A stretch of DNA of 44,174 nucleotides from Candidatus Udaeobacter sp. (GTDB lineage: Bacteria > Verrucomicrobiota > Verrucomicrobiia > Chthoniobacterales > UBA10450): positions 1 through 44,174 of the forward strand of contig JAALOD010000011.1 of the NCBI GenBank assembly GCA_013372845.1, written 5' to 3'. Positions 1-44,174 of the stretch are shown in pieces (position 1 is the stretch's first letter; each line of letters opens with the position of its first letter). Under the pieces are notes generated by a model, which was not told the DNA's origin, did no database searches, and worked only from the letters and a program-made list of their open reading frames with translations. Made by a program: the position numbers and the translations under genes.

Positions 1-27
1 GCGGTTCTCCGGCAGTTTCGTCCTGTC

Positions 28-1032
28 ATGGCAGCGAATCGCAAACTCGGTTGTCTCAGCATCTTCTTGTTCGTCGCGCTTTGCGCCAGTTTGTTTGTTA
101 ACCTCATGTTGATGGCCGCCGCGTTTCAGCGCCTTGGCGGGACCCGCGAGCCCGAGCCAATTCCCCGTTTCCGTGAGATCCTGCTTCAGCGCGGGACACG
201 CGCGACCACGGACAAGATCGCGGTCATCACCATGCGCGGCCTGATAAGTTCTTCGCTCCCGGGCAACGTAAGCGATTCAATGGTCGATGACATGCGCGCG
301 GCGCTGCAACAGGCTCGCGATGACAGCCGCGTCAAAGCCATCGTTCTTGAAATCGATTCCCCCGGTGGAGAAGTGACCGCTTCCGACGCGATCTACAGCG
401 CGCTGGTCAAGGTCCGTGCGAAGAAACCGGTTGTCGTTTACATGGATTCACTGGCTGCATCCGGTGGCTATTACGTTTCCTGCGGCGGCAAATTTTTGAT
501 GGCGAATGAAACGACCATCACCGGCAGCATCGGCGTCATTATTCAAACTCTGAATTACGAGCAGCTGTTTAACAAGGTCGGACTCGCTTCCGTGGTTTTC
601 AAAAGCGGAAAATTCAAGGACATGCTCAACGGCGCGCGGCCGATCACTCCGGAAGAACGCGAGCTCGTGCAGAGCTTTATCATGAAAACTTACGACAAAT
701 TTCTCGGCATCGTTGCAAAGGAAAGAAATCTTCCGGCAGACCTCTTGCGCAATACGATCGCTGACGGGCGAATCCTGTCGGGCAAGGACGCATTCGAGCA
801 CAAGCTGATCGATGGCCTTGGTGAGCTGGACGACGCATTCGGCAAAGCGAAAGAACTCGGAAACGCGCCGGACGCCAAAGTGGTAAAATATGGTCCGCCA
901 TTTAGTCTGAGTCGCTTCTTGCGGATATTTACAGAGACCGATTCAAAGATTGAGCTCACACTCCCAAAGCAACTCATTCCGCAACTGGAAAGTGGGCGCG
1001 CGTATTTCCTGCCCAGCTATTACGCGCCGTAG
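28..1032 (+). CDS. sppA: Signal peptide peptidase SppA (S49 family serine protease)
   Basis: Membrane-bound protease of the S49 family that cleaves leftover signal peptides. A hydrophobic anchor covers residues 12-33. The Ser/Lys dyad can be placed: the nucleophile is Ser145 in AASGGYY, and the general base is Lys197 in KSGKFKD, 52 residues later as in the Bacillus-type short SppA. The IDSPGG motif at 109-114 is typical of the fold. At 334 residues it is the short single-domain form. The reading frame is still open from the window edge to this ATG, so the true start could lie upstream, although the anchor placement fits this one. A CPBP protease gene follows after 12 bases and is probably co-transcribed. 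Confidence 0.93.
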   Translation: MAANRKLGCLSIFLFVALCASLFVNLMLMAAAFQRLGGTREPEPIPRFREILLQRGTRATTDKIAVITMRGLISSSLPGNVSDSMVDDMRAALQQARDDSRVKAIVLEIDSPGGEVTASDAIYSALVKVRAKKPVVVYMDSLAASGGYYVSCGGKFLMANETTITGSIGVIIQTLNYEQLFNKVGLASVVFKSGKFKDMLNGARPITPEERELVQSFIMKTYDKFLGIVAKERNLPADLLRNTIADGRILSGKDAFEHKLIDGLGELDDAFGKAKELGNAPDAKVVKYGPPFSLSRFLRIFTETDSKIELTLPKQLIPQLESGRAYFLPSYYAP

Positions 1033-1044
1033 AACAGAGGGCCC

Positions 1045-1890
1045 ATGCGATCCGGCAGCCTCTTCGCGGCATCGGAAGCCGTTCCCAGCTCGGTCTTAGG
1101 CCTTCTCCTCTCGCTTCTTTACCTTCTTGCCAGCCTTTATATCTATATTTCGCTGATTTATCAGATCAGCGCGCGGACACCGGACTCTTTCGGTACTGAC
1201 GCGGCGACCACGCGAAGGTTTGGACTGCCCGAGGCAATACTGGCTGCGCTGTTGATCCTTTTCCTTTTTCTGACCATTGGCGCCTCAGTTTCGCAACCCT
1301 CGATCCAGTTCAGCGCGCGCAATCTTCTGGCAAATTTTTTGCTCACTGGTTGCGTGGTGCTCGTCATAATCACCTTCCTTCAGTTCCGCGGGTTTGATGT
1401 TGGTTCGTTAGGCGGGTTTTTCAGATTAAGTTTTGTCAGAACTCTGAGCACTGGGGCGATTCTGCTGTTTTTTGCTTATCCATTGATCTTGTTGTCTGAC
1501 GCGATTACGCAGCGGCTTTTTGGGGGCGGCTCGAGCAAGCAAAACATCGTCGAGTTTTTTAGCGGATCGCGCACGATCCAGCAGCGAATGATGATCATCG
1601 TTTTCGCCGTGGCAATCGCGCCCGTGGTTGAGGAGTTTCTTTTTCGATTTTTTATTTACGGTGTACTCAGGCGCTATTTCGGCCGCCTTCTGGGCGTCAC
1701 ATTCAGCGCGCTGCTGTTCGCCGCAGCGCACGCGCACTTACCTTCATTTGCGCCACTGTTCGTCCTGGGAAGTTGTTTCGCGATTGCGTACGAATGGAGC
1801 GGTTCCATTCTTGTCGCCATGACAATGCATTCGCTCTTCAATTCGCTCACTCTTACGGCTCTTGCATTTCCGGAGATCTTTTCTCCATGA
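1045..1890 (+). CDS. CPBP (CAAX protease/bacteriocin-processing) family intramembrane metalloprotease
   Basis: Polytopic membrane protein of 281 residues with about seven hydrophobic stretches. The family motifs are in order: the glutamate pair at 196-197 in VVEEFLFR, histidines at 229 and 231 in AAAHAHLP, and His262 in MTMHSLFN. These are the metal and catalytic positions of the Abi/CPBP (Rce1-like) family, which cleaves peptides within the membrane. The substrate cannot be read from the sequence. It sits directly downstream of sppA, so two membrane-associated proteases are paired, perhaps for processing or clearing membrane peptides. The 214 bases that follow, up to thiL, show no gene I can support. 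Confidence 0.85.
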   Translation: MRSGSLFAASEAVPSSVLGLLLSLLYLLASLYIYISLIYQISARTPDSFGTDAATTRRFGLPEAILAALLILFLFLTIGASVSQPSIQFSARNLLANFLLTGCVVLVIITFLQFRGFDVGSLGGFFRLSFVRTLSTGAILLFFAYPLILLSDAITQRLFGGGSSKQNIVEFFSGSRTIQQRMMIIVFAVAIAPVVEEFLFRFFIYGVLRRYFGRLLGVTFSALLFAAAHAHLPSFAPLFVLGSCFAIAYEWSGSILVAMTMHSLFNSLTLTALAFPEIFSP

Positions 1891-2104
1891 GCCTTCGCGA
1901 GGCTAGCGCCAACGGTGCGGTTTCATCACTCCGTAGAAGCCCTATCGCCAGCGCTCAAACTGCGATTCACTTTCGCAATGTCTGCGATTGAGAATCAGTT
2001 GTTGGATGAAACGCGCTTTCAGCCCTTGTTTACTGGGCGATCAAATTCCTGGAGCACCGCCCCAGGCTCGAACTGACATAGCGCCTCTGGCGCTGAAACG
2101 GACA

Positions 2105-3004
2105 ATGAAATTGCGTGACATTGGCGAAGACCGGCTGCTCGGCCGGCTTTTGTCTCGTCTTTCGCTCGGAAAAGAAGTCGTCAACGGCCCCGGTGATGAT
2201 TGCGCCCTTATGGAAACACGCGATCACGGAAACCTTCTTGTACTCAAGACCGATTGCGTTGTCGCAGGCGTGCACTTCCTTCCGACGGCGAACGCGCTCG
2301 ACGTCGGCTGGAAAGCGATGATGCGTCCGCTCAGCGATTTCGCTGCGACGTCGGCCGTGCCTCAATTTGCGCTGATCACTCTCATTGCTCCCGAGCAAAC
2401 GAACGTTGAATGGGTGGAGCGGCTTTATCGCGGATTGGGCCGGGCGGCGAAACGGTTTAAAGTTAGCATAGTTGGCGGCGAAACGAGCCGGACACGCGGT
2501 CCAGTGGCGATTTCGGTTAGCGTGGCTGGTTTTGTTGAAAGAGACCGGTGCGTATCGCGCCGGGGCGGCAGGGTGGGCGATGATCTGTTTGTCACCGGCC
2601 GACTGGGTGGCGCCGTGAGACAAAAGCATTTGCAATTCATTCCGCGGATTGCCGAGTCGCGCTGGCTCACAAAAAATTTCTCCATCCACGCCATGATGGA
2701 TTTGAGCGACGGATTGGGAGCCGATCTTCCGCGGCTTGCAAAGGCGAGCCGAGTTGGATTTGCCATCGAAATGGAGAACCTCCCGCTCGCCCGTGGCGCG
2801 AAGATCGATAACGCAATTTCAGAAGGCGAAGATTACGAATTGCTCTTCGCCATTTCGCCGCGGGAGCGCGATCGCTTGTTGCGGAGTTGGAAGAAAAAAT
2901 TTCCGAAATTGCTGCTCACGCGCATCGGTTCCTTCTCTCAACTCTCAACTAGAAACTATCAACTTTTGCCCAGTGGCTACATTCATTTCCAACAGCCCGC
3001 CTGA
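2105..3004 (+). CDS. thiL: Thiamine-monophosphate kinase ThiL
   Basis: Phosphorylates thiamine monophosphate to thiamine diphosphate, the cofactor used for example by the transketolase at the right edge. Visible motifs are GPGDDCAL near residue 30 (metal binding), GGETSRTRGP, LSDGLGADLPRL and EGEDYELLF, all ThiL/AIR-synthetase signatures. An upstream in-frame start at 1988 would add 39 residues without family character, so I chose the ATG at 2105, which begins MKLRDIGEDRLL as the family does. The product has 299 residues, slightly short. The last about 22 codons run through a low-complexity stretch (tandem CTCAACT at 2937-2950) and look repeat-derived. The 3' end overlaps tsaE by 32 bases. 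Confidence 0.92.
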   Translation: MKLRDIGEDRLLGRLLSRLSLGKEVVNGPGDDCALMETRDHGNLLVLKTDCVVAGVHFLPTANALDVGWKAMMRPLSDFAATSAVPQFALITLIAPEQTNVEWVERLYRGLGRAAKRFKVSIVGGETSRTRGPVAISVSVAGFVERDRCVSRRGGRVGDDLFVTGRLGGAVRQKHLQFIPRIAESRWLTKNFSIHAMMDLSDGLGADLPRLAKASRVGFAIEMENLPLARGAKIDNAISEGEDYELLFAISPRERDRLLRSWKKKFPKLLLTRIGSFSQLSTRNYQLLPSGYIHFQQPA

Positions 3005-3390
3005 GACCGAAGCAGTCGGGCGGCGACTTGCAGAGGATGCAGAAGTGGGATCGGTTTTGGCCTTGCAGGGCGAGCTGGGAAGCGGCAAAACTCTATTCAC
3101 CAAAGGCTTCGTGGCCGGCATGGGAAGCAACGCTGCCGTTTCCAGCCCCACTTTTACGATTGTGCACGAATATCGAGATGGGCGATTGCCTGTTTATCAT
3201 TTCGATTTTTTTCGCGTCGAGAATAGCCAGTCCCTCGCGCGGCTTGGCCTCGACGACTATTTTTGGCGACGGAGTGTCGGTGATCGAATGGGCAGATCGC
3301 TTCCCGGAATTCATTCCCGAACAAGCGCGCTGGATTCTGTTTGAGATAAAATCGGAGAACCAGCGCTCCATTGCTTTCCAAGGAACGTGA
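2973..3390 (+). pseudogene. tsaE: tRNA t6A biosynthesis ATPase TsaE, frameshifted
   Basis: TsaE is the P-loop ATPase of the TsaBDE complex that makes N6-threonylcarbamoyladenosine at position 37 of ANN-decoding tRNAs. The N-terminal part shows Walker A GELGSGKT and the family string SSPTFTIVHEY, then YHFDFFR and GLDDYF. At the T run 3260-3264 the frame is lost: the conserved continuation GDGVSVIEWADRF is encoded one base further (+1) from 3265 and runs to the TGA at 3388-3390. One extra T, or two missing, would explain it. The start is GTG 2973, inside the thiL end. The stop overlaps the tsaB start (GTGA). Reconstructed length is about 138 residues, normal for TsaE. Sequencing error is as likely as real decay. 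Confidence 0.85.
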
Positions 3391-3975
3391 AAATTCTTGC
3401 GCTGGAACTTTCCACAGGGCGCGGCAGTCTGGCGTGGCTGGGTGAAGACGGTACCGGTCTCAGCCGTGACTGGTCGAACGACCGAAAAATTCTGGTGTCT
3501 CTTGAAAATCTTGCCGATGTAACGAAAAACTTGGGCCCCGACACAATTATCGTCGGGCTTGGCCCAGGCTCCTACGCGGGCACTCGCATCGCAATTTCAG
3601 CTGCAATCGGGATGGTTTCTTCCGGGCGCCTGATCGGTTTTCCATCAATTTGCGCAATGGAGTCTAACGCGCAGGAATACCCGTGATCGGTGATGCTCGC
3701 AGAAAATCTTTTTCTTTGCGCGTATCCGCGCGAACAACCCGGTCCAAGGTCCAACGCTTTTCGCGGAGTGGGCGCTGAAATCGAAACTCGACACTATTGA
3801 GATCGCAACGCCAGTTTTCACCTCGGATTCGCTCCCGCAATTTGAGCGCGCGGTAGTTCTCTTTCCATCCGCTCTTGTGCTCGCCGGACTTGCGCGACAA
3901 CTGCAGCGCAGCTTTTCTTTGCCACCGCTCGAACCGATTTATTTGCGCGAACCGCACATCACCATGCCGAAATGA
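3387..3975 (+). pseudogene. tsaB: tRNA t6A biosynthesis protein TsaB, with two frameshifts
   Basis: TsaB is the inactive Kae1-like partner of TsaD in t6A synthesis. Frame 1 from GTG 3387 gives MKILALELSTG and the signature VGLGPGSYAGTRI, but stops at 3684-3686. The family continuation VIGDARRK lies in another frame from 3683 (one base missing near 3680-3683). After the A4 run at 3703-3706 a further one-base loss moves the frame again, to FFFARIRANNP and PTLFAEWALKSKLDTIEI, ending with EPIYLREPHITMPK and TGA at 3973-3975. Reconstructed length is about 196 residues, shorter than E. coli TsaB but covering the family. The stop overlaps the alr start (ATGA), so operon spacing is intact although the frame is not. 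Confidence 0.82.
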
Positions 3976-5075
3976 AGCAAACTTATCGTTGCTGGGCCGA
4001 GATCGATCGGAGCGCGTTGCGCCACAATGCGAGAATCGTGCGGGAACGCGTCGGATTCGCGGAGATCATCGCTGTGGTGAAAGCGAATGCTTACGGGCAC
4101 GGTTTAATCGGCGTAGCGGAAACCCTCGCGGATGAGGTGCAACTTTTTGGCGTCGCGAGTCTGGAAGAGGCATTGGCACTCCGGGAATCCTTCTCCCATC
4201 CGATCATCATTCTTGGACCAGCTCTGCCGGGAGAAAGATCGACAATCGCCGAGCGCGGTTTCATTCCCACAATTTCTGCGCTCGAGGAAGCAGAAGATTT
4301 CAATCGGTTAGCGCACCGCTCGCCAGTAGCCGTCAATTTCAAGATTGATACGGGGATGGGCCGCATGGGAGTTCCGGAAGGCGAAGGCTTGGACATTCTC
4401 AAAAAGGTCTCCGCATTTCCGAATATCCGGATTCACAGCGTTTCGACTCATTTGCCAGCGTCTGGTGAGGATGCGGCCTACACTCGCGATCAGCTTTCGC
4501 GCTTTGGCGAAATCATGAAGCAATTTCGCGCTGCGGTTCCAATCAATTATAAAGCACATGTGCTCCAAAGCGCAGGCGTGCTTGCTTTCGCTGAGCCCGC
4601 AGGAGTCTTCGACATGGTGCGCGCGGGGATCGTGCTTTACGGGATTTCGCCACTTTCGGAATTTCAGAACCTTCTCAAACCGGTGATGACATGGAAAACC
4701 CGCATTTGTCTGGTGCGCGATATGCCGAAGGGAAGTTCCATTAGCTATGGCCGCACCTTTATCACTCCTCGGAAAATGCGGGTCGCAACGTTGTCATCTG
4801 GTTACGCCGACGGATATCCATGGCACCTTTCCAATCGTGACGCCGCCGTCCTGGTTCGGGGACAGCGTTGCGCCATTCTCGGCCGTGTGACGATGGATTT
4901 GATGATGATCGATGTTAGCAAGATCAATAATGCACAAGTGGGCGACGAGGTTGTTTTGATGGGATGCGATGGGAACGAGGAAATTTCCTGCGTGGAACTG
5001 GCCAGGGCGGCTGGCACGATTCCCTGGGAAATTACGACACGAATTGGCGCGCGCGTGCGGCGGGTTTATGTTTGA
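3972..5075 (+). CDS. alr: Alanine racemase
   Basis: PLP enzyme that interconverts L- and D-alanine for peptidoglycan. Lys37 in VVKANAYGHG is the Schiff-base lysine. The second catalytic residue is Tyr278 in SSGYADGYP. The RAGIVLYG and GRVTMD motifs are also in place. At 367 residues it has the expected two-domain length (N-terminal TIM barrel, C-terminal beta domain). The ATG overlaps the tsaB stop by four bases, so it is translationally coupled to the thiL-tsaE-tsaB run. It is intact, in contrast to the two genes just before it. Confidence 0.96.
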   Translation: MKQTYRCWAEIDRSALRHNARIVRERVGFAEIIAVVKANAYGHGLIGVAETLADEVQLFGVASLEEALALRESFSHPIIILGPALPGERSTIAERGFIPTISALEEAEDFNRLAHRSPVAVNFKIDTGMGRMGVPEGEGLDILKKVSAFPNIRIHSVSTHLPASGEDAAYTRDQLSRFGEIMKQFRAAVPINYKAHVLQSAGVLAFAEPAGVFDMVRAGIVLYGISPLSEFQNLLKPVMTWKTRICLVRDMPKGSSISYGRTFITPRKMRVATLSSGYADGYPWHLSNRDAAVLVRGQRCAILGRVTMDLMMIDVSKINNAQVGDEVVLMGCDGNEEISCVELARAAGTIPWEITTRIGARVRRVYV

Positions 5076-5079
5076 GCAT

Positions 5080-5143
5080 CGTTGAAGCGCTGAAGTGTTG
5101 AGCGGATCAAAGCCGCGGCAGCTCGCTTCAGACCGCTTCAACG
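5080..5143. repeat. Inverted repeat, CGTTGAAGCG family
   Basis: Arms CGTTGAAGCG (5080-5089) and CGCTTCAACG (5134-5143) are a perfect 10-bp inverted pair starting five bases after alr. Related strings (CGCTTCAACG followed by CTTTAGCGTTTCAAC) occur at 9808-9832, which suggests a dispersed short-repeat family. It could also act as a 3' stem-loop for the alr operon, but no T run follows. Confidence 0.6.
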
Positions 5144-5166
5144 CTTTAATCGTTTAAACCAGCATC

Positions 5167-5529
5167 ATGTTCCAGATCATCTTCAACGAATTAAGCGCGG
5201 CCGAGATATCGGCGCTCCCGAAAAAATTGCAGCTTGAGTTGCTCGCGGAGTTCCAAATTTTACCCGAGGACCTCGACCACCTCGATTCGGAACGGTTTGG
5301 AGTAATCCAGCGCGAAGGGAAAAAGCTATTTCGCTATCGTGCGAAAGACTATCGCATTTATTTCGCCAAGGCTGACGAAGGCATCAGGGTCCATCGGGTC
5401 TTACACAAGAACACGTTTCGCGATTTCCTTTTCCGAAGCAAACTGCCTGTTTCCGAAGACTCCCAGCTGGGCGAAACCCGCGAATTCTGGAAGCTGATCG
5501 AGCAAGGCGAAAAAACTCGACGAGTGTGA
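5167..5529 (+). CDS. RelE/ParE-like toxin-fold protein, solitary
   Basis: The 120-residue product resembles cytotoxic translational repressors of the RelE/ParE superfamily. The core reads FGVIQREGKKLFRYRAKDYRIYF, shown here only by its key segments LFRYRAKDYRIYF and VHRVLHKNTFRDF, which match the beta-strand pattern with R/K-rich strands of that fold. No antitoxin-like gene lies on either side: alr is upstream and a minus-strand ribosomal operon converges downstream. It may be a domesticated member or an unrelated small protein with the same fold. Start ATG 5167 is the first possible; no strong Shine-Dalgarno is visible. Confidence 0.55.
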   Translation: MFQIIFNELSAAEISALPKKLQLELLAEFQILPEDLDHLDSERFGVIQREGKKLFRYRAKDYRIYFAKADEGIRVHRVLHKNTFRDFLFRSKLPVSEDSQLGETREFWKLIEQGEKTRRV

Positions 5530-5586
5530 GTGCATAAGTCTCATTCGTCTCATTGGTCACATGGAGACCAGCGCAGATGAGATCAA

Positions 5587-5608
5587 TGCGGCAAGGCACA
5601 CTGCCGCA
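5587..5608 (-). terminator. Stem-loop downstream of rpsR
   Basis: A perfect 7-bp stem TGCGGCA / TGCCGCA (5587-5593, 5602-5608) with an 8-base loop lies 20 bases beyond the rpsR stop on the minus strand, between convergent genes. No T tract follows on either strand, so it is a weak terminator candidate or an RNA 3'-end stabiliser. Confidence 0.35.
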
Positions 5609-5628
5609 ATGCACAGTCCCAGAACGGG

Positions 5629-5871
5629 CTACTTCATCAACAGCACAGAGCGGCTGCGCTTGATCTCGCGTGTGATTTTGCGATGCAGATGCGCTGGCAT
5701 ACCGGTGACGCGGCGTGGAAGAATTTTGCCGCTCTCTGTGACGAATTTCTTCAGGAGATCGGGATTTTTGTAATCGATAGCCTCAATGGCAATGTCGATT
5801 CGCCGGCGCGGCATGGCGCGATTGGCCCGGCGGAAGGCGGAACGGCGTTTGGCAGTTTTAGGTCCTATCAT
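5629..5871 (-). CDS. rpsR: 30S ribosomal protein S18
   Basis: Small-subunit protein that pairs with S6 on the platform. The 80-residue product contains the S18 core [19 protein letters not shown] and the conserved ILPRRVTG and [11 protein letters not shown] strings. It has no cysteine at all, so it is a zinc-independent (C-minus) form. The ATG overlaps the rpmG stop (ATGA), and rpmG is preceded by a dksA-like gene, giving a three-gene operon. The usual partners rpsF, ssb and rplI are not adjacent; rplI lies at 40.3 kb with dnaB. Confidence 0.96.
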
Positions 5872-6041
5872 TTGGTTTCGCGGTGCAACGTATGCCGCCT
5901 TAAGAACGGATTGTATTTCTTTTTCTCAAGCCGATTGGGTGTGCGTGGGCTCTTTTTGTTTCGCGTGGTCATGTAACGGGAGACAGGTTTACCCAAGGCC
6001 TTGGCCTCCGTGCATTCGAGCGTCACAATTTCCTGCGCCAT
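5868..6041 (-). CDS. rpmG: 50S ribosomal protein L33
   Basis: A 57-residue product beginning [17 protein letters not shown] and continuing with [20 protein letters not shown] and ending [10 protein letters not shown]. The TTRNK...P.RLE.KKY..F.R core is diagnostic of L33. Only one cysteine (Cys10) is present; the CxxC pairs of zinc-binding L33 are missing, so this is the C-minus type. An AGGAG Shine-Dalgarno at the end of the upstream dksA-like gene sits about 10 bases before the ATG, and seven bases separate the two genes. The stop overlaps the rpsR start by four bases. Confidence 0.94.
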
Positions 6042-6048
6042 TTGTCCG

Positions 6049-6720
6049 TTACTCCTTCACTTCCGCCGGCGTGGCTTCTTCTTCCTCAGCCTCGCCGCCT
6101 TCTTCCTCGGTCAAACCGAATAGAGATGTAACAGATTGACGAACCCGCGACGCCTTATTTTGCTTTTCCAACTGCGATTGGCATTCAACGGTGAAGCGCG
6201 CGAATGGGATGGCTTCCAGCCGTGCATGCGGGATTGGTTTGCCCGACATCTCGCACTTTCCGTAGGTTCCCAATTCAATGCGCTTGAGCGCCTGATCGAT
6301 TTCGTAAAGCGCATCCTGTTCCTGCGAAAGCAAGCTCAGCGCGAAATCGCGGTCGTACGCGTCCGATCCGGCGTCAGCCTGATGCATTCCAAAAGCGGAC
6401 GCCTCGCTGCCTTCGGCCCGTGACCGCAAAGTGTCCTGGGCCACGCCGGCCATGGAATCGACCATGGCGTCTCGAAGCTGAAGGAGTTTCTCTTTCTGCT
6501 GGCGCGTAAAGGGATCGAGTCTCCTCTCGCGGTGATTCAAACCCAACAGGACGGCCGGAGACTCAGTCGTTTCTTTTTTGGAGGGCCTACGTTTTCCGGC
6601 TTTCGTCGGCTTTGCGACCTTTTTCGATACCGGCCGTTTGACGCGTTCCTTGCGTGGCGGTCGCGCCTTACGCGCAGCAGGCTTCTTCGCAGAACTCTTC
6701 TTTTTTGTTGGTTTTGCCAT
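6049..6720 (-). CDS. DksA/TraR-family protein with Lys-rich N-terminal extension and half a zinc finger
   Basis: DksA-like proteins enter the RNA polymerase secondary channel and adjust transcription of rRNA and ribosomal-protein genes. Residues 1-50 are a Lys/Arg/Ala/Pro-rich basic tail. Residues 70-150 form the predicted coiled coil with an acidic tip SDAYDRDF (119-126). The finger region [20 protein letters not shown]...FTVECQ keeps Cys156 and Cys180 but has Ser159 and Thr177 at the other two canonical C-x2-C-x17-C-x2-C positions, so classical four-cysteine zinc binding is unlikely. The C-terminus is Glu-rich. It heads a probable operon with rpmG and rpsR, seven bases from rpmG. Such genes are common in Verrucomicrobiota and Planctomycetota; the link to ribosomal genes suggests a role in ribosome supply. 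Confidence 0.85.
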
Positions 6721-6766
6721 AGCGTTGAAAGCGCCCTCTAATCGAGTGACACCAGAAAAATGGACG

Positions 6767-6784
6767 CTTAATTAAGAACATTTC
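6767..6784 (-). promoter_or_regulatory. Palindrome with Zur-like half-site upstream of dksA-like operon
   Basis: A perfect 10-bp palindrome CTTAATTAAG (6767-6776) is followed on the plus strand by AACATTTC (6777-6784), which equals one half of the gamma-proteobacterial Zur-box consensus; the other half matches poorly. It lies 46 bases before the start of the dksA-like gene. Because the operon encodes zinc-free variants, a zinc regulator is a natural guess, but the site may be chance. Confidence 0.25.
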
Positions 6785-6837
6785 CCAGATCGCGCAAGCG
6801 GAGATTTCGTAATGCAGGCATCTGTGCCTGTTTCGTC

Positions 6838-6898
6838 GTGCAGGCTGCCAGCCTGCACTGGGGTTTTGCTGGCAGGATGCCCGGCTGTCGAGACAGCC
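6838..6898. repeat. Pair of perfect palindromes (GCAGGCTG family)
   Basis: Stem 1 is GTGCAGGCTG / CAGCCTGCAC around a single C (6838-6858). Stem 2 is GGCTGTC / GACAGCC with a 2-base loop (6883-6898). They lie just beyond the 3' end of the minus-strand ABC permease. A larger relative with the same CAGCCTG words is at 42399-42531. These look like dispersed palindromic elements that may also stabilise mRNA 3' ends. Confidence 0.65.
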
Positions 6899-6910
6899 AG
6901 GGTGGCTGTG

Positions 6911-7708
6911 TCACGAGCTCGCGCTGGAGTAACGGTTCAGGGCAAATTTCCAGAAGCCGCGCGACAGGAGGAAAACAATAGTCGAGGCAGTGACAAGATG
7001 CAGCATCAACCACCAGGGCTGTCCGAGCGATTTGATCAACAAGCGGGCTGGGATGTTTGCGATAATGACCACCGGAATGATCCAGCCGAAGATCAAGCGG
7101 AATAGCCATGGAAAGATCGCATCTGGATAACGCGCGATGTTCAGGAAATTAAAGTAGCCATAAACCAATCCCTGGGCGCGAACGATCCAGAAACTGACCG
7201 CTGCCAGAGCAAGCATGATTGAGTAATGCACAGCAATGCCAAACCCCAGCGCAACCAGGTAAAGCAAGATTGATGTCAAATCTGGAACAACATTGAGACG
7301 CGAAAGTGCTACGCAAACTACCACACCGCCTAACCCAGCGTTGACGATGCTGTCGAGACTGAATTGTTTCGTCGAAACAGCAAACTGGCTGTCGATCGGC
7401 AGAACCAGCAGGGAATCCAATTTTCCCGTGCGCACGAGTTCTGGAATGTTGGCGACGTTAACAAAAAAGAATGCCTGAAAGAGCTGGGCAATCATTTGGT
7501 GCGTGCCGATAAGCAGCACGACCTCCCACTTTGTCCAGTCACCAATACGATCGACATTGGCGAAAATGATGCTGAAGAAGACAATCTGGCCGCAGAACCA
7601 AAGGATCTCCACGACCATCCATAAGAGAAAGTTCGCCTTGAAACTCAGCTCGCGAATGAGCGAGTTGCGCAGCATGATGGAGTAGATTTCGATGTAACGC
7701 TGCATCAC
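6911..7708 (-). CDS. ABC-2 family (DUF990-like) transporter permease
   Basis: Integral membrane subunit of an ABC exporter, 265 residues with about six hydrophobic segments. The N-terminal string MLRNSLIRELSFKANF and the mid segment GKLDSLLVLPIDSQF, followed by NFLNIARYPDAIF, match the ABC2_membrane_6/DUF990 group. Members normally sit beside a second permease and a dedicated ATPase. Here the neighbours are unrelated (dksA-like operon and a divergent MacA-like gene); the matching type of ATPase is at 27767-28792. GTG 7708 and ATG 7705 are both possible starts. The substrate is unknown. Confidence 0.82.
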   Translation of the reverse strand: MMQRYIEIYSIMLRNSLIRELSFKANFLLWMVVEILWFCGQIVFFSIIFANVDRIGDWTKWEVVLLIGTHQMIAQLFQAFFFVNVANIPELVRTGKLDSLLVLPIDSQFAVSTKQFSLDSIVNAGLGGVVVCVALSRLNVVPDLTSILLYLVALGFGIAVHYSIMLALAAVSFWIVRAQGLVYGYFNFLNIARYPDAIFPWLFRLIFGWIIPVVIIANIPARLLIKSLGQPWWLMLHLVTASTIVFLLSRGFWKFALNRYSSASS

Positions 7709-7751
7709 TTTTCCTGTCTCTTAACTTTAAGCACAGTCAACCACCGCTCGT

Positions 7752-8951
7752 ATGAAACGTTTTGTGCCATGGCTTCCCGTGATTGTTGGCCTGCTAGTTG
7801 TCGCGGCGGTTCTCCGCCAGTGTAGCAATGGCGGCGCTGCAAGCTATCAGACCGCAACGATCACGCGCGGTCCCATTACCCAGGCGGTTACGGCAACCGG
7901 CACACTCAATCCGGTCGTTAACGTACAGGTAGGCAGCCAGGTTTCAGGAAATATCGCGAAATTATTTGTGGATTTTAATTCCCAGGTGAAAGCCGGCCAG
8001 GTGGTTGCCCAAATCGATCCGGCGCTTTTTCAGGCGGCTGTCACTCAGGCGGAGGGAGATTTGGCGAACGCCCAGGCCACGCTTGAGCTCGCAAAAGTAA
8101 ATGCCAAACGGACACAGGAATTGTTTGCGAAGAAGACTTCGTCGCAGGCTGACGTCGATCAAGCGATGGCGACCCTTCATCAATCCGAGGCGAACGTGAA
8201 GATTAAACAGGGCGCGCTGGATAAAGTCAGGACCGATCTCGAGCATTGTACTATTACTTCACCGATCGACGGGGTGGTGATCTCGCGCAGTGTCGATGTT
8301 GGTCAGACGGTCGCAGCCAGTCTCCAGGCACCGATCATCTTTGCGATTGCGAATGATCTAACCAAAATGCAGATCGATGCGAATGTGGCGGAAGCGGATG
8401 TCGGTGTCGTGAAGATCGATCAGAATGTCGATTTCACAGTGGACGCTTTTCCCATGCAGACGTTTCATGGAAAAGTTGTCCAGGTGCGCAACGCGCCGAT
8501 CACCGTGCAAAACGTCGTGACTTACGACACCGTCATCGGGGTGAGCAATCCGGATTTGAAATTGAAACCGGGAATGACAGCGAACGTCTCAATCGTCATC
8601 GCGCACAAGGGTGATGTACTGCAAATCAAGAACGCCGCTTTGCGCTATCGGCCGCCGAATGCGACCCCGGTAGAGAGAAGAAGAACGGGTACGAGTCGCA
8701 TGGGACGGCCTGCCGAGGGGCGCAGCGGTGGTGTGTCCGAGGGGACCGAACGGACCGTGTATGTTTTGCCGTCTGGCGCCGGTCGGCCGCAGCCGGCGCA
8801 GATCAAGACCGGGATCAGCGACGGGATTCTGACCGAAGTGGTCGAAGGCTTGAAAGAAGGCGATCGCGTGGTGACGGCCGAGTTCGGCTCAGCGATGGCC
8901 GCGCCATCGCCTGCGACGAATCCCTTTGGCGGGTCAAGGCGATTCCCATGA
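7752..8951 (+). CDS. MacA-like periplasmic adaptor (HlyD/RND membrane fusion family)
   Basis: Bridges an inner-membrane ABC exporter to an outer-membrane TolC-type channel. Residues 1-22 form an N-terminal membrane anchor. The lipoyl half NPVVNVQVGSQVSG, an alpha-helical hairpin (about 85-150, Ala/Gln/Lys-rich), the second lipoyl half CTITSPIDGVVISR and a beta-barrel with KPGMTANVSIV follow in the standard order. A Pro/Arg/Gly-rich linker (about 300-335) precedes the membrane-proximal domain VVEGLKEGDRVV. The 399-residue length is normal for MacA. It is followed by the MacB-like ATPase and permease, so the three form an efflux or lipoprotein-type exporter operon. No outer-membrane channel gene is in the window. 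Confidence 0.92.
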   Translation: MKRFVPWLPVIVGLLVVAAVLRQCSNGGAASYQTATITRGPITQAVTATGTLNPVVNVQVGSQVSGNIAKLFVDFNSQVKAGQVVAQIDPALFQAAVTQAEGDLANAQATLELAKVNAKRTQELFAKKTSSQADVDQAMATLHQSEANVKIKQGALDKVRTDLEHCTITSPIDGVVISRSVDVGQTVAASLQAPIIFAIANDLTKMQIDANVAEADVGVVKIDQNVDFTVDAFPMQTFHGKVVQVRNAPITVQNVVTYDTVIGVSNPDLKLKPGMTANVSIVIAHKGDVLQIKNAALRYRPPNATPVERRRTGTSRMGRPAEGRSGGVSEGTERTVYVLPSGAGRPQPAQIKTGISDGILTEVVEGLKEGDRVVTAEFGSAMAAPSPATNPFGGSRRFP

Positions 8952-9039
8952 TTGTCATGTCAGGCGAAGTCGAGCCGTCCCGCGATGCAACCTTAAAGCT
9001 AGCACTACGGGATTCCTCGACTTTCGCTCGGAATGACAA
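8952..9039. repeat. Dispersed inverted repeat, copy A (GTCAT...CGAAG-TCGAG ... CTCGA-CTTCG...ATGAC)
   Basis: Left arm TTGTCATGTCAGGCGAAGTC (from 8952) and right arm ending CTCGGAATGACAA (to 9039) are imperfect reverse complements, with inner TCCCG / CGGGA pairs. It fills the gap between the MacA-like gene and the ATPase gene. Related copies are at 12890-12971 and 16388-16585. Confidence 0.75.
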
Positions 9040-9073
9040 GTAGGAGCGGAAGCCCGGGCAATAATGCGAAAAG

Positions 9074-9823
9074 ATGAATAACGGTGCCATCGTCAGCTTA
9101 ATCGATGTTCATAAAACGTATCGCACAGGCGAAATGGAAGTGCCCGCGGTGCGCGGCGTGTCGCTGGAAATTAAGCGCGGCGAATTTGTTGCGCTGATGG
9201 GCGCGAGCGGTTCCGGAAAATCCACGCTCATGAATATTCTGGGTTGCCTCGACCGGCCCACCGCAGGCCACTACATTTTGGACGGCGCAGACGTCTCCGG
9301 TCTCGATCGAGATCGGCTCGCCGATATCCGGAACGGCAAGATCGGATTCGTGTTCCAGAATTTTAATCTGCTGCCACGCACTTCTGCGCGAGAAAACGTC
9401 GAGTTGCCCTTGGTTTACAGCTCGCAGCGTCTGACACACTCAGAACTTCGCGAAAAGGCGGATCGCGTCCTTGCCTCCGTCGGCCTCGCAGGTCGCGAGG
9501 ACCATTATCCGAGCCAGCTTTCGGGCGGCCAGCAACAGCGCGTGGCAATCGCGCGCGCGTTGATTAATCAACCGGAAGTCCTTCTTGCGGACGAACCGAC
9601 CGGCAATCTGGACAGCCGGACCAGCGTCGAGATCATGGTAATTTTTCAGCAGCTTAATGAGCGCGGGATCACCGTGATCATGGTGACGCACGAACCGGAC
9701 ATCGCTGCTTACGCAAAGCGGAACGTCATGATGCGCGACGGGGTAATCCTGGATGATCATCTGGTTTCGCAACGCTCGGATGCAGCGTCGCAGCTTCAAC
9801 GACAACACGCTTCAACGCTTTAG
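9074..9823 (+). CDS. MacB/LolD-type ABC transporter ATP-binding protein
   Basis: ATPase of the MacAB-like exporter, 249 residues. Walker [10 protein letters not shown] is near residue 43, the Q-loop reads FVFQNFNLL, the signature is [15 protein letters not shown], Walker B is [12 protein letters not shown], and the H-loop is [18 protein letters not shown] is typical of the LolD/MacB/FtsE branch. In this cluster the ATPase and permease are separate genes, unlike fused E. coli MacB. The last residues are encoded by a repeat-like stretch (see 9808-9832). Sixteen bases separate it from the permease gene. Confidence 0.95.
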
Positions 9824-9832
9824 CGTTTCAAC
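9808..9832. repeat. CGCTTCAACG-type repeat at the ATPase gene 3' end
   Basis: The string CGCTTCAACGCTTTAGCG followed by TTTCAAC spans the stop codon of the ATPase gene. It shares CGCTTCAACGCTTTA with the element after alr at 5134-5148. The last few codons of the ATPase appear to have been supplied by this element. Confidence 0.5.
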
Positions 9833-9838
9833 CTACAA

Positions 9839-11056
9839 ATGAGAGTGGCACCAACATTTAACGTCGCGCTCCGCGCTTTGCGGCGAAACAAACTGCGTTC
9901 GGTGCTGACTGCACTAGGAATCATCATCGGTGTAGGCGCGGTGATTGCGATGGTTGGGATCGGCAACGGAGCGAAGGCACAAGTGGAAGCGCAGATCGCC
10001 AGCCTCGGACAAAATGTGATTCTGATCTTTTCCGGCAGCACCACTTCCAGCGGCATTCGCACGGGGTGGGGCGGCGCCGGCACTTTGAAAATCGAAGACG
10101 CAGAGGCGATCCGACGCGAAGTGCCGGGCGTCATCGGGGTGAGCGAGGAAGTTGTTTCGACCACCCAAGTAGCCGCCGGAAATCAAAATTGGTTTACTCG
10201 CATTTACGGGGAATCAGCGGATTACTTTGACATCCGGCAATGGCCGCTGGCTGATGGCGCGCCGTTTACATCACAAGACGTTCGCAGCGCAAACAAGGTT
10301 TGTGTGATCGGTCGTACCACCGCCACCCAGATTTACGGAAACGAAAGTCCGATCGGCCAGATTTTACGAATCAAGGAGGTCCCGTTCACAATCACGGGTG
10401 TGCTGACGCCCAAGGGATTAAGCACGCAGGGCGTAGACCAGGACGACATCGTAATCATGCCGTACACGAGCGCGATGAAACGGGTGATCGGTGGCACAAA
10501 TTTGCGTAATATTAACGTGCAAATCGCCGACCCGCAGCAACTCGAAGCGGCCCAGCAACAAATTGTTTCGCTGCTTCGGCAACGCCATAACATTCGTCCC
10601 GGGCGCGACGATGATTTCACCGTGCGCAACCAGCAGGAAATCGCCCAGGCGGCGACCGCTACCTCGCGCGTAATGACGCTTTTGCTTGGGGCAATTGCCG
10701 GGGTGTCGCTTGTGGTCGGTGGCATTGGAATCATGAATATCATGCTCGTGAGTGTCACCGAGCGGACGCGTGAAATTGGCGTGCGAATGGCCGTGGGCGC
10801 ACACGGCACCGACATTCTCACTCAATTCTTGATCGAAGCCGTCACATTGAGCTCCGTCGGCGGCGTGATCGGGATCATCTGTGGTATTGGCGCGTCGAAA
10901 GTTCTCTCGGCATACGCGAATTGGCCTACGCTGATATCAATCAGTTCGGTCGCCATTGCATTTTTGTTCAGCGCAGCGGTTGGAATTTTCTTTGGCTTTT
11001 ACCCAGCGCGCAAAGCCGCCGCGCTCGATCCCATCGAAGCGCTGCGCTATGAGTAG
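9839..11056 (+). CDS. MacB-like ABC transporter permease (MacB periplasmic core + FtsX domain)
   Basis: Mechanotransmission-type permease, 405 residues. The first membrane helix (about 20-45) lies in LRRNKLRSVLTALGIIIGVG, the standard MacB start. A large periplasmic domain follows (about 50-275), then three C-terminal helices with the FtsX motif GGIGIMNIMLVSVTERTREIG and the ending FYPARKAAALDPIEALRYE. The order and spacing are exactly those of type VII ABC exporters. It works with the preceding ATPase and adaptor to push substrates from periplasm to outside through a TolC-like channel. The substrate (drug, toxin, peptide or lipoprotein) cannot be inferred. Confidence 0.95.
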   Translation: MRVAPTFNVALRALRRNKLRSVLTALGIIIGVGAVIAMVGIGNGAKAQVEAQIASLGQNVILIFSGSTTSSGIRTGWGGAGTLKIEDAEAIRREVPGVIGVSEEVVSTTQVAAGNQNWFTRIYGESADYFDIRQWPLADGAPFTSQDVRSANKVCVIGRTTATQIYGNESPIGQILRIKEVPFTITGVLTPKGLSTQGVDQDDIVIMPYTSAMKRVIGGTNLRNINVQIADPQQLEAAQQQIVSLLRQRHNIRPGRDDDFTVRNQQEIAQAATATSRVMTLLLGAIAGVSLVVGGIGIMNIMLVSVTERTREIGVRMAVGAHGTDILTQFLIEAVTLSSVGGVIGIICGIGASKVLSAYANWPTLISISSVAIAFLFSAAVGIFFGFYPARKAAALDPIEALRYE

Positions 11057-11075
11057 AAACGCCCAGCGCTCGACG

Positions 11076-11166
11076 CCCAACTCTCAACTTGGGCGAATCC
11101 CTGTAGCCACGCCGCTTTGCGGCGTCTCCTAGTCTCATTCCCGACGGGCCACACGCCCGTGGCTAC
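11076..11166. repeat. Nested palindromes after the macB-like permease (GTAGCCACG family)
   Basis: Three inverted pairs are nested here: CGCCCAA / TTGGGCG (11076-11082, 11091-11097); CGCCGC / GCGGCG with a TTT loop (11110-11124); and outer arms GTAGCCACG / CGTGGCTAC (11103-11111, 11158-11166). No T run follows. This looks like two adjoining dispersed repeats that together could close off the exporter mRNA. Confidence 0.65.
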
Positions 11167-11203
11167 ATCTTGACGCTGTGTCATTGACGGACAGGATATC
11201 TTT

Positions 11204-11569
11204 ATGGGAGAGCACAGCGGTTTTGAGAAGTTGGTCGCAGAAGCAAAGAAGAAAATCACCGAGATTTCTCCGAGTGAAGCAGCCGAGAAATCAAAAAGCG
11301 GTGAAGCGGTGATTATCGATGTTCGCGAGAAAGACGAATGGGACGAGGAACGTATCCCTGATGCGATCCACATGAGTCGCGGCACCATCGAGCTCGACGT
11401 CGAGGAAAAAGTCCCCGACACCAACGCAATGATCATTTGTCATTGCGGCGGAGGTGGACGCTCCGCGCTCGCCGCCGAGAGCCTGCAAAAAATGGGCTAC
11501 AAAAACGTCCGCTCCATGGCCGGCGGTTTCAAAGCCTGGAAAGCCACAGGGTTGCCCACGGCGAAATAG
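11204..11569 (+). CDS. Rhodanese-like domain protein (sulfurtransferase)
   Basis: Single rhodanese domain of 121 residues. VIIDVREKDEWDEERIPDAIHM is represented by the motifs IIDVRE and ERIPDAIHM, and the active-site loop is Cys81 in CGGGGRSALAA, a six-residue CxxxxR loop as in catalytic rhodaneses. The ending MAGGFKAWKATGLPT is the usual CH2 motif. The cysteine is retained, so persulfide transfer is plausible. It stands alone between the exporter operon and the acyl-CoA dehydrogenase gene, with its own terminator, so it is probably monocistronic. Confidence 0.92.
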   Translation: MGEHSGFEKLVAEAKKKITEISPSEAAEKSKSGEAVIIDVREKDEWDEERIPDAIHMSRGTIELDVEEKVPDTNAMIICHCGGGGRSALAAESLQKMGYKNVRSMAGGFKAWKATGLPTAK

Positions 11570-11575
11570 TTGTAG

Positions 11576-11601
11576 AGGCGCTTGTGCCAGGCGCCTTTTT
11601 T
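11576..11601 (+). terminator. Rho-independent terminator after the rhodanese gene
   Basis: Stem AGGCGC / GCGCCT (11576-11581, 11591-11596) with a 9-base loop is followed directly by a T6 run (11596-11601), six bases after the stop codon. This is the clearest intrinsic terminator in the window. Confidence 0.7.
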
Positions 11602-11707
11602 GTCCGCACCGCGGGTTTCGAATCGTTGAGGCGGCACGCGCGGGACAGAATTGTTTTCGCGTCGCCCCCCGGCTAAACTGACGCGCAGTACCGCGACTCA
11701 TACCGAC

Positions 11708-12877
11708 ATGACAGCAACTTCGCTGGATTATTACGGCATCGAAGAGCTTCTCACAGAGGAGGAACGCGCAGCGCGCGATCGGGCGAGGCGTTTCGTGCAG
11801 GAGGAAGTCTTGTCCGAGATCGTTCCGTGCCATCGCGCGGCCAAATTCCCAGAACATCTCATCCCACGCATGGGCGCGCTGGGCTTTTACGCGCCATATT
11901 TAAAAGGACACGGTTGTGCTGGTCTTAGCCACACCGCCTACGGCCTCATCATGCAAGAGCTTGAGCGGGCCGATTCCGGTTTGCGCTCGCTGGCGTCTGT
12001 CCAAGGTGCGCTCGCGATACAGGCGGTCCATTCCTTTGCCTCCCCGAGGCAACAGGAGCGCTGGCTGCCGGGACTGCTTTCAGGCAACCTCGTGGGTTGT
12101 TTTGCGCTGACAGAACACGGACACGGTTCGGATCCCGGCGGGATGGAAACCCGCGCCAAACGCGAAGGCGACCATTTCCTTTTAAACGGCAGCAAGTGCT
12201 GGATCGGCAACGCATCCATCGCGGACGTGAAGGTGGTTTGGGCAAAGGATGATGATGGGAGCGTAGGCGGATTCGTGGTGGAAAAAGACGCGCCCGGGTT
12301 TCGCGCACTAGATATCGAGGGAAAGTTTAGTCTGCGCATGTCGCGCACGTCCGAATGCTGGTTCGAGAACTGCCGCATACCTGCGGAGAATCGTTTGCCC
12401 AAGGCGTCCGGACTCGGCGCACCGCTCTCTTGTCTTTCGCACGCCCGTGCAGGTATTGCGTGGGGCGTGATCGGCGCGGCTATTGATTGCTACGAAACGG
12501 CGCTGGCTTACGCCAAATCGCGCGAACAATTTGGACGCCCGATTGCCGGCTTCCAATTAGTGCAACAGAAGCTTGTTTGGATGGCGCAGGAGATTACCAA
12601 GGCGCAATTATTGGCGTTGCGTCTCACACGCATGATGGAGATGGGCTCGGCGCGTCCGGCGCAGATCTCGCTCGCGAAGCGGAACAACGTTTGGATGGCG
12701 CTGGAATGCGCCCGGAAGGCGCGCGACATCCTCGGCGCCGCCGGCATTACCGATCGCTACCCCGTGATCCGCCATGTCATGAATCTTGAGACCGTCTCCA
12801 CATACGAAGGCACGCACGACATCCATACGCTGGTCATCGGCCGCGACATTACGGGGATCAGTGCTTTTGGCGGTTGA
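11708..12877 (+). CDS. Acyl-CoA dehydrogenase, glutaryl-CoA dehydrogenase-like
   Basis: FAD enzyme of the acyl-CoA dehydrogenase family, 389 residues from the ATG at 11708 (an upstream in-frame start adds 19 atypical residues). GCDH-type features are SGLRSLASVQ (its Arg corresponds to the substrate carboxylate-binding Arg), the FAD-binding ALTEHGHGSDPGGMETRA, and the C-terminal YEGTHDIHTLVIGRDITG with the catalytic base Glu367. Glutaryl-CoA dehydrogenase oxidises and decarboxylates glutaryl-CoA to crotonyl-CoA in lysine/tryptophan degradation. A lysine 2,3-aminomutase gene 2.3 kb downstream and a thiolase next door fit amino-acid or short-chain acyl-CoA catabolism. Specificity is inferred only. 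Confidence 0.88.
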   Translation: MTATSLDYYGIEELLTEEERAARDRARRFVQEEVLSEIVPCHRAAKFPEHLIPRMGALGFYAPYLKGHGCAGLSHTAYGLIMQELERADSGLRSLASVQGALAIQAVHSFASPRQQERWLPGLLSGNLVGCFALTEHGHGSDPGGMETRAKREGDHFLLNGSKCWIGNASIADVKVVWAKDDDGSVGGFVVEKDAPGFRALDIEGKFSLRMSRTSECWFENCRIPAENRLPKASGLGAPLSCLSHARAGIAWGVIGAAIDCYETALAYAKSREQFGRPIAGFQLVQQKLVWMAQEITKAQLLALRLTRMMEMGSARPAQISLAKRNNVWMALECARKARDILGAAGITDRYPVIRHVMNLETVSTYEGTHDIHTLVIGRDITGISAFGG

Positions 12878-12889
12878 AGCGGGAATGCC

Positions 12890-12971
12890 GTCATTTCGAG
12901 CAAAGTTGAGGAATCCCGTTGCGAAAGCGAAACGTGTTTCCACGGGATCCTTCGACTTCGGTCAGGATGAC
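12890..12971. repeat. Dispersed inverted repeat, copy B
   Basis: Starts GTCATTTCGAGCAAAGTTGA and ends CTTCGGTCAGGATGAC, with inner AATCCCGT / CGGGATCC. It is the same architecture as copies A and C and occupies the 122-base gap between the acyl-CoA dehydrogenase and thiolase genes. Confidence 0.75.
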
Positions 12972-12999
12972 GCGGTCGAGAAATAGGCTAAGGTAAAGC

Positions 13000-14232
13000 A
13001 TGAGCGAGTCAGTTTACATTCTCGGCGGCGGGCGCACCGATTTTAAGCGTAACCTGAAGAAAGAAGGGAAAGCTATACGGCATATCATCATCGAGGCCGG
13101 CAAGAAGGCGATCGACGACGCGAAGATTGATGCCGCGGAAATCCAGGCAGGTGCAGTTGGCAATTTCAACGCGGGTCAGTTCACGAAGCAGTTGCAGCTC
13201 GGCGCGTTCATTCCGGAGATCGATCCGAAATTACGTGGAATTCCAACGATGCATACCGAAGCGGCGTGCGCTTCCGGGGCGTTGTCGGTGTTGCTCGGTG
13301 CGGAGTGGATCATGGGCGGATTTTATGACGTCGTGCTGGTCGTCGGCGCGGAACAGCAGAAGACAATGTCGTCGCTCGATGGATCGGATGTGCTCGGTGC
13401 GGCTGCCGATTATCACAATGAAAAGCCGGAGTACGGCGATTTCATGTTTCCGAAATTGTTCGGGCGAATCGCGCAGATTTACATCGAGAAATACGGGGCG
13501 AGCGAGGCAGATCTGGCGCTGGTTGCATGGAAAAATTACGCGCATGCCAAGCTGAATCCGCTCGCGCAAATGCGGGACGCCGATCTCACCCTCGATTGCG
13601 CATCGCAAGTTTCCGAAAAGAACCCAAGCGTCGCGCCACCACTCAAAGTCTCCGATTGTTCCCAGATCACCGACGGCGCGGCGTCGGTTGTGCTCGTTTC
13701 CGGAAAGTATCTGGACAAAATCGGCCGCGATAAAAACAAGACTGCCCGGCTTCTTGGCTACGGTCACACCACCGATTATCTGCCGCTCGACAAAAAGGAT
13801 GCGCCCACGTTTTCGATTGCGCGCAAAGCCGCCGAGAAAGCATTCCGCATGGCCAATCTGACGCCGCGCGACCTGCAAGGCGCAGAAGTGCACGATTGCT
13901 TTTCCATCACCGAAATTGTCGCCTACGAAATTCTCGGACTCGCCGAGTCCGGCAAAGGCGTCGAGCTTGTGAAAAGCGGCGCCACAGCGTTGCCGCAGGT
14001 GCGCACGGAAAAATTCAAAGGACCTTTTCAAATTCCAGTAAACGCGGGCGGCGGCTTGATCGCCGACGGTCACCCCGTGGGAGCAACTGGCGTTCGTCAG
14101 GTTTTTGAAGCATATCAGCAGCTGACGGAACAGGCCGGCGCGCGCCAGATCGAGAGCGCGAAAAAATTCCTCACATTCAACATGGGCGGCAGTCTCACGA
14201 CTTCTGTCGCCATGGTTTGGGGACGCGAGTAG
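13000..14232 (+). CDS. Thiolase-family acetyl-CoA acetyltransferase (SCP2-type)
   Basis: Condensing/cleaving thiolase of 410 residues. The nucleophile is Cys90 in TEAACASGALS. The HDCFS motif in EVHDCFSITE and the GHPVGATG loop supply the remaining catalytic positions; HDCFS rather than NEAF is the SCP2-thiolase style. It probably catalyses thiolytic cleavage of a 3-oxoacyl-CoA (or its reverse) downstream of the acyl-CoA dehydrogenase. A Lys-rich segment near residue 16-26 and the loop AGGGLIADGHP are also typical. The start ATG 13000 lies 12 bases after an AAGG-like stretch. Confidence 0.9.
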   Translation: MSESVYILGGGRTDFKRNLKKEGKAIRHIIIEAGKKAIDDAKIDAAEIQAGAVGNFNAGQFTKQLQLGAFIPEIDPKLRGIPTMHTEAACASGALSVLLGAEWIMGGFYDVVLVVGAEQQKTMSSLDGSDVLGAAADYHNEKPEYGDFMFPKLFGRIAQIYIEKYGASEADLALVAWKNYAHAKLNPLAQMRDADLTLDCASQVSEKNPSVAPPLKVSDCSQITDGAASVVLVSGKYLDKIGRDKNKTARLLGYGHTTDYLPLDKKDAPTFSIARKAAEKAFRMANLTPRDLQGAEVHDCFSITEIVAYEILGLAESGKGVELVKSGATALPQVRTEKFKGPFQIPVNAGGGLIADGHPVGATGVRQVFEAYQQLTEQAGARQIESAKKFLTFNMGGSLTTSVAMVWGRE

Positions 14233-14630
14233 GATCATTTGTTGCGCGTAGATGGCGACGTGAGCGCGGCGCGTTGCTGAAAGTCTTGTTGACCAACGCC
14301 GAAGCAAGAATCACGCGGCTCTTCTACGTCCACCGTGTTCGTCACGCACGTTTCTTGGATGTGGTCTCACTCGCAATCGAAGAACTTCCGGCGGTGATAA
14401 AGGAAGATGTAGAGGATTTCCTCGAACACCATCCGCTCACTCCAGCCGCACGGTTGCGCCCAAGAATGGGAATGGTGGGCGACATCTGGCTGGCGTTTAT
14501 CGGACCTGAAGTGCGCCGAGGCGCCAGCGGATTAGGAGAAACGCCGCGTGATGCACTTAAGGATTTCAACCGGCACTTCATGGAACCCCTCATTTCTCGA
14601 AACGGCTCCGAACCGCACGACACCGATTGA
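14217..14630 (+). CDS. Conserved-looking hypothetical protein (start uncertain)
   Basis: I do not recognise the family. The reading frame covers up to 137 residues and contains no ATG near its beginning; the furthest start is a TTG overlapping the thiolase 3' end by 16 bases, and later TTG/GTG codons (for example within 14274-14366) are possible. The credible part is the C-terminal two thirds, with an acidic helix PAVIKEDVEDFLEHH and an ordered segment GDIWLAFIGPEV, ending EALKDFNRHF-like (DALKDFNRHFMEPL). Codon usage resembles the neighbours and the VOC gene follows after 20 bases, so it probably belongs to the same transcript. Confidence 0.5.
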   Translation: MGTRVGSFVARRWRRERGALLKVLLTNAEARITRLFYVHRVRHARFLDVVSLAIEELPAVIKEDVEDFLEHHPLTPAARLRPRMGMVGDIWLAFIGPEVRRGASGLGETPRDALKDFNRHFMEPLISRNGSEPHDTD

Positions 14631-14650
14631 TTTAGGGATTCGGCGCCTTC

Positions 14651-15037
14651 ATGAAAGTGCCATTCACGCTCGGAGAAGTTGGTCACTTCGGTCTGGCTGT
14701 GCGTGATCCGGAGAAAAGCGCGCAATGGTTCCAGCGCGCGCTGGGGTTGCGGAAAGAATTCGATTTCGACAACGGAGTCGCGGTGGGCAACGACAACGTG
14801 ACAATTGCGCTGTTCAAAGGTGAACCGTCGCCGGAAACGATTGATCACATGTCGTTTCACCTGCCGAACATGGCGACATTACGAAAAGCGTTCGCGCATT
14901 TGAAAAGTGTCGATACCGACATTGAGGATCCCGGCGACGAAATCGGTCCGGAAGCTCCGGGATCGAAAAACATGGGCCTTTGGTTCCATGATCCAGACGG
15001 TTACCGCTGGGAGTTAAGCGTGCTTGGCGGCAAATAG
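14651..15037 (+). CDS. VOC family protein (glyoxalase/dioxygenase fold)
   Basis: 128 residues with one pair of beta-alpha-beta-beta-beta modules. Family landmarks are GHFGLAVRDPEKSAQWF at the start, IDHMSFHLPNM in the middle and FHDPDGYRWEL at the end. His12, His67-type and Glu123-type positions could bind a metal as in glyoxalase I and related enzymes, but the residue set does not identify the substrate. It follows the thiolase/unknown pair in the same direction. Confidence 0.82.
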   Translation: MKVPFTLGEVGHFGLAVRDPEKSAQWFQRALGLRKEFDFDNGVAVGNDNVTIALFKGEPSPETIDHMSFHLPNMATLRKAFAHLKSVDTDIEDPGDEIGPEAPGSKNMGLWFHDPDGYRWELSVLGGK

Positions 15038-15133
15038 CTGTGTGACCGACCGGTTCGCGCTGCGCCGGGATTGAGCGCATCACCCAATCGGGTGAGGACT
15101 AACGAGTAAGTAGCGCACAAGAAGGTGCCTGCG

Positions 15134-15162
15134 TTGACACGATATTTAAGGGTCTTAACTTT
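15134..15162 (+). promoter_or_regulatory. Possible sigma-70 promoter for kamA
   Basis: A perfect TTGACA (15134-15139) is followed after 16-17 bases by a poor -10 (TAACTT at 15156-15161 or AACTTT at 15157-15162), 18 bases before the kamA ATG. The -35 is convincing, the -10 is not. Confidence 0.35.
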
Positions 15163-15179
15163 TTCGTCCACAATTGAAA

Positions 15180-16379
15180 ATGATCACCCAAGAAAAAGGG
15201 GACGGAAAAGAGTTCATCTCGCACGCGCCAGGGTATTGGCCCGAGACGGCTCAGGTGCTCTGGAACGATTGGAAATGGCAGCTCAAGAACAGGGTCACCT
15301 CCCTGGCTCAACTGGAAAAGCACCTGGAGCTGAGTGACGAGGAGCGTAGCGGCGTTTTGCTCTCAGGCGACAAACTCGCGCTCGCGGTCACGCCGCACTT
15401 TTTTAACCTCGTGCCGCATGAAAATCCCGAAGACCCGATCCGGCGTCAGATGATTCCACGGATCGAGGAGACCTGGACATCCCCGTACGACATGGCTGAT
15501 CCATGCGGCGAGGATTCGCACATGCCAGTGCCCGGGTTGGTACATCGGTATCCGGACCGCGTTCTATTTTTAGTAACGGACCGTTGCGCCAGTTACTGTC
15601 GCTATTGCACCCGCAGCCGGGTCGTCAGTGGTGTGGGCGAACAGGAATTGCACACAAATTTCGAGGAAGCATTTCGTTATCTCGAAGCGCATACTGAGGT
15701 ACGCGATGTCCTGTTAAGCGGCGGCGATGCGCTGATTTTTTCTGACGAAAGGCTCGACAAGCTGCTTTCGCGGTTGCGGTCGATTCCGCATATTGAATTC
15801 CTGCGGATCGGCACGCGTGTTCCGATTTTCCTGCCGCAACGTATCACACCTGAGCTGTGCGCGATGCTGGCGAAATATCATCCGCTGTGGATGAGTGTGC
15901 ATGTGAATCATCCGCGGGAGCTGACGATTGAGGTAAAGCAAGCGCTGGAGCGTCTTGCCAACTCGGGCATCCCGCTCGGAAACCAAAGCGTGTTGCTCGC
16001 CGGTGTGAACGACAATCTGGAAACCATGAAGACGCTTGTGCACAAACTGCTCATGTGCCGTGTGCGTCCGTACTACATTTATCAGTGCGACCTGATCAAC
16101 GGTTCATCGCATCTGCGCACTTCTGTCGCGAAAGGCATTGAGATCATCGAAGGCCTGCGTGGCCACACCACCGGTTATGCCGTGCCGCAATTCGTCATCG
16201 ATGCGCCTGGTGGCGGGGGCAAGGTACCTATCAATCCCGGTTACGTTCTTTACCACGATAACGAGAAGATCGTCATCCGGAATTACGAAGGCAAAATCTT
16301 CGAGTATCCGGAAACCGGAAACGAGCAGGTCCAGTTCGCGCCGCAGCGCGAATACCACGACGAATACTTGTATTCCTGA
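15180..16379 (+). CDS. kamA: Lysine 2,3-aminomutase (radical SAM, PLP)
   Basis: Converts L-lysine to L-beta-lysine. The radical-SAM cluster cysteines are Cys136, Cys140 and Cys143 in TDRCASYCRYCTRSR. The PLP lysine is Lys348 in DAPGGGGKVPINPGY. Asp304 (YQCDL) and Asp341 (VIDAPGG) correspond to the two aspartates that hold the substrate amino group in the clostridial enzyme, which favours true lysine aminomutase over the EF-P enzyme EpmB. Length 399 residues also fits KamA. The ATG at 15180 is preferred over a TTG six bases upstream. Beta-lysine can serve as a compatible solute precursor or be degraded; no acetyltransferase (AblB) gene is adjacent. Confidence 0.92.
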   Translation: MITQEKGDGKEFISHAPGYWPETAQVLWNDWKWQLKNRVTSLAQLEKHLELSDEERSGVLLSGDKLALAVTPHFFNLVPHENPEDPIRRQMIPRIEETWTSPYDMADPCGEDSHMPVPGLVHRYPDRVLFLVTDRCASYCRYCTRSRVVSGVGEQELHTNFEEAFRYLEAHTEVRDVLLSGGDALIFSDERLDKLLSRLRSIPHIEFLRIGTRVPIFLPQRITPELCAMLAKYHPLWMSVHVNHPRELTIEVKQALERLANSGIPLGNQSVLLAGVNDNLETMKTLVHKLLMCRVRPYYIYQCDLINGSSHLRTSVAKGIEIIEGLRGHTTGYAVPQFVIDAPGGGGKVPINPGYVLYHDNEKIVIRNYEGKIFEYPETGNEQVQFAPQREYHDEYLYS

Positions 16380-16387
16380 CACTCCTT

Positions 16388-16585
16388 GTCATTCCGAGCG
16401 GAGCCCATTCGACTCGCTCCGCTCGCTCAGGGTAAACTCCGCGTGGTCGAGAATGGAGCGGATGGCGAAGCCGCGACATAGACGGGCAGGTCGAGGTCTG
16501 AGCGAACGGGAAGTGAGCGAATCAAATCTCTGGCTGTTTGCGCTCCGTTAGATCTAGAGATGCCTCCACTTCGGTCGGCATGACA
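16388..16585. repeat. Dispersed inverted repeat, copy C (composite), filling the kamA-M23 gap
   Basis: Starts GTCATTCCGAGCGGAG and ends CACTTCGGTCGGCATGACAA, the same outer ends as copies A and B, but the interior is about 110 bases longer and carries extra CGCTCCGCTCGCTCAGG-type palindromes. The rest of the 329-base gap before the M23 gene (16586-16708) shows no gene or clear promoter. Confidence 0.7.
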
Positions 16586-16708
16586 AACGGCAGAAGCGAT
16601 TAGTGCTCAAGCACCGACGACCCGATAACGCGGATCGAGCTAATCTGTTGAATCCAGAGGTGCTTCGTGTTGCATCTCAACCTTGCTCCAGGAATGGAAC
16701 CTTGATCA

Positions 16709-17872
16709 ATGAAATATCTCACCCTCGCTTTTTTCGCAGTCTGGTCGTTGAGCGCTGCTGCGGCCCCCCCAAAATCAGTTGAGATTCGTTTTTGTCCTGC
16801 ATCAGCAGTTCGAACCTACCCGCTGGAAAGCCGACGCGACCTTCAAAGTCTCCTGTTGCAGAACGTCGCCGTGATCAATCACGGCAGCGCGCCGTTCAAG
16901 ATTGACGACATCGACATCGAGTTGCTGCAAGCGAACCGAGTCGTTGAGTCGCGCAAGCTGGATCGAGAGGCGGTGCAGCGCATTGCTGATCGCGGCGCCA
17001 AATTGCAAGCGGCAGGCATCCTCGAGCAGGTCGCGTTTCAATTTTGCGGCACTGATTTGATTGGGTCGGACATCAAATTAGCCGGGCCAATCCTGGATCG
17101 AAATCGAGGGCTGCTCATAGTTGAGCAGGTATTCGCGTTCCGTGGCGCGCGCGATACGCTCCGAGTTCGCGTGCACGGCAACGTCGACGGTCACGCCGCG
17201 GAATTCACGGGTTCAATCCCAATCAAATCTGAATTTGCACAAAATAATTACATCTTTCCGTTGCGTGGTGTTTGGTATGTGGGCTACGGAGCTTCGTTTC
17301 ACACAGGTCATCGCTGGGCCGTTCCGGAAGAGTTCGCGCTCGACATTGCGAAGGTCGGTGAAAGTGGGCTCAGCCACAAAGGGGACGGAACACGCTTCGA
17401 CGATTATTACGCTTACGGCGCGGATGTGCTCGCCGCGGCCGACGGCCGTGTGACCAGCGTTGCAAACGATCAGCAAGAAGATCCTTCGGCAATGCAGCGT
17501 CCTAACGAAACTCAGGAAGCATATTTTGCGCGGCTCCAGAAGGAACAAGGGGAGCGATTAGCCAAAGGCCTAACGGCGATCACGGGCAACTACGTAATGA
17601 TTGATCACGGAAAGAATGAGTACTCACTGTATGCGCATTTGCAGCCGGGCAGTGTGGGCATTCACGTCGGCGACCAGGTGAAAGCCGGCGACGTGATTGG
17701 GAAACTTGGTTCATCTGGCAATTCGACCGAGCCGCATCTGCACTTCCACGTTTGCGACAAGCCCGACCCGTTGATGTGCGCCGGCATTCCCGTGAACTTC
17801 AGCAACATCACGATTCAGTGGGCCGATCTGCCACGGCCAATCCAAAGCGGCGATGTTGTCATAGCGAAATAG
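16709..17872 (+). CDS. M23 family metallopeptidase (LysM-less, secreted)
   Basis: Secreted zinc endopeptidase likely acting on peptidoglycan, 387 residues. Residues 1-18 (KYLTLAFFAVWSLSAAAA) are a signal peptide. Residues 20-180 form an unrecognised beta-rich N-terminal region. The catalytic half has the divergent HxnD motif GHRWAVPEEFALDIA, a VMIDHG core strand, YSLYAHLQPGS and the HLHFHV pair. All zinc and catalytic histidines are present, so it should be active rather than a pseudoenzyme. It is transcribed alone, with a regulator gene after it. Confidence 0.9.
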   Translation: MKYLTLAFFAVWSLSAAAAPPKSVEIRFCPASAVRTYPLESRRDLQSLLLQNVAVINHGSAPFKIDDIDIELLQANRVVESRKLDREAVQRIADRGAKLQAAGILEQVAFQFCGTDLIGSDIKLAGPILDRNRGLLIVEQVFAFRGARDTLRVRVHGNVDGHAAEFTGSIPIKSEFAQNNYIFPLRGVWYVGYGASFHTGHRWAVPEEFALDIAKVGESGLSHKGDGTRFDDYYAYGADVLAAADGRVTSVANDQQEDPSAMQRPNETQEAYFARLQKEQGERLAKGLTAITGNYVMIDHGKNEYSLYAHLQPGSVGIHVGDQVKAGDVIGKLGSSGNSTEPHLHFHVCDKPDPLMCAGIPVNFSNITIQWADLPRPIQSGDVVIAK

Positions 17873-17931
17873 CGCTGGGTCTCCGGCGTCTTGCCACTTC
17901 GTAATCTCTTTTCGTTTGGCCCGTTGCGTAA

Positions 17932-17970
17932 ACTTTATACTTGCGTATTAAAGATCGCGCCGTATAAAGT
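17932..17970. promoter_or_regulatory. Perfect inverted repeat overlapping a likely promoter (operator candidate)
   Basis: Arms ACTTTATAC (17932-17940) and GTATAAAGT (17962-17970) are perfect reverse complements with a 21-base spacer, putting their centres 30 bases apart, about three helical turns. The right arm contains TATAAA (17963-17968), which with TTGCGT (17941-17946) at 16-base spacing could be a sigma-70 promoter. A third related word GTATTAAAG lies between them. The site ends 46 bases before the ATG of the winged-helix regulator, so autoregulation is a natural hypothesis. Confidence 0.5.
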
Positions 17971-18016
17971 CCCGCACTTCAGTTTTTTCGTCATTCAATT
18001 GTCACTTTTGTCATCT

Positions 18017-18658
18017 ATGAACCAACGCTTAATCTCGGAAATTGGCCGTACTCAACGACTTGAAATTATTAACTCGCTCAAGCGCACCAGGGGAATGTCC
18101 GTCAACGAGCTGGTGGAGAAAATGAAGATGAGCTACATGGGCATCAAGCAGCATTGTCTCACCCTTCAACGGGACGGTTATCTGGATACCTGGCGTCGCC
18201 CGCAAAAGATGGGTCGCCCGGAGATGGTCTATCGACTGACCCGGCGCAGCCATGATCTTTTTCAAGCCGACAGCCATCAATTGACGCTCGATCTGTTGAA
18301 ATCGGCGCAGGAAATCTACGGGCCAAATGCTCCGGAGAAGCTTCTCTACAATATTTTTGAAAAAAGAACAGCTGCGCTCAAGACGAAGGTGAAGGGAGAC
18401 ACAGTGGCTGAACGTGCCAAGTGGCTGGCCAATTTGCGCGATGGAGAAGGTTACATGTCCCAGTTCGTTAACGATCACCAGGACGGTGGGCCCAGGATTG
18501 TGGAGTGCCATTCGCCGATTCTGAATCTGGTGGATCGTTATCCAATCGTAGGCCGGCTCGAGCAGGACATGTTTGAAGCCGTGCTGCGCGCGAAAGTGCG
18601 CCGGCAAATGCTGCGCAACTCGGGTCTATACGAGTGCGCATTTCATTTCGCGGCATAG
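18017..18658 (+). CDS. Winged-helix transcriptional regulator (COG2345/SufR-like)
   Basis: 213 residues from ATG 18017; an upstream in-frame start would add 42 hydrophobic residues read from the promoter region and is rejected. Residues 8-75 form a winged helix (RTQRLEIINSLKRTRGMSV, then MGIKQHCLTLQRDGYL and GRPEMVYRLTRR). The C-terminal domain has the ordered segment VECHSPILNLVDRYP and ends SGLYECAFHF, as in COG2345 regulators, where cysteines can bind an Fe-S cluster. Only two of the usual four cysteine positions (ECH and YEC) are kept here, so cluster binding is doubtful. Targets are unknown; the inverted repeat upstream may be its own site. Confidence 0.82.
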   Translation: MNQRLISEIGRTQRLEIINSLKRTRGMSVNELVEKMKMSYMGIKQHCLTLQRDGYLDTWRRPQKMGRPEMVYRLTRRSHDLFQADSHQLTLDLLKSAQEIYGPNAPEKLLYNIFEKRTAALKTKVKGDTVAERAKWLANLRDGEGYMSQFVNDHQDGGPRIVECHSPILNLVDRYPIVGRLEQDMFEAVLRAKVRRQMLRNSGLYECAFHFAA

Positions 18659-18668
18659 GCGCGAGCGG

Positions 18669-18724
18669 TCGGGATAGCGCACTGCGGTCGCCGCGGCGAC
18701 GCATCGCAGCGCGATGTCCTACCG
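18669..18724. repeat. GCGATGCGTC-type palindromic repeat before glgE
   Basis: Contains GCGACGCATCGCAGCGCGATG followed by TCCTACC. The words GACGCATCGCA and GCGATGTC recur in inverted orientation at 24585-24627. The first possible glgE ATG (18725) falls at the edge of this element, which is one reason to reject that start. Confidence 0.5.
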
Positions 18725-18772
18725 ATGGATTTGCTCTTTCGCTCTGCACGAATCTCGGTTGATTGGAGGCCC

Positions 18773-20719
18773 ATGCCTCGGGCTTTTCCTTCCGTTGTCA
18801 TCGAGAATTTGCAGCCGCTGATCGACGGCGGGCGCTACCCGATCAAGCGAATCGTTGGCGAAGACCTGGTTGTTGAAGCAGACATTTTCAAGGATGGGCA
18901 CGATGTCGTGGCGGCGATCCTCAAGTGGCGTGTTCTGGGGAAACGCGCATGGCGGGAAACGCCGATGAATTTCGTTGATAACGATCGCTGGGGCGGCGTT
19001 TGCACTTTGTACGATGAGGACATTCACGAATACACGGTCGAAGCGTGGACAGACACTTTTCGCAGTTGGCAGGCGGAGTTCGCAAAGAAATTTGAAGCCG
19101 GCATTTCCGATCTTCGAAGCGAAGCGCTCGAAGGCGCGGCTTTGATAGAAGCTGCCGCCAGGCGCGCGCGCGATCGAGCGGACCGCAAGCGATTGTCTGA
19201 GTTTTCCCAGCAAATTTCGACCGGTGCTAATTCAGAAATTCACGCCATCGCACGATCGGGCGAGCTGGAAGTGCTGATGGCGACATATCCCGATCGCGCA
19301 GCTGCGGCGCAATACGATCCCGCTCCCCGCGTTGTTGTAGATCGGCCTGCAGCGTTAATTGGAGCGTGGTACGAATTTTTTCCGCGCTCGGCAGAAGGCC
19401 GGGGCGATCGCGGATCGACGTTTCGCGATTGTTTGTCACGGGTGGACGACGCTCAGGCAATGGGTTTCGACGTCATTTATTTTCCGCCGATTCATCCCAT
19501 TGGGCACAGTAATCGAAAGGGCCGAAATAACTCGACCGCCTGCGAACCCGGCGATCCTGGCGTGCCATGGGCGATCGGCAGCGAAACTGGCGGGCACAAG
19601 GCCGTCGAGCCCTCGCTCGGCACGTTGGAAGATTTCGACTGGCTTCAGAAAGAGGTGCGCAAGCGCGGAATGGAAATCGCCCTCGACTTCGCGATCAATT
19701 GCTCGCCCGATCATCCTTACGTCAAAGAGCATCCCGATTGGTTCTACAAACGCCCGGACGGTACCATCAAATACGCGGAGAATCCGCCGAAGAAGTACGA
19801 AGACATTTATCCATTGAATTTTCGTTGCGAAAACTGGCGCGAGCTCTGGGCGGAGATGAAAAGCATCGTGTTGTTTTGGGCAGAGCGCGGAGTGCGCATC
19901 TTTCGGGTGGACAATCCGCACACGAAACCAGTCGCTTTCTGGGAATATTTGATAATGGGCGTCCGCGAGAAATACCCCGACACGATTTTTCTCTCCGAAG
20001 CATTCACCAGGCCAAAGATGATGAAAGCGCTGGCCAAGGCTGGTTTTAACCAGAGCTACACTTATTTTACCTGGCGAAATTCGAAGCGCGAGCTCATCGA
20101 ATATTTTACAGAGCTGACTCAAACCGAGATGAGCGAATATTTTCGCCCGAATCTTTGGACCAACACTCCCGACATCCTGCCGTTTGTACTTCAGGAGGGC
20201 GGGCGTCCCGCATTCATGATTCGCGTCGCTCTGGCCGCGACGCTTTCACCGCTTTACGGTATCTACAGCGGATATGAACTCTGCGAGAATGAAGCATTGC
20301 CGGGCCGCGAGGAGTATCTGGATTCCGAAAAATACCAGTATAAAGAGCGCGATTGGAATGCGCCGGGAAACATCAAGGACTGGATCGCCCGACTAAACAA
20401 AATCCGAAAGGAAAACCGCGCGCTGCAGCTTTACACGAATTTGCGGTTCCACGACTCCGACAACGACGCCATTCTGTTTTACAGCAAGATGACCGCGGCG
20501 CGTGATAACGTCATTCTCGTCGTTGTGAACCTTGATCCACATCGCAAACAGAATTCGTTTGTCTATGTTCCGGTTGAGAGTTTCGGACAAATGGAGAGCG
20601 ACGTCTATCAGGTGCAGGACTTGCTGAGCGGAGCGAATTACACCTGGCGCGGCCGCCGTAATTACGTAGAGCTCGATCCGAACATTCAACCCGCGCACAT
20701 TTTTCTCGTCCGCCGCTGA
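18773..20719 (+). CDS. glgE: Alpha-1,4-glucan:maltose-1-phosphate maltosyltransferase
   Basis: GH13_3 enzyme that extends alpha-glucan with maltose 1-phosphate. The start ATG 18773 has a GGAGG six bases upstream and begins MPRAFPSVVIENLQP as GlgE does; a start 16 codons earlier lies in a repeat. The N-terminal domain S and beta-sandwich occupy about 1-190. The GH13 barrel begins near GAWYEFFPRS and carries the nucleophile Asp380 in FRVDNPHTK and the acid Glu409 in FLSEAFTRP. FPPIHPIGHSNRKGRNN is a GlgE hallmark, written here as IHPIGHSNRKGRNN. 648 residues is normal. Partners (treS, mak, glgB) are not adjacent. Confidence 0.95.
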   Translation: MPRAFPSVVIENLQPLIDGGRYPIKRIVGEDLVVEADIFKDGHDVVAAILKWRVLGKRAWRETPMNFVDNDRWGGVCTLYDEDIHEYTVEAWTDTFRSWQAEFAKKFEAGISDLRSEALEGAALIEAAARRARDRADRKRLSEFSQQISTGANSEIHAIARSGELEVLMATYPDRAAAAQYDPAPRVVVDRPAALIGAWYEFFPRSAEGRGDRGSTFRDCLSRVDDAQAMGFDVIYFPPIHPIGHSNRKGRNNSTACEPGDPGVPWAIGSETGGHKAVEPSLGTLEDFDWLQKEVRKRGMEIALDFAINCSPDHPYVKEHPDWFYKRPDGTIKYAENPPKKYEDIYPLNFRCENWRELWAEMKSIVLFWAERGVRIFRVDNPHTKPVAFWEYLIMGVREKYPDTIFLSEAFTRPKMMKALAKAGFNQSYTYFTWRNSKRELIEYFTELTQTEMSEYFRPNLWTNTPDILPFVLQEGGRPAFMIRVALAATLSPLYGIYSGYELCENEALPGREEYLDSEKYQYKERDWNAPGNIKDWIARLNKIRKENRALQLYTNLRFHDSDNDAILFYSKMTAARDNVILVVVNLDPHRKQNSFVYVPVESFGQMESDVYQVQDLLSGANYTWRGRRNYVELDPNIQPAHIFLVRR

Positions 20720-20723
20720 GTAG

Positions 20724-20792
20724 TGGTAGGGATCCCGCAACCGCGGGAGGCCGTCCGCTCGATTCGGCGCGCCCGGCGGTCGTGCCCTACCA
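20724..20792. repeat. Palindromic repeat with TGGTAGGG / CCCTACCA ends
   Basis: Terminal arms TGGTAGGG (20724-20731) and CCCTACCA (20785-20792) enclose an inner perfect stem TCCCGC / GCGGGA (20733-20748) and the words GGCCGTCCG and GGCGGTCGTG. The same ends, similar length (69 versus 78 bp) and similar inner words are found inside the rnr coding sequence at 37408-37485. This copy sits just after the glgE stop. Confidence 0.75.
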
Positions 20793-20890
20793 ATGGTTTC
20801 CAGCAACTCGGCGAAGTACTCTGTGTTTGATCTGACAATGGCGCATTTGCATCGGTTGATCGCCCCGCATATCATTACGAAATTTCCGGC

Positions 20891-21658
20891 ATGAAGATTT
20901 GGGTCCTGTTGTTTGCCGCGCTGGCTAGCGCGGCTCCTGTTGTAGCACAAGAAGTCTCAGCTACGCCGCCTCTGGTGCCTGCGCGCTCGCAGACCATCCT
21001 GGAGACGCTTTTCAAAGCTGGCCCAGTCATGATTCCGCTCGTTTTGCTGTCGATCTTTTTTGTCATGTTGGTCGTGGTTTACTTGATGACAATCCGTCGT
21101 GGCGCCGTGGTTTCGAGCGGTTACATGGCAACGGCGGACGCGCTTTTGCGTAAACGCGATTATTTGGGTCTGCTCGCTGTTTCCAATCGGCACGGCGAAG
21201 CGATCGCGCGGGTTGTGCAAAAAGTGCTCGATTTCATGACCAAAAATCCGCAGGCAGAGCTTCAGCAGATCCGCGAAATCGCCGAAACAGAAGGAACGCG
21301 AGTCGCGGCGAATCTAAATAATCGGGTGATTTATCTCGCGGACATTGGAATGATTGCGCCGTTGCTCGGCCTGCTTGGCACCGTCTTTGGAATTATCCAT
21401 TCCTTCGGTGCGCTGGGAGCCGACATCGGTTCGGCGCGTTACGTAGCGTTGTCGCGCGGGATCAGCGAGGCGCTGGTTAACACGGCTGCCGGGCTGGCCA
21501 TCGGCATTCCCGCTATGATCTTCTACGCATTCTTTCGGGGCCGAGCACAAAAGCTGATCTCGGAATTGGAAGCTGCCTCGACACATGTTTTGGCCTTGCT
21601 TTCGTTGCAGTATGGCAGGCCTCAACGAACTCCTGTGCTGATCGAAGAAGAACTGTAA
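20891..21658 (+). CDS. exbB: ExbB/TolQ/MotA-family proton channel protein
   Basis: Inner-membrane proton-channel subunit that with ExbD energises outer-membrane transport or envelope work. 255 residues: an N-terminal signal-like helix (1-18), TM at about 43-66 (MIPLVLLSIFFVMLVVVYL), a cytoplasmic loop, and two C-terminal TMs within IGMIAPLLGLLGTVFGIIHSF and TAAGLAIGIPAMIFYAFF. The GLLGTVFG and AAGLAIGIPA motifs define the family. The extra N-terminal signal sequence is typical of ExbB in cell-envelope-rich phyla. Three genes exbB-exbD-TPR run with gaps of 15 bases and a 4-base overlap. Confidence 0.93.
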   Translation: MKIWVLLFAALASAAPVVAQEVSATPPLVPARSQTILETLFKAGPVMIPLVLLSIFFVMLVVVYLMTIRRGAVVSSGYMATADALLRKRDYLGLLAVSNRHGEAIARVVQKVLDFMTKNPQAELQQIREIAETEGTRVAANLNNRVIYLADIGMIAPLLGLLGTVFGIIHSFGALGADIGSARYVALSRGISEALVNTAAGLAIGIPAMIFYAFFRGRAQKLISELEAASTHVLALLSLQYGRPQRTPVLIEEEL

Positions 21659-21673
21659 AGCTGTTTCACTCCA

Positions 21674-22081
21674 ATGAATTTGCGCGGTCACGCACCTCTG
21701 CATCATCCGGGCATTCAACTGGCGCCCCTCGTGGACGTGCTATTGCTTTTGCTGATTTTCTTTCTGCTCACATGGAACGCGGCCCGGACTGAGAACGAGC
21801 TCGACGTTAAAGTGCCGAAAGCATCAGCTGCCAAGGAGAAATCTGCGCCAATTGGTGATGTAATTGTTAACGTAAAGGCCGACGGCAACGTGGTGGTCAA
21901 TCGCCGCACTTTAAGCGGTGCCGAACTTGGCGAATTACTGAAAAGCCTGGTCCAATTGAATTCCGAGCAAGCCGTAGTGATCCGCGGCGATGAAGGCGGT
22001 GCATACAAGAACATCGTCGGCGTGTTAAACATTTGCACCGAGGCAGGGGTAACCAACGTAGCTTTCGCGACAGCAAAATGA
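21674..22081 (+). CDS. exbD: ExbD/TolR-family protein
   Basis: Partner of ExbB, 135 residues with one N-terminal membrane helix. IQLAPLVDVLLLLLIFFLLT carries the essential Asp21 that takes part in proton flow. The periplasmic domain (about 40-135) includes VVVNRRTLSG and VVIRGDEGGAYKNIV, matching the ExbD fold. Its stop overlaps the next gene's start (ATGA), so translation of the TPR gene is coupled. Confidence 0.93.
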   Translation: MNLRGHAPLHHPGIQLAPLVDVLLLLLIFFLLTWNAARTENELDVKVPKASAAKEKSAPIGDVIVNVKADGNVVVNRRTLSGAELGELLKSLVQLNSEQAVVIRGDEGGAYKNIVGVLNICTEAGVTNVAFATAK

Positions 22082-24555
22082 AAACGAGATGCAGCGCGGC
22101 CAGTCTCCTGGGACTGGCGATGCTGCTTTGCACGGCGAGCAGCGCCATTGCTCAATCACAGCCGGAAGTTCGCCGGGCCCGTCCCGTAGATGAACCGCCC
22201 GTTCCGCGCGCTCTCCCCGCGGATGAATCAGTCGACAGAGTTCTCCGCTCTCTAAAGGAGGAATCGTCAGCGCCATCACAGCCATCACAGCATGAAGGCG
22301 AGGGAGCAGCTCAGCGTCAGCTCGATTACGCGAACGGCCTGTTCACTCGCAAACTTTACGATCTGGCCGCCCCTGAGTATCAAAAATATCTCGAAGATTA
22401 TCCTGGGCGCGCGGGCCGGGCGAACGCTTACTTCTCGTTGGGTGAATGCTATCGCAACCTCGGTCGCACTTCGGGCGCTCGCACAAACCTCCAGAAGGTG
22501 CTCAACGATTACGCCGACAGTGAATTCGCCGGACCGGCGGCTTATGCGCTCGCCGAGATGGCATTCGCGGGCAAAGATTATGCCGCTGCGCTTCCGCTGT
22601 TTCATCGTTCTGTCGGAAAATCAAAAGAACCAGCAGTAGCCCTTTCCGCGCATTACTTCGAAGCGCGTTGTCTCGAGGCCCTTGGCCGAAAGGAGGAAGC
22701 TGCCAATATTTATGCCGAGGTTGCCGAGGCCGGAAATCCGAATCCTTTCCGCGAGGACGCACGAATTACGGCAGCATCCATTTTCGCAGCGCGAGGAAGA
22801 AAAATCGATGCGCTGAAGCAATACGAAGCGCTGGCTAACGAAGCGCAGAAACCGGCCTTGAAGGCGGAATCGGCCGTGCGCGGCGGCATGATCGCGCTGG
22901 ATCTTGTCCAGGCCGACAAGGGCAAAATCGACAAAGCGATGGCGGATAGAGCAGAAGCTTTGCTGCGGAAAGGTCGCGCTCTCCCTGAAGCGGGAAAATT
23001 CCGGGCGATCGCGCAGGTCGGCTTGCGTCGTTTGCAATATCAGGCCGGGCAGTACGCGCAGTTGTTAGCAGAGTACAAAAAAGAACAGGAGAACCTGCCG
23101 GAGGCCGCCCAGGCCGAAGTGTTGCTACTCGCGGCAAACAGCCAGCGGCAACTTGGTAACTCGAAGGAGGCTGAAGCGTTATATGGCCAGATTATCACGA
23201 AGTTTCCGGATCGAGAGGAAGCAAAGGATGCTGCCTATCAGCGCCTGATAAACGTGTACAACTCCGACCCGTCCGCGCTGATTCCCGCAGTGGACGAGTT
23301 TCTCGCAACGAATCCGACCAGCGAACGCGCCGACCAGGCGAAACTGTTAAAGGCCGAAGCCCTCTATAAACAGCAGAATTGCGGGGAGGCAGTCTCGATT
23401 TTCGAGGAACTGCGCGCTTCTCAGCTTTCCGCCAGGTTACGCGCCGATGCTGCGTACAAATTGGGCTTGTGTCACGCGCAGATGAAAAATATCCCCGGCG
23501 TGATCGAAGCTTTCACGTACTACGTGCAGGCGTTTCCAGATGATCCGCAAGCGCCTGCGGCGCTGGCTCAACGAGCTTTGGCCTACCAACAAGACAAGAA
23601 TTACGCCGCCGCGGTGGCGGATTTAAACACGATCCTCACCAAGTATCCCAAGGCGCACGAGCGGGAGGCAGCTTTGCAGTTAAAAGCTTTGATCCTCGGA
23701 CAGCAGGAAAACAACAAGGGTATGGTAGACACGTTTCGCCAGCTCCTGCGAGAATACCCCAAGAGTTCTGTTGCGGCGCAGGCACAATACTACATCGGCA
23801 AGGCCGCGTTTGAAGCAAAGGACTACAAGACGGCGTTGCCGGCGCTCAACGCAGCCCGCCAACTTAACAAGGAGCAATATTACAACCTGGCGACGCTCCG
23901 GATCATGCTAAGTCAGTTTTATTTAAAAGATCGGGCTGCGCTCACGAAAGAAGTGAACAGTTTCATGGCAAACAGCCCGAACACAAATGTGCCACCGGAA
24001 GTTCTGGAGTGGCTTGGAATTGGATATTATAACGAGAAAAATTTCCAGGCTGCGGAAAAATACCTGAGCGCGCTCCGAAAAATCGATAATCCGGGCGGCG
24101 TTAAACCCGATTTCTTGTTTTATCTCGGAGACACGGCCACCAAGCTAAAGAACCTGCCTGAAGCCGAGGATGCATTTGGCAAGTACTTGCAGACGGCGAA
24201 AGACCCGGCTGGGAAGGCCAAGGTGTTGCTTGCGCTCGGTGCGGTGAAGATCAGCGCCCATAAACCGGACGAGGCTCAGAAAATCGCCGAAGAAATCATG
24301 GCGCTGCAACCGGAGGGACGTGTCAACGCGGAAGCGCGCTTGCTCGCGGGCGAAGTACAACTGGAGCGTGGGAATTTCGATGACGCGGGGAAGGCCTTCA
24401 AGGGAGTCGCCTTGCTTTACGATGATCCGGCCATCACTCCGCGTGCGTTGGACAAAGCAGCACTCGCCTATAGGCAAGCGGGCAAAACCGACGAAGCAGA
24501 TCGGTTGTCGTGGGAGCTGCACGAGCGATATCCGAATTACGCCGCCGGCGGATAA
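22078..24555 (+). CDS. Large secreted tetratricopeptide-repeat protein of the exbBD cluster
   Basis: 825 residues from ATG 22078, which overlaps the exbD stop; the longer reading begins inside exbD and lacks a signal. Residues 1-26 are a signal peptide ending AIAQ. Residues 35-80 are a Pro/Glu-rich linker. From about 85 to the end there are many TPR units (for example AYFSLGECYRNLGRTSGA, then AQYYIGKAAFEAKDYKTAL and EWLGIGYYNEKNFQAAEKYL), likely 15 or more, forming a periplasmic superhelix. Proteins like this are found beside TolQR/ExbBD in several phyla, with CpoB/YbgF as the smaller analogue in Proteobacteria. It probably scaffolds envelope complexes driven by the proton channel. Confidence 0.85.
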   Translation: MKTRCSAASLLGLAMLLCTASSAIAQSQPEVRRARPVDEPPVPRALPADESVDRVLRSLKEESSAPSQPSQHEGEGAAQRQLDYANGLFTRKLYDLAAPEYQKYLEDYPGRAGRANAYFSLGECYRNLGRTSGARTNLQKVLNDYADSEFAGPAAYALAEMAFAGKDYAAALPLFHRSVGKSKEPAVALSAHYFEARCLEALGRKEEAANIYAEVAEAGNPNPFREDARITAASIFAARGRKIDALKQYEALANEAQKPALKAESAVRGGMIALDLVQADKGKIDKAMADRAEALLRKGRALPEAGKFRAIAQVGLRRLQYQAGQYAQLLAEYKKEQENLPEAAQAEVLLLAANSQRQLGNSKEAEALYGQIITKFPDREEAKDAAYQRLINVYNSDPSALIPAVDEFLATNPTSERADQAKLLKAEALYKQQNCGEAVSIFEELRASQLSARLRADAAYKLGLCHAQMKNIPGVIEAFTYYVQAFPDDPQAPAALAQRALAYQQDKNYAAAVADLNTILTKYPKAHEREAALQLKALILGQQENNKGMVDTFRQLLREYPKSSVAAQAQYYIGKAAFEAKDYKTALPALNAARQLNKEQYYNLATLRIMLSQFYLKDRAALTKEVNSFMANSPNTNVPPEVLEWLGIGYYNEKNFQAAEKYLSALRKIDNPGGVKPDFLFYLGDTATKLKNLPEAEDAFGKYLQTAKDPAGKAKVLLALGAVKISAHKPDEAQKIAEEIMALQPEGRVNAEARLLAGEVQLERGNFDDAGKAFKGVALLYDDPAITPRALDKAALAYRQAGKTDEADRLSWELHERYPNYAAGG

Positions 24556-24591
24556 AGACGCGGTCGGTATTTTCGCGGCAGCTTTAGGAGT

Positions 24592-24611
24592 GCGATGCGT
24601 CCTCGCATCGC
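24592..24611. terminator. Perfect hairpin between convergent genes (bidirectional terminator candidate)
   Basis: Stem GCGATGCG / CGCATCGC (24592-24599, 24604-24611) with the loop TCCT is followed by TTT on the plus strand. It separates the TPR gene from the minus-strand beta-propeller gene. The words match the repeat at 18669-18724, so it may be a dispersed element that serves as a terminator. Confidence 0.5.
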
Positions 24612-24662
24612 TTTGATCACGCGATGTCAACAATTCTGCCGCCGCGATAGATCGACCCGCAT

Positions 24663-25679
24663 CTATTTTGAAGGGCTTACAGTCGCGATGCCCCACGGAC
24701 CGTCGCCGGCCTTGATACGGCGCAATTCTTTGCGCGATTTTACATCGACAACTGAAACATCGTTCGATGCACCGTTCGCGGTGTAGAGTTTCGATCCGCT
24801 TGGATCCAGCGCGATTCCCCATGCGCGGTTTCCGACGGGAATTGTCGTCGCTACTGCGTTCTTTTCGGTATCGATAACCGCAACCGTGTTCCCGCGGCCT
24901 GTTGACACATAAAGCTCTTTTCCATCCCTGGCCATTACAGTGCCCATCGGCAGCGAGCCTGTTGGCAGTTGGATTTTTGACAACAATTTGTGTGACGCCG
25001 CATCGATGACGGCAACGTAGCCGCCGTTCTCGCAGGCGGCGTACGCGCGCGAGCCGTCCGGCAGAAATGCAATCGACCGCGGCCGTCCGCCTGTCTCGAT
25101 CGTTGCGACTACGCGCTGTTGATCGGGATCGATTGCGAACACCTCGCCTTTCTCTTCGCACGTGACATAGACTTCGCCGTTCTGCGGATTCACACCAACG
25201 CCTTCCGGTTCCTCCGACACTTTGACTTTTCCACGGGACTGCCCGGAGCCGAGATCAACAATCAAAGCGCTCGCATCATCTTCATTCGCGATAAAAGCAA
25301 ACTTCCCATCTTTGCTTATCGCGAATTGCTCCGGGTCCGACCCGACATGCCAGCGATCGATTAATTTGTGCTCGACTGGATCGATTACAGCAAGCCCGTC
25401 GGCAGTTTTGTCCGCTGGCGCGCGATTTTCATCCAGACCGGGGGCCATCCGCGGCGAACCACTCACCGTCACAAAGAGCCGCTTGCCGTCTGGCGCTGCG
25501 TGAATCCCGCGGGGTCTTTTGCCTGCTTTAAAGGTCGCGACAACAGCGTCCGTCGCACCGTCAATCACGCTAATATCACCGGATCGCTCATTGCTGACAT
25601 AAACGAAATAGTCTGGCGATTCAGCGCGCACCAGCATTGCGCCTGTAACGATCAGAAAAAGGACAAATTGGGCTTTCAC
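24663..25679 (-). CDS. Secreted YVTN/NHL-type beta-propeller protein
   Basis: 338 residues. Residues 1-19 are a signal peptide ending VRAES. The rest is a run of about seven 40-residue blades, each with a pattern such as SGDISVIDGATDAVVATF, or GNTVAVIDTEKNAVATTI and NDVSVVDVKSRKELRRI, joined by RPRGIHAAPDGKRLFV-type turns. This is the cytochrome d1/YVTN-repeat propeller class, without haem ligands or enzymatic residues that I can identify. Likely periplasmic or extracellular with a binding role. It is divergent from the aminotransferase gene. Confidence 0.88.
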   Translation of the reverse strand: MKAQFVLFLIVTGAMLVRAESPDYFVYVSNERSGDISVIDGATDAVVATFKAGKRPRGIHAAPDGKRLFVTVSGSPRMAPGLDENRAPADKTADGLAVIDPVEHKLIDRWHVGSDPEQFAISKDGKFAFIANEDDASALIVDLGSGQSRGKVKVSEEPEGVGVNPQNGEVYVTCEEKGEVFAIDPDQQRVVATIETGGRPRSIAFLPDGSRAYAACENGGYVAVIDAASHKLLSKIQLPTGSLPMGTVMARDGKELYVSTGRGNTVAVIDTEKNAVATTIPVGNRAWGIALDPSGSKLYTANGASNDVSVVDVKSRKELRRIKAGDGPWGIATVSPSK

Positions 25680-25735
25680 GCGTCACGCGTACATCGCACG
25701 TGATCCGCATGCAAGTCATTCGCTAGAGTTTAATA

Positions 25736-25763
25736 TTGGACGTTGGGCGTTGGACGTTGGAGG
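25736..25763. repeat. TTGGACGTTGGGCGTTGGACG repeat supplying a Shine-Dalgarno
   Basis: Tandem-like words TTGGACG-TTGGGCG-TTGGACG-TTGGAGG occupy the region just before the aminotransferase. Its last unit contains GGAGG (25759-25763), nine bases ahead of the GTG start. Related inverted words (GCCCAGCGCTCGACGCCCAA) occur at 11062-11082. Confidence 0.5.
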
Positions 25764-25772
25764 TTTTCTGCT

Positions 25773-26843
25773 GTGACTCCGCACGACAAGCTTTTCATTC
25801 CAGGTCCCGTTGAAGTATCGGAAAAAACCTGGGCCGCGTTTTCGCGTCCGATGATTGGGCATCGCGGCGAAGATTTTAAGAATCTTTACCGCGCGATTTA
25901 TCCAGGGCTTCAGACATTATTTGGAACAAAGCAGCCAGTGTTCCTTTCCACCTCTTCGGCGTGGGGCGTGATGGAAGCATCCATCCGGAACCTGGTCGAT
26001 CGCGGAGTGCTCTGCTGCATGTGCGGCGCGTTCTCGGACAAATGGTTCGACGTGGCAAAGCGCTGTGGCAAGGAGGCCGCTCAGCTCCAGGTCGATTGGG
26101 GAAAACATATCGATCGGAAGGCGATCGACAGGCAATTGGCCACGGGAAAATTCGACACCGTCACTCTCATCCACAACGAGACTTCAACAGGCGTGATGAA
26201 TCCGCTCCCAGAAATCTGCTGTACTCTCGCCAAGTATCCCGATGTGGCGCTGGTCCTCGATACTGTCTCCTCATTCTCGGGAGTCAAAATCGACATGGAT
26301 GCGCTCGGCGTCGACGTGATGCTCACCGGTGCCCAAAAGGCGCTGGCGTTGCCACCAGGTTTTTCATTGTTTTCAGCTTCGGAGAAAGCATTTGCTCGCG
26401 CAGAGAAAATCCCGAACCGCGGTTTTTACTTTGATTTCCTCGAGTTCAAGAAGCAACAAGCAGAATGGATGACGCCGAGCACGGCAAGCATTGGGCACAT
26501 GCACGCGCTGCAATCGAAGCTGGATGAAATTTTCGACGAAGGCCTGGAGGCGCGCTTTGCTCGACACGAGCGGACGAACGCCCTCGTGCATGATTGGGTC
26601 CGCCGCACTGGCTTCGAATTCTTCGCCGAAGAAGGATTTCGCTCCAAGACGCTCACCTGCGTGAAAAACAACAAGGAGATCAACGTTCTGGAGTTAGCGA
26701 AAAAGCTTCGCGAAAAACATCATCTGGTGATCGACCCCGGTTACGGCAAAATCCGAGGAAAAACCTTTCGCCTTTCCAACATGGGCGATGAGACCGAAGA
26801 AACTGTGGCCCATCTGCTCAGCTGCCTGGATGATGTTCTGTAA
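25773..26843 (+). CDS. Class V PLP aminotransferase (alanine/serine-glyoxylate type)
   Basis: 356 residues from GTG 25773, preceded by GGAGG; ten further in-frame codons upstream are repeat sequence and are left out. The start TPHDKLFIPGPVEVS is the family N-terminus. Asp163 in VLDTVSS holds the pyridine nitrogen and Lys189 in TGAQKALALPPGFS forms the Schiff base. This branch includes alanine- and serine-glyoxylate aminotransferases and archaeal-type phosphoserine aminotransferases; sequence alone does not separate them. It is transcribed divergently from the propeller gene and precedes an NTF2-like gene by 96 bases. Confidence 0.87.
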   Translation: MTPHDKLFIPGPVEVSEKTWAAFSRPMIGHRGEDFKNLYRAIYPGLQTLFGTKQPVFLSTSSAWGVMEASIRNLVDRGVLCCMCGAFSDKWFDVAKRCGKEAAQLQVDWGKHIDRKAIDRQLATGKFDTVTLIHNETSTGVMNPLPEICCTLAKYPDVALVLDTVSSFSGVKIDMDALGVDVMLTGAQKALALPPGFSLFSASEKAFARAEKIPNRGFYFDFLEFKKQQAEWMTPSTASIGHMHALQSKLDEIFDEGLEARFARHERTNALVHDWVRRTGFEFFAEEGFRSKTLTCVKNNKEINVLELAKKLREKHHLVIDPGYGKIRGKTFRLSNMGDETEETVAHLLSCLDDVL

Positions 26844-26939
26844 ACGATTGGCTATCCCATCCGCGCATCGCCCAGAAAACCACGCCACCCTCCCAGACAT
26901 TTCTGTTGGTTGTCGGTGACCAAGGGAACAAAGTATCGG

Positions 26940-27668
26940 ATGAATATTCGGCCACTGATCCTGGTTTTTATTCTTAGTTTCTTTAAACCACTGGAGTCAA
27001 TCTGCGGAGACCCTGCAGCGATAACGCAGGAAGAACTTGTTCGCCGCACCCAGGAACTTTTCGACGCGGTAGTACCAGGCAACAAGGAGCCATGGCAAAA
27101 ATATTTCGCCGACGACTGCATCTTCGCCGATGAAAAAGGGCGCAACTTTAACAAGACGCAACTGGTTGCCGATATTACGCCGCTGCCGAAAGGTTATTCG
27201 GGCACGATCAAGATCGTAAAGCCCAAAAGCGTCATTCACGGTGACACGGCCATTTTAAGTTACGATCTCGATGAAACCGAAACGATCTTTGGCCAGAAGC
27301 TCACCGCTCGTTATCACGTAACCGATACGTGGCTGCGACGCAACGGCGTCTGGCAAATCGCCTCCAGCCAGGCGATGCGTTACTATGAAGATCCGGCTGT
27401 TGCCAGGATTGACACGAAAAAATTCGCCGATTTCAACGGCACCTACGAGCTGGCGCCCGGCCAGATCAGACGAGTTTTTTCCGAAGGCGAAAATTTGTAT
27501 GTGGAGCGCAATGAGAAACGTGAACAACTTCTGCCTGAAGGATCCGAAATCTTTTTTCGCAAAGGGGTCGAAGGCCGCATCCTATTTCGCTACGCGGATA
27601 GTGGGAAAGTGGACGCCCTCATCGATCGTCGAAACAACGAAGACGTCGTCTGGCGCAGAGTGAATTAA
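26940..27668 (+). CDS. Secreted NTF2-like (DUF4440/SnoaL-type) protein with C-terminal beta domain
   Basis: 242 residues from ATG 26940 (ten codons after an earlier GTG/ATG-less start I reject because the signal peptide begins here). Residues 1-22 form a signal peptide ending ICGDP. Residues 25-150 are NTF2-like: LFDAVVPGNKEPWQKYFADDC, then VIHGDTAILSYD and VTDTWLRRNGVWQIASSQ. Residues 160-242 (FNGTYELAPGQIRRVF onward) resemble the small beta domain DUF3471 found after hydrolases. The role is unknown; such proteins often bind small ligands in the periplasm. Confidence 0.75.
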   Translation: MNIRPLILVFILSFFKPLESICGDPAAITQEELVRRTQELFDAVVPGNKEPWQKYFADDCIFADEKGRNFNKTQLVADITPLPKGYSGTIKIVKPKSVIHGDTAILSYDLDETETIFGQKLTARYHVTDTWLRRNGVWQIASSQAMRYYEDPAVARIDTKKFADFNGTYELAPGQIRRVFSEGENLYVERNEKREQLLPEGSEIFFRKGVEGRILFRYADSGKVDALIDRRNNEDVVWRRVN

Positions 27669-27766
27669 GCTCGAGGATATTAGCAGAAAAGGTTTCCGCA
27701 CTGCGCGCTAGTTTTCCTCAGACGAATCGCGGGTAACTTCTTACTAGGAAATCATTCCCATCACTT

Positions 27767-28792
27767 ATGCCAGTGATTGAAACTTCAGGCCTGACCAAAG
27801 TCTATCGCACCTATCGGAAGGAGCGGGGACTTAGAGGATCAATCAAAGGCCTGGTCAAACGGCGTTACGATGAAACGCGCGCCGCCGACCAGGTTTCCTT
27901 TAACATTGAGGAAGGCGAGTTCGTTGGTTTTCTCGGTCCGAACGGTGCAGGCAAGACCACGGTGCTCAAGATGCTTTCCGGGCTATTGAATCCAACGTCC
28001 GGAGATGCGCGCGTGCTCGGCTTTGTCCCATGGGAACGACGCAACGAAATGAAAAGGCAATTCAGCCTGCTGATGGGACAAAAAAATGCGCTCTGGTGGG
28101 ATCTGCCCGCGCAAGAATCGCTCGAACTCAATCGCGCCATATACGGAATCGACCGTGTACGGTTCAAAAAGGTCGTGGACGGATTATCGGAGCTCTTGGA
28201 AGTGCAGGACAAAATGAATGTGATGGTCCGTGAGCTTTCGTTAGGCGAACGGATGAAGATGGAGCTGATTTCCGCACTCATTCACGAACCGCGCGTTCTT
28301 TTTCTCGATGAACCAACGATTGGCCTGGACGTGGTCAGTCAAAAACGGGTTCGTGAATTTCTGCGTATCTACAATGAGAAACATCACATTGTTACGTTGC
28401 TGACCAGCCACTACATGCAGGATATCCAGGAGTTGTGTCATCGGGTGCTGGTGATCGATCACGGCAAAATCTTTTTCGACGGGCCGCTGGATGAGATCGT
28501 TGACCGGTTTTCAGGATACAAAATTCTGAGTCTAACTTTCGAAAAAGAGGCGGCGCGCGATCTTTCCGCCTTCGGCGAAGTAACGGAACAAACGCCTGTT
28601 TCGGTGCAACTAAAGGTCCCACGCGCAAAAGTCACCGAGACCTGCCGCGAACTGCTCGAAGCCTGCGACGTGAGCGACATCAACGTTCAGGAAGTGCCCG
28701 TGGAAGAAGTGATTCGCCAGCTTTTTGGCGAACGACGCGAAAATCATCGCGCCGCTGACCTTGCAGCCGCAGAAGCCGCCCAGGCTACCTAA
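27767..28792 (+). CDS. ABC transporter ATP-binding protein (ABC-2/DUF990-partner type)
   Basis: 341 residues. Walker A GPNGAGKTT, Q-loop LMGQKNALWWDLP, signature variant LSLGERMKMEL, Walker B VLFLDEPTIGLD and H-loop TSHYMQDI are visible. The LSLGERMK signature, the N-terminal VYRTYRKERGLRGSIKGL and the MGQKNALWWDLPA string mark the ATPases that pair with DUF990-type permeases such as the one at 6911-7708. No permease gene is adjacent here. The C-terminal about 90 residues are an accessory regulatory domain. Confidence 0.92.
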   Translation: MPVIETSGLTKVYRTYRKERGLRGSIKGLVKRRYDETRAADQVSFNIEEGEFVGFLGPNGAGKTTVLKMLSGLLNPTSGDARVLGFVPWERRNEMKRQFSLLMGQKNALWWDLPAQESLELNRAIYGIDRVRFKKVVDGLSELLEVQDKMNVMVRELSLGERMKMELISALIHEPRVLFLDEPTIGLDVVSQKRVREFLRIYNEKHHIVTLLTSHYMQDIQELCHRVLVIDHGKIFFDGPLDEIVDRFSGYKILSLTFEKEAARDLSAFGEVTEQTPVSVQLKVPRAKVTETCRELLEACDVSDINVQEVPVEEVIRQLFGERRENHRAADLAAAEAAQAT

Positions 28793-28894
28793 GGTTGGTC
28801 GAAGTCGAACCGAAATCGGCGTCGCAATCGAGTGGCTGGCTATGGTACCACTTGCGGACGGGTTCGAGTAGCGCAAAGTCAAACAGCTTTCACT

Positions 28895-29341
28895 ATGAGA
28901 TCGTGGGATCGCGTGATTGGGTGTGCGCTTCTTCCGTTGGCGCTTCTCTCGTGTCACGTCAGCCGGGAGCCGAAATCAGCTGAGAAGTCGAAACAGGATT
29001 TGCTGGCCCTGGAAAATCGGTGGCTACAGGTGGAGAACGATCCTGTGGCTCTCGAAGATATTCTTGCTCCTGATTTCCTGCACGTGGTGCCGGGGGCAAT
29101 CATCACAAGGGACCAACACCTTCAGTTTCTGCGCCAGCATTCTGCTGGTGGTCAACGTCCGGAGAAGCATTTCACAGATCTGCATGTAAGGGTTTACGGT
29201 GAGGCAGGAATTGTGAATGGTGCCGTGATCGAGACGACCGAACATGGCGAGCGCAAGACTCTATTCACAGATGTCTTCGCCTATCGCGATGGCAAATGGC
29301 AGGCCGTTAGCGCACAGGAACTGCCTGTAACTGGTCCATAA
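28895..29341 (+). CDS. NTF2-like (DUF4440) lipoprotein
   Basis: 148 residues from ATG 28895; an upstream in-frame start adds 21 codons with no signal character. Residues 1-20 are a lipoprotein signal with a lipobox LLSC, so Cys19-type lipidation is predicted. The mature part is a single NTF2-like domain: LLALENRWLQVENDPVALED, then LAPDFLHVVPGAIITRDQHL and TLFTDVFAYRDGKWQAVSAQ. It is the second NTF2-like protein within 2 kb, on the other side of the ABC ATPase. Confidence 0.75.
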   Translation: MRSWDRVIGCALLPLALLSCHVSREPKSAEKSKQDLLALENRWLQVENDPVALEDILAPDFLHVVPGAIITRDQHLQFLRQHSAGGQRPEKHFTDLHVRVYGEAGIVNGAVIETTEHGERKTLFTDVFAYRDGKWQAVSAQELPVTGP

Positions 29342-29396
29342 ATTATCCGCGGAGTTGCTCCCGCTTCCTTTGAGTACGCGGTTCGACCGCCAATTC

Positions 29397-30275
29397 TTAC
29401 GTCTTGGAGCTTAACGGGACATCAAATACAGGCATGCTACGCAAGATGCTTTTTTCCATTGCGTCGACCAACGTAGGGTATTGGAGAGTCCAGCCGAGAC
29501 TGCGGAGTTTCGCATTGCTAACGCGCTTGTTGCTGTTCCCGCGTTTACGTTCCCCGGTTGATTTTCCAATCGGCGGCAGTGGGCGATGCAGTCTTTGCGC
29601 CAACCAACGATAGCATTCACTTTGCAGCATCGGTTGATCGTCAACCACGTTGTAAATTTGAGTTTGCTGCGTTTCTCGTGTCAGCAAAAAGTAAATTGCC
29701 GACGCGATATCGTCGCGGTGCACTTGATTAACAAAGCGATCGTTTTCCCGGTCGATGGTCGCTGTGCCGGCAAGAAACTTGCTCAGTAACGCCGACCTGC
29801 CAGGGCCGTAGATACCGGCGAGCCGGGCGACCGTACCGCGCCGCTCGAGCACCAGCTTTTCCGTTTCAAGCAGAACTTGACCCGTCTCGCGAGCAGGCTT
29901 GGTTTCGCTTTCTTCAGACACCCATGAGCCATCGCGTTGCGCATAAACGCTCGTGCTACTGGTTAGGAGAACCTTTGTTTCGGCAAATCGATCGAGCAGA
30001 TTGCGAGCGCCATTCAAATAGATTTGCCGGTAAGACTCGATTCCGCCGCCTCGCGAACTCGCACAGTGAATAACAGCATCGAATACTCCGGGGCGCTCTG
30101 CGGCCTGATCGCAGTTTGAAATATCGACTGGGCAAATAGGATACGGTTTGGCGGATAACGCCGCTGCGGATTCCTCAGAAGCTGTCCAGCCTTCCACGTC
30201 CCATCCTGCGGCATGGAACAAATCCGCTGTCGCTTGACCGACATAACCGCATCCAGCGATCAGGATTCGCGGCAT
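29397..30275 (-). CDS. NAD(P)-binding atypical SDR (YeeZ-like epimerase fold)
   Basis: 292 residues from ATG 30275 (an extra 16 codons upstream lack fold character). RILIAGCGYVGQATADLF carries the GxGxxG dinucleotide motif. TSSTSVYAQRDGSW contains the strand-5 serines, but the catalytic YxxxK of classical SDRs is not evident, as in atypical SDR of the E. coli YeeZ group. Later motifs are LAGIYGPGRS and VNQVHRDDIASAIYFLL. It may bind NAD(P) and reduce or epimerise a sugar, but no substrate is apparent. Confidence 0.82.
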   Translation of the reverse strand: MPRILIAGCGYVGQATADLFHAAGWDVEGWTASEESAAALSAKPYPICPVDISNCDQAAERPGVFDAVIHCASSRGGGIESYRQIYLNGARNLLDRFAETKVLLTSSTSVYAQRDGSWVSEESETKPARETGQVLLETEKLVLERRGTVARLAGIYGPGRSALLSKFLAGTATIDRENDRFVNQVHRDDIASAIYFLLTRETQQTQIYNVVDDQPMLQSECYRWLAQRLHRPLPPIGKSTGERKRGNSNKRVSNAKLRSLGWTLQYPTLVDAMEKSILRSMPVFDVPLSSKT

Positions 30276-30410
30276 CTCGCTGTAGACACCTCGCTGCTCC
30301 GAGGCGCACCTTGGGCGTTGCATCCGGCACGGCGACGCCCGCCTTGGCTGGGTTGTGGCATGACAGACACCGCCGATGTTACAACAGCCGCTTGCATAAT
30401 CGCCAGCGCT

Positions 30411-31133
30411 TTACGCCGCGGCTGTGATTTCAATTTCTTCGAACATGTTTTTCTGGAGAGCGCGGACTTGTTTGAGTCGAATGAGTTCCAGGAGCGCTAG
30501 AAAAGTTACTACGACTTCCACACGCGACACGGCATTCCCAAACAAATCGGAAAAACGCAGCCGCGCGCTATTTGCGACTCGTTGCAAAATAATATCAATC
30601 TTCTCCGAAACGCTAAACCGTTCGGCAAAAATTTCCTGCACGTCCTGTCGCGCCTCGATCCGTTTGAGCACCGTCTGGAACGCGTTGATCAATTGAAAAA
30701 TTCCAACCTCCTCCAGGCGCAGCGGTTCCTGCAACAGCGACGACGCGCCGCCCTCTCGCGCGAAAATCCGCTCCTGTTCGATTTGCCGCAAATGGAGTTC
30801 TGCTGCGGCTTCCTTGAACTTTTTGTACTCGATCAGCTGCCGGATTAAATCCCAGCGGGGATCATCTTCCTCAGCGTCTTCTTCGGGCGGTTGCTGATCA
30901 ATTGGCAGCAGGCTGCGGCTTTTCAGGTAAATGAGGTTCGCCGCCATAACGATGAATTCGCCGGCCAGTTCGATATTCAATTCTTTGAACGCTTGAAGAT
31001 ACTCGAGGTACTGACGAGTGATGCGTTCAAGTGAAATGTCGTAAATATCGATCTCATCCTGCTTGATGAGGTAAAGCAGTAGATCGAGCGGCCCTTCGAA
31101 AACCTCCAGCTTGACCTTGTAGTCAGCTTCCAT
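30411..31133 (-). CDS. scpA: Segregation and condensation protein A
   Basis: Kleisin subunit that links SMC and ScpB for chromosome segregation. 240 residues. The N-terminal signature FEGPLDLLLYLIKQDEIDIYD and the following FIVMAANLIYLKSRSLLP are diagnostic. The C-terminal winged-helix part includes FLALLELIRLKQV, as expected for the SMC-binding end. scpB is not next to it in this window. rodA lies upstream in the same direction with a hairpin between them. Confidence 0.93.
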   Translation of the reverse strand: MEADYKVKLEVFEGPLDLLLYLIKQDEIDIYDISLERITRQYLEYLQAFKELNIELAGEFIVMAANLIYLKSRSLLPIDQQPPEEDAEEDDPRWDLIRQLIEYKKFKEAAAELHLRQIEQERIFAREGGASSLLQEPLRLEEVGIFQLINAFQTVLKRIEARQDVQEIFAERFSVSEKIDIILQRVANSARLRFSDLFGNAVSRVEVVVTFLALLELIRLKQVRALQKNMFEEIEITAAA

Positions 31134-31157
31134 GTGTTACCGGGTGTTTTAGCCGAT

Positions 31158-31188
31158 CTGTAGGGGAAGCTGACAGCTTCCCTTACAG
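31158..31188. repeat. 31-base near-perfect hairpin between rodA and scpA
   Basis: Outer pairs CTGTA / TACAG and inner perfect GGGAAGCT / AGCTTCCC around a GAC loop make a 14-pair stem with one G-T mismatch. It lies 20 bases past the rodA stop and 25 bases before the scpA start (minus strand), so it could be a terminator without T run, an mRNA processing site or a dispersed palindrome. Confidence 0.6.
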
Positions 31189-31207
31189 GCGACAAGCCAC
31201 AAGCTTC

Positions 31208-32320
31208 TTACGCAGGAATTTTCCGGTGAATCCAAACGCTGTTCACAAGCCCGAGACCAAACATGATCATTAGCACAAACGAGCCGCTGTAACTGATTAA
31301 TGGCAATGGTACACCGGTAATGGGGAGCAAAGCGATCGTCATCCCCATGTTTTGGAAGATATGTGTGAAGATGAGCGCCGTGATCCCGACAACCAGAAGC
31401 AGTCCCAATTGATCGCCGGCGAAAAAAGCGACAAAGAGACAGGTCATCAGGAGCAAAGCGAAACCTCCGATTAGAAACATTCCTCCAATAAATCCCCATT
31501 GCTCGCCGATGGCGGAGAAAATGTAGTCATTGTGTACGGCAGTAGCCGGCAGAAACCCAAGCTCGATTTGTGTGTTTGGCGCTTTGAAGCCCTTGCCGGA
31601 CCAACCACCCGAGCCAATAGCGATGAGCGATTGATTAATGGCCCAGGCCGAGCCCTGTTTGTCGATATCCGGATGCGTAAATGCGGTGATCCGTTGTTGC
31701 TGGTACGGTTTTAGACCGAAATTGATAGCGATGGGGATAAAGGCAACTGCGATGAGAATCACGCAAATCAGGTACCGCAGCGGAACACCACCAACGAACA
31801 ACAGCGTCAGGAGCACCGGCGCCCAAATGATAACTTCACCCAGGTCGGGTTGCATCAAGATGAGTAAGCACGGCGCAGCGGCAATCGCTCCGCAGAGCAG
31901 CAGCCGCAGCATCGGATGCATTTCGCGAAATTGCGTCAGGAACAGCGCCAAAACCATGATGCCGGCGACAACGGCAAGCTGTGCCGGCTGAAAATTAAGC
32001 GGTCCCAAATGCAGCCAACTGCGCGCCCCGTAAACCTTTGTGCCCATGAACTTCGTCATGATTAGAAAGACGATGCCAGCCAGATACATCGGCAGCGCGC
32101 CCCAGCGAATCCAGCGGTAGTGGATCAGACTCGTCAGCATAAAGGCAAAGACACCGACGACGACCCAGTTTGCCTGTTTTCGCCAGAAGTCGGTCGCATA
32201 CGAGTCGGCACGCGTGGAAGTGGCGCTGTAAATCGCCACGACTCCAAAGATAGCGAGAGCGAGCATGGTCAGCAGCAGAAGCCAGTTTTGGCCGAGCAAC
32301 TTTCGAAGAAACGGCGTCAT
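31208..32320 (-). CDS. rodA: Rod shape-determining protein RodA (SEDS glycosyltransferase)
   Basis: Peptidoglycan polymerase of the elongasome. 370 residues with about ten membrane helices. Key motifs are TSTRADSYATDFWRKQ in the first loop, LPPDLG-like MQPDLGEVIIWAP, GWSGKGFKAPNTQ and the C-terminal GVPLPLISYSGSFVLMIM. It normally works with PBP2 (MrdA), which is not adjacent. The order and lengths are those of RodA rather than FtsW. Confidence 0.95.
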   Translation of the reverse strand: MTPFLRKLLGQNWLLLLTMLALAIFGVVAIYSATSTRADSYATDFWRKQANWVVVGVFAFMLTSLIHYRWIRWGALPMYLAGIVFLIMTKFMGTKVYGARSWLHLGPLNFQPAQLAVVAGIMVLALFLTQFREMHPMLRLLLCGAIAAAPCLLILMQPDLGEVIIWAPVLLTLLFVGGVPLRYLICVILIAVAFIPIAINFGLKPYQQQRITAFTHPDIDKQGSAWAINQSLIAIGSGGWSGKGFKAPNTQIELGFLPATAVHNDYIFSAIGEQWGFIGGMFLIGGFALLLMTCLFVAFFAGDQLGLLLVVGITALIFTHIFQNMGMTIALLPITGVPLPLISYSGSFVLMIMFGLGLVNSVWIHRKIPA

Positions 32321-32693
32321 TCGACTCGATTAAATCTCCCGCACATCCGCAGGGAATTGAGGACAATTACACGTGCATTGCAATCTTCAAAAAAAATTGT
32401 GGCACAGCTTTTCGACCTACACTGCTCTTAACTCGAATTGAGAAAGTCTCGCCAGATTCGGTCAGGGATTCGGCAAGATCGGAGCCGGTGTAATCGCGCA
32501 TCGTTTTCTGCTAAGAGCCAGATGATGTAGGAATTACGTGGGTCTTCAGATTAGTTTGAAGCTATCAGCATAACCAGTTGATTTTCAGTCAATTGGGAGT
32601 TTTTATGGCAAAAATCGGCGCTTCACTTGTCTCCAGATTTGAAGGCCACTAAACTACCTTTGGACGTTATGGATTTTCCGGGGGAAGACGCAA
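32321..32693 (+). other. 373-base gap between rodA and the SprT-like gene, with one tiny ORF
   Basis: This is the longest non-coding gap. It must hold the divergent promoters of rodA and the SprT-like gene. A 15-codon reading frame (32605-32652, MAKIGASLVSRFEGH) follows a GGGAG at 32595-32599 with 5-base spacing; it could be a small protein or a leader peptide, or chance. I see no tRNA, riboswitch or repeat with confidence. Confidence 0.35.
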
Positions 32694-33164
32694 ATGGCTA
32701 AGAGCAAAAAGACGAAGAAAAAGACGAAACGAAAGCTCGCGCATCCTAAACTGCCGATGCAAGGGCTGTTGAATTTGCTTCACGAGGGGACGTATTTTGA
32801 CCTGCGTCCGATGTTTGACGACTTGAACAAGCGGTACTTTCGCGGGCGTCTTCGTGGTTACAAAGTAATGTGGGGTCGACGGCGAAAGCATCGCCCCAAG
32901 GAATATTTCATCTTCGGCACAATTCAGGAGCAGGATCGTGTTATTCGAATCAATCGGGCGCTGGACCAGCCATTTGTGCCGTCCTGGTTTCTGCGGTACG
33001 TGCTTTATCACGAGATGCTGCACTCAGTAGTGCCCGATAAGGCGCTCTCCCGCGGTCGCCGTCGGGTTCACACAGAAGAATTCAACCGTCGCGAGCGCGC
33101 ATTCCCGGGATATCGGCGCGCCCGTCGCTGGGAAGAGGAAAATCTGTCGCGTTTTTTACGCTGA
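32694..33164 (+). CDS. SprT-like zinc metallopeptidase
   Basis: 156 residues. The first 18 are Lys-rich. The SprT-like domain follows with the metal motif HEMLH (His106, Glu107, His110) and a third ligand His126 in RRRVHTEEF, matching the spacing of Spartan/SprT-type proteases that cleave DNA-bound proteins. No C-terminal zinc-ribbon is present. Function in DNA-protein crosslink repair is inferred from the family. The short Lys-rich N-tail could contact nucleic acid. Confidence 0.85.
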   Translation: MAKSKKTKKKTKRKLAHPKLPMQGLLNLLHEGTYFDLRPMFDDLNKRYFRGRLRGYKVMWGRRRKHRPKEYFIFGTIQEQDRVIRINRALDQPFVPSWFLRYVLYHEMLHSVVPDKALSRGRRRVHTEEFNRRERAFPGYRRARRWEEENLSRFLR

Positions 33165-33204
33165 GAAGATCGGATATCGGGCTGCCGGGGCTGACATCCC
33201 AAAA

Positions 33205-33354
33205 TCAGCGCGTTTCCGTGATAGGCGGCGGAGACGGCCTGTCAGACGGCGAGGGCGTCGTCGCTACGTTCTTTTTGATCAGGTACCAAAGCGTTGTCGC
33301 GAGTAGGAGAGAGATCAACTTCGCGCGCCAGTTTTTCAGAATCAGTGTCTTCAT
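33205..33354 (-). CDS. Mini YbbR/CdaR-like membrane peptide overlapping cdaA
   Basis: 49 residues starting MKTLILKNWRAKLISLLLAT and continuing TLWYLIKKNVATTPSP. The NW.AKL.SLLLA..LW pattern is the membrane-anchor start of YbbR/CdaR proteins, which normally follow cdaA and regulate it. Here no YbbR domains follow: only a Pro-rich tail of about 15 residues. It overlaps the last 113 bases of cdaA in another frame. Either it is a real mini-partner of CdaA or a remnant of cdaR. Low-complexity composition and overlap keep confidence modest. Confidence 0.5.
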   Translation of the reverse strand: MKTLILKNWRAKLISLLLATTLWYLIKKNVATTPSPSDRPSPPPITETR

Positions 33355-34117
33355 ATTTGCTGTGCAACAAAATCTCCGCGATCCGTTGACGGAAGGTCTC
33401 CGGAGTAAAATTGCGCTCAATTCGGCGCCGGTGACAAATGGAAATACTGCCCGTCTCTTCGGAGACGACTACCGCCACCGCGTCCGATTCCTCAGTAATC
33501 CCGAGCCCGGCGCGGTGACGTAATCCCAGGCTGCGGTCGAGCGTCTCGCGCTGGCTCACCGGAAAAATACACGCCGCGGCTGCGATTCGTCCGTTGCGAA
33601 CGATCACTCCACCATCATGCAGCGCAGCCTTTGGATGAAAGATGGTCAGCATGAGCTCAACGGAAAAATCTCCGTCGATCGTCACGCCTGTTTCCTCGTA
33701 AACACGAATCGACGTGTCGCGCTCGATCGCGATGAGCGCGCCGAATTGCTTATTTGCCAGTTGCATCACTGCCTCGGCCAGATCATGAACTGTTTCGCGC
33801 TTTTCGCTGGTCAGCGAGAAAATGGGGTGACCGCCCAGCGCGGCCAGTCCACGTCTTAGCTCCGGCTGAAAAATCACCACCAGTGCGAGGGCGAGGAAAA
33901 CTGAGAAGCTTCGAACGATCCAGCCGATCACAACCAAATTGAGCAGCGTCGAAATTAGGGTGAGCGTCAAAAAGACGATCGCCAACCCGGTAAGCACTTT
34001 CGCGCCGCGCGTTCCCCGGAAATAAAGGTAACCGTAATAGATCGCCACGCTCAGCAGAAGGATTTCAACCAGACTGCGCCATCCTCGGAACCAGAAATCG
34101 ATGAGCTGATGAATCAT
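33242..34117 (-). CDS. cdaA: Diadenylate cyclase CdaA
   Basis: Makes the second messenger c-di-AMP from ATP, usually for osmotic, potassium and cell-wall control. 291 residues: three N-terminal membrane helices (about 15-85) with IFQPELRR after them, then the DAC domain. The two catalytic motifs are LHDGGVIV (168-170, DGG where DGA is usual) and GLRHRAGLG (RHR at 200-202). The start overlaps the folP stop (ATGA), a common folP-cdaA linkage. The C-terminal tail beyond about 265 is charged and coincides with a second frame encoding a CdaR-like anchor. Confidence 0.92.
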   Translation of the reverse strand: MIHQLIDFWFRGWRSLVEILLLSVAIYYGYLYFRGTRGAKVLTGLAIVFLTLTLISTLLNLVVIGWIVRSFSVFLALALVVIFQPELRRGLAALGGHPIFSLTSEKRETVHDLAEAVMQLANKQFGALIAIERDTSIRVYEETGVTIDGDFSVELMLTIFHPKAALHDGGVIVRNGRIAAAACIFPVSQRETLDRSLGLRHRAGLGITEESDAVAVVVSEETGSISICHRRRIERNFTPETFRQRIAEILLHSKYEDTDSEKLAREVDLSPTRDNALVPDQKERSDDALAV

Positions 34118-34983
34118 TTTGCCCTCTGAAGAATTGCTTCTGTTACTTTTAAGGCGTTTACGTTTTCTTTGACATCATGAACGCGGAGCACGTCTGCCCC
34201 AAGCATGCGCAGGAGCGAAGTCAACGCCACCGCAGGCGCCAGCCGATCGCTCATCTGTGCCGAATTGATCAGTTTACCCAGAAACGATTTTCGGGAAACG
34301 CCAATCACGATTGGTCGATCACACGCGCGGAGCCTCTCAAGCTGCGTGAGCAACTCGAGATTGTGCTCAAACGTTTTCCCGAAACCAATGCCCGGATCAA
34401 ACGCAATCGCCATGGGGTCAATATTATAAACTATGGCGCGCGCATATTGTTGTCGAAAAAAATCAGCAATTTCTGAGACAACGTTCGTGTATTGCGGCGT
34501 AATCTGCATGGTCTGCGGAGTTCCCTGCATATGCATGATGATGAAAGCTGAATTGGTTTCGGCAATCAGCGGCATCATTTCCTCATCGCCTCGCCCTCCG
34601 GTAACGTCGTTCACGATCGAAGCTCCTGCTCGAACCGCCGCGCGCGCAACTTCGGCTTTCGACGTATCAATCGAAATAATGACTTCGCTCTTCGCGCGCA
34701 ATTGTTCGATCACCGGAATCACACGGCGCAATTCTTCCTCTGCGGTGATAGCTTCGGACCCCGGTCGGGTGGATTCGCCGCCGACATCGACGATGTGCGC
34801 ACCTTCCGCTGCCATCTTCAAACCGTGCTCCACGGCCCTCTCCACCGCGAAAAATTTTCCGGCATCGGAGAATGAATCCGGAGTGACATTCAATACACCC
34901 ATGATCAGCCCCTGCCGGGAGAGATCGAAGATGCGGCCGCCGATTTTCCAGAGTCTCCCACGCATCATGGATGAGACTACCAC
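34114..34983 (-). CDS. folP: Dihydropteroate synthase
   Basis: Folate-pathway enzyme that joins pterin diphosphate to p-aminobenzoate. 289 residues. IMGVLNVTPDSFSDAGKF is the pterin-pocket signature, GGESTRPGS the second, then DTSKAEVARAA and the C-terminal SRKSFLG loop. The start is uncertain among GTG 34983 and ATGs a few codons later; all keep the domain intact. Overlaps cdaA by four bases. Confidence 0.95.
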   Translation of the reverse strand: MVVSSMMRGRLWKIGGRIFDLSRQGLIMGVLNVTPDSFSDAGKFFAVERAVEHGLKMAAEGAHIVDVGGESTRPGSEAITAEEELRRVIPVIEQLRAKSEVIISIDTSKAEVARAAVRAGASIVNDVTGGRGDEEMMPLIAETNSAFIIMHMQGTPQTMQITPQYTNVVSEIADFFRQQYARAIVYNIDPMAIAFDPGIGFGKTFEHNLELLTQLERLRACDRPIVIGVSRKSFLGKLINSAQMSDRLAPAVALTSLLRMLGADVLRVHDVKENVNALKVTEAILQRAK

Positions 34984-35073
34984 CTGGCGTCGATTATTCG
35001 AACGAAGATGGACTTAGAATGCCGTGATTCGTTAGATCGTTACATCGGATTTCCGATTCAACGGTTTAACGAT

Positions 35074-35595
35074 TTAGCGCTTTTGTTTGGCATACCGCCC
35101 CATTAACTCCCCCTGCGCAACAACGTGCCCTTTTATTGCTGCATCCAGTTGATTCCGCTTCGTACCAGAGGGCAGGTTCAGCTCGCGATCGAGCGCGAAA
35201 ATCTTGAAGTAATAGCGATGCGTGCCAGAGGGGGGACACGGTCCTCCGTAACCGGATTTGCCGAAGTCATTTGTTCCCTGCACGCCTTGGGGCGCGCCTC
35301 CTTCCGCGATCGCATTGGTCTGGGGAGAGATATTCCAGACTATCCAATGCGTAAAGAGTCCGCTCGGCGCATCCGGGTCATCTACGACCAGGGCCAGGGT
35401 TTTCGCGCCCGAAGGAATCTCCGCAATCCGCAAAGGTGGGCTGCTGTCGCCGCCGTCACATGTGAATTTTGGCGGAATGTTTCCACCTTCTTGAAAAGCA
35501 GAACTTGTGATCTTCATCCTGGCTCCTCCTGCGGCAAATGAGGCGAGCGCGACCAGGGCAATCGCCAGCGCGCCGGCAATAATTGCTTTTTGCAT
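35074..35595 (-). CDS. YbhB/YbcL-type PEBP (Raf kinase inhibitor-like) protein
   Basis: 173 residues with a signal peptide (1-22). The phospholipid-binding-protein fold shows CDGGDSSPPL, VVDDPDAPSG, THWIVWNI, and GPCPPSGTHRYYF, all diagnostic. The bacterial family is abundant and its role is poorly known. It is divergent from rnr, with about 60 bases between starts. Confidence 0.9.
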   Translation of the reverse strand: MQKAIIAGALAIALVALASFAAGGARMKITSSAFQEGGNIPPKFTCDGGDSSPPLRIAEIPSGAKTLALVVDDPDAPSGLFTHWIVWNISPQTNAIAEGGAPQGVQGTNDFGKSGYGGPCPPSGTHRYYFKIFALDRELNLPSGTKRNQLDAAIKGHVVAQGELMGRYAKQKR

Positions 35596-35656
35596 TATTC
35601 GACCTCGGATCGAAATCGCGTTAAATCGATAAACGTGGCGGTATAGTTTCGCTTAG

Positions 35657-37942
35657 ATGGCTTCGAACGGACGTAACATTCGAGAACAAATTCTGGGTCT
35701 GCTGGCGCGGAAAGACTACCGGCCGCTCGACAAGACCGACATCGCCCGCGAGCTCGGGTTGACGGGGGCCGGACAAGTAGCGTTACGCAAAAGCTTGCGC
35801 GAGCTCGAGCGCACGGGCGAGATCGCGCGCATCCGGAAGAACCGATATGTTCTGCCCGCCGAGGCTGACCTGGTGACTGGCAAACTGTCGATTCATCAAG
35901 TCGGCTACGGCTTTCTCGCGCCAGAAATCCCGGGCGGAACGGACGTTTTCATTGCGGCGGAAAACATTGGAACAGCCATGCATGGCGACCGTGTGGTTGC
36001 GCGCATATCGCGGGATGAACCTTATCGCCGCATCAAAGGACGGCGCGAAGGGCGCGTGATTCGAATACTGGAACGCGCTCACGATACGATTGTTGGCACT
36101 CTCCAACGCTCGCGGAACTTTTACTACGTAGTACCGGATGACCCGCGTATCGTTCATGACGTTTATGTAGGGCAAGTTTCTAGTTCGCCACAGGACGAAC
36201 CCGCCGTGGTGGGCCTGCCTCTTGCACCTTCCCAAGTTGCGCCACGGGTTGGTGATAAAGTTGTAGTTCGCCTGGAGGCGTGGGAATCGCGCCACGTTAA
36301 TCCCGAAGGTGAAATCATCGAAGTGCTCGGGCCCGCGTCGGCTCCGGGCATCGACATGCTGTCGATCATCCGGAAATATCATCTGCCAACGGAATTTCCC
36401 AGGGATGTTCTGGACCAGGTGAAGGGAATTCCCGAGACAGTTGATGCCCGGCAATCCGAGGGACGCGAAGATTTGCGGGGAGAATTCATCGTCACCATTG
36501 ATCCCGATGACGCGCGCGATTTCGACGACGCAATTCACGTTGAGAAGACCGGAAGCGGTTGGCGCCTCGGTGTACACATCGCCGACGTCGCCGCTTATGT
36601 GGAGCCCAACAGTCCGTTGGATCGAGAAGCGCGCCGGCGCGGAAACAGCGTTTATCTGCCCGATCGCGTAATTCCGATGTTACCGGAGCGATTGAGCAAC
36701 GGTGTCTGCAGTCTCAAACCTGGCGTCGATCGCCTCACGCACTCAGTCTTTATTCACTTCGACAAACGCGGATCCGCGAAGAGCGCGCGGTTTACACGCA
36801 GCGTGATTCGAAGTGCGCACCGGCTCACGTACAAGCAGGCTTACGCGATTTTGAAGGCGCCACCTACCGACCAGTTGGGGGAACGAGTGCATCTTGCCTG
36901 GGAACTCGCCGCGGTGCTACGGAAGAAGCGATTCGAGCATGGCGCTCTGGACCTCGATTTTCCAGAGGTAAAAGTCTGGGTCGATGAAGATGGGCGTCCC
37001 GTAAAATTGGAGCGTGTCGAGAACGATGAATCACACCAGTTGATCGAAGAATTCATGCTGGCCGCGAATGAGGCCGTCGCGCGCGAACTGAAAAAGCGCG
37101 CGATTCCGACCATCTATCGGATCCACGAAAATCCAGACCTGGAAAAATTGGCAGAGTTTCGCGAATTCGTACTCGGCTTTAATTACCGGGTTGGCGATCT
37201 GACTCATCGCGCTGAGCTCCAGCGATTGGTGGCGTCATTCCGTGGAAAACCAGAAGAGCAGGCCCTCAAAGTCGCTTTGCTTAAAAGTTTAAAACGCGCC
37301 CGTTACTCTCCGCAACCGCTCGGGCATTACGGCTTGGCGAAGGCGAACTACTTGCATTTTACCAGCCCTATTCGGCGTTACGCCGACCTGGTTGCGCATT
37401 GTGCGCTTGGTAGGGACGGCACTCCGTTCCCGTCCGCACCCTACCGAACCACCGAACGGCGGTCACGGAGTGACACGCCCTACCAGCCCGACATGGCCGA
37501 GATCGCTTCGATTGCCGAGCACGTTTCAACTACCGAACGAACTGCAGCCGACGCGGAAGTTGACGCGGTCCAGATGAAGAAACTTGAATTTTTTCAACGG
37601 CAGCTCGATGAGCGCAAGCCAAAGATCTTCCGCGCCAGCGTTATTGATGTCCGTAACTACGGATTGATGGTGGAACTACCGGACGCTCTGGTGACCGGGT
37701 TAGTCCACGTCTCCTCGTTGATGGACGACTTTTATTCGTTTGAGCCGGCTCGACGGCAGCTTATAGGGAGACGGTCGCGCAAACGCTTTAGCGTAGGCGA
37801 CGAGTTATCCGTGTTTGTTGTCCGTGTTGACGCTTTCAAACGACAGGTGGATTTCGCAATTGCGCTTGCGTCCGAAGCGTCAAAAAAACCCCGCCGCATG
37901 AGAGGACCATCCAGGATTGCTTCAGGGACACATCGGAACTGA
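35657..37942 (+). CDS. rnr: Ribonuclease R (RNB family), with a repeat-derived insertion
   Basis: Processive 3'-5' exoribonuclease. 761 residues: N-terminal winged helix (1-70), two cold-shock domains (about 75-230), RNB catalytic domain with the acidic set Asp282, Asp284, Asp285, Asp288, Asp290, Asp291 in DPDDARDFDDA, and a C-terminal S1 domain (about 655-730) before a short basic tail. Near RYADLVAHCAL in the RNB domain, residues about 585-610 (GRDGTPFPSAPYRTTERRS and following) match no RNase R region and are encoded by a palindromic repeat of 78 bp. The frame is kept, and the conserved EIASIAEHVSTTERTAADAE follows. The insertion sits between two helices, so activity may persist. Confidence 0.93.
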   Translation: MASNGRNIREQILGLLARKDYRPLDKTDIARELGLTGAGQVALRKSLRELERTGEIARIRKNRYVLPAEADLVTGKLSIHQVGYGFLAPEIPGGTDVFIAAENIGTAMHGDRVVARISRDEPYRRIKGRREGRVIRILERAHDTIVGTLQRSRNFYYVVPDDPRIVHDVYVGQVSSSPQDEPAVVGLPLAPSQVAPRVGDKVVVRLEAWESRHVNPEGEIIEVLGPASAPGIDMLSIIRKYHLPTEFPRDVLDQVKGIPETVDARQSEGREDLRGEFIVTIDPDDARDFDDAIHVEKTGSGWRLGVHIADVAAYVEPNSPLDREARRRGNSVYLPDRVIPMLPERLSNGVCSLKPGVDRLTHSVFIHFDKRGSAKSARFTRSVIRSAHRLTYKQAYAILKAPPTDQLGERVHLAWELAAVLRKKRFEHGALDLDFPEVKVWVDEDGRPVKLERVENDESHQLIEEFMLAANEAVARELKKRAIPTIYRIHENPDLEKLAEFREFVLGFNYRVGDLTHRAELQRLVASFRGKPEEQALKVALLKSLKRARYSPQPLGHYGLAKANYLHFTSPIRRYADLVAHCALGRDGTPFPSAPYRTTERRSRSDTPYQPDMAEIASIAEHVSTTERTAADAEVDAVQMKKLEFFQRQLDERKPKIFRASVIDVRNYGLMVELPDALVTGLVHVSSLMDDFYSFEPARRQLIGRRSRKRFSVGDELSVFVVRVDAFKRQVDFAIALASEASKKPRRMRGPSRIASGTHRN
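37408..37485. repeat. TGGTAGGG / CCCTACCA repeat inserted in frame in rnr
   Basis: Terminal arms TGGTAGGG (37408-37415) and CCCTACCA (37478-37485) bound a 78-bp unit, exactly 26 codons, so the reading frame is preserved. Inner words GGACGG / CCGTCC (37414-37419, 37430-37435) and CACTCCG / CGGAGTG form further pairs. The intergenic copy at 20724-20792 has the same ends and similar inner words. Confidence 0.8.
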
Positions 37943-37976
37943 CTTTCTTCGACGCTATCCTAAGTTTACTTGAGTC

Positions 37977-38207
37977 GTGGCGGACAAACTGAGCAAGCAG
38001 TCGGAGAACGCGCCGGGGCAGTGGTATGTGGATACCAGTTGTGCGTTGTGTCGTCTCTGTCTCGAAGAAGCGCCGAATCTTTTGACGTACAACCACGATG
38101 AGACTGCCGTCCATTTTCTTAAACAGCCCGAAACACCCGAGGAAACGGCCGCCGCGCAGCGTGCCATGGATGTTTGTCCCACGCTGGCTATTGGCAACGA
38201 CGGATGA
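37977..38207 (+). CDS. 4Fe-4S ferredoxin
   Basis: 76 residues from GTG 37977. One cluster with Cys22, Cys25, Cys28 in CALCRLC and Cys67 in DVCPT; the second CxxCxxC is missing, so a single [4Fe-4S] (or [3Fe-4S]) centre. QWYVDTSCALCRLCLEEAP is the start of the single-cluster (Fer4_13/Fer4_15) family. It directly precedes a CysJ-like reductase, which is the likely electron partner. Confidence 0.88.
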   Translation: MADKLSKQSENAPGQWYVDTSCALCRLCLEEAPNLLTYNHDETAVHFLKQPETPEETAAAQRAMDVCPTLAIGNDG

Positions 38208-38246
38208 AAATTTGCGACGATCAGAGATCGCCGCTACAAAACCGTT

Positions 38247-39404
38247 ATGCATGCTGAAGCTTCTGTTGCCGCTCCTCCATACTCGCGAGCAAACCCGTTT
38301 CCCGCCAAACTTCTGGTCAATCGTCGTCTGAGCGGGCCGGAGTCGGCAAAAGACACGCGCCATTTCGAACTCGACCTGACCGGATGGGGATTGAGCTTTG
38401 AGGTCGGCGATTCGCTTGCGGTATACGCAACAAACGATCCGCAGCTTGTGGAGGAAATCATTCACGCGCTCGGTGCCACCGGCAAGGAAGAGGTTCCTCG
38501 ACCGAAGGGATTGCCGACAACATTCCGCGAAGCGTTGCTGCGCGATTACAGCATCACGCAACCAACGCCCAAGTTTTTGAAGGCCATCGCCCAGCGCGCT
38601 AGTGCAGCGCCAACGCTGCACTATCTCCTCGCTCCAGACCGCAAACAAGACCTGCAGACGTACCTCTGGGGAATGGAAGTCATCGATTTTTTAACTGAAC
38701 ATCCTTCAGCCCGTTTCACGCCGCAGGAATTTGTCGGCTTGCTGACGAAACTGCAGCCGCGCCTTTATTCAGTGGCCTCGAGTTTAAAGGCATATCCGGA
38801 ACAGGTTCACTTTATCGTAGATGTGGTCCGCTATGAAAGTAACGGTCGCCTTCGCAAAGGCGTGTGCTCATCTTTTCTTGCCGAACGCGCTGATGACGCA
38901 CCGGTACCGGTTTTCCCCAGCATAGCCAAGCACTTTCATCTGCCCGAGGACCCGGACATTCCAATCATCATGATCGGCCCCGGAACCGGCGTGGCACCGT
39001 TCCGCGCCTATCTGCAGGAGCGAAAAGCCACTAAAGCGAAAGGTAAAAACTGGCTCTTTTTCGGATCGCAGCATCAAAGGTGCGACTTTGCATACGGAGA
39101 GGAATTTGAGGCATTCAAGGAAGAAGGGCTTCTCACACGGCTCGATTGCGCGTGGTCACGCGATCAAGCCGAGAAGATTTACGTCCAGCATCGGATGAAA
39201 GAAAATGCCGCGGAGATTTGGAAATGGATCGACGCGGAAGGGGCCCATTTCTTCGTGTGCGGCGACGCGAAGCGGATGGCCAAGGATGTCGATGCGATTC
39301 TGCGCAAGATCGTGCAGGAGCACGGCGGCAAAAGCGTTGATCAAGCCAATGAATACGTTGAGAAGCTGAAGAGCGACAAGCGTTACAAACGCGATGTGTA
39401 TTAG
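38247..39404 (+). CDS. CysJ-type FAD/NADPH reductase lacking the flavodoxin domain
   Basis: 385 residues. The FAD-binding beta-barrel and connecting domain occupy about 20-210, with PRLYSVASS as the FAD-binding motif. The NADP half has GPGTGVAPFRAYLQER, then YVQHRM and FFVCGDAKRMAKDV, and ends YKRDVY, the aromatic C-terminus of the sulfite reductase/P450 reductase family. No FMN (flavodoxin) module is present. With the ferredoxin 39 bases upstream it probably forms an NADPH-ferredoxin reductase pair feeding a sulfite or nitrite reductase elsewhere. It starts ATG 38247; the flavodoxin part is not encoded upstream. Confidence 0.88.
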   Translation: MHAEASVAAPPYSRANPFPAKLLVNRRLSGPESAKDTRHFELDLTGWGLSFEVGDSLAVYATNDPQLVEEIIHALGATGKEEVPRPKGLPTTFREALLRDYSITQPTPKFLKAIAQRASAAPTLHYLLAPDRKQDLQTYLWGMEVIDFLTEHPSARFTPQEFVGLLTKLQPRLYSVASSLKAYPEQVHFIVDVVRYESNGRLRKGVCSSFLAERADDAPVPVFPSIAKHFHLPEDPDIPIIMIGPGTGVAPFRAYLQERKATKAKGKNWLFFGSQHQRCDFAYGEEFEAFKEEGLLTRLDCAWSRDQAEKIYVQHRMKENAAEIWKWIDAEGAHFFVCGDAKRMAKDVDAILRKIVQEHGGKSVDQANEYVEKLKSDKRYKRDVY

Positions 39405-39535
39405 AATGACGAAATCCGAATGACGAATGCCGAAACAATTCCGAAAGTTTGAATGACGAACAGAGTCGTTACCCGCTTCTTTGGCATTTGATCATTCCTT
39501 CGTCATTCTGCATTCGTGCTTCGTCATTTTCGTCT
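39405..39535. repeat. AATGACGAA-rich inverted repeat
   Basis: Left half has AATGACGAA at 39405, then AATGACGAATGCCGAAA and GAATGACGAAC. The right half reads TTCGTCATTCTGCATTCGTG and TTCGTCATTTTCGTC, the inverse words. Such AATGACGA elements are frequent in Verrucomicrobiota genomes. It fills most of the gap between the reductase and sufT. Confidence 0.6.
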
Positions 39536-39569
39536 TTTGTGACATAATAAGGGGACAACTGTTAAGGCC

Positions 39570-40124
39570 ATGTACGAGAATACTGAATTCACATTGAGCC
39601 GCGATTGCGAGGCAATCCAGATTCCGAGCGGGCAAAAGACAACAATCCCGGCTGGGACCCAAGGGGTAATTACGCAAAGCCTGGGCGGCAGCTACACGAT
39701 CGCAACGTACCAGGGTCTGACGCGAATCGCGGAGAAGGATCTCGATGCTCTGGGGCTTGAAAAACCTCAGGCGCAACCAACTCAAGAGCCGGTGCGGACA
39801 ACAAACGGCGAAGTCTCAGAGGAAGATGTCTGGAACCAGCTGCGCCAATGTTATGACCCGGAAATTCCGGTCAACATTGTTGATCTTGGTCTGGTTTACG
39901 ATTGCCGTTTGATCAAAAAGGATGGTGCCGGCGCCCGCGTCGAAGTGAAAATGACGCTCACCGCACCCGGCTGCGGGATGGGGCCAGCCATCGCACACGA
40001 CGCCCAGAGCAAGATTTTGTCGATCGACGGCGTGGATGAAGCCGATGTCCAGCTCGTCTGGGATCCGCCCTGGAATCAAAACATGATCAGCGAAGCGGGC
40101 CGTATGAAGCTCGGGATGATCTGA
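39570..40124 (+). CDS. sufT: Fe-S cluster assembly protein SufT
   Basis: 184 residues of the DUF59/MIP18 group. The N-terminal beta part includes CEAIQIPSGQKTTIPAGTQG, the SufT-specific start. The DUF59 core has the conserved DPEIPVNIVDLGLVYD, then LTAPGCGMGP with its cysteine and DVQLVWDPPWN. SufT helps mature Fe-S proteins, mostly where demand is high. The SUF operon itself is not in the window. Confidence 0.92.
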   Translation: MYENTEFTLSRDCEAIQIPSGQKTTIPAGTQGVITQSLGGSYTIATYQGLTRIAEKDLDALGLEKPQAQPTQEPVRTTNGEVSEEDVWNQLRQCYDPEIPVNIVDLGLVYDCRLIKKDGAGARVEVKMTLTAPGCGMGPAIAHDAQSKILSIDGVDEADVQLVWDPPWNQNMISEAGRMKLGMI

Positions 40125-40239
40125 GCAGAGCGACCCCGCTCGTTTCTCCTTTGCATATCGTCACGGGCCGAGCACACGGTCGATTGCATATTTTCTTTAC
40201 GCCGTTAACAATTTTTTTGTGACATTTTTTATTCTCGCA

Positions 40240-40267
40240 TTGACAACACCTGCTTGAATTTTACACT
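40240..40267 (+). promoter_or_regulatory. Sigma-70-type promoter for rplI-dnaB
   Basis: TTGACA (40240-40245) and TACACT (40262-40267) are separated by 16 bases, and T-rich DNA lies just upstream (40211-40230). The -10 has four of six consensus bases. The start of rplI is 61 bases downstream, leaving a short leader. Confidence 0.6.
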
Positions 40268-40328
40268 CGACACCCCCGGAAGCGCTTCAGAGTTGAAAAA
40301 TTCTTAGCCCATTTTAGAAAAAATCGAC

Positions 40329-40892
40329 ATGCCTTTGACTGAACTTATCTTAACCGAAAACGTTCCCGGTCTAGGTGCCGAGGCAGATGTAGTCAAAGTT
40401 CGGCGGGGTTATGCCCGCAATTATCTCTTGCCGCGCGGAAAAGCACATGAAGTCACTCCGGGCGCATTGCGTCAGATCGATGCGCTCAAGCAGAAGCGCG
40501 CCGAGCGCGAAGCCCGTGAGTTGAACGAAGCAGAAGAACTGGCGCGCCGAATCGGCAAGGCGCGGTTCGTTTTCACGCTGGAGACCGGCGAGACCGGGAA
40601 AGCATTTGGATCAGTCACAGCGCAGGACATCGTGAACCGCCTCAAGAACGAAATCGGCGCGGAGATCGATCGGCACAAAATTGTTCTCGAGCGCCCGATC
40701 AAAGATACCGGCGAACACGAAGTCGCGATCAAATTGCATCACGACGTGACTGCGCAGCTTGTTTTTCAGGTGAAATCCGCAGAAGAACCCCGCGGGGCCG
40801 AGGCCGAGAGCGCTGCGACCGACGAACCTGAAAAGAAAAAGAAACATCGATTTTTCCACAGGAAAAAAGAAGAGAAAAAAGAAACGGAATAA
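40329..40892 (+). CDS. rplI: 50S ribosomal protein L9 with a charged C-terminal tail
   Basis: 187 residues. The N-terminal domain VRRGYARNYLLPRGKA is the L9 signature and binds 23S rRNA; a long helix and the C-terminal L9 domain follow to about residue 150. The remaining 37 residues are an Ala/Glu then Lys-rich tail (KKKKHRFFHRKKEEKK) not found in E. coli L9. dnaB starts directly after its stop codon, so the two are cotranscribed, as in many bacteria. Confidence 0.95.
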   Translation: MPLTELILTENVPGLGAEADVVKVRRGYARNYLLPRGKAHEVTPGALRQIDALKQKRAEREARELNEAEELARRIGKARFVFTLETGETGKAFGSVTAQDIVNRLKNEIGAEIDRHKIVLERPIKDTGEHEVAIKLHHDVTAQLVFQVKSAEEPRGAEAESAATDEPEKKKKHRFFHRKKEEKKETE

Positions 40893-42383
40893 ATGGCGAC
40901 TCAATCGTCCGCATGGACAGGAGAGAAGCCTCGTAAAGCGGGAAATGGCGCTGGCCGAGGTTCGGCGGCGCGAAGCGGCGAAAAGGTTGTTCCCATTTCG
41001 CACACAGGTTCTGCGCAGGATATTCACCGCACCCCGCCGCATAGCGTTGAGGCGGAACAAGGCGTTCTCGGGTCGATGCTGCTCTCACCGCGGCAAGCCA
41101 TTGGCGAATGTGTTGAGAAAATTAATGAGCAATATTTTTACGTCCCGGCTCACCAGACGATCTATAGTGTCCTCGTCGATCTTTGGAATGCCGGACAGGC
41201 AATTGACCTGATTACGTTCACGCAAGTCTTGCGCGACCGAAACCTCCTCGAAAGCGTGGGCGGTGCGGCATTTGTCACCAGCTTGTTCACGTTCGTCCCG
41301 ACGGCAGCGAATCTTGAGTATTACCTCGAGATCGTTCGCGAAAAATACATTCTGCGCCAAATCATTTCGGCTGCCACCGAGAGTGTCCGGCGCGCCTACG
41401 AAGAGCAGGACGAAGTGAACAATCTGCTCGACGAAGTGGAACAAAGCATTTTCGCCGTGGGTGAAGACCGTTTCAAAGGTCAGATGCTCTCGATGAAAGA
41501 CCAGGTAATGGAGGCCATCGAGGCGATCGAGAAGCTCTACGAGCGCAAAGGCGGTATCACCGGCATCTCCAGCGGCTTCGTCGAATTCGATCGGATGACG
41601 AGCGGCCTGCATCCCTCGGAAATGATCGTGATTGCGGCGCGGCCGAGCATGGGAAAGACAGCGCTTGCAATGAATATTGCCGAACACGTCGCCATCAACG
41701 AGAAGCTTCCGGTCGGCGTTTTCAGCCTGGAAATGAGCAGTCAGCAACTTGTGCAACGGCTGCTTTGTTCGCGAGCGCGTGTGAATCTGCAGAAAGTCCG
41801 CGACGGCTTTCTCGGCGAGCGCGATTTCCCGAGTTTGACCGCAGCTGCTTCTAAACTGGCGGAAGCAAAAATTTTCATCGACGACAGCGCGAGCCTGACG
41901 ATCCTCGAGTTGCGCGCGAAGGCGCGCCGGCTCAAGGCGCAACAGGATGTGCGACTTATCATTGTCGATTACTTGCAACTGCTGAGATCGACATCGCGCC
42001 GTGCTCAGGACAATCGGCAGTTGGAAATCTCCGAAATTTCAGCGGGCCTGAAAGGCCTGGCCAAGGAACTGAAAATTCCGATTGTCGTAGTGGCGCAGTT
42101 GAATCGACAACCCGAGCAACGCACTGGCGGCAAGCCGCGCTTGAGCGATTTGCGCGAATCGGGCTCCATCGAACAGGACGCCGATCTAGTCGGATTGCTT
42201 GTCAGGCCGGAGATTTACGAAGAAGACGACGAAGCGCGCGCTGAAAAAGCGGGTGAAGCCGAATTGATCATCGCCAAGCAGCGCAATGGTCCGGTCGGCG
42301 AGATTCCGCTGACGTTCCTGAAGGAGTTTACCCGCTTCGAAACTCGCGCGCGCAACGTGGAAGAGCCCCGAGAAGCGTTTTAG
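40893..42383 (+). CDS. dnaB: Replicative DNA helicase
   Basis: Hexameric 5'-3' replication-fork helicase. 496 residues. An extra 45-residue basic N-terminus precedes PPHSVEAEQGVLGSML, the DnaB N-terminal domain start. The RecA-like core carries Walker A ARPSMGKTALA, Walker B LIIVDYLQLL and the Arg-finger region SGSIEQDADLVGLLVRP. No intein is present. Zero bases separate it from rplI. Confidence 0.97.
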   Translation: MATQSSAWTGEKPRKAGNGAGRGSAARSGEKVVPISHTGSAQDIHRTPPHSVEAEQGVLGSMLLSPRQAIGECVEKINEQYFYVPAHQTIYSVLVDLWNAGQAIDLITFTQVLRDRNLLESVGGAAFVTSLFTFVPTAANLEYYLEIVREKYILRQIISAATESVRRAYEEQDEVNNLLDEVEQSIFAVGEDRFKGQMLSMKDQVMEAIEAIEKLYERKGGITGISSGFVEFDRMTSGLHPSEMIVIAARPSMGKTALAMNIAEHVAINEKLPVGVFSLEMSSQQLVQRLLCSRARVNLQKVRDGFLGERDFPSLTAAASKLAEAKIFIDDSASLTILELRAKARRLKAQQDVRLIIVDYLQLLRSTSRRAQDNRQLEISEISAGLKGLAKELKIPIVVVAQLNRQPEQRTGGKPRLSDLRESGSIEQDADLVGLLVRPEIYEEDDEARAEKAGEAELIIAKQRNGPVGEIPLTFLKEFTRFETRARNVEEPREAF

Positions 42384-42398
42384 CAGCAGCTATTCCAG

Positions 42399-42531
42399 GG
42401 AGCACAGGCTGCTCGCCTGTCGGTCTCGGCAGCTTGTCGAAGCCGGGAGAATAGCGTCACCTCGGAATTGCGTGTCCAAAGATGTTGCCGGCAGGGCTGC
42501 CGGCAACTACAGGCTGGCAGCCTGTGCTCCC
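42399..42531. repeat. 133-bp nested palindrome between dnaB and tkt
   Basis: Outer arms GGGAGCACAGGCTG (42399-42412) and CAGCCTGTGCTCCC (42518-42531) are 14 bp and perfect. Inside lies another perfect hairpin, GTTGCCGGCAG / CTGCCGGCAAC (42484-42494, 42497-42507) with a GG loop. Words GCAGGCTG/CAGCCTG are shared with the pair at 6838-6858. Both dnaB and tkt end here, so it may also serve as a bidirectional terminator. Confidence 0.75.
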
Positions 42532-42536
42532 CGGAA

Positions 42537-44174
42537 TCAGCCGCCCGCGTGCAAGAGTGATTTCGCCGCATCAATCACATGCTGCGCGTCGATCCCGCGC
42601 TCTTTCATCACCTCCGGGCCGGGCGCGCTCAAGCCGAACTGATGGAGCCCGACTACCTTCCCGTCGAGGCCGACGTATTGATACCAAATCTCAGTCACTC
42701 CGGCTTCGATGGCGACGCGTCTACGGCATTCGTTAGGCAGAACTTCTTCACGGTATTCTTGCGGCTGGCGATTAAAACGTTCGAAGCAAGGCATGGAGAC
42801 AACGCGCGCGCCGTCTCCGAGCTGTCCCGCTGCCGCGAGCGCGTGTTGCAATTCGCTTCCGCACGACATGATAATCAGATCGAGTTTCGCTTTCTCTTTC
42901 CTGGCAACGTAACCGCCACGAAGCACTCCTTCGCGGCGTAATTTTACGTCGATATCGTTCAACATCGGCACTGTCTGCCGTGTAAGCGCGAGAAAGGTTG
43001 GTCCATCGATTCGTTGCATCGCCGCCACAAACGCGCCAGCAGTCTCTTCAGGATCGGCCGGGCGAATTACGTCAATGTTCGGTATTAAGCGGACGGAGCT
43101 CACTGTCTCCACGGGTTCATGAGTGGGACCGTCTTCACCGACACCGATCGAGTCATGAGTGAAAATGTAAGTATTGGGGAGCTTTGCCAGCGCGGCCAGC
43201 CGAATAGCAGGGCGGCAATAATCGGTGAAAACAGCAAAGGTTGCGCCAGATGCGCGGAACAGTCCGTGATACGAGATGCCGTTTAGAATCGCGCACATCC
43301 CATGTTCGCGAATGCCGAAGCGGATGTTACGCCCGCCAGGGTCGTCGCGATTGAAATCGCCGCCGCCGTCGATGTAGTTCATTGTCGATCCGTACAGATC
43401 GGCACTGCCACTCATGAGCAACGGCATCGCTTGCGCAATGGGCTGCAATACTTCCCCTCCGGCTTTTCGCGTCGCTAGCTTCGCATCCTTGGGAAAGTCA
43501 GGAATCTTCGAGAAAAGATCCGCCGGAACTCTTCGCTCAACACCGTCATCAAGGATTTTCGCCTTATCAGGATTTTTCGTGCGCCACGCGTTGTAGGTTT
43601 GTTCCCACTTCTCGTAATCGGCGAGGAGCTTCTTTTTGTGTTCGGCAAAATAGTCGTACACCTCCTGCGAGACGAAATAATGTTCGTCTGGCAGGCCGAG
43701 CGCCTTGCGGGCTGCATCAACATACTTTGCGCCCGCCTCTCCATGCGCTTTATACGTCCCTGCCACTTCCGGGATGCCTTTGCCGATGAGCGTGTGCGCG
43801 ATGATGAATTGCGGTTTCCCGTTGTCGCGCCGCTTCGCCACGTTCAACGCGTCGAGAAACTGTTGCATGTCGTGGCCATCGATTTCCTGGACATCGAAGC
43901 CATACGCCTCCATGCGTTTGTGGGTGTCTTCGCTCTGCGTTTCCTTCGCCGCGGCATCCAGCGTGACGGCATTTGAATCGTAGATGTAGATCAAATTATC
44001 GAGGCCCCAGTGACCGGCGAGTGCGCACGCCTCGGAAGCGACGCCTTCCTGCATGTCGCCGTCGCCGCACAAACAGATCACGTGCTGATCGAAAATCTTG
44101 TGCTCATCAGTATTGAAACGCGCAGCAGCCATTTTTGTCGCCACGGAAATGCCTACTGAGTTGCCGACTCCCTG
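42537..44174 (-). CDS. tkt: Transketolase, 5' part cut by the window edge
   Basis: Thiamine-diphosphate enzyme of the pentose phosphate/Calvin pathway. 545 residues are visible; the N-terminal about 120-130 residues lie beyond the right edge, where the frame is open (QGVGNSVGIS precedes the first visible start-like codon). The TPP-binding motif GDGDMQEGVASEA is near the start of the visible part. Later landmarks are HDGHD-like DGHDMQQFLDAL, then FGIREHGM with the catalytic Glu and His, and THDSIGVGEDGPTHEPVE. The C-terminal domain ends PEVMKERGIDAQHVIDAA. Confidence 0.95.
   Translation of the reverse strand, partial: QGVGNSVGISVATKMAAARFNTDEHKIFDQHVICLCGDGDMQEGVASEACALAGHWGLDNLIYIYDSNAVTLDAAAKETQSEDTHKRMEAYGFDVQEIDGHDMQQFLDALNVAKRRDNGKPQFIIAHTLIGKGIPEVAGTYKAHGEAGAKYVDAARKALGLPDEHYFVSQEVYDYFAEHKKKLLADYEKWEQTYNAWRTKNPDKAKILDDGVERRVPADLFSKIPDFPKDAKLATRKAGGEVLQPIAQAMPLLMSGSADLYGSTMNYIDGGGDFNRDDPGGRNIRFGIREHGMCAILNGISYHGLFRASGATFAVFTDYCRPAIRLAALAKLPNTYIFTHDSIGVGEDGPTHEPVETVSSVRLIPNIDVIRPADPEETAGAFVAAMQRIDGPTFLALTRQTVPMLNDIDVKLRREGVLRGGYVARKEKAKLDLIIMSCGSELQHALAAAGQLGDGARVVSMPCFERFNRQPQEYREEVLPNECRRRVAIEAGVTEIWYQYVGLDGKVVGLHQFGLSAPGPEVMKERGIDAQHVIDAAKSLLHAGG

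Follow-up and report, generated by a model that had tools for sequence, protein, structure and literature searches.

How did a palindrome of mobile type come to be translated within a conserved ribonuclease, and what keeps it there? The locus that raises this question lies in a 44,174-nucleotide stretch of the soil bacterium Candidatus Udaeobacter sp. (contig JAALOD010000011.1; below, the window means this whole stretch), and was singled out by an earlier note made from the sequence.

An in-frame REPIN in the RNase R gene

The window codes for an RNase R with an uninterrupted open reading frame of 761 residues that includes the RNB, CSD2, OB_RNB and S1 Pfam domains. As the earlier note had it, a palindromic unit is read in frame within this intact frame (Table 1): the 78-bp element begins at the third base of the codon for Leu584, encodes residues 585-610, starts with TGGTAGGG, ends with CCCTACCA and has perfect 8-bp inverted ends. 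It folds as a single hairpin (-37.9 kcal/mol, z -4.2), matched by none of 200 shuffled sequences. A GTAG is found at the hairpin foot in both halves of the unit, with the second half inverted: this is the layout of a head-to-head dimer of GTAG REPs, i.e. a REPIN. A further feature of REPINs, extragenic location, is absent from the rnr copy, which sits within a gene; as GTAG REPs inside genes have been reported (PMC3733652), that feature does not exclude others.

Table 1. Positions of rnr, of its in-frame element with its constituent parts, and of a related intergenic element in the window
Feature	Position	Strand	Basis
rnr, RNase R	35657..37942	+	intact 761-codon ORF; translation; Pfam; matches to solved RNase R chains
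78-bp GTAG-type REPIN, type A, in frame	37408..37485		sequence, fold, matches outside rnr, relatives
Left REP half, slot codons 1-9, GTAG foot and hairpin	37409..37435		third-position divergence; same REP adjoins RAYT gene in G013
Spacer between REP halves, codons 10-15	37436..37453		third-position divergence
Right REP half, inverted, from codon 16, end CCCTACCA	37454..37485		third-position divergence; half matches in many genus genomes
Intergenic element of the same family, other REP type	20725..20791		pattern search, fold, match to slot L031

The element family in the genome, genus and family

The own genome (an assembly of 3.22 Mb in 145 contigs, 83% complete) has 5 places that match the pattern GGTAGGG-N35-65-CCCTACC, and none that match its reversed-pattern control. 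A shorter pattern, GGTAGGG-N14-44-CCCTACC, is found in 34 of the 35 genus genomes at 1-23 places each (reversed control 0-1), and a related pattern in 57 of 83 genomes from 9 of the 14 genera of the bacterial family. These copies in the own genome and the genus bear out both the existence of further copies and the assignment of the palindrome to a family of mobile type. BLAST searches with the 78-bp unit recovered matches in 20 of the 35 genus genomes: those spanning most of the unit are in rnr in 8 genomes, in G013:C153 (77% identity) and in G008:C96 (71%), and the others listed are confined to one half or fall short of the full unit.

The second copy in the window, described earlier as an intergenic sister with the same ends, does share the 7-base ends of the rnr element and lies downstream of an ORF ending at 20719, but it is of another REP type: a 34-base stretch of it is 88% identical to a type-D slot of a relative (L031). 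Its fold is also less exceptional (z -2.0; 6 of 200 shuffles equally good). A different family of palindromic repeats is represented at 42392-42537 by 42-nt arms that are 83% complementary and 62 nt apart; the own genome has 13 places with its core, ACAGGCTGNNNGCCTGT, and none with the reversed control.

The slot in relatives

The rnr gene was recovered from 31 of the 35 genus genomes (none in four; three gave parts without the slot), so that the slot can be read in 28. A GTAG-type element, or a presumed eroded one, occupies 20 of these slots, which by eye were assigned to type A (8), type B (3), type C (4), type D (2) and others (three). The other 8 of the 28 readable relatives have a native linker, in keeping with the earlier expectation that the insertion should be absent from some. 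This native segment is 18 codons long in all 8 genes, with an RD..RR.R.DM-like sequence, and the sister genera of the family mostly share this length, a few cases differing. The variable segment of the window gene has 34 codons vs the native 18, a net gain of 16, so that about 10 native codons were lost at the slot: the linker was replaced and not cleanly interrupted. Hence the 26-codon unit is indeed 78 bp read in frame, but it is not a pure insertion. No clean target duplication at an empty site could be established, with the native linker gone in both of the gains described below.

Outside rnr, matches were found for 16 of the 19 element slots examined vs one of the 8 native slots, the latter weak, in a comparison that took in 27 of the 28 slots and left out L007. 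The slots without such a match among those with elements are L010 (type B), L013 and L021, whose position suggests that they are eroded elements. The spacer of the window copy, alone among the 8 type-A rows compared, has gained an extra CCCTACC, so that the element contains another GGTAGGG..CCCTACC pair, at 37409-37445; where the window has this CCCTACC, the sister species L007 has CCCTCTC.

In a tree of the rest of the protein with the slot excluded (41 rows, 28 of them from the genus) two gains are needed: one on the branch leading to 19 rows (96/98), and a separate one in L028, the nearest row to which, L025, is native (100/99). Eight changes of slot content are also needed, where the minimum for eight states is 7, three of the states being single rows and some forks within the 19-row clade being weak. 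The two gains and eight changes together mean that REP types have been exchanged at the slot. Type A is scattered across several branches of the 19-row clade and its spacer is homologous throughout, and hence it is likely to be the ancestral content, with types B, C and D having replaced it later. The slot of L029, in which type A is followed by the remnant of a second REP, looks like an intermediate in such an exchange.

A permissive and probably disordered linker

An AlphaFold2 model of the protein (33 sequences; mean pLDDT 84.4, pTM 0.82) places residues 589-606 in a coil with pLDDT below 50, between helices 575-585 and 613-651; thus the slot is predicted to be a disordered loop. In alignments this segment is also of variable length among solved RNase R proteins. 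The pN/pS ratio is 0.44-0.61 in element slots, 0.40 in native linkers and 0.08-0.13 in the flanks, as computed with 7 of the 8 type-A rows (L007 left out). The linker loop of rnr is permissive with or without an element.

Conservation of the REP halves at third codon positions

The unexpected part of the locus is that third positions of the REP halves are conserved inside a coding region. Across the 8 type-A species, L007 included, third-position divergence is 0.083 in the codons of the left REP (21/252 comparisons) and 0.10 in codons 16-25 of the right REP (28/280), vs 0.534 in the spacer (86/161) and 0.427 in the 75 upstream codons (897/2100). The lowest flank windows show at least 31.3% (9 codons) and at least 34.3% (10 codons). 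On the same rows, the pS of type A (0.219) lies below that of all 432 overlapping flank windows. The pS of type C is also low, with 1.6% of flank windows as low; no such reduction is seen in type B (44% of windows as low), in native linkers (16%) or in the closest pair, L006/L007 (31.7%). The species pairs behind these values are related and not independent, and the stretch is short.

The REP halves seem to be held at the level of the nucleic acid, either because the hairpin is under selection or because repeats elsewhere in the genome convert it. Of the two, conversion seems likelier, since slot contents erode or change in place and since the copy outside rnr in G008 has an identical left REP.

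Elements inside other genes

We catalogued 97 elements at 95 loci, drawn from the own genome, from one place in each of 30 further genomes and from the listed places of several genomes; this is not a random sample. Frames open for at least 50 codons on both sides contain 29 of the 97, and 15 are strictly intragenic, lying inside a Pfam domain or flanked by domains of the same protein; the other 14 open-frame elements had no Pfam match, or one on one side only, and were not counted. The 15 comprise three in rnr (assigned by way of the P0001 domains), two each in GH3 and IspG, and one each in genes for FtsY, an amidohydrolase, a HemN-like enzyme, an FAD halogenase, DnaE, a lipoate ligase, UvrA and a MiaB-like enzyme; the calls for IspG and FtsY also rest on orthologue alignments. 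The same family is in frame in other core genes of the genus, which goes beyond what had been claimed.

The intragenic elements are read in the two frames in which the TAG of GGTAG is not a stop codon. Adaptation of the elements to coding was considered and rejected: their sequences have 3.2 of 6 frames open vs 4.5 of 6 in shuffled copies, a deficit partly forced by the TAG in the GGTAG ends. Bacterial genomes are mostly coding, and yet 15 of 97 elements are intragenic; together with the deficit of open frames, this points to selection after insertion, and the in-frame bias is probably due to such selection and not to targeting. Accordingly, of the suggestion that the palindrome tolerates, or prefers, in-frame landing in essential genes, tolerance stands and preference does not.

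Three of these proteins show comparable slots. GH3 carries elements in at least 6 of 30 orthologue loci (the slot is readable in 15), with two more placed by position only; IspG has two slots, at which 5 genomes show exact elements and a sixth is recognized by its peptide; and the FtsY loop, readable in 30 of 30 loci, has 19 codons in 17, a GGTAGG-type element in 3, other long palindromes of two kinds in 4 and other inserts in 6, three of which may be remnants. That the loops of GH3, IspG and FtsY are filled alike suggests that permissive loops are refilled by active small hairpins, and not that they are targeted.

Beyond these, one IspG slot holds a different repeat peptide, NDEIRMTNDE-like, in three species (L308, L316, L319). 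The loop behind the FtsY P-loop helix (loci L334-L363) bears its GGTAGG-type REPINs in L334, L336 and L339, TGTAGGGCGTCTGTG palindromes in L335 and L340, and a longer GTAGCGC/GCGCTACC-like palindrome in L338 and L341.

A probable link to RAYT transposases

Matches to PF01797 occur in 33 of the 35 genomes, many of them weak. In G013 a RAYT gene is flanked by type-A REPINs, so the feature of REPINs that the same REP adjoins a RAYT gene is found there on either flank; the RAYTs of G009 and G024 have related GGTAGGGCGCG REPINs adjoining. The RAYT of the own genome scores 94.7 bits, vs an NCBIfam cut-off of 80, and is flanked by dimers of a sister subfamily, TGTAGCC..GGCTACA; a cognate RAYT of the window element was not found in this genome. 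Screening 125 loci with RAYT queries gave 4 that match r364, r366 and r369, two of which (L057 and L272) coincide; L249 matched only r365, and the match of L230 was to a different Y1 protein, r371. The RAYT link stems from this screen; on this reading, the 78-bp REPIN would have been moved by a RAYT.

High-scoring Y1 transposases were also tried as partners of the GGTAGGG elements and rejected, with an element nearby at 1 of 12 loci. The intact RAYT of the own genome and its sister-subfamily GTAG dimers (L364, about 1230-1870) constitute a REPtron of another REP type. Also in G013, two type-A-like REPINs follow the DNA methylase domain within a 975-codon open frame (L272 1862-4786), whose contig also carries the type-A REPtron of this genome.

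Origin and maintenance of the rnr element

We consider it quite probable that the locus is an old insertion of a GTAG-type REPIN in a permissive linker of RNase R, in which the native linker was lost and survival was decided by selection. A REPIN (such hairpin pairs are non-autonomous, and RAYTs are believed to move them) would have landed behind the RNB core in an ancestor of 19 of the genus rows sampled, at the cost of a native linker of about 10 residues. As the linker is disordered, by prediction, and permissive, inserts that are in frame and free of stops would survive there and others would be purged. The type exchange suggested by the tree might then have come about when another REPIN inserted next to the resident one, or through recombination between the GGTAGGG/CCCTACC ends that the types share.

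Several results count against this: no cognate RAYT was found in the own genome, 1 of 12 high-scoring Y1 loci has a GGTAGGG element nearby, no clean target duplication at an empty site could be established, L010, L013 and L021 lack matches outside rnr, the content changes exceed the minimum by one, and the REP halves are nearly invariant, which is unexpected for a purely neutral relic. This last point lends some plausibility, clearly less than that of the old insertion, to the idea that the hairpins in rnr are kept as nucleic acid, be it as a structured part of the rnr mRNA that RNase R itself may read, or as an active REP site maintained by conversion: the REP halves diverge at 0.083 and 0.10 vs 0.427 upstream, where no 9- or 10-codon window falls below 0.313, type A is lower in pS than every one of the overlapping flank windows, and the left REP recurs unchanged in the G008 copy. 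However, no comparable constraint is found in type B, in native linkers or in the closest pair, the slot has seen other contents erode or give way to new ones, and the short stretch is compared over row pairs that are not independent. RNase R acts on structured RNA, and in E. coli it degrades REP-containing mRNA; that the hairpins have been retained as RNA or DNA here, with RNase R meeting a REP structure in its own message, or through conversion, is a proposition we regard as improbable. If true, a transposon hairpin would have turned into a regulatory part that is also translated.

A true hotspot, at which REPINs or their transposase recognize the linker DNA of rnr so that landing is targeted instead of being filtered by selection, would account for the coincidence of both gains at one codon boundary (L|GGTAGGG) and for the several types in one place. 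We deem it unlikely: the loops of GH3, IspG and FtsY are filled likewise, that of FtsY also by at least two other palindromic families, and REP-like DNA in the native linkers is not above background. The last point bears equally on the proposal that the native linker arose by microhomology or as a quasi-REP, which we rejected, its REP-likeness being no higher than that of other rnr windows (native linkers in the top 5% for 6/33 with type C, 5/33 with short C and 0/33 with the left half of type A). That the unit is no mobile element, but an Arg-rich native linker turned palindromic by drift or seeded through its likeness to REPs, is very improbable: both native linkers and element peptides have R-D followed by R-R, but the same REP-likeness counts speak against it, and the element slots match repeats elsewhere.

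Here a single protein slot can be traced through 28 species, from native linker through gain and type exchange to apparent erosion into a plain linker. The slot thereby makes testable how mobile hairpins become protein sequence, and whether it is the hairpin or the peptide that is kept.

Comparison with known systems

REPINs have been defined as inverted REP doublets that fold as one hairpin, and RAYT genes as having such REPs adjoining (PMC3116915). The present elements resemble that system, as far as it is set out in the accessible part of that paper, in the inverted doublet, the single hairpin and the RAYT-adjoining REPs; unlike the REPINs there, which are described in extragenic space, the rnr copy is within a coding frame. 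The palindromic elements of Rickettsia, offered earlier as a parallel, are a fair one: in the accessible text of PMC2229807 they are 105-146 bp long and lie in frame in conserved proteins, and Gmk, a carrier of one, is translated and active. What they have in common with the rnr unit, in frame in conserved proteins, is shared behaviour and not kinship, the rnr unit being 78 bp long, outside their length range, with GTAG feet and of a different repeat family.

The GTAG REPs of PMC3733652 are closer. Intragenic, in-frame GTAG REPs were described there in 2013, most of them in Opitutus terrae of the Verrucomicrobia, and in two Xanthomonas species recB carries REPs that differ but sit at nearly the same site. 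The main text of that paper does not mention RNase R, nor does the accessible part of PMC12306157 mention Verrucomicrobia. Our literature search, outside which most subscription journals and supplements lay, turned up no paper that deals with REPs in rnr, nor one that reports REP types being exchanged across a genus at a slot in a protein. As a kind, intragenic GTAG REPs are thus already known, and the rnr element is the same as those of PMC3733652, as described in its main text, in being a GTAG-footed hairpin, often dimeric, in frame in conserved genes. Unlike that account, the present one follows one slot over 28 species with a tree, the native state, the replacement of the linker, the exchange of types and the conservation of the REP halves; of these, two are apparently new as far as that search goes: that REP types were exchanged across a genus at a single slot of a protein, and that the REP halves hardly vary at third codon positions while the spacer diverges.
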